DNA of 40,233 nt, from contig WVYX01000016.1 in assembly GCA_011772755.1 (NCBI GenBank), positions 1 to 40,233 on the forward strand, written 5' to 3'. Below the pieces are notes generated by a model. It was not told the origin of the DNA and did not search any database. It worked only from the letters and a program-made list of their open reading frames with translations. The position numbers and the translations under genes are program-made. Below are positions 1-40,233 of this stretch, one piece after another (position 1 is the first letter of the stretch; each line of letters starts with the position of its first letter). The stretch is from Gemmatimonadales bacterium. GTDB taxonomy: Bacteria > Gemmatimonadota > Gemmatimonadetes > Gemmatimonadales > GWC2-71-9.

Positions 1-172
1 CCTCGGTCTGCTGTGCAACAGGGGGTCGTGGGTGGGCTGCGCGCGGGCTTCGCCCGTGCTCGCGTGCTGCGCAACAAATCCCACCGTCCCGACTTGGTAA
101 GCCTCGATCTGACAGAGATTTGTTAGGTCGGGGCTTTGTGCTGCTGCGAAGGGTGGGGTGTGTTTCTCGAGT

Positions 173-400
173 TCAGCCACCATGCATCGACGCATCGCTG
201 ACCTTACGTGGCTCGCTCATAACCCGAAGCAATGTTTCCTGATCCGGATGCCGGTAGCAGGTCAGCAGTGTCTCGACATCCTTCCATCCTCCGGCCTCGG
301 CCACGTCCCTGATCGGTAGGTCGTTCCGTTCCGTGGCCCACTTACGCCGATAGGGATGCCAGAGCCCACCGTCGCGACGAGTGAGGTGTGCGGTAGTGTC
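173..400 (-). pseudogene. tyrosine recombinase (phage integrase) C-terminal stub
   Basis: The minus strand reads in frame through GGLWHPYRRKWATERNDLP, then DVAEAGGWKDVETLLTCY and HPDQETLLRVM, ending at a TGA at 173-175. This resembles the end of tyrosine recombinases of the type that carry an H-x-x-R box, a GGW segment and the catalytic Tyr (here in LTCY). No start codon or N-terminal catalytic domain is present: upstream, the frame runs into the 3' end of the oxidoreductase gene. It is a truncated remnant without its first catalytic Arg. It may mark an old integration boundary. Family assignment is from motif recognition only. Confidence 0.72.
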
Positions 401-448
401 CCTTGTCTGCGTGCCTCGGCTTGCGAGCGGAAACAGGGCGCTTGCGGA

Positions 449-1948
449 TCAGAGCTCCCAGCCCTTGCGATAAGCACGGGTCATCAGTGCGTCGGCCTCG
501 GGGGCGTCGATGAACCTGGTCGTGGCCGCATCCCAGCGCAGCTTGCCCGGGATTCGCAGGGCGATGTTGCCGATGAGAATCGCCTCACTGAACGGATACA
601 CCTTTTCGAAGCTGGCATCCGATGATGATCCGCCTTGGCATGCCTGGACCCACTGCTCCAGCGCGTCAACTGGGCGCGGCAAGGTCTGCTGAGGGGGCTG
701 GAAACGGGCCATCGCAGCCTTCGGGATGAGTCGTGGCTCTCTGCCGCTGAATTCGGCCAAGATCTTGCCCGTGTCGCCCACGAAGAGCAGTCCCTCCTCG
801 GGCATCTGCTCTCCATCCTGCTCCAGCTCGCTGATGAGGGGAGGGCGGAGACCGCCGTCATACCAGTGCAGTGTCACGGCAGGCATGTCATTCCGTGCAG
901 GAAACTCCCATCTGATGGACGAGGCCCGGGGATACGCGAGGTCGGTCCGTTGCCTGACCCATAAGAGGTTATCGATTTCCCAGAACTGACTGCGGCTGGC
1001 TTCCACGCTTTGGGGAGCTCCCAGCTTCAAGATCTTGAAGATCTGGAAAAAGCTGTAGTGTCCCATGTCCCCTAAAGCGCCGGTGCCAAAGTCGTACCAG
1101 CCACGAAACACCGCGTTAGTGTAGGCAGGGTGGTAGGGACGGTGCGGGATCGGTCCCAGCCAGAGGTCCCAGTCGAGGCCCTCGGGCACCTGTGGGGTCT
1201 CGCTCGGCAAGCTGGTCATTCCCTGTGGCCAGTAGGGTCGTGCCGACCAGTTGTGTACCTCACGTACCCCTCCGATGGCGCCGTTCCAGATCCACTCGCA
1301 CAAGAGCGGGGTGGACTCCATACCAGCCGCGCAGAACATGTGGGTTGCCAGACCGGTCTGGCGTGCCATGTCAGCCACCAAGCGGGCTTCACGAACGACG
1401 TTGCCTAACGGCTTGTGGCAGATGACGTGCTTGCCCGCCCGCATCGCTGCTAGAGCGATGGTCGCGTGCAAGTGGTCAGGCGTCATGATGTAGACGGCGT
1501 CAAGGTCCTGTTCCTTGGCGAGCATCTCTCTGAAGTCTGCGTAGGTGTGACAGCCGCCACCGGGGGAGGCACCGTAGTGGCGATCAACCAGCTCCCGCCC
1601 GGTTTCCCGCCCGCACGGGCAAGAGCCGGCCCCTCTTCCCCACGAGGGATCGCCGAGAAACTCCTGCACCTTGCCACGGAGCTCGTCCGGGTACCACTCG
1701 ACATAATCGGCACTTTGTCGGTTGGGATCGCAGACGGCCGTGATCCGCAGCTGCTCGTGCTGCAACGCGGGGATGAGCTGGCGAATCCCCTGGGTTCCGA
1801 GGCCAACATACCCGACGTTGATTCTCTTACTCGGAGTCACCTGTCTTGAACCTGCCAAAACAGTATGGGGTAGCAGGGTTGCTGCGGCGGTCGCCACGCT
1901 CTTGCCGAGAAAGGAACGACGGTTCATCTGGGTACCGTTGTCTGCCAT
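449..1948 (-). CDS. Tat-exported Gfo/Idh/MocA family oxidoreductase
   Basis: A 499-residue NAD(P)-dependent sugar or inositol dehydrogenase-type protein. A twin-arginine signal (RRSFLGKS, residues 10-17) precedes a Rossmann fold with GxGxxG at 49-54 (GLGTQG). The lysine motif is HKP at 178-180, where classical members have EKP. A segment YDFGTGALGDMGHY near 285-298 matches the C-terminal domain of exported members. The start at 1948 is supported by GGAGG five bases upstream. The family oxidises a hydroxyl of a sugar-like substrate, here presumably in the periplasm; the substrate cannot be read from sequence. An IS6 fragment begins about 50 bp upstream of the start and may have replaced its native promoter. 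A Tat-exported DegT-type gene lies upstream on the same strand, so joint sugar processing is possible but inferred. Confidence 0.88.
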   Translation of the reverse strand: MADNGTQMNRRSFLGKSVATAAATLLPHTVLAGSRQVTPSKRINVGYVGLGTQGIRQLIPALQHEQLRITAVCDPNRQSADYVEWYPDELRGKVQEFLGDPSWGRGAGSCPCGRETGRELVDRHYGASPGGGCHTYADFREMLAKEQDLDAVYIMTPDHLHATIALAAMRAGKHVICHKPLGNVVREARLVADMARQTGLATHMFCAAGMESTPLLCEWIWNGAIGGVREVHNWSARPYWPQGMTSLPSETPQVPEGLDWDLWLGPIPHRPYHPAYTNAVFRGWYDFGTGALGDMGHYSFFQIFKILKLGAPQSVEASRSQFWEIDNLLWVRQRTDLAYPRASSIRWEFPARNDMPAVTLHWYDGGLRPPLISELEQDGEQMPEEGLLFVGDTGKILAEFSGREPRLIPKAAMARFQPPQQTLPRPVDALEQWVQACQGGSSSDASFEKVYPFSEAILIGNIALRIPGKLRWDAATTRFIDAPEADALMTRAYRKGWEL

Positions 1949-1998
1949 TCAATCCTCCAAACCTTGGTCTGCAGTGAGCCAGCAGATCGAAGCTGGTG

Positions 1999-2213
1999 TC
2001 CGACGGTTCAAATCACCTGGACAGGCGCAGCGATTTCTGTCGGTTTACGGTGTGGTACAAAACCTCTTCAGGCTGGGACGTCATCTACTGCGTGCAGCGC
2101 ATTACCGGTTGCAGCGCGACCGGTCATTCAGGGAATGGAGTGCGGCCACGGCTGCGTGAGGAATGCCTACAGGCGCAGGTCGAACATCACGCCGGAGCCG
2201 TTAAGTTGACAAT
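1999..2213 (+). pseudogene. IS6-family transposase C-terminal fragment (left copy)
   Basis: The plus strand encodes RRFKSPGQAQRFLSVYG, then QNLFRLGRHLLRA and SFREWSAAT, ending at TGA 2157-2159. This is the typical C-terminus of IS6/IS240-type transposases. It is followed by GCCGTTAAGTTGACA, which matches the end of the right-hand copy at 3718-3732 in inverted orientation, so this is the right terminal inverted repeat. The DDE catalytic region and left end are missing. The fragment points toward the aminotransferase gene. Confidence 0.8.
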
Positions 2214-2333
2214 GCCCGTGCGATTAACCGGCAGCACCTGGCAATGCCCATTCCGTACCGCTGAACAGGCTCAGTCCGGAACCGCTTAGTTGGCAGCATA
2301 CTTGGCAGCGGCGAAGCAATTTCCTATGCCGAC

Positions 2334-3692
2334 TTACAGCAGTTGCTTCCGGTTTTCATATATCTTCTGAATGGCATGAATGATATCATCCATGTCTTCC
2401 CGTTCGGACAGCAGCATGTTCTGGTAGAACCAGACCGCCTCCCGGGTCAGCTGGTCATTGTCGGGCAGGTCGTGCAACTCCTCCCGGTACCGGTTGAGCC
2501 TCTGTTCCGAGAAGAGCCGCTTATACCCCCTTGTACTGATGGCTTCTTCAATCAACCCGTCAAAGTACTGCTGTCCGTATCCTTCGGAGCAGGGGATCCC
2601 TTCGGCCCGCAGTGCAGTCAGGAATCTCTCCCGGGGCAGACCGTCGAAGTGCTCCTTTTTGTAGCGGAAAGGATAGAGATGGTATGCCGATCGTGTGGCA
2701 CCGTCGGACAGTTTGTAGGGAATGATTCCCGGGATCTCTTTCAGCCGGGCATCCAGGTAGAGGGCGTTCTCCAGCCGTTTGTCCGCATCCGCCCTTGCGC
2801 GCTTCATCTGCGACAGCAGGATAACCGCCTGCATCTGTGTCATCCGCTTGTTTGACCCACGGACCGGATTTTGGCCCATTCCTGCCATGGAAGCACCATA
2901 GGGCCGGCCGCAATTGTGGTACGCCTGGCAGCGGTCCATCACCTCGTCGTTGCTCCCCACCACGGCACCGCCTTCCCCCGAAGCGATATGTTTGGACTCC
3001 TGGAAACTGAAACATCCCAGGTCACCCAGCGTGCCGCACATCTTGTCCCCGTATTCCGCCAGCCACGCCTGGCAGGCATCCTCTATCACCACCAGCTGAT
3101 GCTCTTGGGCAATGGCATTGATGCGGTTCATATCCGCCGGCAGGCCCAGGATGTGAACGGGAAGGATGGCCGTCGTACGATCCGTGATCCGCTCTTCGAT
3201 CTTATGGGGATTGATCGTAAAGGTCTCCTGGTCCGTATCGGCAAAGACGGGAAGGGCTTTCGAGTTGAAAACCACATTGTAGGTAGCGATAAAGGTGTAG
3301 GGTGAAACGATGACTTCATCCCCTGCATCCACCCCCAGCACGTGGAGGGCGGTGATCAGCGCGGTTGTCCCGCTGGCTGTAGCCACCACCCGTTTAGCTC
3401 CAATGAGCTCGGCATACTGCTCTTCGAACTCACTGCACAGGTTGCCGCTTCCCCGCCACCAGTTGCCGCTCCGAAGCACCGACAGCATGGGGGCTTCCGC
3501 ATCGGGATTCCAGATGGGCCAGCTCACCCATTCCCTGGTCCTCACGGGCTTCCCGCCCTTTAGGGCGAGCGCTGTTGTCAGCCCTGTTCCGGAATTCCCG
3601 AAAACAGGCAGGTAGCTTGTCAGCATGGCACCCGCTGTTCCTGCAGAGGCGCTGACAATGAATCTTCTTCTGGTTAAGTCGTTCTTTTTCAT
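2334..3692 (-). CDS. Tat-exported DegT/DnrJ/EryC1/StrS-type aminotransferase
   Basis: A 452-residue PLP-dependent sugar aminotransferase-type protein. It begins with a twin-arginine leader (TRRRFIVSAS, about 7-16). The substrate-binding and PLP regions are recognisable: SGTTALITALH near 108-118, the cofactor Asp in IEDACQAW (D205) and the Schiff-base Lys in SFQESKHIASGEGGA (K234). AGGAG lies nine bases upstream of ATG 3692. Cytoplasmic relatives aminate NDP-keto-sugars; a Tat leader on this fold is unusual and the substrate is unknown. The gene sits between two inverted IS6-family copies and has visibly lower GC than its neighbours (the first 60 bases at its 3' end are only about 38% G+C), which suggests horizontal acquisition. 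Function by homology is firm; physiological role is open. Confidence 0.88.
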   Translation of the reverse strand: MKKNDLTRRRFIVSASAGTAGAMLTSYLPVFGNSGTGLTTALALKGGKPVRTREWVSWPIWNPDAEAPMLSVLRSGNWWRGSGNLCSEFEEQYAELIGAKRVVATASGTTALITALHVLGVDAGDEVIVSPYTFIATYNVVFNSKALPVFADTDQETFTINPHKIEERITDRTTAILPVHILGLPADMNRINAIAQEHQLVVIEDACQAWLAEYGDKMCGTLGDLGCFSFQESKHIASGEGGAVVGSNDEVMDRCQAYHNCGRPYGASMAGMGQNPVRGSNKRMTQMQAVILLSQMKRARADADKRLENALYLDARLKEIPGIIPYKLSDGATRSAYHLYPFRYKKEHFDGLPRERFLTALRAEGIPCSEGYGQQYFDGLIEEAISTRGYKRLFSEQRLNRYREELHDLPDNDQLTREAVWFYQNMLLSEREDMDDIIHAIQKIYENRKQLL

Positions 3693-3717
3693 GCCCGAAA
3701 CTCCTGTTGATCGGCTC

Positions 3718-4413
3718 TGTCAACTTAACGGCTTCGGCGTGATGCTCGACCGGTAGTTGTGGGCGTTTCTCACCCAGCCGTGGCCGCACTCCATTCCCTG
3801 AACGAACCGTCGCGTAGCAACCGGAGATGCGCTGCACGCAGTAGGTGGCGTCCCAGCCTGAAGAGGCTCTGCACCACACTGTGAACTGCCAGACATTGCT
3901 GCGCTTGACCAGCTGACTTGAACCGTCGCATCTGTCGTTATCGTTATCGTTGTCGAATCGGTTGATGTGAGACTTCAGCCCGATTGATTCGCTGCCCCTT
4001 CAAGAGCTTTCGAACGAATCGTTTAGCAGCGTGCGCATTGCGGTAACGCTGAAACAGGATGTCGATCACGTCCCCGTCTTGGTCCGCGGCTCGCCACAGG
4101 CAGTGCAGCTCACCCCTCATCTTCACGAACACCTCGTCCGGGTGCCAAATATCGCCTAGCCACTTCTTTCGACGCTTGAGCTTTCGTGCGTACTCGGGCC
4201 CGAACTTCCGGCACCACTGCCTGATGGTCTCGTAGGAAACAGCAATCCCTGGCTTCGCCAGGAGTTCCTCCATATCGCGGAAGCTCAGGGAAAATCGATG
4301 GTACAGCCAAACGCTGTGGTTGATGATTTCACGAGGGAACCTGTAGCCGCGATAACCGTTCGCATTCGTCTTCATCCGCGAGGTCTCGCCGGTACCGGCT
4401 CAAGTTGACAATA
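3718..4413 (-). mobile_element. decayed IS6-family insertion sequence (right copy)
   Basis: About 696 bp bounded by matching ends: TATTGTCAACTTGAGCCGG at the 4413 side and TGTCAACTTAACGG at the 3718 side. The transposase N-terminus (ORF 3944-4375, minus strand) reads FPREIINHSVWLYHRFSLSF, then YETIRQWCRKFGPEYA and IWHPDEVFVKM, which holds the first catalytic Asp. The reading then jumps from VRKLLKGQ directly to NRAEVSHQPIRQR (catalytic Glu). The segment that normally carries the second Asp (ITDKL-like) is deleted, and the C-terminus (LFRLGRHLLRAAH-like, about 3790-3900) is out of frame. It is therefore inactive by itself. It lies in opposite orientation to the left fragment, with the aminotransferase gene between. 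Confidence 0.82.
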
Positions 4414-4782
4414 CCGATTCGGGCCATTCCGGCGCAAGGCGGCGAGGCGAATCTCGTGGTTGCGTATGATGAGGCCCAAACCGTTGGTCTCCACTTCTTC
4501 TCCGTGGGTCGCAGGCACCTCTATGTCACGGTGCAAGAGGCCGAGGTCGACATCTGGGTGTGGATGCGGAGGTGGGGCGGTAGGGCTGCGCGTGACCTCA
4601 ATCGCTCGCTGTCGGCTCGCGATCTCGGTCCGGCCGCGTTCGCTAACGCTCATGCTTACCCGTCAAATCCCGCCGTTGGAATCTTGTACCTCTGCACGGA
4701 GTGCGCGAAGGAACGAGGCCTCTCATTCAACGGGATGGCCATTGGGAGCGCTGGGACAGACGTCCCGCCGCCGGCTCCTTGA
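4405..4782 (+). CDS. possible 5'-truncated hypothetical protein next to the IS6 end
   Basis: An open frame of 125 codons whose first in-frame start (TTG) falls inside the IS6 terminal repeat, so any real gene would have lost its beginning to the insertion. The frame shows fairly high GC at third positions and a plausible soluble composition (QTVGLHFFSVGRRHLYVTV, then a CTEC pair near the C-terminus). I recognise no family. A chance open frame in GC-rich DNA is a real alternative. Confidence 0.27.
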   Translation: MTIPIRAIPAQGGEANLVVAYDEAQTVGLHFFSVGRRHLYVTVQEAEVDIWVWMRRWGGRAARDLNRSLSARDLGPAAFANAHAYPSNPAVGILYLCTECAKERGLSFNGMAIGSAGTDVPPPAP

Positions 4783-4981
4783 GTCGCCGGACAGTTGCGA
4801 CGTGAAGGGATCATTGCCCCGCGCCAGGCTCCCCGCCACCGCTCTGCATCCTGGTTGCAGGGGCGGGTAACGGCAGGTAGGAGGTGTCTCCATGTACGTG
4901 GCGAGGCTTGTGTACGCGCGGTTCTCCAGCAGGGACCTCCCAGCCACACCGAACCACGTGTGTTGTGTTCTGCGCAAAGCG

Positions 4982-7774
4982 TCACTCCGCCCGCAACACC
5001 TCGACCGGATCCACCTTTGAGATCCGCCGCGCAGGTGCGAAGCTGGCAAGCAGACACACGACCACGATCAATGCGGCAACGACGCCGTACGTGGTAGGGT
5101 CCGACGGTTCGATTCCAAAAAGGAAACGAGACAGCAGGCGTGAAGCCCAAAGTGCGCCGACGAGGCCGACCGCGGTTCCCGCCAGGGCGGTCAACAGACT
5201 ACTTCGTACGGTTGACCCGACCAGCCCGGACTCCGTTGCACCCAAGGCCATTCTGATGCCCATCTCTCGTGTGCGCAGCGCCACGCTACGAGCCGTGACG
5301 CCGAAGATTCCGGCGGCAGCAAGCAGGGCGGCCAGAATGGCGAAGACGTTCATAAGGAGTGTGCGGTAACGCTCCTGATCGGTAGACTGAGCGATGAGCC
5401 TGGCGACCGTTGTGGCATTGGTCACCCCGAGTTCTCCGTCCACCGTCCACACAGCCTGACGCATGAACGGAATAACGCTCTGTGCGTCCACCTCCGTTCG
5501 AGCGACGAAGCAGATCCTGTCTCGTGGATTCTGACTGAAGGGGATGAAGAAGGCCGGTTCGGTGGTTTCGTGCAGGTATTGTTTCTTCACATTCCCAACG
5601 ATTCCGACAACCGTGACGGGCTCCTCGGAGCCGGGATACCTGAATTGAGCGCCGATGGGTGATTCACCGGGCCAGTAGCGCCGCGCCATTGTTTCGTTGA
5701 TCACCACAGCCAAGGGAGCATCGGGCCCGTCAGTCTCGACGAGGCGTCGACCAACGAGCAGCGGCACGCCCAAGGTTTCCAGATAGCCCGGTGCCACGTG
5801 ATAGCCGAATGGCGCACCGACGAACTCCGGGTCTCGCCCTGCGATGCGGATACCCCAGCCGGCGGTGCGACCCGGAAACGGTAGACTGTTCACTCCACTC
5901 ACCGTACCGATACCCGGAATTTGCTTGAGCTGGCCGAGCACATCCCGAAAGAACGCAAGGCGAGCTTCGCGTGTTTGGTATCGGGTGTGCGGCAGCGAAA
6001 CCTCGACGGTAGCCAGCTGATCTGTGTCAAAACCCGGGTCGACCGCCATTAACCGGGAAAGGCTCCGGGTCAGCAAGCCGCCGGCAACAAGAAGCATGGC
6101 TGTCAGTGCGATTTCCATCGCGATCACCGATCCGGAGAAGCGGCGACGACCTGAGCTAGCGCGAGCAGAACTAGCTATCGGCGGTCCGACGGCGCCACGG
6201 GTCGCCATCACCGACGGTACCGTGCCGAATAGAAAGGCTGTGCATGTTCCCAATAGCGCAGCGAAGGCTAGAACCCGGAGGTCGACCCCAACTTCGTCGA
6301 GGCGGGGCAGCGGTGGTGCCAGCGCAACGAGTAGCTCGGTTCCGTGGAACGCCATCATCGCACCGACGGCGCTCCCCAAAGCCGCCAAAACGAAACTCTC
6401 AGTCATCAGCAGGCGCAGGATCCTCCAACCGCTGGCACCTATTGCCGATCGCGTCGCGATCTCGTGCCGGCGGCTCAACACCTCGGCCATCGAGAGTGTC
6501 GCTATGTTTCCGCACGCGATGAGCAGAAGAAACGCTGTGGCTCCAAAGAGGAGAACCAGAGGAGCGGCAAAGCCGTGAGTCTCCTCTGCTGCGCGGGTCA
6601 ACACCCGAACGTCACCTTCGGTATCCGGGTGTGCTGACATGATAGTCTGTGACTCGAAGCGAGCCTGCTCGAGGGTGACCCCGGAAGCGAGCCGGCCGAT
6701 AGTTTCCCACGCGTACGCTCTCTGTAAGGCTCCAAAACCCGGTGCCCCAGTCGCAAACCACACATCTCTCCTACCCGGGTCGCGCTCGCCGGCTAGAGAG
6801 GTACTCAGCCAGTGGATTCGGAAACCCGGAGGCAGGACGCCGACAATTGTGAACGAACGGTCGTCTATCGTGATGATTCTGCCCAGCGCCTCCGAAGAGC
6901 CACCAAGGCGCCCACGCCAGAACTCGTGACTAACCACGACGACGGATGCCGCGTCGCCTCCCCTAAACGCTTCCTCTCCGGGGAGGAACCAACGTCCCAG
7001 CAATGGTTGCACACCTAGCAGCGGAAGGAGCGATGCCGTTGCGGCTCCCGCCCGCAGCTCAACGGGGTCGCCGACACCCGTTAGGGTGGCGTCGTCCCAA
7101 ATTCCGCCCTGGTAGACCGCAAGACCTTCATAGACGGTGCTATTATCCGACAGATGTCTATACTGCGAGTACGTGAGCCTCGCACGGTCCCAGAGCTTAC
7201 CTTCGGACCCGGTTCCACCCTCCCAGCTCGGCATTGTCTGCCACACCGACACCAGTCGGTCTGGCTCGTTGTAGGGCAACGGCTTGAGCAACACACCGTC
7301 CACCACGCTGAACATTGCCGTCGCCGCACCGATCCCCAGGCCAAGCGTCAGTACCGCCACGCTCGTGAACAGCGGGCGTCGGCGTAGTGTGCGGAGTGCA
7401 AGCCGAAGATCTTGAATAGTCGATTCTGTTGGGTTTCTCCGTGAGGGCTTCCTATCCTGCGAACGGGTGTAGAAGCGTTGGTTCTTGACACGTTCAAAGA
7501 CATAACGCAGGCTCAATCTGGAGGCTTGAAACCAGTACCACGTTGCTGCGTACACAGCACTCCTAGACCGCACTCGCTCGTTGTGACCTTCTTCGAGGTC
7601 TCCCAGCACAAACTCCCTGAACAATCCCCCGGGGACACATCGAGCTAACAAGGCTTTCGCAAATCGTGGAGGTCTTCTCACGTCCAGAAGTCTCCCCATC
7701 CTTGGATGATTGCGTCCAGGCAACCTGTTGTACTGACGAGCTTCATCATCGACCCGTAGGGATTCGTCTACCAC
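4982..7774 (-). CDS. ADOP/MacB-like FtsX-domain permease with N-terminal prefix domain
   Basis: A very large ABC-type permease (930 residues from GTG 7774). The N-terminal 100 residues carry the permease-prefix motif [14 protein letters not shown]. Then comes a first membrane segment and MacB-type periplasmic core ([19 protein letters not shown], then LLKPLPY), a first FtsX helix group near 405-525, a second core and a second FtsX group ending in DPVEVLRAE, the usual ADOP terminus. ADOP proteins (acidobacterial duplicated orphan permeases) usually lack an adjacent ATPase, and none is visible here. The start is uncertain: ATG at 7699 ([13 protein letters not shown]) resembles many family members, but neither start has a clear Shine-Dalgarno. 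It lies 86 bp downstream of a second ADOP gene, probably cotranscribed. Substrate unknown. Confidence 0.9.
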
Positions 7775-7860
7775 CGTTCCGGTATTTGGGCTCGTCCTGC
7801 GGGCCGCACAACGGTGGGGCGGGTCCCGCCATACGAGCCAGCCAACGGCGGCAACGCCTC

Positions 7861-10314
7861 CTACTCACTCCGCATCGCTGTCATCGGATCCACCCTCGCG
7901 GCCCGCCGGGCTGGGAGATAGCATGCAAGCAACGCGATCGCTGAGAGCAGGGCCGACACGGCGACAATGGTCACTGGGTCGGTTCTGTCCACATTGAACA
8001 GTAGGCTGTTCATCACACGTGTCACTCCAAGGGCTGCCAGGAGGCCGAAGGCGACACCGATCAGCGCCAGGCGCATGCCCTGACCCACGACCATTGAAGT
8101 AACCGCCCGACGTCCGGCCCCGAGCGCCATCCGAACGCCAATCTCATTGGTGCGTTCGGCTACGCTGTGGGAGATCACACCGTAGATCCCCACGGCTCCC
8201 AGGATCAACGCCACTCCGGCAAAGATGCCAAGCAGCGTCATCGTGAATCGTGGTCGGGCCAAGGAGCCGGCCACCACGTCGGTCATGGCTGCTACGCCGA
8301 TGACTGGAAGGTTCTGATCGAGGTTGCGCACGGCGGTGCGCACCGCGGGGGCCACGGTTAGCGGGTCGCCCTGCGTCTTGATGGCCAAGCCCATGGAGTT
8401 GGTCATGAACGGCGCGGTTTGCGCAGCCTGCTCATGGCTCACGTAGTAGATGAACCTCGTCTCCGGAGCGACACCCACCCCTTGGTACATCACATCCCCT
8501 ACGATTCCGACGATCGTCATCCACCCGCACTCTTCGCAGAACGAGTACCGCAGACGTTGACCGATGGGATCCTCGCCGGGCCAGAAGGTGCGCGCCATTG
8601 ACTCATTGATCACGACCACCGGCAGCGAGCCGGCTCGATCGGAACCGTCGAATCCGCGGCCGCGCAGCACCGGAATCCCCATCGTCTCGAAGTAGCCCGA
8701 CCGAGCCGTAACGCCCGCGGCGTCCCACATCTTGTCGCCTAGCTGGGGCTCGGGACGCCCCTCGATGAGAAAGCCGTAAATCGGGCGGCCGTATCTGACA
8801 GGCAAGCTCGAAATGGCGGAGGCCATTTCCACACCGGGCACGGCCTCGATGTGCTCGAGAAGCTGTGAGTAGAACGTCACCGCCTGGTCGGGATCGTAGT
8901 TCGCCTCCGGTAGCCGCACTTCGGCCACGAGAATGCCAGTTGCCTCGAACCCGGGATCGGCATGGACGAGCCTCCAGAAGCTCTTGACGAGGAGCCCTGC
9001 GCCGATCAGTAGCAGGATGCTGAGCGCCATCTCCGAAACGACCAGCAGTTGCCGAAGGCGCCGGCGCTGAATAGCAACCGTCGTACGGCGGCTCGCACCT
9101 CGGAAGGCGTCATGGATATCGGGGGACGTCGACTGCAAAGCGGGTGCGAGACCGAACACGACGCTCGTTGCGAGGGTGAGCCCCGCCGTGAACGTCAGCA
9201 CGCGGATATCTAGCGCGATTTCCGCGGCGCGGGGGATGTTTCCGGCGTCCAGCGCCAGCAGCGCTTCAGTGCCGAGGTCAGCCAGCGCCAGGCCGACGGC
9301 TCCGCCGACGACCGACAGCAAGGCGCTTTCGGTCAGCAGTTGTTGCAGGATTCGACCGCGACTGGCGCCGAGGGCACGGCGCACGGCGATCTCGTGGCGG
9401 CGATGTTCGCCCACGGCCAGGAGCAGGTTGGCGACGTTGGCGCAGGCGATGAGCAGCACGAGTCCGACGGCACCCATCAGCAACAGCAAGGCGGGGCGGA
9501 CCTGTCCGACCAGGTCGTCGATGAACGGACGCAGCCAAATGAAGTGGCCGGTGTGCTCGTCCGGGTAGTCAACCTTCCAGTGGGCCATCATCGGTTCGAG
9601 CTCGGCCTTGGCGTGTTCGAGTGTCGAACCTTCGGCCAGGCGGGCCACGGCGAGAATCCAGTGACCCGATCGCGTATCCCGCTGCGTCTCGTCCAACTGC
9701 ATCGCAGCCCACAACTGTGTGCCGGAACTGGGGAACGCAAATCCGGGCGGCATGATGCCAACCACCTGGGAGGCTTCACCATTTACCGAGATCGTCTGTC
9801 CGACGATGGCCTCGTCGCCTCCGAAGCGGCGTTGCCAAAGGGTGTGACTCAACACGACCGTCGGTGCGGCGTTCGGATTGTCGTCCTCTGGGATCAACGC
9901 GCGGCCGTGGAACACCGGGGTTCGTAGCAGTGGGAACAGATTCGAGGTGACCCGAACGGCCGTGAGCCGCTCCGGTTCGCCTTCGCCCTCAGTGAGCGTG
10001 GCACCAAACCAGGAGTACGCTGCCACCGACTCCATCGTGCGATTCTGGTCTCGGTAGTCGAGGTATTCCGGGGCGGAGAGGGAAAAGATCGGGTAGTCGA
10101 CGCCGCTCTCCGGCAAGAACTTGGTCCACACGGCAACGAGGTTGTGAGGCTCGGGATAGGGCAGTGGGCGCAACAGCACGCCGCTCACGACGCTGAAGAT
10201 AGCCGCGTTGGCGCCGATACCGAGCGCCAGTGTGATCACCACCGTCGTGCTGAATGCCGGTCGCTTCAACAAGGTCCGAACGGCGTATCTGGCATCTCGC
10301 AGAACCTGAGTCAC
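7861..10314 (-). CDS. ADOP/MacB-like FtsX-domain permease without prefix domain
   Basis: A duplicated MacB-type permease of about 817 residues. It starts [19 protein letters not shown] and continues with the hallmark [19 protein letters not shown] and [10 protein letters not shown]. Two periplasmic core/FtsX units follow, ending in [10 protein letters not shown] place the start at GTG 10314 because AGGAG (complement of 10323-10327) lies eight bases upstream and family members commonly begin exactly here; an ATG 11 codons further up has no such site. The gene is upstream of and on the same strand as the prefix-type ADOP gene, forming a two-gene permease unit. No ATPase subunit is encoded in the window, so energy coupling is unknown. 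The two copies are diverged paralogues. Confidence 0.9.
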
Positions 10315-10327
10315 GTGCCTGTCTCCT
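10312..10327 (-). promoter_or_regulatory. Shine-Dalgarno that sets the GTG start of the second ADOP gene
   Basis: On the minus strand AGGAG (10327-10323) is followed by eight bases and GTG at 10314-10312. The longer reading from ATG 10347 would place this site inside the coding sequence. Confidence 0.65.
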
Positions 10328-10520
10328 AGGCGGAGCCGGCTTCTCATAAAAGCCAGCGGTGGCGCTCGATGGTGCTGACCCGCGCGTTGTGATTCCTGTC
10401 GCGGTCAGCCGTTGGCTCGCGCGTCGCAGCACCAACGCAACCCCAAAGCCCACCCACCGATTCACTTGGCAAGTGGCGTGCCCCTCTGCTGCTGGACATA
10501 TGTTGTTACAGTTGAATCAG

Positions 10521-10800
10521 TTACGGAGCGCCGGCGTGGGTTGATCGAAGGGATCTGTGCGCGGGTATGGGACTGGGATGTGCGAATCCGCTCAACCTGA
10601 GGCGGTCTGATTCCTCATATACGCCTCTAATCTTGGCGCGTATTCCCTTGGCTTCCCCCCTCGCATACGAGGCCTCGTGCTCAGCGTAGATCTTTAGGGG
10701 CGTTTGCGGGTCGCTCCAGCCGCCGTGGGCCTGCAATCCTTTTGGGCTGATCTTGTCGCCTAAAGCGGCGTCCACCATAGCCGTTTTGACCGTGCAAAAG
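10521..10800 (-). pseudogene. second tyrosine recombinase C-terminal stub
   Basis: The minus strand reads TVKTAMVDAALGDKISPKG, LQAHGGWSDPQTPLKIY and AEHEASYARGEAKG. The pattern LQ-x-H-GGW, then PQTPLKIYAEH, matches the H/W box and catalytic-Tyr region of phage-type integrases. The upstream HxLRHT box has decayed to CTVKTA and no N-terminal domain exists, so the gene is a remnant. It is not a copy of the stub at 173-400, which belongs to a different recombinase subtype. Assignment is by motif only. Confidence 0.55.
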
Positions 10801-10802
10801 CC

Positions 10803-10835
10803 AAAGCCCCGAACGTCGGTGGGACGCTCGGGGCT
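10803..10835. terminator. intergenic hairpin AGCCCCGA..TCGGGGCT
   Basis: AGCCCCGAACGTC, a GGTG loop and GACGCTCGGGGCT form a roughly 13-bp stem with one mismatch, just past the stop of the MopE-like lipoprotein gene. It could act as a terminator for that minus-strand gene. Almost the same hairpin recurs at 12591-12620, on the other side of the gene. Confidence 0.6.
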
Positions 10836-10874
10836 GTGAGCTTGAGACCAGCTACGTGGACTCAGCTTCCCCCT

Positions 10875-12284
10875 CTAGTTCCCTGTCCATCGGAAGTTGT
10901 CTATCAGGACGATTGAATCGATGATCCCGTCTCCAGAGTCATAGATAGCGAATCGCAACGTGATCTCGGACCCTGGATCTGCCGGTGCCTGGGCGGTCAA
11001 CCATATCGAAGCACCATGGTTCTCGAATCCCGTCCCCTGCAATTCAGCTGTACCATCGGGACAGGTATAGTGGCCAGATGGGAAGCAGACTGTGATGGTT
11101 TCTGGACTGTTGGCGTTGGGGGCGAGACCTAGCGGGTCGAGTGCGATGTTTCCCGGCGTCTGACCACCCTGGAAGGGACTGAGCATTGCTACGAACTGAT
11201 CGACATACGAGGTGCAGTCCCATTCTGGATAGTCTGCCGTGTAGAACTTGTAATCGAACGAGAATCCGGTTGCGTTCTCTGGAACGCGAAGCGTCAATTC
11301 CAATCCGGCAGGATCAGCGGGAGATGCCTGGAGGGGACAATTAAATGGTTGCGTCTGTGGAAAGCCCTCAGGAAAGTCCCCCGTTAATCCCTTGTCAGTG
11401 CTGGTCCCCATGTAGCCCGGATCGGCCGGCGAACGAGCCACTCCGCTTGAGAGGGCCAGGAAGCGCGAGCCCTCCAGCACGGAAACGTTGGGCCCGAAAG
11501 CCGCCAAGACGCCATGTCCTAGATGGAACCGCCCCAGTTGCTCGGGGTCAGTGGGTGGGGGCGATCCGTCCGCCATCACCCAACTCGCAGATACGAGACC
11601 CCAATCGCTTTGATCCTGTGCCACCTTGCAGATACCTACCGCGAACGCCGCCTCCACCGGGTTGTTGGTCGCAATGTCCAACTCCTCGTCGCACGTGGTC
11701 TTTTCTTCGCACCCATTCGTCGGGTCGCCATCCAAGTCGTCCCAACCCACCAGGCAGCTGTTCTTCCCGTCAGTATGTGGCGCCGCTTCACCGTCGATGC
11801 AGTACACCATCTCCTCGTCGATTTCGCCATCGAGATCATCGTCGACGCCATTACACACCTCTTCAGTCGGGATGACGGCCACGGCGGTGAACCTGGAGAA
11901 GACTTGCTTTTCGCCGGTACTGGGATGGACGGCTCGGACTTCAACGACGTTTTCACCGGCTTCGGGACCCAGGGTCCAATAATCCTGTGCAAGGCCGTGC
12001 TTGTCGGTGATGCTGGCTCCCGCGAACATACTTCCACCGCCAGCGATTACCCGGAAATTCACGAGCTGGTCTTTCACCCTCTTGCCCTTCTCGTCAAGAG
12101 CCCGCACGATCAGGGGATCGGGCAGCTCCTCGCCCACGGGGCCTGTCTGCCCATCTCCACTTACAACCTCAAACGACACCACAGCCCCGGTCACTTCGGT
12201 GAACGTTGTTTGTTCCTGACAAGCTTGGATGACGAGAGTACCAGAGAGAAGCGCGACGGGAAGGAGCGGGGCGCGTGTCATCAT
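10875..12284 (-). CDS. MopE-motif, Big-domain surface lipoprotein
   Basis: A 469-residue exported lipoprotein. The start at ATG 12284 (or the next codon) is chosen because GGAGG lies four to seven bases upstream and a lipoprotein signal follows at once (lipobox VIQAC, Cys22). Residues about 35-135 look like a bacterial Ig-like (Big1-type) domain with VRALDEKGKRV. Residues 141-157 contain EEVCNGVDDDLDGEIDE, the acidic MopE-type metal-binding motif. The C-terminal half (LGHGVLAAFGPNVSVLEGS; FSFDYKFYTADYPEWDC) resembles choice-of-anchor L-type domains of surface proteins. The probable role is a cell-surface, Ca or Cu-binding protein; no enzyme motif is seen. It stands alone between two recombination scars and two matching hairpins. 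Confidence 0.82.
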   Translation of the reverse strand: MMTRAPLLPVALLSGTLVIQACQEQTTFTEVTGAVVSFEVVSGDGQTGPVGEELPDPLIVRALDEKGKRVKDQLVNFRVIAGGGSMFAGASITDKHGLAQDYWTLGPEAGENVVEVRAVHPSTGEKQVFSRFTAVAVIPTEEVCNGVDDDLDGEIDEEMVYCIDGEAAPHTDGKNSCLVGWDDLDGDPTNGCEEKTTCDEELDIATNNPVEAAFAVGICKVAQDQSDWGLVSASWVMADGSPPPTDPEQLGRFHLGHGVLAAFGPNVSVLEGSRFLALSSGVARSPADPGYMGTSTDKGLTGDFPEGFPQTQPFNCPLQASPADPAGLELTLRVPENATGFSFDYKFYTADYPEWDCTSYVDQFVAMLSPFQGGQTPGNIALDPLGLAPNANSPETITVCFPSGHYTCPDGTAELQGTGFENHGASIWLTAQAPADPGSEITLRFAIYDSGDGIIDSIVLIDNFRWTGN

Positions 12285-12639
12285 GCCACCTCCGTTAAGG
12301 ACCCGTAGTTCTTTGGGGAAGTGGCCTTCAGCGGTCTCGTCGTCAGGCAGGCGTCCTACGGCCGGCGTCAGTCGGCGGCGGGGCCGGTATGGGCCACCGA
12401 TGGTGCTGCGTGCCGCGATTATGCAGCGGGGTACGCCGGACCACAACCCGCCCGATGGGGGCTCCATTCGTGTCCAGGGGGCCCTTTTCGGGTGTGCCGC
12501 GCCCTTTTCTAGAACCGTCATGAAAGCCCTTTTCAAGGCGGTAGACCGCGGGGAGAGACCCCGTGATGCGACCCGCCCTAAAACGCCAAGGCCCCGAACG
12601 TCGCTGGGACGTTCGGGGGCTTCACAGCTTCACTACGGG
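12285..12639. other. gene-free leader region of the MopE-like lipoprotein gene
   Basis: About 355 bp. It holds GGAGG for the lipoprotein gene next to 12285, the hairpin at 12591-12620, and otherwise no gene. The plus-strand open frames here lack coding character or start sites. Confidence 0.5.
12591..12620. terminator. intergenic hairpin CCCCGAACGTC..GACGTTCGGGG
   Basis: CCCCGAACGTC, a short GCTG loop and GGACGTTCGGGG form an 11-bp perfect stem. It lies just past the stop codon of the relic at 12640 and matches the hairpin at 10803-10835 almost base for base. Confidence 0.6.
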
Positions 12640-12786
12640 CTAGAATCTCACCGACAGCCCAAGCGCAAACCTTCCGCCCTCCGCCTGGCCCGACGTTAGC
12701 GACCCCGAAGCTCTCTCGCTTCCGTCGCCCCCACAGGCGGCAACGACCGGCCCGGCGAATGCGGCGACGGTGGGAATGGCGCGACG
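12640..12786 (-). pseudogene. chimeric relic: lipoprotein leader fused to a beta-barrel C-terminus
   Basis: The minus strand reads RAIPTVAAFAGPVVAACGG and then SERASGSLTSGQAEGG. This is nearly the same as the first 37 residues of the Big2 lipoprotein at 13378-14034. It then switches to RFALGLSVRF and stops at TAG 12640. A terminal aromatic beta-strand of that kind is typical of an outer-membrane barrel protein. The codon matching the lipoprotein ATG has become CGT, so no start remains. The relic looks like a tandem copy of the lipoprotein gene whose middle, plus a neighbouring barrel gene, was lost by deletion. Confidence 0.7.
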
Positions 12787-12799
12787 GATAGGGATTTCA

Positions 12800-13160
12800 A
12801 TCGCCCCGCCCCACGTACACCCCGGGCATCGCGGTGCCTTCGCGGTGTGCGCTGGCGCCTCACGAACTCGTCGGGCCTGCCGCCCGGCGTGGCCGTGACC
12901 GATGACCTCCGCCGGGCGCTGCCCATCCGGGCAGCCCAAGGCGCCCCGAACCGGTGGTCCGGGGCCCGCGACCGGCGGGTTGCCCCCGCGCGCCGGCGGA
13001 AGTGCTGGAGGATGCGGTCGATGACCGGGGCACGGTCACGAAGGCGACGATGCGGAGCGCGTGGCCGCACCGGGGACACGCGAGGGGCTCGACCTCGAAG
13101 ATCCGGCGTAACAACTCGGCCCAGCGGGGGCGGGCACCGCGCGTGCGGTTGGCGTACCGA
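12800..13160 (-). mobile_element. IS91-like transposase C-terminal relic, frameshifted
   Basis: The minus strand reads RPRWAELLRRIFEVEPLACP, then RCGHALRIVAFVTVP. This is the conserved tail of IS91-type (Y2) transposases, including a Cys-Pro-x-Cys pair. After AFVT the frame breaks by about one base near 13029 and continues as APVIDRILQHFRRR in another frame. Only the last third of the protein is present, and no terminal sequences could be identified. Confidence 0.65.
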
Positions 13161-13167
13161 AGATCAC

Positions 13168-13356
13168 ATGGGAATCGGCGTGTCCGACTATGGGGAACAG
13201 TTCTTCGACCTGATGGCCGACCACCTGCCGGCCCCTGCTCCGGAACCGTTCCCCATAGTACCGATCATTGTCGTCACCGTCGTGCTCGGTGCGGCACTCG
13301 TTGTGTGGCGGGCTCGACGGCGCCGTGGGGGCTTGCGCCGGCCCTCGGTCCCCTGA
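13168..13356 (+). CDS. small single-helix membrane protein, uncertain
   Basis: A 62-codon frame beginning at ATG 13168. It has an acidic, Pro-rich N-terminus (FDLMADHLPAPAPEPFP), one hydrophobic helix (PIIVVTVVLGAALVVW, about 32-47) and a strongly basic end (RARRRRGGLRR). This is the layout of a one-pass N-out/C-in membrane peptide. No Shine-Dalgarno is obvious and it abuts the IS91-like relic, so it could be the tail of a larger lost gene. Unrecognised. Confidence 0.38.
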   Translation: MGIGVSDYGEQFFDLMADHLPAPAPEPFPIVPIIVVTVVLGAALVVWRARRRRGGLRRPSVP

Positions 13357-13377
13357 GGCCGGCGCTCTGTTGGCGGC

Positions 13378-14034
13378 TCACCTCACCGTCACGCTCGCCG
13401 ACCCCGACTTGCCCTCCGCCTCCGCCGTGACGGTGGCGGTGCCGGGCTTCAGCCCCTCCAACAGGGCAAACGTGGCTTGCCGACTGCGGAAGGCCAGTAC
13501 GGTGGGATCACTCACGCTCCACGTGACCGACTGATCCAGGATCCGATTTCCAGCGGCGTCCCGCAGGATCGCCTCGATGCTCCCCAGGGCCGAGTCCCCA
13601 CGGATCACGATTACCTGGTCGGATGGTATCAGCTCGATGCTCTCCACCGGCCCCACTACGACCGGGCCGATGTGCACCGTGCGGGAGCCGGTAACGCCCT
13701 GAATCGACGCTAGCACCTCGGCCGCACCGTCGCCCACGGCCTTGACCTCCGCGGAGCTGCCGTTGCCCGTGACGCTCAGCACCGCGTCATCCGACGTGGA
13801 CCAGGTGACGTCGTCCGTGTAGGTGGAGTCGCCGTCGGCGGTGAACGCGATGGCGTGGAACGTGCCGCTGCTGCCGAGTTCCAAGTTGCCGGGCCCGATG
13901 ACCTGAACCGAGACGACGGTCCCACCCCCCGCCTGGCCCGACGCTAGCGACCCCAAAGCTCTCTCGCTTCCGTCGCCACCACAGGCGGCAAGGACCAGCC
14001 CGGCGAATGCGGCGACGGTGGGAATGGCGCGCAT
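13378..14034 (-). CDS. Big2-domain lipoprotein
   Basis: A 218-residue exported lipoprotein. The signal peptide ends in the lipobox LAAC (Cys18). Two Ig-like Big2-type repeats follow, the first with TYTDDVTWSTSDDAVLSVTG and the second with ILDQSVTWSVSDPTVLAF. Both have the WS-S-D core of invasin/intimin-like folds. ATG 14034 is preceded by AGGAG at eight bases. It is the last gene of a run TonB receptor, ECF sigma, anti-sigma, lipoprotein, 75 bp after the anti-sigma gene, so it may be a surface partner of that signalling unit. That link is from position only. Its first 37 codons are duplicated in the relic at 12640-12786. Confidence 0.85.
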   Translation of the reverse strand: MRAIPTVAAFAGLVLAACGGDGSERALGSLASGQAGGGTVVSVQVIGPGNLELGSSGTFHAIAFTADGDSTYTDDVTWSTSDDAVLSVTGNGSSAEVKAVGDGAAEVLASIQGVTGSRTVHIGPVVVGPVESIELIPSDQVIVIRGDSALGSIEAILRDAAGNRILDQSVTWSVSDPTVLAFRSRQATFALLEGLKPGTATVTAEAEGKSGSASVTVR

Positions 14035-14109
14035 GGGACACTCTCCTGTTGGCGAAGTTGATCGTCGCTGTCTAGTGAGACGACGAGTGGGGACGCCGGT
14101 TTCTGACGG

Positions 14110-14808
14110 TCACCGCGCCGCGCGCTCCGCCAGCGCGACCGTCCAGCCCTCCGCGGCCTGCGCGGTGTCGACCTCCAGCGCCGGCTCGTCCCCGATCGCC
14201 ACGCGGATGGGTGAGAGTGTTCGTGGCAGCATGAGCACGTAGGACCCCCGGGAGGCAGGGTCGTTCTCGATTCTCAGGCCGTGAGGGAGCACGACCAGGC
14301 CTTCGGTGTCGGGATCGCCGAGGATCGTCGCCCTGGCGGTCGGGTCCTCGCCCAGTTGCACCGTGAGCGTTCCGGCGGCCTGACGGCCGGCCAGCGTGAT
14401 CTCGAACCCACCGGCCGCCGGCACGAACGAGACCGAGGCCGCAGGCAGCTCGGCCACGGGGCTGCTGGGACTCTCCTGCCCGTTGCGGCCCACCACGAGA
14501 TGCCACAGCGCCTGGCCGCGCTGGGCGATCCATGCCCGCACCGGCTGTACGCCTGCCGCGGTCGTCAGGAGCACGACGGCTGCGGCGGCGGCGTACAGCC
14601 AGGTGCGTGCGTGAGTCGGGCGGGCCCGCGGCTGGGGCTCCGCCCGCCGCAGCGCCTGCGATACCAGCCTGATCCGGCCCTCGAGCTGGCCGAGTCGGGC
14701 ACGGCACTGTTCGCAGGCACCGGTGTGCTCGCGCACCAGCGCGGCTTCCGCAGCGTCGCACTCGCCGTCCAGGAACCGCACCAGCGCGCCATCGTCCATG
14801 TGCGTCAT
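14110..14808 (-). CDS. anti-sigma factor with zinc-finger (ZAS-type) domain
   Basis: A 232-residue membrane-bound regulator. The N-terminal cytoplasmic domain has the H-x3-C-x2-C zinc motif (H28, C32, C35 in REHTGACEQC), as in ZAS anti-sigma factors. One membrane helix lies at about 68-88 (LYAAAAAVVLLTTAAG), followed by an extracytoplasmic domain with Ala/Gly-rich beta segments. Its ATG overlaps the sigma-factor stop codon by four bases (ATGA), a classic translationally coupled sigma/anti-sigma arrangement. It should bind and hold the adjacent ECF sigma factor until an envelope signal releases it. The receptor gene upstream suggests that the signal comes from the outer membrane. Confidence 0.87.
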   Translation of the reverse strand: MTHMDDGALVRFLDGECDAAEAALVREHTGACEQCRARLGQLEGRIRLVSQALRRAEPQPRARPTHARTWLYAAAAAVVLLTTAAGVQPVRAWIAQRGQALWHLVVGRNGQESPSSPVAELPAASVSFVPAAGGFEITLAGRQAAGTLTVQLGEDPTARATILGDPDTEGLVVLPHGLRIENDPASRGSYVLMLPRTLSPIRVAIGDEPALEVDTAQAAEGWTVALAERAAR

Positions 14809-15314
14809 CGGTCGCCCTCCGGTCCCAAGGCAAGGGCCACCTTGTCCGCGGCCCGGGCGATCATGGTGCCAACCGATTTGGTCGTCGTGCCCACGGCTTC
14901 GGCGATCTCCCGGTGGCGGAAGCCCTCATGACGGAGCAGCAGCACGCTGCGTTCCCGCTCGGATAGTCCGTCCAGGGCGGCCCGCAGGCGATCAGCCAAC
15001 TCCTCGCGCTCGAGCCGCGCCGCCGGATCAGGAGCGGCTGTCGGTGCCGGGAGCATATCGCCCTGCTCTGCGAGGAGCTCCCGGCGGCGCCGCGCCACGC
15101 GCAACATGTCCCGCGCCAAATTGGTCGCGACCGTGAACAGCCACCCCCGGATGGCCTCGGCCCGGCGCGGCGTACGCTCCCGCGCCCGCAGGAAGGTCTC
15201 CTGCACCACGTCTTCGGCCAGGTCCGAATCACCGGTGAACCAGGTCGCGTAGCGGAACAGCGGGGCCCGGTATCGCCGGAAGAGCGCGTCGATCTCACGG
15301 TCAGAACCGCGCAC
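14805..15314 (-). CDS. ECF RNA polymerase sigma factor
   Basis: About 169 residues from GTG 15314; a longer reading to 15416 would run deep inside the receptor gene and adds Cys-rich, unconserved sequence. Region 2 is LFRRYRAPLFRYATWF, DLAEDVVQETFLRARE and IRGWLFTVATNLARDMLR. Region 4 is LSERERSVLLLRHEGF followed by the HTH HREIAEAVGTTTKSVGTM. The start overlaps the 3' end of the TonB-receptor gene by 14 bases, so the two are probably coupled in translation. The anti-sigma gene follows with an ATGA overlap. The gene order is receptor, sigma, anti-sigma, the reverse of the usual sigma, anti-sigma, receptor order of Fec-type systems. Confidence 0.88.
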   Translation of the reverse strand: MRGSDREIDALFRRYRAPLFRYATWFTGDSDLAEDVVQETFLRARERTPRRAEAIRGWLFTVATNLARDMLRVARRRRELLAEQGDMLPAPTAAPDPAARLEREELADRLRAALDGLSERERSVLLLRHEGFRHREIAEAVGTTTKSVGTMIARAADKVALALGPEGDR

Positions 15315-17796
15315 GCAGCCCCACGAGGGGAAGCAGCGGCAGGCCGCGGTCAAACAGGTCGCACACGCCGGCCCGCGGCATCTGAGTCGTAGGTGACGCC
15401 ACAGCGCATGGCTCATCTGAGCCGACGTACGTCACGGCGTTGCGGCGATTGAGGACGTTCAGCAGTTGTAGCGTCACGCCCAGCTCCCAAGTGCGAAACC
15501 GCCGCGTCCACTCGGCCATGAGGCCGAACGTGACGTAAGCCGGCGCCAGCCCTGCGCCAGGTTCCTCGATTGCGGTGGTGGTGACCACCAGGGTGTCAGG
15601 ACAGGTGATGCTGTCTGAGCCGGAGCACGGCACCGCTGCTCGGAGGAACCTGGTGAAGTGCGCGCCGCTGGCCGCGGTTACCGCACCGCCCAATCGGAGG
15701 GAGGATCCCACGCGGGCGGTCACCACACCGTCCAGCACGTGCCGGCGGGCGGAGGACGCCGGGTAGACCAGGTCCATAGCCTCGAGCTGCGAGCCGCCGT
15801 AGGTGTACGAGGCCGCCAACGTCACTGGACCGGCGAGCCGCCGCAGCGTGACCTCCACCCCAGCCGCCCGGTTCACGGCCGACACGAACAGGGGACGATC
15901 GGGCGCGGGTTTCCCCGGCGTCGGGTCGGGGACCGCCACACCGGTGGCGATGCGCCCGTACAGGGTTGCCGAGGCCAGCCACGTGGTGCTCAGCCATGCC
16001 TCAGCTCCGATGGTGGCGACGTCAGAGCGGATGGCCGGGATCGTGTCCCGCGCCATGAGCCACACGTCGGAGATGTGCAGATCCGGCCCGATGCCCGGCC
16101 CCGCCGGCGCGATGGCCTGCGTGTACTGATAGGAGCGGCCGTACGCGGCGGACAGCGTGATCCACGGCGTTACCGCGAACCGCACGCTGAGCCGCGGGGC
16201 CAGCGCTAGCGTGCCGAGGTTCGCCACGTCCCCCGGCAGCTCGGTCCGCAGGCCCGCCTGCACTGCAAAGCGCTCACCCGACCAGCGTCCCTCCCCCCAC
16301 AGCGCCAGGCGGACGTTCCGTCGGGCGAGCTGCAGGGTGTCGTGGAACAGCAGCTCCGGGTAGGGCCGGGGCAGGGGACCGGTGAACTCCTGTTGCTGCA
16401 CGACCAGCTCGGATCCCGCGCTCCAATTTCGGCTCCGCCCCGCCGCCAGCGGCTCGAGCCGCGACCGCAGTGCGAAGTACGTGATCACGTTGTTGATGGG
16501 TTGGTGGGTCGGCACTGCTTGCCTCAACGCCGTGTCGGCTACGAAGCTCGTCGACTGGATGGCGGCGCCGAACCGGCTCACCCCCACCGAGTGCCTGCCG
16601 TAGATGGAGCCGTGACGCATGCCCACGGTGACCTGACCGAGGACGTTGCCCCAGCGTCCCCGGTTGTTGCTCAGGAGGTCGGGCACGGTCCCCCACACGT
16701 CGTCCCGCTCCCACAGGGTGCTGGCCTCGAGACGCGCGCCCCCCGGCAGCGGCGCGTCCACCCGCCCTGCCAGGTCGAGGAAGGCGTAGGGGATGCGGCC
16801 CGCCGAGTCCGCCACGATCTGGCTCACGAGGTCGATGTGGGACCGCCGGGCGGCCACGCTCCAGCCGCCGGCGCCTCCGGCCAGGGGACCGCCGAGCGCC
16901 AGCCGCGCTCCGGCCACGGAGAGGCCCGCCGCACCGCCGAGTCGGGGCTCGGTCCACCGCCGGGACGTGAGGTCCAGCACCGCGGCGGCGCCCTCGCCGA
17001 TGGCGGCCGACCGGACGCCTGGATGAAAGAACGCTCCCCCCAAGGCGTGGAGGTTCACACCCGAGAGCAAACCGGCGGCGTGCACCGGGTTGAACAGCGG
17101 GAGTCCGTCGTAGTACACCCGCGTGTGGCTCCACGGGGCGCCACGGGTCCACAGGGCCGATGTGAAGTCGTCGCGGGTGGTCACGCCGGGAAGCCGGTGC
17201 AGCGCCCGGAAGAGATCGGCCTCGCCGATGGTAACCGCCTCCACCACGTCGTCCTCGGTCACCACCCGCGCATCGCTCTCCAGGAACCGTTCCCGGCGGA
17301 AGGCCACGGCGTCGAGCCGCGCATCGCCCGCCCGGCGGGCTGCAGCGAACGCCGGTATGCGGGGAGCGCTCACGATCGCCCGCTCCAACCGAATCGGCTC
17401 CAGTGCGAGCCCAACGGACAGCCGGAGGGAGGGGGCACGCCGGAGATCCACGTCGATGGAGGCGGGGCGGAATCCGAGGAGCCTCACCGTGAGCCGGTAC
17501 TGCCCCGGGCCCAGCCCGCCGAATCCGTAGGCGCCCCGGTCGTTGGTCCGTATGCTCAGGTGCGTCGCCCAGCGGCGGTCACCGGTGGGTACGAGTCCGC
17601 CGGGCGCCGGCTGGAGCACGACGAGGGCGTGCTCCAGAGGCTCGCCGGTGGCGGCGTCCAGAATCGTTCCGCCGACGGTGCCGGCGGCGGGCTCTGCCTG
17701 TTGGCCCCGGGCGGCCGGTGCCGCGACCAGTGTGAGTGCCGCCCCGAGTACCAGGACCCAGCCGGTGCGCCCGGCGGGCGGTTTCGCTGTCCCCAT
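15301..17796 (-). CDS. TonB-dependent receptor with carboxypeptidase-regulatory-like N-terminal domain
   Basis: An 831-residue outer-membrane receptor. It has a signal peptide (about 1-32, ending AARGQQ) and a carboxypeptidase-regulatory-like beta-sandwich at 37-115 (GGTILDAATGEPLEHALVVL). The plug domain near 180-280 includes ALHRLPGVTTRDDF and RVYYDGLPLFNPVH. The long barrel ends in the terminal aromatic LVGLRARF. Such proteins import large ligands using TonB energy; the ligand is unknown. No classical N-terminal FecA-type signalling (STN) domain is evident, so how it would talk to the sigma factor encoded just downstream is unclear. Purine-rich GAGAAGGGG precedes ATG 17796. First gene of the receptor, sigma, anti-sigma, Big2 operon. 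Confidence 0.88.
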   Translation of the reverse strand: MGTAKPPAGRTGWVLVLGAALTLVAAPAARGQQAEPAAGTVGGTILDAATGEPLEHALVVLQPAPGGLVPTGDRRWATHLSIRTNDRGAYGFGGLGPGQYRLTVRLLGFRPASIDVDLRRAPSLRLSVGLALEPIRLERAIVSAPRIPAFAAARRAGDARLDAVAFRRERFLESDARVVTEDDVVEAVTIGEADLFRALHRLPGVTTRDDFTSALWTRGAPWSHTRVYYDGLPLFNPVHAAGLLSGVNLHALGGAFFHPGVRSAAIGEGAAAVLDLTSRRWTEPRLGGAAGLSVAGARLALGGPLAGGAGGWSVAARRSHIDLVSQIVADSAGRIPYAFLDLAGRVDAPLPGGARLEASTLWERDDVWGTVPDLLSNNRGRWGNVLGQVTVGMRHGSIYGRHSVGVSRFGAAIQSTSFVADTALRQAVPTHQPINNVITYFALRSRLEPLAAGRSRNWSAGSELVVQQQEFTGPLPRPYPELLFHDTLQLARRNVRLALWGEGRWSGERFAVQAGLRTELPGDVANLGTLALAPRLSVRFAVTPWITLSAAYGRSYQYTQAIAPAGPGIGPDLHISDVWLMARDTIPAIRSDVATIGAEAWLSTTWLASATLYGRIATGVAVPDPTPGKPAPDRPLFVSAVNRAAGVEVTLRRLAGPVTLAASYTYGGSQLEAMDLVYPASSARRHVLDGVVTARVGSSLRLGGAVTAASGAHFTRFLRAAVPCSGSDSITCPDTLVVTTTAIEEPGAGLAPAYVTFGLMAEWTRRFRTWELGVTLQLLNVLNRRNAVTYVGSDEPCAVASPTTQMPRAGVCDLFDRGLPLLPLVGLRARF

Positions 17797-18289
17797 GGGG
17801 TCGCCCCTTCTCTCCCATCCAACGACTGGGCGGGGGATTCTCTGACATGTCTACCCCCCGGGGCCGGGTCCGGTCGCACCGGGCGTTGCCGGAGCCACGA
17901 CTTTGGCCTTGGCGCCTCGGTATGCAGCGCCTAGCCCTGTGGGGGGCGCGGGGGGCCGCCGGTTCCCCTACTCCTTCCCAACGTTCGCTTTCGACTCCTC
18001 GAAGAAGTCGTACCGCGAACCGCAACGCAGCGGGCGTCGACACAGTCCGTCGGCGGGAGCCTCGTGATGTCGCACGTGGAGAAGATCCCGTGCTTGCAGT
18101 TGAGCTCGTGATCGAGGCCGTTGTGCGCCCGCACCTTATGGGCCAGCGAGACCGAATCTCCGACCAGCGCTCGCCCCGGACATCCGCAGTGTCCTGACAT
18201 ACTGTCTTGTGTAGATTGACGAGTATTCCTCCAGGTACCGCGCTTTCACAGGGCGTGCCCTTCCGGCTCGTGCACAATGGAGGTCTCTA
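17797..18289. other. gene-free region between divergent operons
   Basis: About 490 bp between the leftward receptor operon and the rightward propeller lipoprotein gene; it must hold promoters for both. Open frames exist on the minus strand (for example 17931-18200) but I recognise no family and see no start signal. GGAGG at 18278-18282 serves the gene at 18290. Confidence 0.5.
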
Positions 18290-19519
18290 ATGACAAGGCT
18301 CCTCGACTCCTGGGGCGTTCCTTGCCGTTCAGGTATCATGTCGGGCGACGTCAAGCTTCTCCTTACAGTCCCTTGTCTCCTGACGATGGTATTAGGTGGA
18401 TGCGAGAATGAGATGGAGGACGTGCAGGTTGGGCGTGTAGCCACCTTGGAGTTGGACGCCACCTGCCCGCAACCGTTCAGCTACCTGAGCGGAGTCAGAG
18501 AGCTTCCTGACGGGAAGATTCTCGCAGCGGACCCGATGAGCCAGGTCCTACTGCGTCTCGATCTGGATGCCGGTACTGCCGACACCCTCGGCCGTCATGG
18601 AGAGGGACCGCAGGAGTACCAAGGGCCGGACCAGGTCTTCCCGCTGCCGGGCGACTCGACACTCCTGGTCGATCTCGGGAATGGCCGCCTCACCGTGATC
18701 GACCCAGAGGGCACCTTCGTGGACTGGAGTCCGATGTCCCGTCCAACGAATGACGGGCGGGCACGAACCGTCCATCCTCGCTTCGTGGACGCTGCCGGGA
18801 ACCTCTATGCCACAGCCCCCTATTCCCCGCAAGGTCCCCCGGACACGACGGCTGTACATAGGATCGATAGGGCGAGCGGGGAAGAGACGCCCGTCGCGTG
18901 GAGCTGGCGCACCGAATACGTCAGGCGCCCACCAGGCGCGAAGCGCCCCATGTTCGTGCCTTACGACGATTGGGCGGTGGGCACCGACGGCCGTGTGGCT
19001 GTGGTCCGGGCCAACGGGTTCTCGGTGGACTGGTACTTCCCCGACGGCAGAGTCGTCCAGGGCCCGCCGAATGAGCTGGAGACATTCCCCCTGGGCCAGC
19101 CCGAGATGGAAGCCGAGGTGGAGGCCATGTCCGCCAACGCAGTCACCGTCATGACGGTCGTCGGTGAGGGCGGGACGGAGAGCCTTCAGATGAGCAGGGG
19201 TTTGCAACCGGGCACCGCGCCAGGTATCGACGACCTCGCCTTTCCGGAGACCCTGCCCATCTTCCGAGTGGGGGGAACTCTCATCTCCCCCCGGGGGGAG
19301 GTATGGGTGGAGAGGTTGATGCCGGCGGGTGGGCCAGCCCGTGTGGAGATCTTCGACGAGCGGGGAATCCGCCTGGGATTCATCGAACTGCCTGCCCGAT
19401 CGAAGGTCATCGCCTTCGGTGAAGGGGCCGAGGCGGGTTCCATCGCCTACCTGGCCCGGACCGACGATGTGGGGTTGATCTGGTTGGAGCGGTATCGGAT
19501 ACGAAGAGCCAGAGAGTAG
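18290..19519 (+). CDS. six-bladed beta-propeller (NHL-like) lipoprotein
   Basis: A 409-residue exported lipoprotein. ATG 18290 is preceded by GGAGG at about seven bases. The hydrophobic leader ends in the lipobox VLGGC (Cys38), and ATG at codon 17 is a possible shorter start giving a more typical leader. The body has propeller-like blades: DGKILAADPMSQVLLRLDLD, then DTLGRHGEGPQEY, DSTLLVDLGNGRLTVID and GEVWVERLMPAGG. The HGEGPQEY segment is common in six-bladed-propeller lipoproteins, which are abundant in Gemmatimonadota-type genomes. No enzyme motif is seen. Likely a surface or periplasmic binding protein of unknown ligand. Monocistronic, with a terminator-like hairpin downstream. Confidence 0.78.
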   Translation: MTRLLDSWGVPCRSGIMSGDVKLLLTVPCLLTMVLGGCENEMEDVQVGRVATLELDATCPQPFSYLSGVRELPDGKILAADPMSQVLLRLDLDAGTADTLGRHGEGPQEYQGPDQVFPLPGDSTLLVDLGNGRLTVIDPEGTFVDWSPMSRPTNDGRARTVHPRFVDAAGNLYATAPYSPQGPPDTTAVHRIDRASGEETPVAWSWRTEYVRRPPGAKRPMFVPYDDWAVGTDGRVAVVRANGFSVDWYFPDGRVVQGPPNELETFPLGQPEMEAEVEAMSANAVTVMTVVGEGGTESLQMSRGLQPGTAPGIDDLAFPETLPIFRVGGTLISPRGEVWVERLMPAGGPARVEIFDERGIRLGFIELPARSKVIAFGEGAEAGSIAYLARTDDVGLIWLERYRIRRARE

Positions 19520-19639
19520 CTCTGGACTCTGAGTCGCGGTCAGTTTCGGAGAGAGCCCCCTCGACGTGGCCCGCGAGCGGTACCGGGGCTGCGAGGAGGG
19601 ACGACGTGAGGGGTACTCAGCTTTCTCCCTCCCTAAAAC

Positions 19640-19684
19640 GAGAAGAGGCCAGCCATTTCTCCTCTGGCTAGCCATCTTCTTCTC
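19640..19684 (+). terminator. terminator-like hairpin after the propeller lipoprotein gene
   Basis: GAGAAGAGGCCAGCCA pairs with TGGCTAGCCATCTTCTTCTC with one bulge and one mismatch, with a short loop and then a T/C-rich run (TTCTTCTCC). It lies 120 bp past the stop at 19519. Confidence 0.6.
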
Positions 19685-19753
19685 CCTGGTTGGCCCATTG
19701 GGTCTGGTGACTTCGCTTGCCCCGCGGTCTCGTGCTCGCTGACGCTTCGCAAC

Positions 19754-19771
19754 GAGCCCTGGCGGGGCAAC
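19754..19771. repeat. dispersed CCCTGGCGGGGCAAC module, copy 1
   Basis: GAGCCCTGGCGGGGCAAC followed by TTGGCG. Further copies lie at 23702, 28594 and 32227. Copies 1 and 3 both run directly into GA/CT-rich hairpins. Confidence 0.7.
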
Positions 19772-19780
19772 TTGGCGACG

Positions 19781-19826
19781 GTGAGGAGTGAGGAGTGAGG
19801 AGTACCCCTCACTCCTCACTCCTCAC
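19781..19826. repeat. long hairpin of GGAGTGA-type words, copy 1
   Basis: The arm 19781-19799 (GTGAGGAGTGAGGAGTGAG) is a perfect 19-bp reverse complement of 19808-19826, with an eight-base loop. Each arm is itself a tandem of an eight-base word. A related hairpin is at 28621-28666. Confidence 0.8.
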
Positions 19827-19838
19827 TCCTTACTCCTC

Positions 19839-19861
19839 ACTCGAACACCGCTCTACTCGCT
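19839..19861. repeat. 23-bp direct repeat flanking the kinase gene, left copy
   Basis: ACTCGAACACCGCTCTACTC plus GCT; the right copy at 22483-22505 differs by one base (C to T). The pair brackets the kinase gene. Confidence 0.72.
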
Positions 19862-20066
19862 CCCTCGACGGCCCGCTGCCAGAGTGATGCCCCACCGACA
19901 TTTCGGCCCCCCGACCCGGCAAAGGACGACACGAACGCGCGTTTAGGGTGACGTATTGCCGGGTTGAGGCCCCCAGTGGTGCGCCTCTGGAGTAGGAGAT
20001 CCCTACCCGGCGTCGGATCAGGATTACCTTTCTCCCCTTTCGGCTCTGGCCACGTCCCGCCGCGGG

Positions 20067-20107
20067 CCGTACTGTAGCCGGGTACGCACGTGAGGTCGCG
20101 CAGGGTG
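20067..20107 (+). promoter_or_regulatory. start-proximal block conserved between the two kinase genes
   Basis: The pattern CCGTA-N2-GTAGC-N3-GTAC, then CGTG-N-GGT and GGGTGGAAG, aligns without gaps to 39789-39829, upstream of and through the GTG starts of both kinase paralogues. It may be a shared promoter with a very short leader. Two in-frame GTG codons (20090, 20105) are conserved in both copies. Confidence 0.5.
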
Positions 20108-22477
20108 GAAGACCTCATTGGACGCCTCAAGTCTGCAGTCGGCGATCGTTACACCATCGAGCGAGAATTGGGCCGCGGTGGGATGGCGACGGTGTATCTC
20201 GCGGAGGACCGCAAGCACCGCCGCCATGTCGCCATCAAGGTCCTGAAGCCCGAGCTCGCCGCCGCCCTCGGCCCCGAGCGCTTCCTGCGCGAGATCGAGA
20301 TTACTAGCCAACTCAATCACCCTCACATCTTGCCGCTGTTGGACTCCGGCGAGGCTGAAGGGCTCCTGTTCTACGTCATGCCCTACGTGGAGGGCGAGTC
20401 CTTAGCCAGTCGCTTGGACCGCGAGAAACAGCTCCCGCTCGAGGACGCCCTGCGCATCGCGGCCGAGGTGGCCGACGCGCTGGGTTTTGCCCACAGCCGG
20501 AACGTGCTGCACCGCGACATCAAACCGGAGAACATCCTGTTCGAGGGCGGCCATGCGGTGGTCGCCGACTTCGGTCTGGCCCGGGCCATCACCGCGGCCG
20601 GAGGTACCCGGCTCACGGAAACCGGGATCGCCGTGGGTACGCCGGAGTACATGAGCCCCGAGCAGGCAGGCGCGGAGCCGGAGCTCGATGCTCGTACTGA
20701 CCTCTACAGTCTGGCTTGTGTGGTCTACGAGATGCTTGCAGGGGAGCCGCCCTTTACGGGACCCACGACGGAGAGCGTCGTCCGCCAGCATCTCACGGCT
20801 GAGCCCCGACCGTTGACCACGATGCGTAGGAGCGTGCCCGAGCCGGTCTCCCAGACTCTCATGAAGGCGCTGGCCAAGTCGCCGGCGGATCGGTTTCCGA
20901 CGGCGGGCCAGTTCTCTCAAGCGCTCACCGGCCCTGCACCGGCGGTGGCTGCTGGCCCAGTACCTCTCGCCGTAAGAGAGAAAGCGCGGCGCAGGGTGAT
21001 TGCGTATGCTGCAATCCTCATTCTGGTGATGGTCGGTGCCTACACGGCAATTTCCCGCACTCTCCGTCCGCCCGGGTCAACTGTGGCGTCCCAGCAACCC
21101 AGGCTTGCCGTATTGCCGTTCGAGAACCTCGGCGCGGCGCAGGACGAGTACTTCGCGGATGGAATCACGGAAGAGATCACTAGCCGGCTGGCTCGCCTTT
21201 CCGGGCTAGGCGTCATTGCCCGCACGAGTGCGGCACGGTACAAGGACACGGACAAGACCATCCCCCAGATCGGCGAAGAGCTCGACGTCGAGTACGTCCT
21301 CGAGGGCACCGTGCGGTGGGACAAGTCGAGGCCTGGTCCAAGCCGAGTGCGCGTGAGTCCGCAACTCATCCGAGTCTCCGACGGCACGCATGTCTGGACG
21401 GAGCCCTACGAGGGCGTGCTGGCCGGGATCTTCGAGATCCAGAGCGCGGTCGCCGAGCGGGTGGCGCAGGCACTGGACGTTGTCTTGCTGGACCCGGAGC
21501 GGCAGTCGTTGGCTGCCAAGCCGACCGAGGATCTCGAGGCCTACGACCTCTACTTGCTCGGCCGCCATCACTTGAGGACGCGAACCCCAGAGGGACTTGA
21601 GCGAGCCATCGCTTGCTTCCGTCAGGCGATCGCACGCGATTCAGGATTCGCGGAGGCATATGCGGGCCTGGCAGAGGTCTACGCCTCACTTCCGAGCTTC
21701 ACTCAGGCCCGGGCGTCGGAGGTTCTTCCGCTGGCGCAGGCGGCCGCGCTCGAAGCGCTGGCCTTGGACAGCACGCTCGCCGAGGCCCACGCCGCCTCAG
21801 GGTTCGTCGCGTACGTGTTCGAGTGGAACTGGGCTGCTGCCGAGATTCGGTTGCGAGAGGCAATCAGGCTGAATCCCAGCTACGCACCGGCTCGGCTGTA
21901 TTACACCTATTGGCTGATCACGTTGGGTCGCATGGCGGAGGCACGGGCCGAACTCGAGCGAGCGCAGGATTTCGCTCCGCTTTCCGACCCGTTTGGCGTC
22001 GGGTTCGCGTATCGGCTGCTACGGGAGCCGGAGCGAGCGATTGCGAAGCTCAAGCAGAGCCTCGAGCTGGATCCCGGGTCACCGGTAACATCATTCCAGC
22101 TGGGGGTCACGTACTATCACGACTTGTCCCGGGAAGACGAAGCCCGCGACGCGTGGCAAGTGCTCACGGAGACACCGTACTTCGGTTTCGGTCCCGCTTG
22201 GGCGCCCGTCCTCGCGCACCTTGGGGACCCGGACGAGACCATCGCAGCGCTGAGTGGATGGATCGAGGCCGCCGGGCCCGAGTCGATGCACTGGTTCATT
22301 CCGGCTACGCTCTTCGCGGTGTTCGGCGCGAGCGAACGCTCACTGGAGTGGCTGGAACGGGGCTATGAGGAGCGCAGCACCCTGCTGGCGTTCGCTACCG
22401 CGGATCCCGTCTTCGATGGCCTCCGGTCGCACCCCGGCTTCACGGACCTCGTCAGGAGAATAGGCGTTCCCCAGTAG
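20090..22477 (+). CDS. membrane Ser/Thr protein kinase with TolB-like and TPR domains
   Basis: A 795-residue PknB-type receptor kinase. The kinase domain (about 20-280) has the glycine loop ELGRGGMATVYLAED, Lys50 in VAIKVLKPE, the catalytic loop HRDIKPEN (141-148), DFG at 160-162 and the P+1 segment GTPEYMSPEQ. One membrane helix lies at 302-322. Then comes a TolB/adenylate-cyclase-associated-like domain (338-465; RLAVLPFENLG and DEYFADGITEEI) and a TPR-like helical repeat region to the end. The kinase should be cytoplasmic and the TPR part periplasmic. This architecture is typical of Gemmatimonadota. The start may be GTG 20090 or GTG 20105. It is bracketed by 23-bp direct repeats, and a close paralogue begins at 39827. 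Signal and substrates unknown. Confidence 0.92.
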   Translation: MRSRRVEDLIGRLKSAVGDRYTIERELGRGGMATVYLAEDRKHRRHVAIKVLKPELAAALGPERFLREIEITSQLNHPHILPLLDSGEAEGLLFYVMPYVEGESLASRLDREKQLPLEDALRIAAEVADALGFAHSRNVLHRDIKPENILFEGGHAVVADFGLARAITAAGGTRLTETGIAVGTPEYMSPEQAGAEPELDARTDLYSLACVVYEMLAGEPPFTGPTTESVVRQHLTAEPRPLTTMRRSVPEPVSQTLMKALAKSPADRFPTAGQFSQALTGPAPAVAAGPVPLAVREKARRRVIAYAAILILVMVGAYTAISRTLRPPGSTVASQQPRLAVLPFENLGAAQDEYFADGITEEITSRLARLSGLGVIARTSAARYKDTDKTIPQIGEELDVEYVLEGTVRWDKSRPGPSRVRVSPQLIRVSDGTHVWTEPYEGVLAGIFEIQSAVAERVAQALDVVLLDPERQSLAAKPTEDLEAYDLYLLGRHHLRTRTPEGLERAIACFRQAIARDSGFAEAYAGLAEVYASLPSFTQARASEVLPLAQAAALEALALDSTLAEAHAASGFVAYVFEWNWAAAEIRLREAIRLNPSYAPARLYYTYWLITLGRMAEARAELERAQDFAPLSDPFGVGFAYRLLREPERAIAKLKQSLELDPGSPVTSFQLGVTYYHDLSREDEARDAWQVLTETPYFGFGPAWAPVLAHLGDPDETIAALSGWIEAAGPESMHWFIPATLFAVFGASERSLEWLERGYEERSTLLAFATADPVFDGLRSHPGFTDLVRRIGVPQ

Positions 22478-22482
22478 TCTGT

Positions 22483-22505
22483 ACTCGAACACTGCTCTAC
22501 TCGCT
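22483..22505. repeat. 23-bp direct repeat flanking the kinase gene, right copy
   Basis: ACTCGAACACTGCTCTACTC plus GCT, 22 of 23 bases identical to 19839-19861, beginning six bases after the kinase stop codon. Confidence 0.72.
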
Positions 22506-22617
22506 GCCCCAACTTCTGACCGATCTCTTTCAGGTCTTGGGATCGGCTGACTTGCCGGCAGGTCAATCGGGTAGCAGTGTAACATCAGGTAGGCGCACTC
22601 AAACCCGAATCTCGACG

Positions 22618-23682
22618 ATGAAGCATCTGCATTACGCCGTCGCGCTTCTTGCGGTCACCAGTCCGGTGACCGCGCAAACCAGTCACGACAGCGTGTCGGT
22701 GCGCATCTTAGTTGACCCGCGGATTGAGCTCATGAGCGCGATCCAGCTGCTGAGCGGGTACTCCCTCGTGACGGATCACGACTTCCCTTACAAACGGGAC
22801 GTGCGGGTCTACTTCAGCCCGTATGCGGAACATCCGGCCGTGAAGCTTTTCGGCGAGATGAGCGAGCGGTTCTTCAGTTTCGATCGCGTTCCCAAGGCGA
22901 TGCTGTCACTTTCGGAGCCGCCGGCGCTAACCCCGCGCATGAAAGTGTCGTCGATGATCTTGCTGGCGGCTGGCGGCCGCGACCAGTTCGAGCGGTTGGT
23001 CGCAGCGCTTCGCGAATTCGCCGTCGAAACGGAGTTCATGCGATTCTTCGAGGCTCACCGCGGCACCTACGATCTCATAATCGAGGGGACAAAGGACGCC
23101 ATAGCGCCCGCACTTGCTGCGTTGGAAGCGTACGTTGGCTTGCCGATGGCCGGAGCGACCGTGGTCCTCGGTCCGTTGTTGCACGACGGTGGCTTCGCGG
23201 CCTCCTACGACAGCGCGCCCGGCGGTGCGGAAGCCTACGCCTTTGTCGGGCCCAGCGGAACTGCTGAGGGACTGCCTGACTTCGGGGGTGCCGATCGCCT
23301 AGAGGGTCTGGTAGCGCATGAGGTCGCGCACCTTGTCATCAATCCGTTGACTGCAGAGCACCGGCAGGAGGTCCAACGCTACAGAGCCCTCTACCTGCCC
23401 ATAGAGGAGGTGATGCGACGGCAGGCGTACGGGAGCTGGGAAACCGCGGTCAACGAGCACATCATCCATGCGATCAATGTGCGGTTGACCGACCGCAGGC
23501 ATGGAGAGGAAGCGGCCGAGCAACAGGTGGAGCGGGATCTTCAGCGGGGCTTCGTCCATGTGCCTGCGCTGGTAGAGCGGCTACGAGAGTATGAGCAGGA
23601 TCGAGAGCGGTACCGAACCCTGGCCGATTTCTATCCCCGGCTGCTGGAGGTGTTCGCCGAGGCCTTGGAACAAGACGACTGA
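22618..23682 (+). CDS. secreted HExxH metallopeptidase-like protein (DUF4932-like)
   Basis: About 354 residues from ATG 22618, chosen because a clean signal peptide follows (MKHLHYAVALLAVTSPVTAQ). The predicted zinc site is HEVAH at 234-238 within LVAHEVAHLVINP, and Glu280 in AVNEHIIHAIN is a good third ligand, giving a gluzincin-like arrangement. The family resembles DUF4932 proteins found in Bacteroidota and Gemmatimonadota. It is predicted periplasmic or outer-surface. It lies 140 bp downstream of the kinase gene on the same strand, with the right 23-bp repeat between them; cotranscription is possible. Followed by a hairpin at 23721-23752. Substrate unknown. Confidence 0.78.
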   Translation: MKHLHYAVALLAVTSPVTAQTSHDSVSVRILVDPRIELMSAIQLLSGYSLVTDHDFPYKRDVRVYFSPYAEHPAVKLFGEMSERFFSFDRVPKAMLSLSEPPALTPRMKVSSMILLAAGGRDQFERLVAALREFAVETEFMRFFEAHRGTYDLIIEGTKDAIAPALAALEAYVGLPMAGATVVLGPLLHDGGFAASYDSAPGGAEAYAFVGPSGTAEGLPDFGGADRLEGLVAHEVAHLVINPLTAEHRQEVQRYRALYLPIEEVMRRQAYGSWETAVNEHIIHAINVRLTDRRHGEEAAEQQVERDLQRGFVHVPALVERLREYEQDRERYRTLADFYPRLLEVFAEALEQDD

Positions 23683-23701
23683 AAGTCCGAACCGTTGCTG
23701 A

Positions 23702-23752
23702 TCCCTGGCGGGGCAACTATAAGCGAGTCAACCAGTTAGGTTGGCTCGCTTT
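23702..23752 (+). terminator. dispersed module copy 2 with terminator hairpin
   Basis: TCCCTGGCGGGGCAAC (23702-23717) is followed by AAGCGAGTCAACC, a five-base loop and GGTTGGCTCGCTT, a near-perfect stem ending in TTGGTGTTT. It lies just past the metallopeptidase stop. The same two-part layout is found at 32227-32278. Confidence 0.68.
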
Positions 23753-23762
23753 GGTGTTTCTG

Positions 23763-23968
23763 AGGGTCCCTCCCCGAACTTTTCCGCGAACTCTCATTCA
23801 CCGGCGATGACGGCCGTCGGCTCCAGCAGTCGCTCGACCGGCTCGAACGGACCATCAGGGACTTAGGCCGGAGACTGCGGCGCCGACAGCACGGCCTGTG
23901 GTCACCTGGTACCACAGACAGCGTGCTCTACCAGATCGAGGTGAGGCTCTCGCTGGTCCGTTACTGAA
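23763..23968 (+). other. coding-like fragment without a start codon
   Basis: An open stretch reading ELFRELSFTGDDGRRLQQSL, then DRLERTIRDLGRRLRRR and TDSVLYQIEVRLSLVRY, ending at TGA 23968. It has the look of an amphipathic helical segment with high-GC third positions, but a stop precedes it and no ATG, GTG or TTG occurs early in the frame. It may be a gene remnant or chance. Apart from this and the hairpin above, the 23683-24018 gap holds nothing I recognise. Confidence 0.3.
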
Positions 23969-24018
23969 GCGACCCGCCTCCCCCCGTCAGCTCACTGGCG
24001 CACCGCCGAGCCGCGACT

Positions 24019-24741
24019 TCAGCCCCGAGTCGCTCCCCCCTCGGCGATGCCGAGCAGCCGCTCCCGAACCAGTTCCATCGTAGCCCGCGCGTCCTGTGCG
24101 TAGTTGAGATGGCCTGCGAGCAGGTCCTCCGCGTACCGGTTCGCCAGGAACGCCTCGGCCTGCTGTGCGAGATACGCCCGAAGCTGCGTCGGTGCTTCCA
24201 CCGCCTCCCGCGCTATAGACGGTCGCGACGCGATCAGAGCCAGGACGTCCTCCAGGTCGTGACTGTTCAGTGGATCGTCTCGGCCACGATCGTGATATGC
24301 CGACCACTTTAGTGCCAGGAAAGCCGCTGCGCTGGCATGTCGAATGGCAAACCCCGGCTCGAGCATCGCCTCGACCGCGGTCGCGACGGCGATCTCGTCC
24401 CACGGATTGCCACTCGCCCCTGCGTGCTGCCCGGCGGGGGCGAGATCGAACGGGATGCCGGTCGGCCCCATCCACCGATGAGCGTGACGAGCGGTCGCCG
24501 GCGCCTGGCGAAAACCGAGCGCCACGAGCTCGTCCTGGACCAGCTGCGCCTCCGTGTAGGACGCGGTGGCGACCACTCCGTCCACATCGGACGTCGGTCG
24601 AGGCGCCGGAAACGGCGCTTCCTCCTGTAGCAACGGCGCGATGGCACCCCCGATGAAGACGATGCGCTCTCGAAGTGCGCCGAGCTGCCTGGCGACTGTA
24701 AGCAGCCGGTGGAGTGCGGGATATCTCGTCGCAGCCGTCAC
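24019..24741 (-). CDS. nucleotidyltransferase, AbiEii-like toxin candidate
   Basis: A 240-residue protein of the nucleotidyltransferase fold. It has the helix-turn GG motif FIGGAIAPLL (Gly31-Gly32), then PTSDVDGVV with D52 and D54 as metal-binding acids, as in AbiEii/AbiGii-type proteins. The later FALKWSAYHDRGRDDP-like segment and HDLEDVLALI match the C-terminal part of that group. Translation starts at GTG 24741, overlapping the upstream wHTH stop by four bases (GTGA). The tight pairing with a wHTH protein and the palindromic operator ahead of the pair suggest a type IV-like toxin-antitoxin or phage-defence module. Alternatives are a plain nucleotidyltransferase of antibiotic-modifying type. 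Toxicity is inferred, not shown. Confidence 0.72.
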   Translation of the reverse strand: MTAATRYPALHRLLTVARQLGALRERIVFIGGAIAPLLQEEAPFPAPRPTSDVDGVVATASYTEAQLVQDELVALGFRQAPATARHAHRWMGPTGIPFDLAPAGQHAGASGNPWDEIAVATAVEAMLEPGFAIRHASAAAFLALKWSAYHDRGRDDPLNSHDLEDVLALIASRPSIAREAVEAPTQLRAYLAQQAEAFLANRYAEDLLAGHLNYAQDARATMELVRERLLGIAEGGATRG

Positions 24742-25250
24742 ATATGCCCCAGCCGCGCATCGAGCAGTTCCAGAGCATAGCTCCGCTCGCGCGCCCGGCC
24801 CACGCGCAATGCGTCAGCCAGGGCCAGAAGCTCGTACGCGCTCGGGCAGCGCTCGGGCAACTGGGTGGCCTGGGGATAGAGCGGCACCACGGCTCGACCG
24901 TTCGCAGGGCCGTTCGCATCCGGCCAGACCAGCGCGTCGTCCGACACGATGTGATGGGCCAGCGGCGGAGCCGCGTGCGCCGTGGGAACCCCACGGACCT
25001 GCGCTCCCGGCCGAGCGGCGAAGGCGTAGCGCAGCCCGTGCGCCAGGAACTGCCGCAAGGCGAGCCAGTTGACCGTGCGGCTCCCCGGACGGAGCAGCCC
25101 TGAGACCCCCAGCCGCCGGACGGCCTGGTGTGCAGTGCTGCCGCTGATACCCAGGTCCTCGCCGAGGCTCCCATACTTGGCTTCGGGGCTCTCCGCCAGT
25201 CGTAGAACCACCGGAAGGTCAACTGAGTGGAGCGCCTGGGGTGTGCGCAT
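24738..25250 (-). CDS. winged-helix regulator, antitoxin candidate
   Basis: About 170 residues from ATG 25250. This start is chosen because GGAG lies six bases upstream and because the longer reading (to 25298) would translate across a palindromic operator. The N-terminal 60 residues form a winged HTH (LPVVLRLAESPEAKYG; LGISGSTAHQAVRRLGVSG). The remainder is an unassigned alpha/beta region with RCPSAYELLALADALRVG. The gene overlaps the nucleotidyltransferase gene by four bases. AbiEi-type antitoxins are also wHTH proteins that repress their own promoter, which fits this layout. It could equally be a MarR-like repressor of its partner. Function inferred from fold and pairing. Confidence 0.65.
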   Translation of the reverse strand: MRTPQALHSVDLPVVLRLAESPEAKYGSLGEDLGISGSTAHQAVRRLGVSGLLRPGSRTVNWLALRQFLAHGLRYAFAARPGAQVRGVPTAHAAPPLAHHIVSDDALVWPDANGPANGRAVVPLYPQATQLPERCPSAYELLALADALRVGRARERSYALELLDARLGHM

Positions 25251-25269
25251 AGCAGGCTCCTCAGCCTCC

Positions 25270-25293
25270 ATTCTCCATTCGCGAATAGAGAAT
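25270..25293. promoter_or_regulatory. 24-bp palindromic operator of the wHTH/nucleotidyltransferase pair
   Basis: ATTCTC and GAGAAT flank a perfect ten-base palindrome ATTCGCGAAT, with one unpaired position on each side. It lies 20-43 bases upstream of ATG 25250, where binding would block transcription. Autoregulation by the wHTH protein is the simplest reading. Confidence 0.68.
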
Positions 25294-25341
25294 ATCACAC
25301 CGATCCTGTGTTACGCAAGGGCCCTTGCGCTGTCGCCACTG

Positions 25342-25367
25342 ATCATATATCCTATACGATATATGAT
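25342..25367. promoter_or_regulatory. 26-bp palindromic operator upstream of the GntR gene
   Basis: ATCATATATC, a CTATAC centre and GATATATGAT: 24 of 26 positions are self-complementary. AT-rich in a GC-rich setting, 40-65 bases upstream of ATG 25407. The shape suits a dimeric GntR/FCD regulator acting on its own promoter. Confidence 0.7.
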
Positions 25368-25406
25368 TTGCCGTTCCTATCGACGCAGGATCCTGCAGAG
25401 GCACGG

Positions 25407-26042
25407 ATGATCATCCGGGAACCGGTACGAGCTACCGTGAAGAGCCAGGTATACGGCTGGATCCTCCAGGGCGATGCGACTCCGGGCCGTCCTCTAAGGC
25501 TGTCCGATGCCGCCGCGCGCCTCGGGGTGAGCGTCACGCCCATCCGGGAAGCCCTCATCGAGTTGGAGGCGGAGGGGTTGGTCCAGACGGAGATGGGCCG
25601 CGGATTCGTGGTTCGACCCCTGCGGGTGGAGGAGGTCCAGGAGTTGTATCCCCTGATCATCATGCTCGAGATCCGTGCCCTCCGATCCATGCCCCAGCCG
25701 TCCGAGGCGCGGCTCGATCAGCTCGACAGCCTGAACGCCGAGTTGGTGCGGGAGGGACACGATCCGCTGCAGGCCGTGATCCTGGACAATCGCTGGCACG
25801 GGCTGCTTCTCCAGGATGCCCCCGCGGAGATCACCCGGGAGATCCTGGGAATGCTCAAGCGGCGCGTGTTCCGATACGAGTTCAAGTACATGGCCTCGAC
25901 CGGCGCCCGTCCCAGCACCGCTCAACACGGGGTGGTCGTGGAGGCCCTCCGGGAGGGGGACCGGGCGGCGGCGGCGGCGGCCCTGGAAGAGAACTGGCGC
26001 GCTGGCCCGGAGCTGCTGATCCCCTGGTTAGAGGAGGCCTAG
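25407..26042 (+). CDS. GntR-family (FCD-type) transcriptional regulator
   Basis: A 211-residue repressor-type protein from ATG 25407 (AGAGG upstream). The N-terminal winged HTH reads GRPLRLSDAAARLGVSVTP then IREALIELEAEGLV, the diagnostic GntR segment with PIREAL. The C-terminal helical domain (about 75-205) resembles FadR/FCD effector-binding domains, which bind small carboxylates with a metal. It is divergent from the wHTH/nucleotidyltransferase pair and 71 bp upstream of a serine hydrolase gene, probably cotranscribed with it. Its likely operator is the palindrome at 25342-25367. The effector is unknown. Confidence 0.87.
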   Translation: MIIREPVRATVKSQVYGWILQGDATPGRPLRLSDAAARLGVSVTPIREALIELEAEGLVQTEMGRGFVVRPLRVEEVQELYPLIIMLEIRALRSMPQPSEARLDQLDSLNAELVREGHDPLQAVILDNRWHGLLLQDAPAEITREILGMLKRRVFRYEFKYMASTGARPSTAQHGVVVEALREGDRAAAAAALEENWRAGPELLIPWLEEA

Positions 26043-26113
26043 ACCAGGGCCGGTGACGGGGTGCCTCGCGCGATCCCCTCGGCCCGGCCGTCATCGGGTG
26101 ACTGGACGGAACC

Positions 26114-27529
26114 ATGAGATTGATCCCCTGCACGTGCAGAGTTCTCCTGGCGCTCTTCGTTTCCGCGGGCTGCTCACCGCAGGGTCCCGAACAGGCTGAG
26201 ACACGGGACGCGGAGTCGCTGCCGCAACGCATCGATCACATCCTGTCTTCGGCCTTCCCGCAGAATGGGCCTGGAGCGGCGGCGATTGTGGCCAGGGACG
26301 GCGAAGTCGTCTTCCGAGGGGGCTACGGGCTGGCGGACCTGGAGCTGGGAGTCCCCATCGAGCCGGGGATGATCTTCCGAGTCGCCTCCATCACGAAGGA
26401 GTTCACGGCCGTTCTGGTCATGCAGCTCGTGGAGGAGGGAGTCCTCTCGCTGGACGACGAGCTCACCAATTTCCTTCCGGACTATCCCGTGCTGGGCCAC
26501 CGGGTCACCGTCAGACACCTCCTCTCCCATACCTCCGGGATCAAGACGTTCCAGAGGATCCCTGGTTTCCAGGACCATGTCCGGGAGGACCATACCCTGG
26601 AGGAGACCATCGCGATCTTCGCGAATGAGCCGTTCGAGTTCCCTCCGGGCGAGAGGTACTCGTACAGCAGCTCCGGATACATCCTCCTGGGCGCAATCCT
26701 GGAGCAGGCGACGGGAACGACGTACGAGCAGTTGCTGCGTGAGCGGATCTTCGATGTCGTCGGCCTGGCGAGCGCCTACCTCAGCAGTCACGACCGTATC
26801 ATCCCGGGAAGGGTGAGTGGGTACACCGCCCGGGAGGGCATCGTCTATAACTCCCCCATTGTCAGCATGACGATCGCCTTCTCGTCGGGCGGCCTGATGA
26901 TGTCGGTGGACGACCTGGCAAACTGGGATGAGGCCCTGTACGGGACCCAATTGCTCGGGGAGCCAAGCAAGGAAGAAATGTGGTCGCCCCACGTGCTGAA
27001 CAGCGGACAGACCACGGAGTACGGGCTGGGGTGGATGGTCACCAGCTTCCTCGGGCACAGGGTCCTCATGCACGACGGGAGTCTCGACGGGTTCCTGAGC
27101 GCGGCCATGCGGCTTCCGGACGACCACATCTTTGTGGCCGTGCTGACCAACTCCGATTCTCCGCAGACGGGGCCGAACGCGGTCGCACGAGAGATCCTGG
27201 CGGTGCTGCTCGGGATCCCCGAGAAGCAGGCGATCGCGATGAGCCAGGCGGAGCTGGACCGGTACGCGGGGACCTACGTTCGGCGCAACAACAGGGTCTG
27301 GAGCGTCATTGCGGAGGACGGGCGGTTGTTCATCGCCCCCAACGAAACGACCAGGCTGGAGATTGAGCCGGAGACGGACACGAGCTTCTTCTTTCTCGAT
27401 CGGTCGAACCGATTCAACACCGTGACCTTCGATCTTGACGAAGAGGGAGCGGTGACCGGCCTCGTGCTCACGCTCCACACTGGAGACCAGATCCGAGCTC
27501 GCAGGGAAGGCGCTACGGCGAACCGATAG
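26114..27529 (+). CDS. beta-lactamase-fold serine hydrolase lipoprotein
   Basis: A 471-residue class C beta-lactamase/DD-peptidase-like hydrolase. The leader ends in the lipobox VSAGC (Cys20). The nucleophile motif SxxK is S92-I-T-K95 in FRVASITKEFTAVLVMQL. The second motif is Y184-S-S in YSYSSSGYILLG, with Ser where many relatives have Asn. The third motif is probably HDG in VLMHDGSLDGFLS. The C-terminal 110 residues form a lipocalin-like DUF3471-type extension (LDRYAGTYVRR). Family members hydrolyse esters, D-amino-acid amides or peptides; the substrate cannot be told. Located 71 bp after the GntR gene, so it is probably under its control. Anchored in the envelope. Confidence 0.87.
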   Translation: MRLIPCTCRVLLALFVSAGCSPQGPEQAETRDAESLPQRIDHILSSAFPQNGPGAAAIVARDGEVVFRGGYGLADLELGVPIEPGMIFRVASITKEFTAVLVMQLVEEGVLSLDDELTNFLPDYPVLGHRVTVRHLLSHTSGIKTFQRIPGFQDHVREDHTLEETIAIFANEPFEFPPGERYSYSSSGYILLGAILEQATGTTYEQLLRERIFDVVGLASAYLSSHDRIIPGRVSGYTAREGIVYNSPIVSMTIAFSSGGLMMSVDDLANWDEALYGTQLLGEPSKEEMWSPHVLNSGQTTEYGLGWMVTSFLGHRVLMHDGSLDGFLSAAMRLPDDHIFVAVLTNSDSPQTGPNAVAREILAVLLGIPEKQAIAMSQAELDRYAGTYVRRNNRVWSVIAEDGRLFIAPNETTRLEIEPETDTSFFFLDRSNRFNTVTFDLDEEGAVTGLVLTLHTGDQIRARREGATANR

Positions 27530-27568
27530 GAAGCTGCGTTGACCGTGTTGTGATCAGTGGTCGCGAAG

Positions 27569-27596
27569 GTCAGCCGAGCGGTGTGCGTCGGCTGAT
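27569..27596. terminator. hairpin between convergent genes
   Basis: GTCAGCCGA pairs with TCGGCTGAT (one G-T pair) around a ten-base loop. It sits between the rightward hydrolase gene and the leftward DGC gene and could end both transcripts, though no T-run follows. Confidence 0.5.
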
Positions 27597-27664
27597 CTGT
27601 GTGCAGTCGCTAGCAGCGCAACTACCGGCCGCAACTCGGATGAGCGCGAATCGGCTCCCCGGGG

Positions 27665-28165
27665 CTACGCAGCAGTAGTCGCTCCCCAGGCTTCTTGCTT
27701 CAACTTCGCGATGATCTTGTCGGCCACCCCTCGCGCCACCGCCTTCCGTTCCTCTTCCGGTACATCGTCCATCGAGAAGATGTCGGTGTACCGCTTGTGC
27801 AATGGCAGCGCATCAATGTGAACGACTTTCTCTTCCTCGATCAGCTTCTTCAGAACGCGCCCGTGGCACTTGAGGAAGCAGCCATCGACCATGACGGCCT
27901 TGTCCGCATCCTTGACCCACTGTGCCATCGACGAATGAGGCACGAAGAACGCTTCCGCATGACAGGCGCGCGCGAGAGACGGCACGTCCTGCGCTACCAG
28001 GTTGGCTGCCAGCCTCGCGATTTCCCCCCGGATGCAGGGCCCCTCGCACGAAAGCACAGGGATGCTGTTGGCCTCGATTTGCTGCTTCGCATACGCCTCG
28101 CCAGCCGGGCAGAACCCTTTCACGCCCTGCACGTCCAGCGCGAAGTCGGCTGTGTAGCTTTCCAC
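27665..28165 (-). CDS. putative zinc-binding protein, DGC domain
   Basis: About 166 residues. The start is placed at GTG 28165, because GGAGG lies five bases ahead of it while the upstream in-frame ATG at 28177 overlaps that very site. The family signature is the Cys-rich pattern: LSCEGPCIRGEIARLAANL near 37-55 and VDGCFLKCHGRVLKK near 93-107, the second giving the DGC motif. Cys and Cys/His pairs suggest a Zn or Fe-S site; the biochemical role of the family is not established. It is cytoplasmic (no leader) and ends in a basic amphipathic helix. Monocistronic, convergent with the hydrolase gene. Confidence 0.78.
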   Translation of the reverse strand: MESYTADFALDVQGVKGFCPAGEAYAKQQIEANSIPVLSCEGPCIRGEIARLAANLVAQDVPSLARACHAEAFFVPHSSMAQWVKDADKAVMVDGCFLKCHGRVLKKLIEEEKVVHIDALPLHKRYTDIFSMDDVPEEERKAVARGVADKIIAKLKQEAWGATTAA

Positions 28166-28593
28166 GGCGACCTCCATTCGTGAGATTGCGCCCGAGCGCA
28201 TTTGCCGCTCGTCGAGCGAACTACCTACAGCACGGTCCGTCGGAACTGGTTGATGGCGGAGCTGCGAGACTGTCGTTCTGCTTCGCTTGAGCTGCGGCCT
28301 TCGCCAGCAGGGACGAACCCAGCCACCATCAGTTGGAGCCGGTTACCCTTGTCGCGTGTTGACCGTCGGTGGTCCGGCGGTTCCACGAATTTAAAACCAA
28401 TGTATTCCCCTTCCTAATCGGGAAAAAGGGTAATTCCACTCGGGATTCGGCGGCCCGGGCGGCAGCGGGCCAGAAAGGACGGCGCCCGGCCGGGGCCGGG
28501 CGCGGCAGGTGTGAGGGTTTCTCCGGGCAAATGCGGGCTCAAGTAGCCCCTTGACTGGGCAGCCGATGCTCGAAAGTCGCTCTGCTTCGGGAC

Positions 28594-28611
28594 GAGCCCT
28601 GGCGGGGCAAC
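28594..28611. repeat. dispersed CCCTGGCGGGGCAAC module, copy 3
   Basis: GAGCCCTGGCGGGGCAAC then TTGGCG, identical to copy 1 across this core and, like it, followed within ten bases by a GGAGTGA-type hairpin. Confidence 0.7.
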
Positions 28612-28620
28612 TTGGCGGCG

Positions 28621-28666
28621 GTAAGGAGTGAGGGGTAAGGAGTACCCCTCACTCCTCACTCCTTAC
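28621..28666. repeat. long hairpin of GGAGTGA-type words, copy 2
   Basis: GTAAGGAGTGAGG (28621-28633) is perfectly complementary to CCTCACTCCTTAC (28654-28666); further CTCACTCC words follow to 28680. Same composition and flank as 19781-19826, different word order. Confidence 0.75.
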
Positions 28667-28695
28667 TCCTCACTCCTCACCGCCTTCTCGTCAGC

Positions 28696-30513
28696 CTAAT
28701 TCCGTTGCCTTGCACGAATCCGGGCCATCATCGTCTTCGCATTCTCGTTGTTTGGGTTGAGTTCCAAAGACCGCTCGTAGAAGCGGATCGCCTCCTCGTC
28801 GTGGCCGAGCACCATGTGCGCCTCGGCGAGGCTGTCCCAGGTGTTGAACGCTTCGGGGAAGACCCGCGTATTTAGCTCGAACACTGCCAGAGCCTGTTCC
28901 GCTTTCTCGGTCCTGAGCAGCGCATATCCCACGGCGTTGACCTCCCGTTCGATCCGGGCCGGGTCACTGCGCTCTGCGAGTTGCCGAACTCCGCGTTCCG
29001 CGGCCCGTGGGTTGCCGTCCAGCAGATCGACAAGCGCTCTCCCCACTCCGACCTCCATACTCTCATCGCCCTCGACCATGGCCAGGAGGCGTTCGGCCCG
29101 CTCGCTCGAACCATCGGCTGCGGCGGTGAGGGCGGCCCTCACGATCGAGCTCGCATCCGCGATCCCGACGAAGGAACCGGCACCGTCGCGGACCGGCACG
29201 TAGCGCTCGCGGCTGTCTTCCATGTGCAGCGAGCCGTCCTCTTGGAGATAGAGCTTGAAGGTGCCCGCGAGCGGGGCGAACGCCACCAGGTGGCCTTCAC
29301 CGGCGGTGATGCGGATCTTCATGCGCGGCGGCAAGCCCAGGGGTGACGGAGGAAAGTCCCACTCGCCGAGGAACTCCTCGAGGCGGTCATTCGACACCTG
29401 GGTGATCTTCGGGTCGGAGCCGACCTCGAGGGGGACGAGCCGTGGGTCCGCGACCGGCGCGCCCGTCCGCGCCTCGAGGACCTGCTCGATGAGGTCGAGC
29501 AGCGCCGGCATCGGTGTCCCCTCGCCCTGATAGGTGTTGGCGCGATTCACGATCACCATATCAGTCTTGGGTAGCACGGCGATCATCTGGTTGCCCACAC
29601 CGAGCGCCGCGAACATACCGTGACGGGTGAAGCGGGGCTCGCGCATCACCCACCACATGAAGCCGTAACCCATGATCTCGCTGTCGATCGAGTAGAGCGC
29701 CGAGCTGCGGCGGACCCAGTGTTCGGAGAGTATCCGCTGGTCGTGCCACATTCCGTCGCGGGCGTAGAGCAACCCGAAGCGAGCCGCGTCACGCGCCGAC
29801 ACGCGGAAGGGGTAGGCCGGGTACTTTGACTTGTCGCGTTCGTAGTGATAGTAGCCGTCCGATACGCGCCAGTCCTCCATTTGCAGCGGCTGGCCGAAGT
29901 ACTCATCGAAGGCCTCGAACACGTCGGCTCCCGTCGCCTGCATCAGAATCGTGGCCGCGGTGTTGAAGTCCCAGTTGTTGTATGCGAAGTAGCGACCTGG
30001 ACCTTCGCTGCCGCGCGGCCGTGTGTCGGTACGACCTGCATAGGCCGCGGGATGGAACACCCCGGAGCGCGCCTTGAGGAGATCGAGGATCCGCGCCCGT
30101 TTCTCGGTTTCCAGCAGCGGGTCCGGCTCATCGTCGATGCCGAGGTCGGCCAGCGTCTTGTTGAGCTCGATCTCTCCCCGGTCCCAGTAGATCCCATACA
30201 GCGCGGTCAGGAAGCTCTTGCGCACCGAATGACACATGAAGCGGCGTTCGACTTCGCCCCACGCGGCGACGACCGCACCGTCGGCGATCACCATGAAAGC
30301 GGAGGACGGAAGTCCGTCCCACGTTTCCCGTGCCGCCGCGAGTTTCGCGACGTCAAAACCGGCCTGCTCGACATCCGCGTAACGCATCCAGTGATCGCCG
30401 GGGACGCGCTCACCCGCGGCTTGTCCGAGGCTCGCCCCGGGCGCCGCGAGCAGGACAGCGAGGACCAGACCGAATACGGACGCCCTTCGCGCTGGCTCAC
30501 TCCTGGTTTGCAT
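28696..30513 (-). CDS. exported serine hydrolase with C-terminal TPR repeats
   Basis: A 605-residue protein. ATG 30513 is chosen because AGGGGG lies six bases upstream; a GTG precedes it in frame. A signal peptide (about 1-32, VLAVLLAAPGASLGQAAG) leads to a beta-lactamase-fold domain. SxxK is SVRK in FMCHSVRKSFLTALYGI (Ser97 in the longer numbering) and Y-x-N is YNN in RYFAYNNWDFNTAA. The last 120 residues contain TPR-like helices (AFNTWDSLAEAHMVLGHDEE, AIRFYERSLELNPNNENA). It is closely related in layout to 36661-38241. The TPR part may recruit a partner or substrate. Periplasmic; substrate unknown. Confidence 0.87.
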   Translation of the reverse strand: MQTRSEPARRASVFGLVLAVLLAAPGASLGQAAGERVPGDHWMRYADVEQAGFDVAKLAAARETWDGLPSSAFMVIADGAVVAAWGEVERRFMCHSVRKSFLTALYGIYWDRGEIELNKTLADLGIDDEPDPLLETEKRARILDLLKARSGVFHPAAYAGRTDTRPRGSEGPGRYFAYNNWDFNTAATILMQATGADVFEAFDEYFGQPLQMEDWRVSDGYYHYERDKSKYPAYPFRVSARDAARFGLLYARDGMWHDQRILSEHWVRRSSALYSIDSEIMGYGFMWWVMREPRFTRHGMFAALGVGNQMIAVLPKTDMVIVNRANTYQGEGTPMPALLDLIEQVLEARTGAPVADPRLVPLEVGSDPKITQVSNDRLEEFLGEWDFPPSPLGLPPRMKIRITAGEGHLVAFAPLAGTFKLYLQEDGSLHMEDSRERYVPVRDGAGSFVGIADASSIVRAALTAAADGSSERAERLLAMVEGDESMEVGVGRALVDLLDGNPRAAERGVRQLAERSDPARIEREVNAVGYALLRTEKAEQALAVFELNTRVFPEAFNTWDSLAEAHMVLGHDEEAIRFYERSLELNPNNENAKTMMARIRARQRN

Positions 30514-30627
30514 CACTTGCCCCCTAGACTGCTGGTTTCGAAAGAAGTTCGATGATCCAGTGGACCCAACATGTGCATTTGAAAAGGGTCGAATGTCCTA
30601 CCTCAACGAGTCATGTGGTCACTTGCT

Positions 30628-30894
30628 CTATTCGTCCTGCGATGCACGTCCGGCGGTGAGCAGGCGTTCTGCAAAGTCGAGGCGTTCCTGCATCTCGGCC
30701 AACTGTGCTCGTGTGTCGTCGAGATCGTCACGCAGCGCATCGACGACCGGTCCCAACTCCGGGTCGCTGCCTCGCACCTCCAGCTCTTTCTTCTTGAGCT
30801 TGAAATGGACCACGGCCCACACGGTCGAAGCCACGGTCCCGGTGAACGCAAGGGCGCCCATAACGATGCTGACCATCAGAACGTCGCCCGGCAC
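30628..30894 (-). CDS. small PspB-like membrane/coiled-coil protein
   Basis: 88 residues from GTG 30894, which has AGGAGGAG five bases upstream. One N-terminal membrane helix (LMVSIVMGALAFTGTVAS to about residue 27) is followed by a basic stop (HFKLKKKELEVRG) and a charged coiled coil (DALRDDLDDTRAQLAEMQER, LDFAERLL). This is the architecture of phage-shock protein B, which pairs with PspC/PspA in envelope stress. No other psp gene is visible here, so the name is not assigned. Just upstream on the same strand are a tRNA fragment and a lipoprotein gene. Confidence 0.72.
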   Translation of the reverse strand: MPGDVLMVSIVMGALAFTGTVASTVWAVVHFKLKKKELEVRGSDPELGPVVDALRDDLDDTRAQLAEMQERLDFAERLLTAGRASQDE

Positions 30895-30991
30895 GATATC
30901 TCCTCCTCACACTCTCGGAGGTGATTGGGCAGGCAAACGAGGCAAGAGTCTGCCTACCCTAAGATCCCCCACTTCCGTAGGTCGTTCAACA

Positions 30992-31048
30992 CTAACATGC
31001 CCGGCGCGGGATTCGAACCCGCACGGGGTTGTCCCCAGGGGATGTTAG
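30992..31048 (-). pseudogene. 3' fragment of a class II (tRNA-Leu-like) tRNA gene
   Basis: The minus strand reads ATCCCC, a long variable arm TGGGGACAACCCCG, a perfect T-arm GCGGGTTCGAATCCCGC and an acceptor-like 3' strand GCCGGGCA. Only the last ~47 bases of a tRNA are present; the D-arm, most of the anticodon arm and the 5' acceptor strand are missing, and no CCA follows. The long variable arm points to Leu (Ser less likely). Flanking CTAACAT and ATGTTAG close the fragment in an extra seven-bp stem. tRNA 3' ends are common attachment sites of tyrosine-recombinase elements, so this may be an old att site. Confidence 0.68.
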
Positions 31049-31068
31049 GCCAGCCAACCTGATCGGCC

Positions 31069-31611
31069 TTACGTGCCGGTACAGGGCGAGACCTCCGGAT
31101 GCGCTGTCCAAGTGCCGAAAGCCTCTCCCGCTGTGGGCAACTCCACGACGGTCTTTTCTCCGGGCCGGAGATCAGTCCGCTGCGTAGGGCCCAGCTCGGT
31201 ACCCGTAGACAGGTGGACCTCGACCCGAACGGCACAAAGCGTCTGTCGGGTTGTGTTCTCGACCGTCCCCACGAAGGCGTTGGACGCGGGATCGAACGAC
31301 AACACGAGCCTCGCTCCGTTCCGCGTCGCGTCCCAGGTGTCCCCCGGTCCGATCTGCTGGCCCGATTCTTCTTCTGCTCCCGATCCGTGCTCACCACCCT
31401 CCCCGCCTTCACCATGCTCGCCACCGCCCTCGGACCTCGCGTGCTCGCCGGCTCCATCGGACTGGGCGCGCTCACCGGCTGCCTCGCGCACCGCGCCTGA
31501 CTCACCCGCGCCCGCGGCACTTGCACGGGGTTCATCGGAGCACGCGGGGATCCCAAGAGATACGGCCATTGCGGTGACGATCGCGAGCCACTTGCACGTT
31601 GACTCCGTCAT
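31069..31611 (-). CDS. lipoprotein with Glu/His/Gly-rich linker and FxLYD-like domain
   Basis: A 180-residue exported lipoprotein. The leader ends in the lipobox GIPAC (Cys24). Residues 30-85 are a low-complexity linker with several GGEHG/GGEHA words (SEGGGEHGEGGEGGEHG), which could bind metal. Residues about 95-175 form a small beta-sandwich (ARLVLSFDPASNAFVGTVEN, VEVHLSTGTELGPT, LRPGEKTVVELPTAGEAF) of the kind seen in FxLYD-type proteins. Its TAA stop lies only 21 bases before the tRNA fragment. Function unknown. Confidence 0.68.
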   Translation of the reverse strand: MTESTCKWLAIVTAMAVSLGIPACSDEPRASAAGAGESGAVREAAGERAQSDGAGEHARSEGGGEHGEGGEGGEHGSGAEEESGQQIGPGDTWDATRNGARLVLSFDPASNAFVGTVENTTRQTLCAVRVEVHLSTGTELGPTQRTDLRPGEKTVVELPTAGEAFGTWTAHPEVSPCTGT

Positions 31612-31758
31612 AGCCTGATCTCTCCACCTGTGCCGGGAATGCCGCGCGCCGGGTAGATTGCCGTTTCTCGCATCGTGGCAGCAAGGTATAAGATTGTCAT
31701 TTCGTCTGCTGTCTCTAAGAAACCACTGCTGAGGCGACCGGGCAAAGGGACTGCCGAG

Positions 31759-32226
31759 ATGGATCCTGGTTACAGAATACGAGAGGCCAACCGCGCTGAC
31801 CTCGATACTCTTGTAGCCTTCACACTGCAGGAGGCGCGGGAAGCTGAGGGTGCTGAAAAGAGCATCGACGCTGTGAGGCGCGGTGTCCAGGCTGGGCTAG
31901 AGGATCCGTCCCGAGCCACCTATTGGGTGGCTGAGTCTGCGGACGGCCGAGTCATAGCGGGCACTTCAGTGGTGACCGAATGGAGCAACTTCCGTGGCGG
32001 GCACTATTGGTGGATCCAAAGCCTGTTCATCGTTCCCGAGCATCGTGGCTGCGGGCTTGTTGAACTCCTGCTGGAACACCTGGTGAAGGCAGCGAGAAAA
32101 GCTGGCGCTCTGGATCTTAGGCTTTACGCACATACTTCGAACCGCCGCGCATTAGAGGCATATCGTCGCTGCGGTTTCAAGGCCGCTCCGTACACCATCA
32201 TGACGAGGTGCTTGAATGGCGACTGA
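31759..32226 (+). CDS. GNAT-family N-acetyltransferase
   Basis: 155 residues from ATG 31759; a longer in-frame reading to 31675 lacks a ribosome site and family conservation. The acetyl-CoA-binding motif A is IVPEHRGCGLVELLLEHLVK (R-x-x-G-x form), preceded by beta-4 WWIQSLF and followed by motif B RLYAHTSNRRALEAYRRCGF. The acceptor (small amine or protein N-terminus) is unknown. It stands alone on the plus strand, with the dispersed module and a terminator hairpin starting right after the stop codon. Confidence 0.85.
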   Translation: MDPGYRIREANRADLDTLVAFTLQEAREAEGAEKSIDAVRRGVQAGLEDPSRATYWVAESADGRVIAGTSVVTEWSNFRGGHYWWIQSLFIVPEHRGCGLVELLLEHLVKAARKAGALDLRLYAHTSNRRALEAYRRCGFKAAPYTIMTRCLNGD

Positions 32227-32278
32227 AGCCCTGGTGGGGCAACGAAAGGCGGGTCAGCCGGCAGGTTGGCTCGCTTTC
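32227..32278 (+). terminator. dispersed module copy 4 with terminator hairpin
   Basis: AGCCCTGGTGGGGCAAC, then AAAGGCGGGTCAGCC, a four-base loop and GGTTGGCTCGCTTT with a T-rich tail (CTTGTTTC). Begins at the acetyltransferase stop codon and repeats the arrangement at 23702-23752. Confidence 0.68.
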
Positions 32279-32442
32279 TTGTTTCACAGGGCCGCTCCCC
32301 CCAATCTCTCTTTCAGCCTCTCAGCACTGTCTCTGGCGCGAACACAAGGCCTCGGGACCATGCTGCGTGGAGTGACACCTAGTCTGCGCTCAGGTGATGG
32401 CGTTATGTGGTCACTTCGCAGCATACCGGCAATTAGCCAGAC
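32269..32442. repeat. about 170-bp dispersed palindromic element, copy 1
   Basis: Shares TCCCCC..CAATCTCTC, CATGCTGCGTGGAGTG and ATGGCGTTATGTGGT with copy 2 (35706-35881). ATGCTGCG (32360-32367) and CGCAGCAT (32417-32424) form the ends of an internal inverted repeat. It lies upstream of the methyltransferase gene. Confidence 0.72.
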
Positions 32443-32515
32443 GCCCTCCTCGGAGCGCCCTCAACAACGCTGGCCGAGTGGATCGAGAGCCGGAAGGCGA
32501 GGAGTACATAAGCCG

Positions 32516-33346
32516 ATGCCGACCGACCACGCCAATCACTATCGCTTCGGTTACAGCCGCGACGAGATGGAGCGGCTGGAGAATCAACACCGCGTCTGGG
32601 CCGAGGACAACCGGCGCTTCCTCGCTCGGGCCTGCTTCGGCGAGGGCGCAACCCTGGTGGATCTCGGCTGTGGTCCCGGATACACGACCTTGGATCTGGC
32701 GCGGGCTGTGGGGCCCCAAGGGCGGGTCATCGCTGTAGATCGGGATGGCGAACGGTCGCTCCCGCTGCTCAAGCAGCGAGTGGAGGCCGCGGGCTTCTCG
32801 AACGTCGAGACCCGGGAGGCCGACCTGGAGGTCTTTGATCTTCCGGAGGGCAGCGTAGACGGAGTGTACGGTCGGTGGGTGTTGATGTATCTACCCGAGA
32901 GAGCTGCGGAAGCACTGACAGGTCGCGTAGCGAGGTGGCTTAGACCGGGCGGCGTGTGTGCACTGGCGGAGTTCTGCAACTACCGCGACATCCACATCCA
33001 TCCACCGAGCGCGCATCTGCCTATGATCGCGCAGGCGCTCATGCGGGCGGTCGCGGCCGACCGTGGCTGCAACCCGGAGATAGGGAATGTGCTCCCCGGG
33101 CTGCTCCAACGCGCCGGCCTACACGTCGAGCTCCGTGTGGTTACGAAGGCCGTCCGGGCCACAACCCCAGAATGGCGCTGGCCGGACGCCGTGTTCCGGG
33201 AGCACCTGCCAGGGCTCGTGGACGAAGGCTACCTCACTCGTGAAGTGCTTGACGCATTCTTCGCGGATTGGGACGAACGGTCACGGGAGCCCGATGCGGT
33301 GTTCTTTGCCTCGCCCGTGATGGAAGTCGTGGGGCGGCGTTCCTAG
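32516..33346 (+). CDS. class I SAM-dependent methyltransferase
   Basis: 276 residues from ATG 32516; a longer reading from 32216 is the repeat element in frame, not protein, and GGAG lies about 13 bases upstream. The SAM-binding motif I is ATLVDLGCGPGYTTLDLA (about 45-62) with the acidic end of beta-2 in VIAVDRDG. Motif IV-like VDGVYGRWVLMYLPE and motif post-I EADLEVFDLPEGS follow. The fold is that of UbiE/COQ5-like small-molecule methyltransferases. The acceptor is unknown. Monocistronic as far as visible. Confidence 0.87.
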   Translation: MPTDHANHYRFGYSRDEMERLENQHRVWAEDNRRFLARACFGEGATLVDLGCGPGYTTLDLARAVGPQGRVIAVDRDGERSLPLLKQRVEAAGFSNVETREADLEVFDLPEGSVDGVYGRWVLMYLPERAAEALTGRVARWLRPGGVCALAEFCNYRDIHIHPPSAHLPMIAQALMRAVAADRGCNPEIGNVLPGLLQRAGLHVELRVVTKAVRATTPEWRWPDAVFREHLPGLVDEGYLTREVLDAFFADWDERSREPDAVFFASPVMEVVGRRS

Positions 33347-33509
33347 GTTTCGTGAAGGACGGGGTGAGTTGTGCGGTGTGTTTGTGCGCTCATGCTACCG
33401 GCGAAAGGCGGTATTCCTCTCCTCGTTCGAGGGCACACGGGTCGGCTCTGCCACCCCTATCCTGGGAGCAGGATTGGTTGACCTGCAACGTCTCCCGCGG
33501 CCGAGCCGC

Positions 33510-33749
33510 CTACTTCGTGGGATCGACCTTCCGCTGTGCCTTCCCGTCCACGATCCGCCGGCCGAACGCCAAACAGCGCGCGACGGCCACCTCTTCGTTG
33601 GGGTAGGTGTTGGGCGCGCGGCATCGCCGTACCCCCGTGCTACGGCCCGCGGGGGTGATGCGCACTTCGAGCGTCCAGCCGTGTGGGTTGTCTTGCAGCT
33701 TGGTGGTGGGCTCGATCACGTATCCGTTGTACTCAATGCGGGTGCTCAT
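33510..33749 (-). CDS. small unknown protein D of a five-gene operon (paralogue of A)
   Basis: About 79 residues from ATG 33749, preceded by GGGAGG; it overlaps the end of gene C by 17 bases. Unrecognised family. It shares with gene A (34214-34453) a pattern of Y-x-GY/GW-x-I-x-P at the start, WTLEVRI in the middle and a C-terminal C-x-AFGRRIVDGK, so the two are diverged paralogues of a small beta-rich domain. No leader or membrane helix, hence cytoplasmic. Last gene of the operon. Confidence 0.72.
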   Translation of the reverse strand: MSTRIEYNGYVIEPTTKLQDNPHGWTLEVRITPAGRSTGVRRCRAPNTYPNEEVAVARCLAFGRRIVDGKAQRKVDPTK

Positions 33750-33957
33750 TGTCCTCCCGGGGGTCATTGTTTTCGGATTTCGCCGCCTCGCGGGCCCGAG
33801 CCTGCTCCTCCGCGCGCCTGGCGCGCCGCTGCTCCGCTCGCTTGGCGCGCCGCTGCTCCGCTCGCTTGGCGCGCCGCTCCTGCTTGAGCTGACGTTTCGC
33901 TCGCTTGTCGGCTTCCCGTTTGCGCTTCGCTGCCGTCAGTGGGCCGCGTCTCGCCAT
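33733..33957 (-). CDS. small Arg/Lys/Glu-rich coiled-coil protein C
   Basis: 74 residues from ATG 33957, two bases after the stop of gene B. Almost wholly charged, with a seven-residue word RRAKRAEQ repeated in tandem (two nearly exact copies plus RRARRAEEQ). This gives a long basic single alpha-helix, and an acidic/polar tail (ENNDPREDNEHPH). Suggests nucleic-acid or ribosome contact, which is inference only. The internal DNA repeat makes length variation by slippage likely. Confidence 0.7.
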   Translation of the reverse strand: MARRGPLTAAKRKREADKRAKRQLKQERRAKRAEQRRAKRAEQRRARRAEEQARAREAAKSENNDPREDNEHPH

Positions 33958-33959
33958 CC

Positions 33960-34217
33960 TCAGCCTCCGCTCTCGTCGACGGATGGGAACGCGTGCGCAT
34001 CGAGCCACGCCGTGAACGCCCGATGGAGCTCCGCCTCATCCTGACCGGGGTGGAACGGCATGACCTCCCACCGCGTGCCGGCGCCCATCAGCCACCACGC
34101 GGGCACCGTGGCGGGTTGCGCCCGCTTCGGGTTGGCCGGCAGGCCGTCGTACGACACGAAATGAAACTGACGGCCGCGGTAGTGCAGCCGCCGTTGCTCG
34201 ACAACAGGTCGGCTCAT
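33960..34217 (-). CDS. small unknown protein B
   Basis: 85 residues from ATG 34217, which overlaps the stop of gene A by four bases (ATGA). Contains RQFHFVSYDGLPANPKR, WWLMGAGTRWEVMPFHPGQD and a C-terminal helix AELHRAFTAWLDAHAF. Soluble, no leader. I do not recognise a family. Its place in the middle of a run of overlapping genes argues that it is real and works with its neighbours. Confidence 0.7.
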   Translation of the reverse strand: MSRPVVEQRRLHYRGRQFHFVSYDGLPANPKRAQPATVPAWWLMGAGTRWEVMPFHPGQDEAELHRAFTAWLDAHAFPSVDESGG

Positions 34218-34453
34218 CGCAGGTCCTCCAGCGAACAGTACGGTACACGGCCGTCGATGATGCGACGTCCGAACGCGTGGCACCCGCGAATGGCTGCCTG
34301 CTCGGTCTGGAACGTCTTAGGTCCGCTGAACGCGCGCTGCTTCGTGCGGTACGCGATCACGAGATCCAGGGTCCATTGCCGGCTGCCGCGGATCTGGAAC
34401 GTGCGGGGGGTGATAGTCCATCCGCGATAGGTGAGGGAGTTCACCGGAGGCAT
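34214..34453 (-). CDS. small unknown protein A (paralogue of D)
   Basis: 79 residues from ATG 34453, overlapping the end of gene E by 13 bases. Reads SLTYRGWTITPRTFQIRG, WTLDLVIAYRTKQ and CHAFGRRIIDGRVPY. The same GW/GY-x-I-x-P, WTL and AFGRR(I/V)DG pattern occurs in gene D, so one operon encodes two versions of this unassigned domain. Soluble; no catalytic motif apparent. Confidence 0.7.
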   Translation of the reverse strand: MPPVNSLTYRGWTITPRTFQIRGSRQWTLDLVIAYRTKQRAFSGPKTFQTEQAAIRGCHAFGRRIIDGRVPYCSLEDLR

Positions 34454-34830
34454 CGCGACATCGGCAGGAGGTCCAAGGTCACGAGCGCGCACTCATAGCG
34501 CGAGCCCGCCCTCCGCAACCGCATGAACAGGTGCTCCAGGCTCGGCAGTGACCAGACCGTGGCGTGGGTGGTTCCCGCCACCTGCCAACGGTCCCCTTGT
34601 GTATGCCCCACGCGGTCGGTCGTGCGCACGAATCCCGCGAAAGGTGTGTAGCGCAGGAAGTCCATCAGGCCGAGGGCCATGCGCTGGGTGGGGCAGTGGA
34701 AGACGAACGTGAACTGCTGCGGCAGCCGCAGTATGTCGGCGGCCAACAGATCGAGCCAGTAGCGGCGGGCCTTGACCAGCGAACCTGTTGAAGCGCCGTC
34801 CTGATACTCGTCGGGCAGCGCGGCGCTCAC
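34441..34830 (-). CDS. small unknown protein E, possibly RraB-like
   Basis: About 129 residues from GTG 34830, the only usual start in the conserved part of a much longer open frame (to 35334) that has no other coding character. Contains LPQQFTFVFHCPTQRMALGL, then FVRTTDRVGHTQGDRWQVAG and SLEHLFMRLRRAGSRYECA. The alternating strand/helix pattern and the W-x-V after a basic stretch resemble RNase E inhibitor RraB-type folds, but only weakly. First gene of the operon, behind a hairpin leader. Confidence 0.55.
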   Translation of the reverse strand: MSAALPDEYQDGASTGSLVKARRYWLDLLAADILRLPQQFTFVFHCPTQRMALGLMDFLRYTPFAGFVRTTDRVGHTQGDRWQVAGTTHATVWSLPSLEHLFMRLRRAGSRYECALVTLDLLPMSRCLR

Positions 34831-34903
34831 GCGGCCGTCCGCCCGACGAACCTGGGAACGGCGGCCGCTTCGGTCTCGGCACCGCAGGTGCGACCATAAA
34901 GCA

Positions 34904-34987
34904 TCAGGGGCAGGGCGCTTCTCCTCGCAAAAGAAAGAAGCGGGATCGCCGCCTGCGGCGCATTCCCGCTTTAGGATCGGTGTCCAT
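34904..34987 (-). CDS. possible 27-codon leader peptide with Arg run
   Basis: ATG 34987 opens MDTDPKAGMRRRRRSRFFLL, then RGEAPCP and stop. Five Arg codons lie inside the strong hairpin at 34938-34971. The stop is about 74 bases before gene E. It may be a regulatory leader or chance. Confidence 0.3.
   Translation of the reverse strand: MDTDPKAGMRRRRRSRFFLLRGEAPCP
34938..34971 (-). terminator. strong hairpin with U-run in the leader of the five-gene operon
   Basis: On the minus strand AAGCGGGA..GCCGC..GCGGC..TCCCGCTT forms a long two-part stem followed by CTTTCTTTT, the form of an intrinsic terminator. No complete leftward gene ends here, so it sits in the operon leader and could attenuate it. 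Confidence 0.65.
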
Positions 34988-35327
34988 GGGGCGACACGCC
35001 ACGTCACCCGGCTATGAAGCTTAGTCGGTGGCAGTCCCCCTGTCAAACGCGCTGACCGATGGCGGGACGCACCAAGCGCGGCCCATTCCTTTTCCGCACC
35101 GGCTCGACTATCTTGTGAGCAAGCCAAGAGGCGTTCATCGAAGCGCCACAGACAAACGCAACGGAATTGCAGGGGAACCGGCAACTGACGCGGTTCCCCT
35201 TTCTCTTGGTAGAACGCCGCACGATGCGGCACTCCACCGCGGGGACACATCCGCGGACAACACGATGGACGATCGGCCAGTGCGGACACTCCGGACTCCG
35301 ACGTGCATCGAACACAGAGGAGCAGGT
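34988..35327. other. divergent intergenic region with leader of the cold-shock gene
   Basis: About 340 bp between the leftward operon and the rightward cold-shock gene. It holds the hairpin at 35171-35200 and otherwise no recognisable gene; long 5' leaders are usual for cold-shock genes. Confidence 0.5.
35171..35207 (+). terminator. isolated terminator-like hairpin upstream of the cold-shock gene
   Basis: AGGGGAACCG and CGGTTCCCCT form a perfect ten-bp stem with a ten-base loop, followed by TTCTCTT. No rightward gene ends here, so it may terminate a small RNA or act in the cold-shock leader. Confidence 0.6.
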
Positions 35328-35540
35328 ATGTCACGTATCACTGGCAAGGTGAAGTGGTTCAACGATCAGAAGGGCTTTGGCTTCATCACGCCCGACAATG
35401 GCGAAAAGGACTGCTTCGTCCACCATTCGGCGATCCAGGCGACGGGCTTCAAGACGCTCGGAGAAGGCGACGCCGTGGAGTTCGACGTGGTTCAGGGTGA
35501 CAAGGGTCCCGCCGCGGAGAACGTCTCCAAGATCGGCTAG
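35328..35540 (+). CDS. cold-shock domain protein (CspA family)
   Basis: 70 residues from ATG 35328 with GAGGAG six bases upstream. A single cold-shock domain: RNP1 is KGFGFI (15-20) and RNP2 is CFVHHS (29-34), after the usual GKVKWFN start. Length and composition match CspA-type RNA chaperones that melt mRNA structure. RNP2 has Cys for the usual Val/Ile and His for Phe. It has a possible structured leader (35171-35207) and its own terminator at 35569-35602, so it is monocistronic. Confidence 0.95.
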
Positions 35541-35568
35541 TCGCACTGCGTAGCACTGCAGGCGATGG

Positions 35569-35602
35569 AAAGGGGTCGCATCGAGGAATTGCGGCCCCTT
35601 TT
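35569..35602 (+). terminator. intrinsic terminator of the cold-shock gene
   Basis: AAAGGGG-T-CGCA, loop, TGCG-G-CCCCTTTT: a strong stem directly followed by T residues, 28 bases after the stop codon. Confidence 0.85.
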
Positions 35603-35705
35603 ACCGTCGTGCCGTCTAGGGCGGCAAGATACCGTTTCAGCAACACCAGCGCTGGCCGGGCACCCTCAGCGGGCGGTTCTGGGTCCTAGGGTGTTTGGTC
35701 CAAGG

Positions 35706-35881
35706 GCTCACTTTCTCTTTTCAAAGCGCCACTCCCCCAATCTCTCCTCCGACTTCTTGAGCGCTGTCACAGGCCGCGAAGACAAGGACTCGAGACCATG
35801 CTGCGTGGAGTGCCACCCAGTCTGCACTCAGGAAATGGCGTTATGTGGTTACTTCGCAGCATACTATCAGCTAGCCAGATG
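35706..35881. repeat. about 170-bp dispersed palindromic element, copy 2
   Basis: Aligns over its length with 32269-32442. The internal inverted repeat ATGCTGCG (35798-35805) / CGCAGCAT (35855-35862) is kept exactly. It lies directly upstream of the membrane-protein gene, as copy 1 lies upstream of the methyltransferase gene. Confidence 0.72.
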
Positions 35882-35918
35882 CAGAAGTCATGGAAACCTG
35901 AGGAAGGGTAGGTGTCCA

Positions 35919-36563
35919 ATGACACGGAGCGAGGACCTTGCGAGCTTTGTCAAGGATGCGCTGACCCGAGGTGTGCCACGTACGGAGATTGAGAGCATTC
36001 TACTCCAATCTGGATGGAGCAAGAGACAGGTGAATGACGCACTCGCCTCCTTCGCGGACGTGACGTTCCCAATCCCTGTCCCAAAACCGCGGCCTTACAC
36101 GGATGCGCGGGAGGCGTTCCTGTACGGTCTGCTCTTCCTTGCCCTTGCCCTGAGTGCATACCACTTGGGGATGTTGATATTCGGTTTCATAGAGAACGCG
36201 TTTCCATTGACGGAAAGCGAAGCCAGTTTGCGGGAATCCACGCGGTGGCCGATCTCAGTGCTCGTCGTCGCGCTGCCGGTCTATTTCTATGTCTCACGAT
36301 TGGTCAACCGGGAACTCCGTTTGGATCCGAGCAAGCGTGCTTCGAAGAGTCGCAGCCAGATGACCTACTTCACTCTCTTTGTGTGCGCTTCTGTGGTGAT
36401 TGGCATTCTTGCCGGTCTGGTTTACAGCTTTCTGGGTGGTGAGCTCACGATACGATTCGTCCTGAAGTCGCTCACGGCCGCCGCCATTGCGGCCGGCATT
36501 TTCGGCTACTACCTGAGGGATCTGCGGATTGAACGCGCCGAGGCCGCGCGATCCGGACCCTGA
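35919..36563 (+). CDS. DUF5671-like four-helix membrane protein
   Basis: 214 residues from ATG 35919 (AGGAAGGGTAGG upstream). An N-terminal soluble helical segment (LASFVKDALTRGVPRTEIES, ILLQSGWSKRQVNDAL) is followed by about four membrane helices (FLYGLLFLALALSAYHLGML; ISVLVVALPVYFYVSRL; FTLFVCASVVIGILAGLVYS; LTAAAIAAGIFGYYL). The helices and the SAYHLG segment resemble DUF5671 proteins. No known activity. The 98-base gap to the next gene lacks a terminator, so cotranscription with the hydrolase is possible. Confidence 0.75.
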   Translation: MTRSEDLASFVKDALTRGVPRTEIESILLQSGWSKRQVNDALASFADVTFPIPVPKPRPYTDAREAFLYGLLFLALALSAYHLGMLIFGFIENAFPLTESEASLRESTRWPISVLVVALPVYFYVSRLVNRELRLDPSKRASKSRSQMTYFTLFVCASVVIGILAGLVYSFLGGELTIRFVLKSLTAAAIAAGIFGYYLRDLRIERAEAARSGP

Positions 36564-36660
36564 GGGCGGGCCTCGCCGACAGGGAGCGCCCGAGACCCCG
36601 CCAGCACCCCTCAGCTCGCTCGTGCATATAGTTTACGCTCGTCTGACGGAGGACCTACTC

Positions 36661-38241
36661 ATGCGGTGCATATCAATGCCCAAAGCCGGCCGTCCCTTAG
36701 CCCACCTATCGGTGGCCGTCGTCATCCTCCTGAGCGCCGCCCTTGCCGCCGTGCCGGCGGTCGCCCAAGAGGCAGTCTATCCGGGCGAAGAGTGGGAGTA
36801 CGTGTGGCGGGACGCCCGGGCCCTGCAGGCATACGGCTGGTCGCGGCCGGAACTCAGCCGTGCCTGGCGGTTCATCCGAGACAGCTCCAAAACCACGGGC
36901 CTCATGGTGATCGACCGAGGCCGCGTGATCCTCGAGTTTGGCGACGTGGAGGGGCTGTCCTACGTGGCCTCGGTGCGAAAGAGCATCCTGGCCATGCTGT
37001 ACGGGCGGTACGTCGAGGACGGGACGATCGATCTGGAGAAGACGCTGGCGCAGTTGGGAATGGACGACGTCGGTGGTCTGTTGGACATCGAGAAGCAGGC
37101 AACGATTCACCACCTCATCACCGCCCGTTCCGGCGTGTACCACCCGGCCTCCAATAGCGGAGACAACCTGGCTGATGCCCCGGAGCGGGGATCCCAGCGG
37201 CCGGGTGAATACATGCTGTACAGCAACTGGGACTTCAACGCGGCAGGAGCGGTCTTCGAGCAGGAGACCGGAGTGAACATCTACGATGCGCTCGAGGAGC
37301 AGTTGGCCATCCCACTTCAGTTCCAGGACTGGGACCGCTCCGCGCAGCGGAAGAGCGGCAACCTGGAGATCTCGAGAAACCCCGCGTATCACATGTGGCT
37401 CTCCACCCGCGACATGGCCAGGATCGGGTACCTCATGCTCCGGGAAGGCCGCTGGGGTGATGAGCACGTCATCTCTCGGGACTGGGCGCGGCGCATCTCC
37501 AGCGTCGTCACACCGCTCGACGGGATGAACCCGGTGTGGCGACGGGACGGCTCTCTTGGTTACGGCTACATGTGGTGGATCTGGGACGGTCCCAACGCCG
37601 TCGGTCCGTTCGAGGGAGCGTATCAGGCGAGTGGCGCGTGGGGTCAGTGGATTATCGTGATGCCGGTGCTGGACCTGGTGATTGCCCACAAGACGAACGC
37701 GGTGTACCGGCGGAGCACCAGTGGTGCAACCCGGCAACGGCTCATCGACTTGCTGTTGGATGCCAAGCTGGACGCCGATGGGAAGCCCTATCCGTGGCGT
37801 GCGGAGGTGGCTGCCGGCGTCTTGAACGGTGCAGACTCTCTGGTGACGCACACCGACCGCTACAGTCTCGCGAGTGCGTTGGCCCACCGTGCCATCGCGA
37901 TCGACAGCACGGAGGGTACACTGCTCCGAGCGCTGGGCGTCTTCAAGCGCATCACACAGCTCGACCCGCAGAGCATATACGCTCTATATGCGGTGGGTCG
38001 GACGGCGTTGCTGGCGAACACCGATCTCGATCTCGCGGTCCGCTCGTTCAAGCAATATCTGGAACACGAGCAGCAACCGGAAATCCCGTCCCATGCCGCT
38101 GCGCGCTGGCGACTGGGAATGGTCTACGAGCTGCAGGGCAGGATCGAGGAGGCGAGGGCTGAGTACGAAGCTGCCTTGAGGCTCGATCCCAGCTTTGCGC
38201 GGGCCGGAGAGGCGCTTGGAAAGCTGCTACCCAAGCGGTGA
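36661..38241 (+). CDS. exported serine hydrolase with C-terminal TPR repeats (second copy)
   Basis: 526 residues from ATG 36661 with GGAGG eight bases upstream; longer readings into the preceding gene are unlikely. A signal peptide (VAVVILLSAALAAVPAVAQ) precedes a beta-lactamase-fold domain with SxxK in YVASVRKSILAMLYGRY and Y-x-N in YMLYSNWDFNAAG. A WWIWDG segment lies near the active-site third motif. The C-terminal 130 residues are TPR-like (ALYAVGRTALLANTDLDLAV; RLGMVYELQGRIEEARAEY). Shares SVRKS, the NWDFN box and domain order with 28696-30513, so the two are paralogues. Substrate unknown. Confidence 0.88.
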   Translation: MRCISMPKAGRPLAHLSVAVVILLSAALAAVPAVAQEAVYPGEEWEYVWRDARALQAYGWSRPELSRAWRFIRDSSKTTGLMVIDRGRVILEFGDVEGLSYVASVRKSILAMLYGRYVEDGTIDLEKTLAQLGMDDVGGLLDIEKQATIHHLITARSGVYHPASNSGDNLADAPERGSQRPGEYMLYSNWDFNAAGAVFEQETGVNIYDALEEQLAIPLQFQDWDRSAQRKSGNLEISRNPAYHMWLSTRDMARIGYLMLREGRWGDEHVISRDWARRISSVVTPLDGMNPVWRRDGSLGYGYMWWIWDGPNAVGPFEGAYQASGAWGQWIIVMPVLDLVIAHKTNAVYRRSTSGATRQRLIDLLLDAKLDADGKPYPWRAEVAAGVLNGADSLVTHTDRYSLASALAHRAIAIDSTEGTLLRALGVFKRITQLDPQSIYALYAVGRTALLANTDLDLAVRSFKQYLEHEQQPEIPSHAAARWRLGMVYELQGRIEEARAEYEAALRLDPSFARAGEALGKLLPKR

Positions 38242-38280
38242 GCTGGCGAGTGTGATTTCTGGCCCCTGATTATGAGGTTA

Positions 38281-38367
38281 TGGGTCCTGGGTATTGGGTC
38301 CTAGGGTGGCCGAGCTGCTCGAGTCTTTGGACGGCGGTTCACCCTAGGACCTAATCCAGAGGACCCA
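38281..38367. repeat. long imperfect hairpin of GGGTCCTAGGGTG words
   Basis: Left arm 38281-38308 and right arm 38340-38367 (28 bases each) match at 24 positions when the right is reverse-complemented, ending in a perfect GGTCCTAGGGTG / CACCCTAGGACC. A 31-base loop. Ends 11 bases before the next gene's first possible start. Confidence 0.75.
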
Positions 38368-38378
38368 AGACCTTCCTC

Positions 38379-39632
38379 ATGGGCGTCCCAGAGCTGAGCG
38401 CGCGGAAAGGTGTCCGGGTTGCCATGGACTGGATGACGCGCTCACCGCTCCGATCCTTCGTCTTCATCTTCCTCCTCTCCCTAGCGGTGCGCGGTTACTT
38501 CCTTACCAAGGTTCCGCACCAGTACATACTGCCGCACACCCGGTGGGAGATGGAAGCAGTGGCGTTCTCGCTCGCCCAGCGCGGTGAGTTCGCGGACCCG
38601 TACCTCCTGCCCACCGGCGCGACGGCGCATCTGCCACCCATCATGCCGGCTGTTCTTGCTCTGATCTGGACGCTGTTCGGGATGGGGCTCACCGCGGGGT
38701 ATGCGGCCTGGTTGTTCAGGATCGCCACCCAAGCGGCGATGTATGGGCTGCTCCCCTGGTTTGCCGGGAAGCTCGGGCTCGGAAAACCAGCCGGGGTACT
38801 CGCCGGTCTCGCCGGCGCCCTGTGGGCGGAGTGGCCCGGACACGGCGAGGCGCTCACGGCCATTGCAATGGGCCTGCTCCTAGTGGCGTTCCTGCGACGT
38901 TGGACGATGGGGCTCGGCACCCTCTCCGGCTCGCTGCTGCTCGGCGTCGCGGCCGGCGCGGCCTTCCACCTGCAACCGGCGCTGCTGCCGCTGGCGCTGG
39001 GCTGCATGGCCTTCGAGCTGTGGTGGAGCCGCCATCGGCGGAAGTGGGTCCGATCGGCGGTGATGGCGTTAGGCGTGGTGCTCGCCTGCCTCCCCTGGGG
39101 CTGGCGCAACTACCGGACCTTCGACGCGGTCTTCTTCATCCGCAGCAACCTCGGGCTGGAGCTGCGTATGGGGAACCACGAGGGCGCAGCCGCTGCGATG
39201 GAAGTGATGGACGTGCGGCAGGAGCACCGCCATCCGCGTACGCACGAAGCGGAGGCGCGCGCGGTCCAGGAGCTGGGCGAGGTGGCGTACATGCGGCGGG
39301 CGGGGCGCGAGGCGCTGGAATGGATCAAGACACACCCAGCCGCGTTTCTCAGCTTGACGGCGCAACGCGTGGCCCACTTCTGGGTGGGACCGCTGTACGA
39401 CCCGCTGCCGGCCTCGGCGGTGAGCCTCCTCACCGTTCTTGCACTGGTGGGCGCGATCCGATTCCTGCCGGTGCTGGCGATACCACAGCGGGCGGCACTC
39501 CTGATTCCCCTGGCGACCTACCCGCTCATCTATTACATCGTCGCCTACATGCCCCGGTACAGAGTGCCCCTGAACTGGATCGTGCTCATGTTCGCGGGCG
39601 CCGAGGTGTGGCACTGGATCAGGCAGCGATGA
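38379..39632 (+). CDS. GT-C fold membrane glycosyltransferase-like protein
   Basis: 417 residues from ATG 38379; ATG 38424 (MDWMTRSPLRS) is an equally good start. Multiple membrane helices (FVFIFLLSLAVRGYFL; MPAVLALIWTLFGMGL; GVLAGLAGALWAE; LLIPLATYPLIYYIVAY) alternate with the periplasmic loop GEFADPYLLPTGATAHLPPI, a pattern seen in family 39/83-type lipid-linked sugar transferases. A soluble insert of about 80 residues (MGNHEGAAAAMEVMDVRQEH) follows helix seven or so. It would move a sugar from a polyprenyl carrier to an acceptor in the envelope. Acceptor unknown; no other glycan gene is adjacent. Confidence 0.75.
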   Translation: MGVPELSARKGVRVAMDWMTRSPLRSFVFIFLLSLAVRGYFLTKVPHQYILPHTRWEMEAVAFSLAQRGEFADPYLLPTGATAHLPPIMPAVLALIWTLFGMGLTAGYAAWLFRIATQAAMYGLLPWFAGKLGLGKPAGVLAGLAGALWAEWPGHGEALTAIAMGLLLVAFLRRWTMGLGTLSGSLLLGVAAGAAFHLQPALLPLALGCMAFELWWSRHRRKWVRSAVMALGVVLACLPWGWRNYRTFDAVFFIRSNLGLELRMGNHEGAAAAMEVMDVRQEHRHPRTHEAEARAVQELGEVAYMRRAGREALEWIKTHPAAFLSLTAQRVAHFWVGPLYDPLPASAVSLLTVLALVGAIRFLPVLAIPQRAALLIPLATYPLIYYIVAYMPRYRVPLNWIVLMFAGAEVWHWIRQR

Positions 39633-39646
39633 ATGGGCCTCCGTGT

Positions 39647-39708
39647 GAGGTGCCCGGTTCGGGGTATGAGGTGCGAGGGAACTGCTGGGGCCCCGAACCC
39701 GGAACCTC
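39647..39708. repeat. hairpin of GAGGT-CCGG-TTCGGGG words upstream of the second kinase gene
   Basis: GAGGTGCCCGGTTCGGGG (39647-39664) pairs with CCCCGAACCCGGAACCTC (39691-39708) with two mismatches; extra GAGGTGCGAGG and CCTC words lie inside and outside. Similar design to the hairpins at 19781 and 38281. Confidence 0.7.
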
Positions 39709-39788
39709 GTCGAGTCCTCCACTCGCGACCACCGCCGAAAAGTGAGTAGGCCCCTCCCCTTTTTGGGGTAGCCGCACACCGCATGGAA

Positions 39789-39829
39789 CCGTAAAGTAGC
39801 GCTGTACACGCGTGGGGTGCTGCGGGGTG
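39789..39829 (+). promoter_or_regulatory. start-proximal block shared with the first kinase gene
   Basis: The same CCGTA-N2-GTAGC-N3-GTAC / CGTG / GGGTGGAAG pattern as 20067-20107, aligned without gaps and including both in-frame GTG codons (39812 and 39827). Confidence 0.5.
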
Positions 39830-40233
39830 GAAGACGTCATTGGACGCCTCAAGTCTGCACTGGCCGACCGCTACACCATCGAGCGCGAGTTGGGTGGCGG
39901 TGGGATGGCCACGGTCTATCTCGCTGAGGACCTCAAACACCACCGCCACGTTGCCATCAAAGTCCTGAAGCCCGAGCTCGCTGCCGCCCTCGGCCCTGAG
40001 CGGTTCCTGCGCGAGATCGAGATCGCCGCCCAACTGAATCACCCGCACATCCTGCCACTGCTCGACTCCGGCGAGGCGGACGGCTTCCTCTACTATGTCA
40101 TGCCCTATGTGGAGGGCGAATCCCTCCGTCGGCGCATCAAACACGAGATTCAGCTTTCCATTGAGGAGGCACTGCGCATCACCCGGCAAGTGGCTTCAGC
40201 ACTCGAGTACGCCCATCGCCACCACGTGATCCA
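39827..40233 (+). CDS. Ser/Thr protein kinase, cut by the window end
   Basis: The first 135 residues of a PknB-type kinase, 5' complete and running off the window. It has the glycine loop ELGGGGMATVYLAED, the catalytic Lys in VAIKVLKPE (Lys45) and ERFLREIEIAAQLNHPHILP. The sequence stops just before the HRD loop (EYAHRHHVI). It is highly similar at DNA and protein level to the start of 20090-22477 (from VED-IGRLKSA to the YVEGES segment), so they are recent paralogues; glycine-loop residue 24 is Gly where the other has Arg. Whether it also carries TolB and TPR parts cannot be seen. Starts at GTG 39827 or 39812. Confidence 0.9.
   Translation, partial: MEDVIGRLKSALADRYTIERELGGGGMATVYLAEDLKHHRHVAIKVLKPELAAALGPERFLREIEIAAQLNHPHILPLLDSGEADGFLYYVMPYVEGESLRRRIKHEIQLSIEEALRITRQVASALEYAHRHHVI

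Follow-up and report, generated by a model that had tools for sequence, protein, structure and literature searches.

A cold-shock gene and five small overlapping genes form a conserved block in Gemmatimonadota, a candidate portable module for RNA handling in the cold

What might five small, tightly packed genes do beside a cold-shock gene in a Gemmatimonadales bacterium, and do the six genes belong together? The locus lies on contig WVYX01000016.1 (assembly GCA_011772755.1), of which nucleotides 1–40,233 are the window analysed here. The five genes occupy the minus strand from 34830 to 33510 in the order E (34441–34830, 129 aa), A (34214–34453, 79 aa), B (33960–34217, 85 aa), C (33733–33957, 74 aa) and D (33510–33749, 79 aa). 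E starts with a GTG at 34830, which aligns with GTG, TTG or ATG starts in other genomes, and overlaps A by 13 bp (34441–34453); A and B share a 4-bp ATGA (34214–34217), B and C are separated by 2 bp (33958–33959), and C and D overlap by 17 bp (33733–33749). The five ORFs and their four junctions thus agree exactly with the sequence-only reading. Divergent from them, on the plus strand, is a cspA-type cold-shock gene, csp (35328–35540, 70 aa), with a PF00313 cold-shock domain scoring 104.5 bits against a cut-off of 27.

The order csp (divergent)-E-A-B-C-D is found complete in three other genomes (L080 in G050, L078 in G324 and L079 in G325), which a genome-contig scan assigned to the Gemmatimonadota; searches covered genomes of the phylum and of the family. 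By blastn, the window matches these three loci over a 2.1-kb block (33493–35623) at about 80–82.5% DNA identity. Similarity begins and ends just past D and just past csp, and the flanks are unrelated in each genome. These bounds identify csp plus the five genes as the unit, placed at a different genomic position each time, so that the cold-shock gene, earlier recorded as present and divergent, is indeed there as a member of the conserved block rather than a mere neighbour. Partial forms also exist: L081 has A-B-D but neither E nor C, L082 has A-B-C, and L106 has E..C-B with csp 2.6 kb away. In every pairwise comparison among four or five orthologous loci dN/dS is below 1 (E, 0.31–0.44; A, 0.08–0.31; B, 0.18–0.45; C, 0.24–0.69; D, 0.23–0.62), and all five genes are therefore under purifying selection as proteins. 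The full module is known from four genomes, in a sample made up almost entirely of metagenome assemblies. The suggestion of a multi-gene system is borne out by these comparisons, which show its order conserved in relatives; neither an absence of gene-order conservation nor fragments of one longer known protein were found.

Compact overlapping small genes of unknown function in a block that changes location are also what a toxin-antitoxin or anti-phage defence system might look like. We consider this reading very improbable, as csp belongs to the conserved block, the five include no nuclease or toxin family, and none of the five proteins matches a PADLOC model at E ≤ 1; a defence system was accordingly rejected.

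The protein that connects the module to a wider genomic context is B. Its residues are strongly conserved and its predicted fold comprises four strands and a helix. No convincing match to B was found in Pfam, NCBIfam, PHROGs, PADLOC or the PDB sequences, and its predicted fold matched none of the PDB or viral models. The similar predicted layout of strands followed by a helix made B a candidate third copy of the family of A and D (the CV_2116 domain, see below), which was rejected when profile comparison with A/D showed no similarity. Matches to B at E ≤ 0.01 occur in 48 of 298 genomes of the phylum, that is, in up to 16% of the sampled genomes, the weakest matches being doubtful. Across 41 B loci in 40 genomes, a cold-shock gene lies within 1.5 kb at eight, where 0.12 would be expected (Poisson 9e-13, ignoring relatedness), and a strong DEAD-box helicase match lies within 1.5 kb at three, where 0.044 would be expected (Poisson 1e-5, again ignoring relatedness); both statistics use contig-level positions in draft genomes. 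Most B loci adjoin neither. The csp link recurs in at least five genus-level groups (window/G050; G214; G273; G008; G106/G088), and on the B tree six changes are required to explain csp adjacency and four to explain helicase adjacency. When 79 genes in the vicinity of B at 35 loci were counted by Pfam family, with some module members left out, CSD (5) and DEAD/Helicase_C (4) ranked highest and HlyIII (3) and fatty-acid desaturase (3) came next. B is an undescribed family, and its genomic neighbours suggest a part in RNA handling in the cold.

Several individual B loci deserve description. At L110 (739–2478; G106:C320) one cold-shock gene lies between two B-family genes. C and B genes accompany an RhlE-like DEAD-box helicase at L111 (2089–4225), L112 (1987–4122) and G199:C1:2051005-2053073; in G199 the helicase sits between B and C. 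A fatty-acid desaturase gene directly adjoins B at L088 (4273–5445) and L091 (2724–3716), and haemolysin-III (PAQR-type) genes adjoin it in L087, L111 and L112. These neighbours could fit a membrane response to cold; the desaturase link, found at one place among the 40 genomes (G148), is only suggestive. A family of short charged proteins (SKRDAQRLAALIKKTAAK... / SKSDEQRMAALIRKNAAK...) lies directly upstream of B in two genomes, at L083 (3809–3958) and L062 (5429–5602).

The C protein is highly charged and presumably helical, has a basic core and an acidic tail, and its tandem RRAKRAEQ words, already remarked on in the sequence-only reading, correspond to three copies of a 24-nt unit. The family occurs in 90 of 298 genomes of the phylum. 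As a csp- or helicase-linked family in its own right C was rejected: among 30 C loci one has a helicase (G199) and one has csp (the module in G050).

E had been credited with a weak RraB-like look, which structure prediction upholds with qualifications. The AlphaFold2 model, built from five sequences, shows an N-terminal helix followed by a β-α-β-β-α-β arrangement at moderate confidence (pLDDT 76, pTM 0.70), the E alignments being shallow. By TM-score its best full-length PDB match is VC0424 (1NXI; TM 0.66/0.65), which has the same ferredoxin-like fold with an N-terminal helix and which a profile of local Gemmatimonadota RraB proteins recovers as RraB kin (E-value 1e-4). Foldseek E-values are better for other proteins with a ferredoxin-like fold (permuted ribosomal protein S6, for example), which cover only part of E. 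A sequence search of the PDB with E returned nothing useful, and Pfam RraB (PF06877, cut-off 23.3 bits) does not match E of the window. The L106 orthologue does match Pfam RraB at an E-value of 0.0084 and 17.1 bits, under that cut-off and slightly behind CDC50, which surely scores by chance. A bridging protein, L021, matches both the E profile (3e-5) and Pfam RraB (2e-4); this divergent RraB relative (361–825; G207:C304) scores 22.2 bits, just under the cut-off. In hhalign, E aligned with an RraB set that includes L021 at 85% probability and, weakly, with three strong local RraB proteins without L021 at 2.6–5%. The C-terminal DGW motif, invariant in the local RraB proteins, is absent from E and all its orthologues. 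The connection to RraB is thus made by the fold, the bridging L021 and the L106 orthologue, and given the sub-threshold scores, the weak hhalign result without L021 and the missing DGW motif, E is, on its predicted structure, RraB-like and not an RraB member.

RraB proteins bind the C-terminal half of RNase E as well as RhlB, and CsdA and RhlE join the degradosome in the cold (PMC3997798). RNase E/G was found in eight of eight genomes tested. In the present genome it is a short frame of 511 aa, and the E. coli docking site for RraB is therefore probably absent. Short RNase E/G enzymes cannot assemble a degradosome of the E. coli kind (PMC3997798); a helicase or the catalytic RNase is therefore a likelier target of E than that docking site.

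The remaining two genes, A and D, encode CV_2116-domain proteins. Both exceed the curated cut-off of NF046097 (58 bits) over almost their full length, A with 75.7 bits and D with 78.3 bits, which overturns the earlier view that no family could be recognised with confidence among the five. That A and D are paralogous, as had been proposed from shared motifs, is supported by 39% identity (E-value 6e-8), and A used as a query against the whole genome returned only itself and D. A sequence search of the PDB with D gave nothing useful, and 2KON is the sole PDB match of the A/D profile, at a non-significant E-value of 0.82. 2KON is the NMR structure of the CV_2116 founder, a protein of unknown function with a novel alpha+beta fold, encoded in a Chromobacterium prophage next to phage tail genes and proposed to have a tail or baseplate accessory role (PMC3397530). 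In contrast to that setting, the domain is present here in two copies within a csp-linked operon, with no phage genes recognised.

The founder's prophage context raises the question of whether the five genes are cargo of a mobile element or prophage, unrelated in function to csp (e.g., tail or baseplate accessories), that was inserted beside it and carried along. The different genomic places of the block would be compatible with such an origin, as would two copies of a repeat of about 177 bp (82% identical; 32268–32444 and 35700–35882, with inverted ends ATGCTGCG...CGCAGCAT) that flank the region in the window. However, DNA comparison shows that these repeats are missing at the other module copies. 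Furthermore, no phage genes were recognised beside the inspected module copies, none of which shares the founder's tail-gene context, and searches of viral contigs and phage records for A, of plasmids and viral contigs for B, and of plasmids for D found no relatives, so that a phage or plasmid origin was rejected. Cargo status would also sit poorly with the linkage of B to csp in separate lineages, and we regard it as distinctly unlikely.

The two 177-bp copies are the only ones in the genome and enclose a methyltransferase gene along with the module. A chromosomal integron or attC array was considered for them and rejected, there being two copies only, no attC core by eye and none of the repeats at other modules. 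The window holds further repeats. A 216-bp inverted repeat (84%; 2001–2216 and 3713–3928) surrounds a gene at 2337–3626 and lies next to an ORF resembling an IS6-like transposase (3947–4375, minus strand). A 97-bp direct repeat (92%; 19744–19840 and 28584–28680) contains GTGAGGAGT-type words and self-pairs as an inverted repeat, and a 300-bp direct repeat (81%; 20032–20331 and 39754–40053) covers the starts of two genes resembling paralogous protein kinases.

How might the operon be controlled? A sigma70-like promoter, TTGACA-17 nt-TAAGCT (35018–35046, minus strand), precedes E and is conserved in L078, L079 and L080. Its −10 hexamer reads TATNNT in the three other full modules, and in L081, where the promoter lies upstream of A, it is TTGACT-17-TAGGAT. 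All five genomes accordingly share TTGACA (TTGACT in L081), a 17-nt spacer and a TA...T −10-like hexamer. About 46 nt past the promoter, and likewise conserved in the five genomes, is a terminator-like hairpin with a U-rich tail (34938–34971, minus strand; stem AAGCGGGA/UCCCGCUU). Of its eight pairs, six are invariant, and one genome has a broken basal pair. L081 retains both promoter and hairpin despite the loss of E, and there one A-U pair is replaced by G-C, a compensatory change. A terminator scan of the window sequence alone found 2 where 1.8 were expected, which is chance level, and a promoter scan of the window found nothing, its −10 being weak. With single-sequence scans at chance or empty, the case for the leader rests on conservation, and the layout of an attenuator, with a promoter followed by a stable hairpin and U-tract before the first gene, is present in all five genomes. 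An Arg-rich leader ORF, earlier noted together with the hairpin, does exist in the window (from 34987, MDTDPKAGMRRRRRSRFFLLRGEAPCP). Its frame, start codon and sequence change among the genomes compared, so that of the two proposed leader features the hairpin is conserved and the ORF is not, and translational attenuation through an Arg-rich leader peptide was rejected. On the other side of the divergent pair, the csp leader contains a second terminator-like hairpin with a T-rich tail (35171–35208, plus strand), whose stem is found in four genomes. The cspA thermoregulator RNA (RF01766) matches 35155–35604 at 47.8 bits (E-value 1.8e-10), under the gathering score of 78, and the match spans the csp gene itself.

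Together, we lean, with somewhat better than even confidence, towards a portable cold-response accessory module for RNA handling in which the leader terminator gates the operon. In this model, an RNA chaperone gene and a divergent operon for five small cytosolic proteins are kept as one 2.1-kb block, and the operon transcript, started at the sigma70-like promoter, would at once meet the terminator-like hairpin. With the hairpin placed straight after the promoter, expression of E-A-B-C-D should depend on read-through. Upon cooling, Csp made next door would melt hairpins in the nascent RNA, the most likely trigger, and read-through of the leader hairpin would switch on E-A-B-C-D. That Csp itself is the switch, acting by antitermination at the leader, is a tentative part of the model, held with clearly less than even confidence. 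CspA-family proteins are antiterminators (PMC4347634), and the arrangement resembles CspA-family antitermination in E. coli, as cited there (Bae et al., 2000), in having a terminator-like hairpin between promoter and genes with a csp gene alongside. Any action of Csp on the present hairpin is proposed from this resemblance.

The module could also be linked to cold while its hairpin acts as a constitutive partial attenuator or an RNA-stability element, or is relieved by the ribosome, a helicase or Rho-independent slippage. No antiterminator structure could be recognised, most pairs of the stem are invariant, and it is conservation that supports the hairpin as an element, all of which would suit such roles. 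These would account less readily for the retention of promoter, short leader, hairpin and U-tract across the five genomes, including the one without E, or for the known antiterminator activity of Csp proteins, and we judge them unlikely.

Once produced, the E-A-B-C-D proteins would probably help the cell to handle RNA at low temperature. E, given its RraB-like fold, would engage the RNA-decay or helicase machinery; C would serve as a basic peptide that binds nucleic acids or the ribosome, and A, D and B as small binding proteins or adaptors. The sequence-only reading had guessed at an RNA-related role, which now gains backing from the fold of E and from the statistical association of B with csp and DEAD-box helicase genes. 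A bolder version, which we hold as doubtful, would make E-A-B-C-D an undescribed cold-induced complex controlling RNA remodelling or RNA decay and switched by Csp antitermination, with B as a general Gemmatimonadota cold adaptor beside Csp and DEAD-box helicases.

A parallel in gene layout is the cspB locus of Caulobacter crescentus (CCNA_03888, CCNA_00703, CCNA_00704), where csp likewise lies beside small genes whose role is unknown (PMC8552747). Their products measure 65–119 aa and include a basic protein, and their transcription is independent of csp and strongly induced by cold. The cold-induced set of this organism also includes cold-shock proteins, a desaturase and DEAD-box helicases, RhlE among them (PMC8552747). 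Cold induction was measured in Caulobacter, whereas the present genes, known from sequence, form one overlapping operon divergent from csp and include identifiable CV_2116 and RraB-like members.

Cold induction of small genes next to csp is thus known already in Caulobacter. The Gemmatimonadota module offers a compact, conserved set of genes that can be tested, in which the promoter is defined, the leader has a hairpin and folds can be recognised. B adds a new protein family with a neighbourhood suggestive of RNA handling in the cold. If the proposed model is true, a cold-shock chaperone, a protein resembling regulators of RNases and helicases, and a leader switch would be joined in one portable unit in this little-studied phylum.
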